11,500 bases of DNA. It comes from Candidatus Falkowiibacteriota bacterium. GTDB lineage: Bacteria > Patescibacteriota > Patescibacteriia > Patescibacteriales > SZUA-104. The stretch spans positions 1-11,500 of the forward strand of contig QIIF01000141.1 in assembly GCA_003231075.1 (NCBI GenBank). Reading direction: 5' to 3'. A model generated the notes under the pieces. That model worked only from the letters and a program-made list of their open reading frames with translations. It ran no database searches and was not told the origin of the DNA. Both the position numbers and the translations under genes were made by a program. Shown here piece by piece: positions 1 through 11,500 of this stretch. Within the stretch, counting starts at the first letter, position 1; the number at the start of each line of letters is the position of its first letter.

Positions 1-512
1 ACATAAATGATGTTAAACCATTTTTAACTAAATTATCTGAAATTGGGTTTGACTGTGAGATAAAAAATAAAAATATATCAATTACCTCAACTAATCATTT
101 AAAACCTATAAAAATAAAATCTGGGTTAAAACATCCCTGTATTGACGCTGATTTTGAGCCAATATTAGCAACCCTGTTGTGTACCATAGATGGAAGGAGC
201 ATAATTGAGGATAAAATTAATCCTGATAGACACTCTAAATTCATTCCTCAATTAAAAAAAATGGGCGCAAAAATTAATACAACAAATAACATAAAAGCTA
301 CCATAAATGGAGGCATAAAATTTAAACCGGCGAATGTTATCAGCAGTGACATACGAGGAGGAGTATCGTTAGTATTAGCCGCATTAGCGGCAGAAGGGAA
401 ATCCACAATTAGTAATATTTTTCAAATAGACCGCGGCTATGAAAATATTGAAAAAAAATTATCAAAATTAGGAGCTAAAATAAAAAGAAAAAAAAGGAGA
501 AATTATGAATAA
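1..512 (+). CDS. murA: MurA-like UDP-N-acetylglucosamine 1-carboxyvinyltransferase, C-terminal part (5' partial)
   Basis: The reading frame is open from base 3 and enters from upstream, so only about the last 169 residues are visible. MurA transfers enolpyruvate from PEP to UDP-GlcNAc in the cytoplasm, the first committed step of peptidoglycan synthesis. The end of the fragment is diagnostic: DIRGGVSLVLAALAAEG followed by IDRGYENIEKKLSKLGA matches the MurA C-terminus, including the Arg of the IDRGYE motif (codon 432-434). The Asp of DADFEP (codon 150-152) sits where MurA carries its catalytic Asp in the FPTD(L/M)Q motif. That motif is otherwise degenerate, and the usual FENRF is replaced by NPDRHS, so this is a divergent or paralogous MurA. 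The Cys loop lies outside the window. The stop overlaps the start of the next gene by 8 bp, implying co-transcription. An AroA-type EPSP synthase is less likely because of IDRGYE. Confidence 0.85.
   Translation, partial: INDVKPFLTKLSEIGFDCEIKNKNISITSTNHLKPIKIKSGLKHPCIDADFEPILATLLCTIDGRSIIEDKINPDRHSKFIPQLKKMGAKINTTNNIKATINGGIKFKPANVISSDIRGGVSLVLAALAAEGKSTISNIFQIDRGYENIEKKLSKLGAKIKRKKRRNYE
494..499 (+). promoter_or_regulatory. Shine-Dalgarno site inside the 3' end of murA
   Basis: AAGGAG lies 5 bases before the ATG at 505 and within the last codons of the MurA-like gene. It supports 505 as the true start of the serine hydrolase and suggests translational coupling between the two genes. Confidence 0.6.
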
Positions 513-1572
513 AATCCAAACAATCTTAATGGAAGGATTTAACAAACGACTATATACGGCGGCGGCGGCGAGGATAGTGCGTGGCAAAAAAGTAATACTT
601 GAATCCGCCGTTGGACAATTAGACCCTAAAAACGAAAAAAACGAAACACAACTTGATTCAATGTTTGATTTAGCATCACTAACAAAAGTTTTTACAGCAA
701 CCGCTTTTATGAAAATGGTAGAGATGAACCAAATCGGCTTGGATAATTTTGTTTCCGAAATTGTTCCTGAATTTTCGGACGGTAAGAAAAAAAAAGTAAC
801 TTTCCGCCACCTGCTATCTCATTCAAGCGGCCTGCCCGCGAGTTTTAATTTGTATGAAAAACAGGAGTGGAACAAAGGAAATGAAGTTGTAATGAATAAG
901 CTGTTTAATGTTCCATTGATCTTAACTCCAGGATTTCAGGCGGTCTATAGTTGCTTGGGCTTTATGCTGTTAGGATACGCTATGGAAAAAATCACCGGAA
1001 ATCGTTTGGATAAAATTTTTAACGATGTTCTTTTTAAACCATTAAAATGGCAAGGTGTTCTTTTTAAGCCGCCTATGGAATACGCGAAAAAAATAGCAGT
1101 AACTACCTACACCAGACCGAACCGCGGAACTTTAACGCCAGGCATTGTCCACGATGGAAACGCCATTGCTCTCCATAATGGAATAGCCGGTAATGCCGGT
1201 TTGTTTGGGATCGCTAAAAGCGTGTCGTTTTTAGGAGAAATATTTCTAAATAAGTCATTTCTCTCCGCGCAAACTATTGGGCAAATGATTTCTCTGCAAG
1301 CTGAATCTGATTCGGAGAAAATGGGGATCGGTTGGAAATTGCATTCAATAAACAATAGCTGCCCAGGCAGCTCGCTTTCTTCCGGCTCATTCGGCCACAC
1401 CGGTTTTACCGGAACATCGTTATGGGTTGATCCAAAAAATCAATTAGTGCTTACGCTGTTAACCAATAGCGTACATTATTATAATAACGATTATGGCCCG
1501 AAAGAGTTTATGAATTTCCGCCGAGAATTTCATCAATGCGCGCTTGATTCCATACTGCGAGATCAATATTAA
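505..1572 (+). CDS. Beta-lactamase-family (class C / PBP-like) serine hydrolase
   Basis: The 355-residue protein has the serine beta-lactamase/transpeptidase fold (COG1680 type). Motif 1 is SLTK at residues 58-61, in MFDLASLTKVFTA, giving nucleophile Ser58 and Lys61. Motif 2 is YSC at 148-150, where many homologues have YSN or YSD. Motif 3 is HTG at 298-300, within FGHTGFTG. The stretch VHDGNAIALHNGIAGNAGLFG (about 216-235) is typical of this esterase/PBP-like branch. No signal peptide or membrane segment is visible at the N-terminus, so it probably acts in the cytoplasm. Members include D-aminopeptidases, esterases and peptidoglycan-recycling enzymes as well as AmpC, so resistance cannot be assumed. 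Overlap with a MurA-like gene points to cell-wall metabolism. The start at 505 is fixed by the AAGGAG site. An in-frame GCG repeat near 558-570 encodes a short alanine run. Confidence 0.9.
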   Translation: MNKIQTILMEGFNKRLYTAAAARIVRGKKVILESAVGQLDPKNEKNETQLDSMFDLASLTKVFTATAFMKMVEMNQIGLDNFVSEIVPEFSDGKKKKVTFRHLLSHSSGLPASFNLYEKQEWNKGNEVVMNKLFNVPLILTPGFQAVYSCLGFMLLGYAMEKITGNRLDKIFNDVLFKPLKWQGVLFKPPMEYAKKIAVTTYTRPNRGTLTPGIVHDGNAIALHNGIAGNAGLFGIAKSVSFLGEIFLNKSFLSAQTIGQMISLQAESDSEKMGIGWKLHSINNSCPGSSLSSGSFGHTGFTGTSLWVDPKNQLVLTLLTNSVHYYNNDYGPKEFMNFRREFHQCALDSILRDQY

Positions 1573-1609
1573 ACCAATAATTGTTAAGGCCTGTGTGTGG
1601 AACCATGTA

Positions 1610-1637
1610 TTTACATTTTAAAATAATAAAATACTAA
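1610..1637 (+). promoter_or_regulatory. Possible sigma70 promoter for the radical SAM pair
   Basis: TTTACA at 1610-1615 and TACTAA at 1632-1637 are separated by 16 bases, in an otherwise very A/T-rich 137-bp gap. Such matches arise easily in AT-rich DNA, so this is only a candidate. It would give a leader of about 65 nt before the ATG at 1710. Confidence 0.3.
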
Positions 1638-1709
1638 AATAAAATAACATATTAAAGGGATAATAGTCATTTAGCTGAACATTAAAAACTATAAAAAGGA
1701 GGCATAAAA

Positions 1710-2630
1710 ATGTATGTGATTTGGAATCTAACTCGTGTTTGTCCTTGGAATTGTTCGTTTTGTTGTGTGTCAGCTATTTTTGCCAACAACAAAATTGATG
1801 CTGAGATTAAATGCGCAAAAGAAATCTCACGCAACAGGCAACTTGTTTTTGATGAAAAAATTCAAGTTTTACGTATTCTGGCTGCGCAAAATGTAGAAAT
1901 TGATTTTTCGGGCGGTGATCCCTTATTTTGCGAGGACGATATTAAAGTTCTTGAAAAAGCGATTTCCATAATGCCAGCCGAAAAAATTGATGTGAGCATG
2001 ACTGGTACTTTGTTAAATCAAAGAAAAATTGATATCCTTAAGAATGTTGATAAAGTAGAATTTACTTTGGATAACCTTCCCGGTACTCTTAATCCGTTAA
2101 GACCAAGCGGGTATAATATTTCCACAATGGAGGCGATGATAGAATTGTTAAAGCATGACATAAACGTGTCAGCCGTTACTACGCTTCATAAATACACCAT
2201 GGCAAAAGAAAACTTAATTGCTATTTATCAATGGCTTTCTAAAAATAAAGTTAAGACATGGAGTATTTTGAAGTTTTATCCTGTTGGCAGGGGCGTTAAA
2301 ACTGAATATTTAACATTATCCAAAAATGCGTATCTTGAAATAATGGACTTCCTTAGGAGCTTAAAGGGATATACTGAAGTAGTTTTTCAGCATTCTATGC
2401 GTATTCTGAACAATACTTACAAATGTCATGCGGCCATGGAAACAGTTGGCGTTTTGCCTGACGGAAAAATTACGGCATGTGCTTGGGCGTTAGATAAAAG
2501 ATGCAATCCTTTAGAAAATTTTCTTATCGGAAAATTACCGGAAGATGATTTTGACAACATGCTAAAAAAAGCAAGGCGAAATATGGGATACAAAAAAAGA
2601 CCGCATTTCTGCCGAATAACAAAACAATAG
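1710..2630 (+). CDS. Radical SAM protein with a short SPASM/twitch-like C-terminal region
   Basis: The 306-residue protein starts after a near-perfect SD site, AAGGAGG at 1696-1702, 7 bases before the ATG. CxxxCxxC is present at Cys11, Cys15 and Cys18 (RVCPWNCSFC) and binds the [4Fe-4S] cluster that cleaves S-adenosylmethionine. GGDP at 68-71 is the SAM-binding 'GGE'-type motif in the form common to SPASM/twitch relatives. The C-terminus carries additional cysteines at 239, 257, 265 and 301 around GVLPDGKITAC and FLIGKL, which resembles an auxiliary-cluster (twitch or shortened SPASM) domain. Such proteins modify peptides, cofactors or carbohydrates. No precursor peptide is visible nearby, so the substrate is unknown. 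The next radical SAM gene follows after 8 bp and is certainly in the same operon. Confidence 0.9.
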   Translation: MYVIWNLTRVCPWNCSFCCVSAIFANNKIDAEIKCAKEISRNRQLVFDEKIQVLRILAAQNVEIDFSGGDPLFCEDDIKVLEKAISIMPAEKIDVSMTGTLLNQRKIDILKNVDKVEFTLDNLPGTLNPLRPSGYNISTMEAMIELLKHDINVSAVTTLHKYTMAKENLIAIYQWLSKNKVKTWSILKFYPVGRGVKTEYLTLSKNAYLEIMDFLRSLKGYTEVVFQHSMRILNNTYKCHAAMETVGVLPDGKITACAWALDKRCNPLENFLIGKLPEDDFDNMLKKARRNMGYKKRPHFCRITKQ

Positions 2631-2633
2631 GAG
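2629..2633 (+). promoter_or_regulatory. Shine-Dalgarno site overlapping the upstream stop codon
   Basis: AGGAG spans the TAG stop of the first radical SAM gene and lies 5 bases before the ATG at 2639. This ties translation of the second gene to termination of the first. Confidence 0.55.
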
Positions 2634-2638
2634 TTGTT

Positions 2639-3442
2639 ATGAAAATTCAAGAAATAAAAGCAAAAACAATTTTAACTAAAAGCAAGATTCCTGAAGCCGA
2701 CTATTGCGTTAATCCATACATTGGATGCGCGCATGGATGCATCTACTGCTACGCAAGATTCATGAAAAGATTTACCGGACACAGTAACGATGAATGGGGT
2801 GAGTTTGTTGATGTTAAAATCAACTCAGTTGAATTACTAGAAAAACAGTTGTCCAAAAAACCCGCTAAAGGCACTATTCTTCTCGGCAGTGTGACAGATG
2901 CTTATCAACCGATTGAACGCAAATACGCGCTAACCAGGGCAATTGTAAAAACTATATCAAAGCATCAATATCCATTATCAATTTTAACAAAATCGGATTT
3001 AGTAGTTAGGGATGTTGATATTTTTAAAAAAGCCATTAATTGTGAAGTTGGCTTAACGATTACAATGTTGGACAGAAAGAAGGCTAAAGTTATTGAACCT
3101 TTAGCGGTTAGTCCCGAAAGACGATTAATCGCATTGTCAAAACTCAAACAAGCAGGTATAACAACTTATGCTTTTATTGGTCCGATTTTGCCCGGAATAA
3201 CTGATCTGCCTCAAATTTTTACTGAATTGACTGGAAAAATTGACTTTGTTATGGCGGAAAGCTTAAATCCAAAATTCGGAAATTGGGATAATTTTTTTAA
3301 AATAATCTCAGTAAACTTTCCCAAATTGGCATCGCTGTACGAGACCGGTTTTGATGAGCCATACTGGGATGAAATTGAAAATTTAGTAAAAAGTTTGTGC
3401 CGAGAGCATGGCGTTAAATTAAAAGGTTTTTATAGACACTAA
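2639..3442 (+). CDS. Radical SAM protein of the SPL (spore photoproduct lyase-like) family
   Basis: The 267-residue protein has CxxxCxxC at Cys30, Cys34 and Cys37 in NPYIGCAHGCIYCYAR, the signature of the COG1533/SPL-like radical SAM group. Other family landmarks are TILLGSVTDAYQPIE (about 79-93), ILTKSD (115-120), VGLTITMLD (137-145) and GPILPGITD (181-189). The family is widespread in bacteria that do not sporulate, and most members are uncharacterised. At 267 residues this one is shorter than genuine Bacillus SplB as I know it, so DNA photoproduct repair should not be inferred. It is translationally coupled to the preceding radical SAM gene and followed at once by a terminator, so the two form a bicistronic unit. 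Confidence 0.88.
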   Translation: MKIQEIKAKTILTKSKIPEADYCVNPYIGCAHGCIYCYARFMKRFTGHSNDEWGEFVDVKINSVELLEKQLSKKPAKGTILLGSVTDAYQPIERKYALTRAIVKTISKHQYPLSILTKSDLVVRDVDIFKKAINCEVGLTITMLDRKKAKVIEPLAVSPERRLIALSKLKQAGITTYAFIGPILPGITDLPQIFTELTGKIDFVMAESLNPKFGNWDNFFKIISVNFPKLASLYETGFDEPYWDEIENLVKSLCREHGVKLKGFYRH

Positions 3443-3453
3443 CAAAAACAAAA

Positions 3454-3491
3454 ACCGCTGAAATGATAATCATCTCAGCGGTATTTTTTTT
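3454..3491 (+). terminator. Rho-independent terminator of the radical SAM operon
   Basis: Stem arms ACCGCTGA (3454-3461) and TCAGCGGT (3475-3482) are perfect 8-bp complements. The loop region can pair further through ATGAT/ATCAT-like bases. A run of eight T follows at 3484-3491. It begins 12 bases after the radical SAM stop. Confidence 0.88.
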
Positions 3492-3525
3492 GCGTAAAAA
3501 CAAAATTTTTGCTATTATAATTAGT

Positions 3526-3981
3526 ATGGATATTGCAAAATTAAAACAATTTTTAGTAAACGCAAAGAAAAATACTTACGCGTCCGGAGGCGAAAGTAAA
3601 GCTAAAACTTTTTTTGACGGCACAAAAGAATATATATTTAACGAGGGTAATTTAAAATATGTAGATAGATATAAATGCCATGAAAAATTTAATGGCTAAG
3701 AAAATGTTTTTAAAAATAATAAATTTGTCTGGATAATGAAATATAAGGGCGAAATTTTATCGGATGAAATTCCGGCTGACGATATTTATTCTTTTTTAAA
3801 AAAAACTCTTAAACAAACTCCAAACGATCAGCAGTTTCGCGGCCCCAAAAAATTAATTGACAAAAAATTTAAATATACAAATAACATCAAGGGTGGTATA
3901 AAAAAATTTTCCGGGGAGGAAAAAATATTTTACGAGAATAAATTAGCATATATTTTAGTTTACAGCGGAAAAACTATTTGA
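3526..3981 (+). pseudogene. DUF5680-type gene interrupted by an in-frame TAA
   Basis: Translation from ATG 3526 gives MDIAKLKQFLVNAKKNTYASGGE, which I recognise as the start of DUF5680 proteins, small proteins of unknown function. The frame meets TAA at 3697-3699 (codon 58) after DRYKCHEKFNG. The same frame then continues with ENVFKNNKFVWIMKYKGE and ends with KKFSGEEKIFYENKLAYILVYSGKTI before TGA at 3979-3981, which looks like the rest of the same family. Homologues in my memory have GEEVVF across the stop, so GAA to TAA is a sufficient single change. Total length without the stop would be about 150 residues, normal for the family. The upstream ATG at 3463 lies inside the terminator hairpin and is not credible. 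A TATAAT at 3516-3521 immediately precedes the ATG and could drive a leaderless transcript. Alternatives are a sequencing error or readthrough. Confidence 0.75.
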
Positions 3982-4003
3982 AATTAATATTTCCAGAAAA
4001 AAA

Positions 4004-4609
4004 ATGATTATACCATGGGGGATACCAGACGAATTGTGCAAGCAGGCAAAACCAAAAAAACGTTGGGCAAAAAAAGAATATAATATTTTATACGCGGGAA
4101 GGTTGAGTAAAAATAAGGGAGTAGATATTATAATCAATGCGTTAACTCTATTAGATAAGCGCGTTAAGTTAACCATCATTGGCAGTGGAGATCAGCTGGA
4201 GAATTTAAAAAAAATAACAATAGATAATAGTTTGAAAAATAGGGTAAAATTTATTCCATTCCAAACAAGAAAAAGATTATGGGAATATTTTAAAAATTTT
4301 GATACATTAGTTGTGTCAACAAAAATTATTGAAGCCTTTTGCTTAACAGCCGTTGAAGCTCAAGCGCATGGGTTGCCTGTAATTTACTCAGACATAGGCG
4401 GAACAAAAGATGTGATTGGAAAATCAGGAATAATTTTTAAAGCGGGTAGTCATATAGATTTAGCGGCTAAAATCAACTCTTTGCTGTTTAATTTTGAAGC
4501 GCTTAATAATTATTCAAAACTTGCGATTAAAAATGTAAAAAAATATAAAATATCCAAAACAAAAAAATTATTTTACGATATTTCCGCGGAAATTATAAAA
4601 AATTATTAA
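4004..4609 (+). pseudogene. GT4-family glycosyltransferase, N-terminally truncated (C-terminal Rossmann domain only)
   Basis: The 201 residues from ATG 4004 match the nucleotide-sugar-binding C-terminal half of GT-B, family 4 glycosyltransferases. YAGRLSKNKGVDIIINAL (30-47) carries the donor-phosphate residues Arg33 and Lys38. LTIIGSGDQLENLKK (56-70) follows, and E110-x7-E118 (EAFCLTAVE) with HGLPVIYSDIGG (122-133) is the EX7E region. Full-length members are about 350-400 residues, so the acceptor domain is missing. The same frame is open further upstream to 3959 and reads FTAEKLFEINISRKK before the ATG. That also looks like glycosyltransferase sequence, so homology extends into the 3' end of the DUF5680 gene in another frame. 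No SD site precedes 4004. I read this as a remnant joined by deletion or recombination, although a single-domain expressed protein cannot be excluded. Confidence 0.72.
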
Positions 4610-4941
4610 TAACTTTACTGGTTTAACCATTTATGCGAAACCGCTTTGCAAACGACAGATAAAAATAAAAACATTTCAACATTATCCGTGGCTCGCGTCC
4701 TAACTCCACGCAAAACATAAAATCATTAGAGGTTATGTTCAAAAGACGCTAACGCAATCCGCATAATAGAAGGTAATAATACATAATGTGATTTTACATA
4801 ATAACTATCCGCTTATTTCCGTGATATCGCAACGCAAACTGTCCGCCCCTCATTTTTTTACAAAAAGTGAGTGGCAAACAGTCCGCTTTGCGGATTGGAA
4901 ATAAAAAAATAAAAAATCATAAAATATTTTAACTAATTGCC

Positions 4942-4968
4942 AAAACAGGCCCCGAGGGCCTGTTTTTT
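4942..4968 (+). terminator. Strong intrinsic terminator hairpin
   Basis: AAAACAGGCCC (4942-4952) pairs perfectly with GGGCCTGTTTT (4956-4966) around the 3-base loop CGA, followed by more T. It lies about 330 bases after the glycosyltransferase remnant. The A-run on the 5' side makes it potentially bidirectional. Confidence 0.8.
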
Positions 4969-5055
4969 GCGTCGCGAAAAAATTCTGCCCGTTTCAACAC
5001 TCCACGGAACTCGGTTCAATGTGCCCGGAACCGATTTCCGCCGCGGTTTCCAACC

Positions 5056-5109
5056 GAGATCCAATCTCCGCCCCGCCCCTCGCGAGGGGCGGGGCGGAGA
5101 TTGGATCTC
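5056..5109. repeat. Perfect 54-bp GC-rich palindrome
   Basis: Every base from 5056 to 5109 is complementary to its mirror partner around the centre between 5082 and 5083. Outer arms read GAGATCCAATCTCC and GGAGATTGGATCTC, and the core is CCGCCCCGCCCCTCG against its complement. There is no spacer, so in DNA it could form a cruciform and in RNA a long stem. It has no T-run, so it is not a standard terminator. The GC content contrasts strongly with surrounding DNA. Function unknown. Confidence 0.9.
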
Positions 5110-5123
5110 TCGCCTTTCCCGCG

Positions 5124-5261
5124 ATTGCCGCTTTTAAAATTATTTTAGCGCCACAAAAGCAATATTAACGAGGCATGGCGATAATTCCAAAAATTGACAA
5201 TATGATTTTTTTTTTTGATAATTATAAAATAGCTCTTTAAAAAATACTCAAAAGCGGCAAT
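5124..5261. repeat. 12-bp inverted repeats bracketing a promoter
   Basis: ATTGCCGCTTTT at 5124-5135 is the exact reverse complement of AAAAGCGGCAAT at 5250-5261. The 114 bases between contain the near-consensus promoter at 5194-5222. The match stops at exactly 12 bp on both sides. This arrangement resembles an invertible promoter, but a repeat this short can occur by chance. Confidence 0.45.
5194..5222 (+). promoter_or_regulatory. Near-consensus sigma70 promoter for the PRTase-HAD gene
   Basis: TTGACA at 5194-5199 and GATAAT at 5217-5222 are separated by exactly 17 bases, most of them a T-run. This predicts transcription from about 5229 and a leader of about 140 nt. It is the best promoter match I see in the window. 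Confidence 0.7.
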
Positions 5262-5268
5262 GCTTTTG
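5249..5268 (+). promoter_or_regulatory. Leader hairpin upstream of the PRTase-HAD gene
   Basis: CAAAAGC (5249-5255) pairs with GCTTTTG (5262-5268) around the loop GGCAAT. It would form about 20 nt into the predicted transcript, a position suited to 5'-end stabilisation or regulation. No known riboswitch is recognisable in the rest of the leader. Confidence 0.4.
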
Positions 5269-5368
5269 GTTAAAATAAAATGATATTAAAAAGGCGAAAA
5301 ACTTAACAACCCATTGTTATATGTAGCTTAAAAAATTTCAAAACTTAAATAAATTATGGAGGTTCCCA

Positions 5369-7300
5369 ATGAAAATGAATGAAATTTTTAAAAAGGCGGC
5401 AAAATTTTCAGTGAGCGACGAATTAAGATTAAAACAATTTAATTCTCTAACCAGCATAAAAAGAGAGTATGACATTATTGACACTCATCGCGTTAGACAG
5501 ATGTTTCGTGGCAATAAACTGCTTTTATGTTCTGATGATTCAGAAACAGCATGCTATACAATGGAGGAATTTAACGCCTTCATAAAGCGATTAGATTCAT
5601 TAAAAATGGATGCAAAAAACATAAGACATATCAAAAAATATGTTGAATCTCGTATTTCCAAATACACAAGTCCTCGGCGCGGTCCTTGCGTAGCTTTGCG
5701 TGGTAAACCGTATTACACTAATATCCTTAAACAAAATAATAAAAAAGCTATCAAACATCTCAACGGCATGCTTGCAGTAGATTTTCAAATGTATAATTAT
5801 ATGGCGCGCATTGACATTGCCCTTCCAAGAGAATTGTATTATATCACTATTGAACATATAAAAAATATCATGTTTATAGTGATGAACGCGTACATCACAA
5901 AATCATTAAAAAACGATAACTTTTTCAAACCGTCTCAATGGCTCTTACTGGATAATATTTGCAGAACTCTTTGGGAAGAATTTGTCAATGTATTATTTTG
6001 TGAAAACAGCTTATACATAAATACCAGTAAAATAAGCGCCGCAAATATTACCCTGATATTGGATCGTATCTCGGACCAAAATATTTACAAAGTTCGAGAG
6101 CTTGACAGCGCTAAAACATTAATGCGTTTAGCAGCTTTGTTTTTTGATGGTAATGCTCCAGATTTTGACTATTACTTTGGCTTGCTTTATGGCGGAATTG
6201 AGATGCCCTATGCATTATATGGGTATAGTATATTTCATGGCAAAAAATTTGGACAGATTATTCCCGCGATGTTTTCTCTAAACCGAATAAAAAAAGGTGT
6301 TTTACCGGAATTAATATTAGGGAATAACGGGCTTATCAAGGAAACACAATTCAATAAGATTATACCAAATTATTTTTTGGATGCTGTGCGTGATAGTTCG
6401 TTGAGTAAAGCGGTGGTGTTAGATAATAACATTACTTCTGGATATTCCCTTAAAATTTTTACTGAATCTCTCAGTCAAATTATCAATACGGTAAAATGTT
6501 CTGTTGCTGAAATTAACATTCAGGAAATAAAAGCGATCCTGGAAAAGAGAATTGGATTTACAAATAAACAAATTCTCATATCCGGTAAAGAATTATATTG
6601 CCGCCCGGTCGGAGAATACATTACCTGTTTTGGCTTAAATGATTCAAGCCAAGTTGTAAATAGGATTAAATTCATTACGGGACAAGATAGTTATCAACAA
6701 GCTATCGGATATGACTTTGATGACACTCTTTTTAAAACCGGTAAAATTCACGGATTAACATGGAACACTGCTCTTGCCAATATGGGCATCCAATTAGATG
6801 TTAATGATATGCCTACTAATTCCGGATTTACATTTAAAGAAGCCGCATCTAACATCTACTCATATGTCTCTGAAAAAAAAGCGACGGATCTTGAAAAAAA
6901 TATGTTTGTAGAGATGTTGATCAAACACAAAAAGAAAGCATTACTTAACATTCCAACAAAAGAAATAATGAGTATCGGAGCAAATATTAACATGATTAAA
7001 TACGACGAAAGCAGTACAAATATTATTATTACGAACAACACGCTGGAATTTGTGCTTCATATTCTACAAAAAAAGGAGCTATTAGATTATTTTTCATTTT
7101 TAGTTTGTAATGACTTGGCTATGTGCGTAAAAACAGAAGAAAAAATAATTTTAACCGGCTCTTCAAAACCGTCGATTGAAGCATGTATGGAAGCCTTTAA
7201 TTATTTTGATATTCCTATGATTAAAAAATATGTAGGAGACAACCCTATAATCGATGGTGATTTTGCAAATCGCATGAAATGTGAATTTGTATTAGTATAA
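5369..7300 (+). CDS. Phosphoribosyltransferase-like / HAD phosphatase fusion protein
   Basis: The ATG at 5369 follows GGAGG (5358-5362) by 6 bases. The 643-residue product has three parts. Residues 1 to about 255 are not recognised; no signal peptide or clear membrane segment is seen. Residues about 260-425 look like a type I phosphoribosyltransferase: YYFGLLYGGIEMP (268-280) resembles the GGI loop, and VVLDNNITSGYS (349-360) aligns with the PRPP-binding motif VDDVITTGAT. Residues about 445-643 form a HAD hydrolase: DFDDT at 449-453 (nucleophile Asp449, acid Asp451), Thr555 in IIITNN as motif II, Lys600 in GSSKPS as motif III, and GDNPIIDGD at 623-631 as motif IV. The roughly 100 residues between motifs I and II would be a C1 cap. 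The likely activity is phosphate or ribose-phosphate transfer plus dephosphorylation of a small metabolite. A terminator follows, so it is probably monocistronic. The exact substrate is unknown. Confidence 0.85.
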   Translation: MKMNEIFKKAAKFSVSDELRLKQFNSLTSIKREYDIIDTHRVRQMFRGNKLLLCSDDSETACYTMEEFNAFIKRLDSLKMDAKNIRHIKKYVESRISKYTSPRRGPCVALRGKPYYTNILKQNNKKAIKHLNGMLAVDFQMYNYMARIDIALPRELYYITIEHIKNIMFIVMNAYITKSLKNDNFFKPSQWLLLDNICRTLWEEFVNVLFCENSLYINTSKISAANITLILDRISDQNIYKVRELDSAKTLMRLAALFFDGNAPDFDYYFGLLYGGIEMPYALYGYSIFHGKKFGQIIPAMFSLNRIKKGVLPELILGNNGLIKETQFNKIIPNYFLDAVRDSSLSKAVVLDNNITSGYSLKIFTESLSQIINTVKCSVAEINIQEIKAILEKRIGFTNKQILISGKELYCRPVGEYITCFGLNDSSQVVNRIKFITGQDSYQQAIGYDFDDTLFKTGKIHGLTWNTALANMGIQLDVNDMPTNSGFTFKEAASNIYSYVSEKKATDLEKNMFVEMLIKHKKKALLNIPTKEIMSIGANINMIKYDESSTNIIITNNTLEFVLHILQKKELLDYFSFLVCNDLAMCVKTEEKIILTGSSKPSIEACMEAFNYFDIPMIKKYVGDNPIIDGDFANRMKCEFVLV

Positions 7301-7309
7301 CACTTTATC

Positions 7310-7351
7310 AATCTTCATATTTGCCTAAACGCCAATATGAAGATTTTTTTT
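7310..7351 (+). terminator. Intrinsic terminator after the PRTase-HAD gene
   Basis: AATCTTCATATT (7310-7321) and AATATGAAGATT (7334-7345) are perfect 12-bp complements separated by a 12-base loop, and the 3' arm runs into eight T at 7344-7351. It starts 10 bases after the stop codon. Confidence 0.9.
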
Positions 7352-7378
7352 GTTCTTTTTTTAACTCGCCAATAATCC

Positions 7379-7407
7379 TTGCCTAAACTCATTATTTTCT
7401 ATATATT
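7379..7407 (+). promoter_or_regulatory. Candidate sigma70 promoter for the kinase-SIS pair
   Basis: TTGCCT at 7379-7384 and TATATT at 7402-7407 are 17 bases apart, just downstream of the preceding terminator. A start near 7414 would give a leader of about 60 nt. The region is AT-rich, which lowers its weight. Confidence 0.5.
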
Positions 7408-7472
7408 ATAAGCAGCGCTATTAATTTTATAATTTTAACTTTGCAGAACGCAAATTAATACAGATTAATATT

Positions 7473-8397
7473 ATGTTGAAAAAAAAAGTTTTGGTTATCG
7501 GCCCAATGCTGGCTGATATTTCTTTAAATATCAAGCTGCCTCATACGCTGAATAGCATTATTGCTCATTCAAACATATCTATATCTCCCGGGGGGAAAGG
7601 GGTATAATATCGCGCATACATTAAATCTCTTGAACGTCCCCGCCATATTGTCTACCATGTACGGCAAAGATGACATAGGGAAATTTTTCGCGCGCCATCT
7701 AAAAAATAAAAATATTGAAGCGCCTGCTTCAAATATTGTTGATGGCAATTCCGGCATTTTTGTGGCTGTTCTCAACCAAAAAGGAGACACGCTCTTTGAT
7801 AAAGCTGATACTCGCATATTTCAAAAGCAACAATTTCCAAAAATAGACTGGGATACTGTAAAAGTAATAATGGTATTATCATCAACAAGCGCGAAAATTC
7901 TCAAGCAATTAATCAAAGTAAAGCGAGCGCGCCCCGATATAACGCTTTGCGTGGAAATGTCCGGCGGCAAAACAGCTGAACACATTGCGCCTTATCTTTC
8001 TTGTTTTGACTTCTACATAAGCAACCGCCGCGAAGCGCAAAGCATCGGCAATGTATCGGGCGTAAATAAAAATATAAACGCCATCGTCAAGCATCTTCTT
8101 GCGAAAGGCGTTAAATTGGCGATTATCACCTCGGGCAAACATAGCGTGCTTGTCGGAAATTCTATCAATAATACCGTAATAAAATATCCGCTTAAAAAAG
8201 TTATAAAACGCGCCATCTCTTCTGTCGGCGCCGGAGATACATTTACGGCGGCTTTTTGCGCGGCGCATTATATATACGGTAAAAACATTAAACACAGTGT
8301 CAATGCCGCAATGGATATGTCCGCCCTGACCGTTTCTAACATAAATCCGGTAATTGACCGCGCGCCGGAACATATATATAACTCAATAACACGATAA
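7473..8397 (+). pseudogene. PfkB/ribokinase-family sugar or nucleoside kinase, frameshifted in the GGKG motif
   Basis: From ATG 7473 the frame reads MLKKKVLVIGPMLADISLNIKLP up to ISPGGKGV and stops at TAA 7605-7607. The +1 frame continues from the same motif as GGKGYNIAHTLNLLNVPAIL to 8397. Joining the two gives a 307-residue protein, the normal PfkB length. Landmarks in the joined product are the N-terminal beta strand with the Asp of MLAD (substrate binding), GGKGYN (motif 1, about 40-45), NRRE (184-187, phosphate/Mg binding) and SSVGAGDTF (motif 2, catalytic Asp255). The shift needs removal of one G from G6 (7590-7595) or G4 (7599-7602). It may be a sequencing error, a real mutation, or a +1 slip on GGG-G. 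The TTG at 7561 sometimes chosen as start is not credible because it drops the first strands. No SD site precedes 7473. Substrate is unclear: ribose-like sugars or nucleosides are typical for the family. Confidence 0.82.
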
Positions 8398-8401
8398 TTA
8401 T

Positions 8402-9370
8402 ATGGAATTTAAAAAACACGCGGAAAAATCAATTAACGCCGTAATGGATACATTCGCGCATAAACATATTTTTAAACCGCTCCCGTCAAAAACAAAAAAA
8501 ATTTTCATTATCGGCAGCGGCTCATCTTACAGCCAAGCGCTCTATCTGGGGCAATTATTCAACGACTATCTGCCGTATCCGGTGATAATAAACAACCCAT
8601 ACAGTTTTGTTGCTTACAATAAAGTGGCGTCAAATGATGTTTGTATTCATTTTAGCCAGGAATTTAAAAGAAATGATAATGTGTGCCCATTAAAATTCGC
8701 GAAAAAACACGGATTGCGCACAATTTTATTTTCTGCATCTAAATTAAAAAGAGAATATAAGAATATTATTGACGAACATTATTGGTTTGCCCCTGAAACA
8801 GAAAAAATATTAGTGGCATCTATGAGCTATCTCGCGGGTTATTCAGCGGCCTTAAAATATATTGATTACCAATTGCAAGTTAGCGGCAAACAGCCAATTA
8901 AATACGACATAGGCGGCATATCAAAAACTATGTTAAAAAGCTTAAATACTAATTTTAAATTTCAGGATATATTCAGTGTATTCTTGTATGCCGGCGGGTA
9001 CGCTCAATCTGTAGCTGTTGAGGGGGCGTTAAAAATGAATGAATGCGTTTTGCAAGACAGCGAATCATACGAAATAAAACATTATTCTCACGGCAAACAT
9101 TTTGTAAGCTGTAATAATAATCGTCTCTTTAATGTGCTATACGGCAACAATGACAAGAAGTTAGTTGATTTATACAACGGCACAATATTTGAAAAATATC
9201 ATACGGTAAATTTGATGAAATCAAATTTACCTAATGAAACGGCTATATTTGACTGGGGCGCGCAAATGCTCGCATTTATTATTCAGGGCATGATAAATAA
9301 AAAAATACTGTTAAAAGACATACCAATACGAAACAAAATACGCGTCCCCCATTCTTTTATTTATAAATAA
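8402..9370 (+). CDS. Double-SIS sugar-phosphate isomerase/deaminase related to the GlmS isomerase domain
   Basis: The 322-residue protein has two SIS domains and no glutaminase domain. SIS1 covers about 33-130, with FIIGSGSSYSQAL at 35-47. SIS2 covers about 190-300, with FLYAGGYAQSVAVEGALKMNE ending at 214. Aligning the second domain with E. coli GlmS puts Glu207, Lys211, Glu214 and His230 at the spacings of GlmS Glu481, Lys485, Glu488 and His504 (numbering from memory), so the sugar isomerisation residues appear intact. In SIS1 the usual SxSGxT phosphate loop is replaced by SQEFKRN (85-91). This suggests an aldose/ketose-phosphate isomerase or a deaminase/deglycase such as the AgaS/FrlB group. 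The ATG lies 4 bp after the kinase stop without an SD site, implying coupled translation. It should use the same or a related metabolite as the kinase. Confidence 0.85.
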   Translation: MEFKKHAEKSINAVMDTFAHKHIFKPLPSKTKKIFIIGSGSSYSQALYLGQLFNDYLPYPVIINNPYSFVAYNKVASNDVCIHFSQEFKRNDNVCPLKFAKKHGLRTILFSASKLKREYKNIIDEHYWFAPETEKILVASMSYLAGYSAALKYIDYQLQVSGKQPIKYDIGGISKTMLKSLNTNFKFQDIFSVFLYAGGYAQSVAVEGALKMNECVLQDSESYEIKHYSHGKHFVSCNNNRLFNVLYGNNDKKLVDLYNGTIFEKYHTVNLMKSNLPNETAIFDWGAQMLAFIIQGMINKKILLKDIPIRNKIRVPHSFIYK

Positions 9371-9440
9371 AAACAAAATACATGCTATTGAATTTTACGG
9401 ATAAAGATAACATCGCAAAAAACGAACGGGATGACAAAGG

Positions 9441-9546
9441 AGCGGACGGGATGCCGGAGCGATAGCGAAGACAGCCCGTACGCGGATTTACTTCGCTGAA
9501 CGCCTCCGCGTACGGGCTACTCCCTCTCGGTCGTATCCCGTCCGCT
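9441..9546. repeat. Nested GC-rich inverted repeat (106 bp)
   Basis: Outer arms AGCGGACGGGAT (9441-9452) and ATCCCGTCCGCT (9535-9546) are perfect 12-bp complements. Inner arms AGCCCGTACGCGGA (9473-9486) and TCCGCGTACGGGCT (9505-9518) are perfect 14-bp complements with an 18-base loop. The result is a two-tier stem with asymmetric internal loops. No T-run follows. It could be a REP-like element, a folded RNA, or a small non-autonomous mobile element. Confidence 0.8.
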
Positions 9547-9551
9547 ACCAT

Positions 9552-9574
9552 CGGAGTCTCCGACAGGGACTCCG
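9552..9574. repeat. Short hairpin next to the nested repeat
   Basis: CGGAGTC (9552-9558) and GACTCCG (9568-9574) are perfect 7-bp complements with a 9-base loop. TCGGAGTC recurs at 9687-9694. Confidence 0.5.
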
Positions 9575-9770
9575 GCGGCGCGTGGAAGAACATGAAATTC
9601 AGATAGAATTTTAGCGGAGAGACAATGATACTTTCCGCCTGTTTCCGGCAGCGGCTTATTGAATAACAATCTTTTTGCTGGCACCGTCGGAGTCCGCCGC
9701 GGCGAGACTCAGACGAGGCTAAAACACATCTGCCATTATTATGTTATATCTAAAATAAAAAACCAAATCA

Positions 9771-9800
9771 AAAACAGACCCTCGGGGGTTTGTTTTGTTT
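9771..9800 (+). terminator. Intrinsic terminator resembling the one at 4942
   Basis: AAACAGACCC (9772-9781) pairs with GGGTTTGTTT (9786-9795), with one G-U pair in RNA, followed by more T. It lies about 400 bases after the SIS gene, so the kinase-SIS transcript could include a long structured 3' region. The arm is close to the AAACAGGCCC arm of the terminator at 4942-4968. Confidence 0.65.
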
Positions 9801-9854
9801 TAGTTAGACGCGCTAACCTGCGGGACCGATTCCCGTTCCTTGACCGCGGACGCC

Positions 9855-9875
9855 GGGGCGAATACCATTCGCCCC
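9855..9875. repeat. Perfect GC-rich hairpin
   Basis: GGGGCGAAT (9855-9863) and ATTCGCCCC (9867-9875) are perfect 9-bp complements around the loop ACC. Words like this recur as dispersed intergenic repeats in some uncultured bacterial genomes, from memory. No T-run follows. Confidence 0.7.
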
Positions 9876-10013
9876 TACAAATAGCGTGGCGATAATTCCA
9901 TACCATTAATTATCCGCAAAAGGTAACCCTAATTACTGCAATTATAATAAGATAATGTCAACTGCAACATAGACGAGCGCAAATTTTGTTCAAGTCCACG
10001 AACATAATGTCAA

Positions 10014-10058
10014 AGCCAAATAGAAATGTCATAGTTGGAGCCAAATAGAAATGTCATA
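10014..10058. repeat. Direct repeat at the left end of the insertion sequence
   Basis: AGCCAAATAGAAATGTCATA occurs at 10014-10033 and again at 10039-10058, a 25-bp period. With AATGTCA at 10006 it forms an iterated end that is a probable transposase-binding array. Confidence 0.85.
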
Positions 10059-10111
10059 CCATGTTAAATTAATAAATTGGAAATATGTTTTTGGCCGATA
10101 GGCACCAAAGA

Positions 10112-11428
10112 TTAAGCGGACATTGTTTTATTCGTTAGAACGCGTTCTGTTGTCTCGTTTTTCATCCGATTCAGTAAAAATTGCCTTCTCCACGGATGAT
10201 CAGCCGGCGGCTTGTAATGTGATTGGTCCGATCTAGTGATAGCCGCCAATTTAACGTTTATTTCTTTTTTCGGCCTTTCCGGCAATACCGCGTAATTGAG
10301 ATAATTATTTTTTAAACATAATTTTATCTCCCCGTCCAAATGTTCCTCAATAATAACCGCGTCCTTTTTATACACAACCGCTGATTGCTCTCTATCCAAT
10401 TGAAAATATTGTCCGTTAAATCTAATCGTGTAATCATTATTCACTTTCCTAATATTCTGAACGGAAAATATTTTCGGCAGCATTTCTTTTGTCCGCTCAT
10501 CCATTTTTTTATGCAAATCCCTTTTCCTTTTCGGAACAACCGCGAATTTGGCGTTAAGTTTCGGGATGTATGCTTTTAGAAATTCATTCGCCTCTTCTAT
10601 GGTTGTGATTCCAGCTAACCGCAATTCTTTAATCAGTCTATCCTGCAATGTTTGGAACATTCTTTCAACCCTGCCCTTGGCCTCCGGACTATGCGCCGTT
10701 ATCGGTTTCACGCCCGCCTGATTCATCGCTCTTTGGAATTGAGTAATCATATCCTTGTTATCCACCGCGTTTTTATGGTTTATTTTGTATGTAGAAAACT
10801 TATCTAAATATATTGACAATGGTAATCCGTTTTTTAGAAAATACTCTTTCCAAAATTTGAATACCGCAATCGTGCTTTCATTAATATCAAATTTACCGTA
10901 TGTTATTTTTCCGGTAGCGTCATCCACGGACAGCAGCAGACAACTCTCTTCATCTCCGAACCAAACATGGTATGATCCGTCAAATTGCTCCATTTCGCCG
11001 AAGTTGTCTTTTCTCGCCCTCCAGACATGCCATTTTTTTGATTGTTTTTTCGGTTTCGGTTTCCATAATTTCAAATTGGTCATAATGCCACGAACAGTTT
11101 CTTTCCCTAATTTTATTTTATGTATTTCATTTAACTTTTCAGCGGCGAATGTGGGGCCGAAATCATAGTATTTTTCTTTTAAATGTTTTTCCGCTTTTTT
11201 AGCAATTTCCGGATCTAATTTTCTGTTGCCTGCCATACCCCTGCTTGCGTGAATTAATCCCTCGGTACCGCGCTCTTTCACTTTGAGCTTTAACCTCTTT
11301 ACATGCCTTATTGATACCCCGATCTGCTTGGCCGCGTCCGTGCCGTTGATTTTGCCGTTAACCAGGTTATTAATGACATGAACCCTTGATAACTCTTTTT
11401 TTGACATGCATATTAGTTTTTGAGCCAT
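10112..11428 (-). CDS. ISNCY/IS1202-family DDE transposase
   Basis: The 438-residue protein begins with helix-turn-helix DNA-binding segments (about 10-60; MSKKELSRVHVINNLVNG, then DAAKQIGVSIRHVKRL). The stretch YYDFGPTFAAEKL (87-99) follows, as in other IS1202-type transposases. The integrase-like core shows Asp150 in EQFDGSYHVWFG, Asp209 in IYLDKFSTY, and Glu255 in SPEAKGRVERMFQTLQDRL, giving a DDE triad with 45 residues between the last two. Domain length and order appear complete, with no frameshift, so the element may be active. The C-terminal part (about 320-438) has RHNGQYF-like beta-strand sequence (IRFNGQYFQL) typical of the family's tail. Met1 at 11428 or Met8 at 11407 could be the start, and neither has an SD site. 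Transcription runs leftward, convergent with the cassette. Confidence 0.92.
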   Translation of the reverse strand: MAQKLICMSKKELSRVHVINNLVNGKINGTDAAKQIGVSIRHVKRLKLKVKERGTEGLIHASRGMAGNRKLDPEIAKKAEKHLKEKYYDFGPTFAAEKLNEIHKIKLGKETVRGIMTNLKLWKPKPKKQSKKWHVWRARKDNFGEMEQFDGSYHVWFGDEESCLLLSVDDATGKITYGKFDINESTIAVFKFWKEYFLKNGLPLSIYLDKFSTYKINHKNAVDNKDMITQFQRAMNQAGVKPITAHSPEAKGRVERMFQTLQDRLIKELRLAGITTIEEANEFLKAYIPKLNAKFAVVPKRKRDLHKKMDERTKEMLPKIFSVQNIRKVNNDYTIRFNGQYFQLDREQSAVVYKKDAVIIEEHLDGEIKLCLKNNYLNYAVLPERPKKEINVKLAAITRSDQSHYKPPADHPWRRQFLLNRMKNETTERVLTNKTMSA

Positions 11429-11434
11429 AATTTT

Positions 11435-11465
11435 GTTTAGATTATTAGTTAATTATTATCTAAAC
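11435..11465. promoter_or_regulatory. Operator-like inverted repeat just upstream of the transposase
   Basis: GTTTAGAT (11435-11442) and ATCTAAAC (11458-11465) are perfect 8-bp complements separated by 15 A/T-rich bases, within 40 bp of the transposase ATG. This is where its promoter should lie, so it could bind a regulator or the transposase itself. Confidence 0.4.
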
Positions 11466-11486
11466 ATTATGACACAAAAATCAGTA

Positions 11487-11500
11487 GGTATGACATTTCT
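11487..11500. repeat. Right terminal inverted repeat of the insertion sequence
   Basis: GGTATGACATTTCT is the exact reverse complement of 10047-10060. The window ends here, so the repeat may continue outward. Confidence 0.8.

Follow-up and report, generated by a model that had tools for sequence, protein, structure and literature searches.

Single polypeptide chains that combine a phosphoribosyltransferase (PRT) with a HAD phosphatase, and in which transfer is followed by dephosphorylation, have been characterized among the glycan ribofuranosyltransferases (PMC11127046, PMC10299916, PMC12096443, and PMC11231755). The described systems include gPRT plus PRP of the Klebsiella O-antigen type, which PMC11127046 cites from Kelly 2022, CriT-CrpP of Bcs3, which is a bipartite ribofuranosyltransferase (PMC10299916), and the middle and C-terminal domains of Cj1432, which form another (PMC12096443); a C-terminal phosphatase is also mentioned for one membrane-type relative (PMC11127046). 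CriT is described as an active PRPP-dependent ribofuranosyltransferase whose acid pair is split, with E818 in loop 3 and D680 in loop 1, an arrangement that gives a more open site, and helical bundles surround its PRT-like core (PMC10299916).

The stretch of DNA analyzed here, which we refer to as the window, comprises 11,500 nucleotides of contig QIIF01000141.1 from Candidatus Falkowiibacteriota bacterium. It encodes a protein, PRT-HAD, that resembles the bipartite ribofuranosyltransferases, as described, in having a putative PRPP-using transferase and a HAD phosphatase in one chain, with transfer and then dephosphorylation as the putative steps; the resemblance to CriT extends to the helical bundles and perhaps to an acid pair of which one member lies away from the PRPP loop. 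However, in the available descriptions of CrpP-CriT and Cj1432 the HAD domain precedes the PRT, whereas in the window protein the PRT (residues 247-422) precedes the HAD (residues 445-643), and the window family also differs in its D-N PRPP loop, its cassette of pfkB and SIS genes and in that no glycan cluster was recognized in the scanned flanking genes. The initial annotation of this DNA regarded a single chain of PRT plus HAD with a long novel N-terminal region as unusual; a lack of precedent for the single chain is not supported, given the characterized glycan enzymes (PMC11127046, PMC10299916, PMC12096443). Its further question, whether the architecture is an already characterized one, has a divided answer: single-chain precedents bring it close to that, but the domain order is reversed. 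As the order is reversed and the resemblance is one of described architecture and chemistry, PRT-HAD is not simply a member of the named gPRT/CriT family. The listed matches from the open-licence literature included no description of a PRT-HAD fusion from Patescibacteria or of its cassette with pfkB and SIS.

The PRT-HAD Gene and Its Domains

The PRT-HAD gene (5369..7300, plus strand, as are its parts, its promoter-like site and the hairpin and two genes downstream) encodes 643 residues from an ATG start in a frame that is open throughout, and it is the sole match in the source assembly (193 contigs totaling 857,684 bases, with a completeness of 80.7%). Upstream lies a promoter-like site, TTGACA-17-GATAAT (5194..5222), that agrees with the consensus at 11 of 12 positions; a scan of both strands of 4500-10200 returned 26 sites against a mean of 21.2 in shuffled sequence, so the site alone is weak evidence. 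Searches of the window for RNA families and tRNAs found none. A role in anti-phage defense was considered and set aside, as PADLOC gave no family for the PRT-HAD protein.

The predicted structure, which was built from six sequences and is of low confidence in its HAD part, divides the chain into several modules. The N-terminal region contains a conserved arginine-rich hairpin (Y-x-S-x-R ... LRGxxY; residues 97-118, 5657..5722) with modeled strands at 97-101 and 105-109, followed by a four-helix bundle (residues 121-241, 5729..6091); the N-terminal 255 residues, which the initial annotation called unrecognized, are not a single separate novel domain. A fold search with the helical region returned no row above noise, which is no proof of a new fold. 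Residues 247-422 (6107..6634) form a predicted type I PRT alpha/beta core that includes a pyrophosphate loop, YGGIEMP (residues 274-280, 6188..6208), with the invariant E278, a loop 2 of the form S303-x-N305-R306-x-x-K309 (6275..6295), in which all four named residues are invariant, and a PRPP loop, VVLDNNITSGYS (residues 349-360, 6413..6448), in which D-N replaces the usual acidic pair. The HAD phosphatase domain with its cap (residues 445-643, 6701..7297) completes the chain and is identified by its motifs and by a match to HAD_2.

The two catalytic-type domains were recognized by different means. In Pfam, HAD_2 matched residues 448-599 with 26.8 bits (cut-off 23.8) and was matched by all six members of A1, and no PRT model of Pfam or NCBIfam was matched by the protein. 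The NCBIfam matches were weak, came mostly from the beta-phosphoglucomutase group and were all far below their cut-offs (e.g., TIGR02009, 22.5 vs. 153.35 bits). The single protein retrieved nothing from a PDB sequence search up to E 10, and with family profiles the rows were all weak, came from HAD proteins and phosphoenolpyruvate synthase, and included no PRT; the HAD rows belong mostly to the beta-phosphoglucomutase/phosphoglycolate phosphatase group, which PRT-HAD resembles in motifs I-IV and in the cap after motif I. For the PRT domain, a PRT or PyrR was named in 48 of the best 50 of 452 structural matches; in the PDB Foldseek search, in which every E-value was above 0.001, matches included PyrR chains and a PurR chain, and the nearest folds were base-using PRTs such as HGXPRT. 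The viral fold library gave no match at E <= 0.001. At the sequence level, kinship with PRTs is seen through family-profile matches alone: the profile matches the PRPP loop of other PRT-like proteins in genomes, at E 6.0e-5 in a 214-residue protein of G184 that matches Pfam Pribosyltran (E 1.5e-14) and at E 1.5e-4 at a site in G156 that is also hit weakly by a PRPP synthetase model (E 6.8e-6).

Residue conservation was assessed in eight aligned sequences, the most distant of which is 31% identical to the window protein. In the PRPP loop none of D352, N353, G358, Y359, and S360 varies among the eight, and such invariance down to 31% identity indicates that the match of VVLDNNITSGYS to the PRPP-loop pattern is beyond chance. 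The same complete invariance is seen for G275, G276, E278, and P280 of the pyrophosphate loop, for the four residues of loop 2, and for Y99, S101, R103, L110, R111, G112, and Y115 of the N-terminal hairpin, and all eight also conserve the four HAD motifs: DFD (449-451, motif I), T/S-N-N (555-557, motif II), KP (600-601, motif III), and GD....D (623-629, motif IV; G623, D624, and D629). The initial annotation had claimed a PRPP-loop pattern, all four HAD motifs at the C-terminus and the union of a PRT domain with a HAD phosphatase in one chain, and these claims are borne out by the alignment, by the HAD_2 match and by the structure search; structure prediction with fold search, its suggested check, placed a type I PRT fold at the interval given above. 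The PRT-HAD core shares with type I PRTs (HGXPRT, APRT, PyrR) the fold, the pyrophosphate loop and the position of the PRPP loop, and differs from them in the large N-terminal helical region, the Asp-Asn, the fused HAD and the lack of a Pfam PRT match. Since Asn replaces the second acid in every one of the eight sequences and CriT, an active enzyme, also has no adjacent pair, we class PRT-HAD by fold only and not as a canonical type I PRT.

Distribution of PRT-HAD Proteins

PRT-HAD is very rare in Patescibacteria. Two runs of a search of 5.8 billion proteins returned the same six PRT-HAD proteins, the window protein and five others that are 37-57% identical to it; this search catches relatives that have short exact words in common, and more PRT-HAD proteins may exist. 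A scan of genome contigs gave three loci, from Candidatus Gracilibacteria (L002), an uncultured Patescibacteria group bacterium (L003) and Candidatus Paceibacterota (L004). Among 98 relatives of the source genome only the source genome itself has the gene, and in a sample of the phylum 8 of 379 genomes matched at E <= 0.001. Three of these eight contain full relatives, namely the source genome (G000) and the genomes of L003 (G205) and L002 (G177), which were assigned to these loci through identical stretches of 200 bases; the other five gave weak partial matches (E 3.7e-5 to 3.2e-4) and were dropped before the cassette was counted. Among 239 relatives of G205, matches at E 1e-6 came from G205 and G177 alone. 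No PRT-HAD relative was found or confirmed in viral_contigs or phages, and a phage origin was therefore set aside. In L002 the PRT-HAD gene (1482-3319) is interrupted by stops within the profile match, on a contig with a coverage of 4.3.

A more distant relative, L008 (G252:C13, 382-2115), is a protein of 577 residues that shares with PRT-HAD the PRT-like region, in which it reads SYGGIEYP and ILDDNIITGKT, and an ALR-x-x-Y motif. It has no HAD match, reaches the cut-off of no Pfam family and matches PRPP synthetase models weakly. A search with L008 matched 2 of 118 genomes, G252 and one weak match. Its scanned neighbors gave no pathway, and we did not use it as a functional guide.

Linked pfkB and SIS Genes

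Downstream of PRT-HAD lie a pfkB family (ribokinase-like) gene (7473..8397) and a gene for a SIS-domain sugar-phosphate isomerase-like protein of 322 residues (8402..9370; Pfam SIS, E 3.5e-9), and the order PRT-HAD, pfkB, SIS recurs at L002 and L003. Three of the four PRT-HAD loci thus have both partner genes; at L004, the 862 bases left after the PRT-HAD gene contain no pfkB or SIS, and an ORF there is on the opposite strand. The gap between PRT-HAD and pfkB is 172 bases in the window, 92 in L002 and 77 in L003, and the pfkB and SIS genes are 4 bases apart, overlap by 4 and are 7 apart, respectively. In the window this gap contains a terminator-like hairpin (7310..7345) followed by a T-rich run (region 7300-7362, -14.3 kcal/mol, z -7.1), which is not among the eight sites listed by the consensus scan, and hairpins are also found in the gaps of L003 (z -5.7) and L002 (z -4.8). 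A stable hairpin at all three loci means that pfkB and SIS may form a separate transcript, and suggests that PRT-HAD is not co-transcribed with them.

In the window the pfkB gene changes frame near 7590-7600 and is thereby broken: the frame 7473-7607 stops at TAA and the remainder is open in another frame to 8397, with the open piece 7561-8394 matching Pfam PfkB at E 1.9e-26. The change falls in a G-rich run, and the L002 and L003 relatives are open; it may be an assembly error or a real loss. The best NCBIfam score of the window piece is to ribokinase (63.6 bits, cut-off 299.65), and pfkB also scores to ribose-1-phosphate kinases, with all NCBIfam scores below cut-off.

The SIS protein, whose SIS domain is matched in two stretches, resembles the GlmS isomerase domain, NagB-II and GlmD in its SIS domain and in an E-G-A-L-K-x-x-E segment that aligns with GlmS and in which E207, K211, and E214 are present in 23 of 23 aligned sequences. 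Profile A7 found GlmS-like structures in the PDB at E-values down to 1e-11. The protein is not a full-length GlmS, as the GlmS family model gives it 28.5 bits (cut-off 418.05); it reaches no NCBIfam cut-off, and the source genome has a true full GlmS, separately, on another contig. Its C-terminal end, PH...Y, lacks the C-terminal lysine of GlmS, and we assign putative roles to its conserved Lys and Glu by comparison with GlmS residues.

The distribution of the SIS protein follows that of PRT-HAD within the phylum sample, where it was found in 3 of 379 genomes, exactly those with a full PRT-HAD relative; it is present in 1 of 314 genomes of the source class (the source genome) and, within the class to which G205 belongs, in two of six (G205 and G177). 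A protein search found 26 SIS proteins at E <= 1e-30, the window's included, against the six PRT-HAD proteins, an excess that could come from stronger conservation of SIS or from SIS genes that stand alone. The contigs of two SIS proteins (P0015 and P0027) measure 6896 and 18254 bases, as do those of the PRT-HAD proteins P0003 and P0005, and the equal sizes, which are indirect evidence, suggest that the two pairs share contigs. For the remaining three PRT-HAD proteins the contigs measure 3576, 3144, and 2014 bases, which is less than the cassette (~3.8 kb), and so cannot show the whole of it. A plasmid search with the SIS protein gave one weak match (E 9e-6, 26.9% identity), and a plasmid origin was set aside like a phage one.

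Proposed Function of PRT-HAD

We propose, at even odds (a probability of about 0.5), that PRT-HAD is a single-chain, two-step ribosyltransferase that acts on a sugar or other non-base acceptor supplied with the help of pfkB and SIS. The PRT domain (~247-422) would move ribose-5-phosphate from PRPP, the putative donor, to the acceptor, which is probably a sugar or another compound that is not a purine or pyrimidine; the N-terminal hairpin and helical bundle would shape the acceptor site; and the C-terminal HAD domain would strip the 5-phosphate to leave a ribosyl group, both sites being putatively active. The pfkB and SIS enzymes would make or process the acceptor, which would itself be a sugar phosphate. 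Computation shows the predicted PRT fold, the HAD motifs, the conservation of both in the eight sequences and the linkage to pfkB and SIS at three of four loci, and the characterized single chains provide a precedent for the chemistry. The synthase-phosphatase of the initial annotation thus survives in part: transfer followed by dephosphorylation is the simplest reading of the chain, and the nucleoside-like product that was envisaged becomes a less favored alternative. By analogy with CriT, the acid site could be split, with E278 taking the part of D680; however, L008 has the equivalent of E278 together with a full Asp-Asp pair, so E278 need not be a replacement acid. Further points against the proposal are the L004 locus without pfkB or SIS in its 862 remaining bases, the structural model built from six sequences with its PDB Foldseek E-values above 0.001, the hairpins between PRT-HAD and pfkB, and the absence of a glycan cluster from the scanned flanking genes.

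A nucleoside-like product would require that PRPP be joined to a heterocyclic base or other nitrogen acceptor and that the HAD domain yield the nucleoside, with pfkB and SIS working elsewhere or on a released sugar. We consider this rather unlikely. The nearest folds are indeed base-using PRTs such as HGXPRT, plus PyrR, and the leading kinase scores, to ribokinase and then to ribose-1-phosphate kinases, would fit, sub-threshold as they are. Against this, the model predicts a large helical region where a compact base-binding hood would be expected, a sugar kinase and a SIS protein resembling GlmS accompany the gene, and no base-modifying gene was recognized among the flanking genes scanned. Unlikely, too, is a non-catalytic PRT domain that serves as a sensor of PRPP or of a nucleotide, in the manner of PyrR or PurR, and controls a HAD sugar phosphatase in sugar-phosphate recycling with pfkB and SIS. 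The change of the acidic pair from D-D to D-N in all eight sequences and the PyrR and PurR chains among the structural matches are consistent with such a sensor, and a kinase, an isomerase and a phosphatase suit sugar-phosphate chemistry. The distribution of invariant positions argues otherwise, as the PRT stretch (33 of 188 at 243-430) is conserved like the HAD (31 of 213 at 431-643) and far above the helical bundle (4 of 122 at 121-242; 11 of 65 are invariant at 56-120), and this conservation, including that of the pyrophosphate loop and loop 2, is as expected of a working site.

The sensor would also gain, and the proposed transferase lose, from the finding that no PRPP synthetase was found over the family cut-off in the three cassette genomes (68-81% complete). 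A synthetase over the TIGR01251 cut-off was, however, present in only 27 of 96 genomes of a phylum sample that includes G000 and G177, with some match at E 0.001 in 75 of the 96, so its absence from the cassette genomes says little, and we discarded it as a functional marker. Some of the matches under the cut-off may be diverged true synthetases; the weak match of the source genome is to what we take to be a ComF-like protein. That PRPP is supplied by a host is a conjecture.

The same two activities in one chain could instead mark a true, very diverged and domain-swapped gPRT/CriT plus PRP ribofuranosyltransferase that acts on a surface glycan, and the helical bundles and split acid pair described for CriT (PMC10299916) would agree with this. 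We regard it as improbable, since the domain order is opposite to that described for CrpP-CriT and Cj1432, the flanking genes scanned contain no glycan cluster, and neither CriT nor gPRT is named among the 15 PDB sequence matches up to E 10 or the best 50 of 452 structural matches, although a CriT or gPRT could lie beyond the sequence matches listed, and with 50 of the 452 listed the structural absence carries no weight.

What sets PRT-HAD apart is the order of its domains, its type I core, the change in its acid pair and its linkage to pfkB and SIS. Sugar ribosylation by PRT-HAD can tentatively be taken further, to a doubtful but possible scheme in which a type I PRT fold of the nucleotide-salvage type was recruited, independently of gPRT/CriT, as a ribosyltransferase-phosphatase whose acceptor module is helical and whose acid site is split. 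Together with ribokinase-like and SIS enzymes, it would produce a ribosylated sugar metabolite or a glycan unit of a kind not yet described, in a handful of scattered Patescibacteria. The genomes of Patescibacteria are small and encode little biosynthesis, and a recurring three-gene cassette with a costly enzyme of 643 residues in such genomes suggests a product worth keeping. If sugar ribosylation is the true function, addition of ribose by transfer plus phosphatase exists in at least two domain orders and perhaps evolved repeatedly, and the pattern of D-N plus E278 would aid in finding such enzymes. The PRT-HAD family, its SIS and pfkB partners and the conserved residues constitute a direct test set.

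Wider Gene Neighborhood

In predicted nucleoside-like clusters linked to Ter, with neighbors such as TerD/TerC, ATP-grasp and TRSP, PRT and HAD are usually separate genes. PRT-HAD is similar in bringing the two activities together and differs in that they are fused and that no Ter, ATP-grasp or TRSP Pfam family was present among the scanned neighbors in the window, L002, L003, and L004, and the suggested link to a Ter stress cluster is not supported. A glycosyltransferase fragment lies in the window at 4004-4609, and none was recognized among the scanned flanking genes of L002 and L003.

Other genes of the window were noted in passing. Two adjoining radical SAM genes occupy 1710-2630 and 2639-3442. 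The first scores to viperin models (PADLOC pVip, E 1.1e-9) but is below the NCBIfam cut-offs and scores better to TIGR04133 than to viperin; the second has a Radical_SAM match, with DUF5131 and spore photoproduct lyase below their cut-offs. The fragment-like genes at 3736-4609 encode a DUF5680 protein, of which the later part is present, and a protein of 201 residues with the Glycos_transf_1 domain only, and the ~760 bases after 4609 are without an ORF of at least 80 residues. On the minus strand, 3' of the cassette, 10112-11428 encodes a protein that is transposase-like by eye, with no Pfam match at E 0.001.
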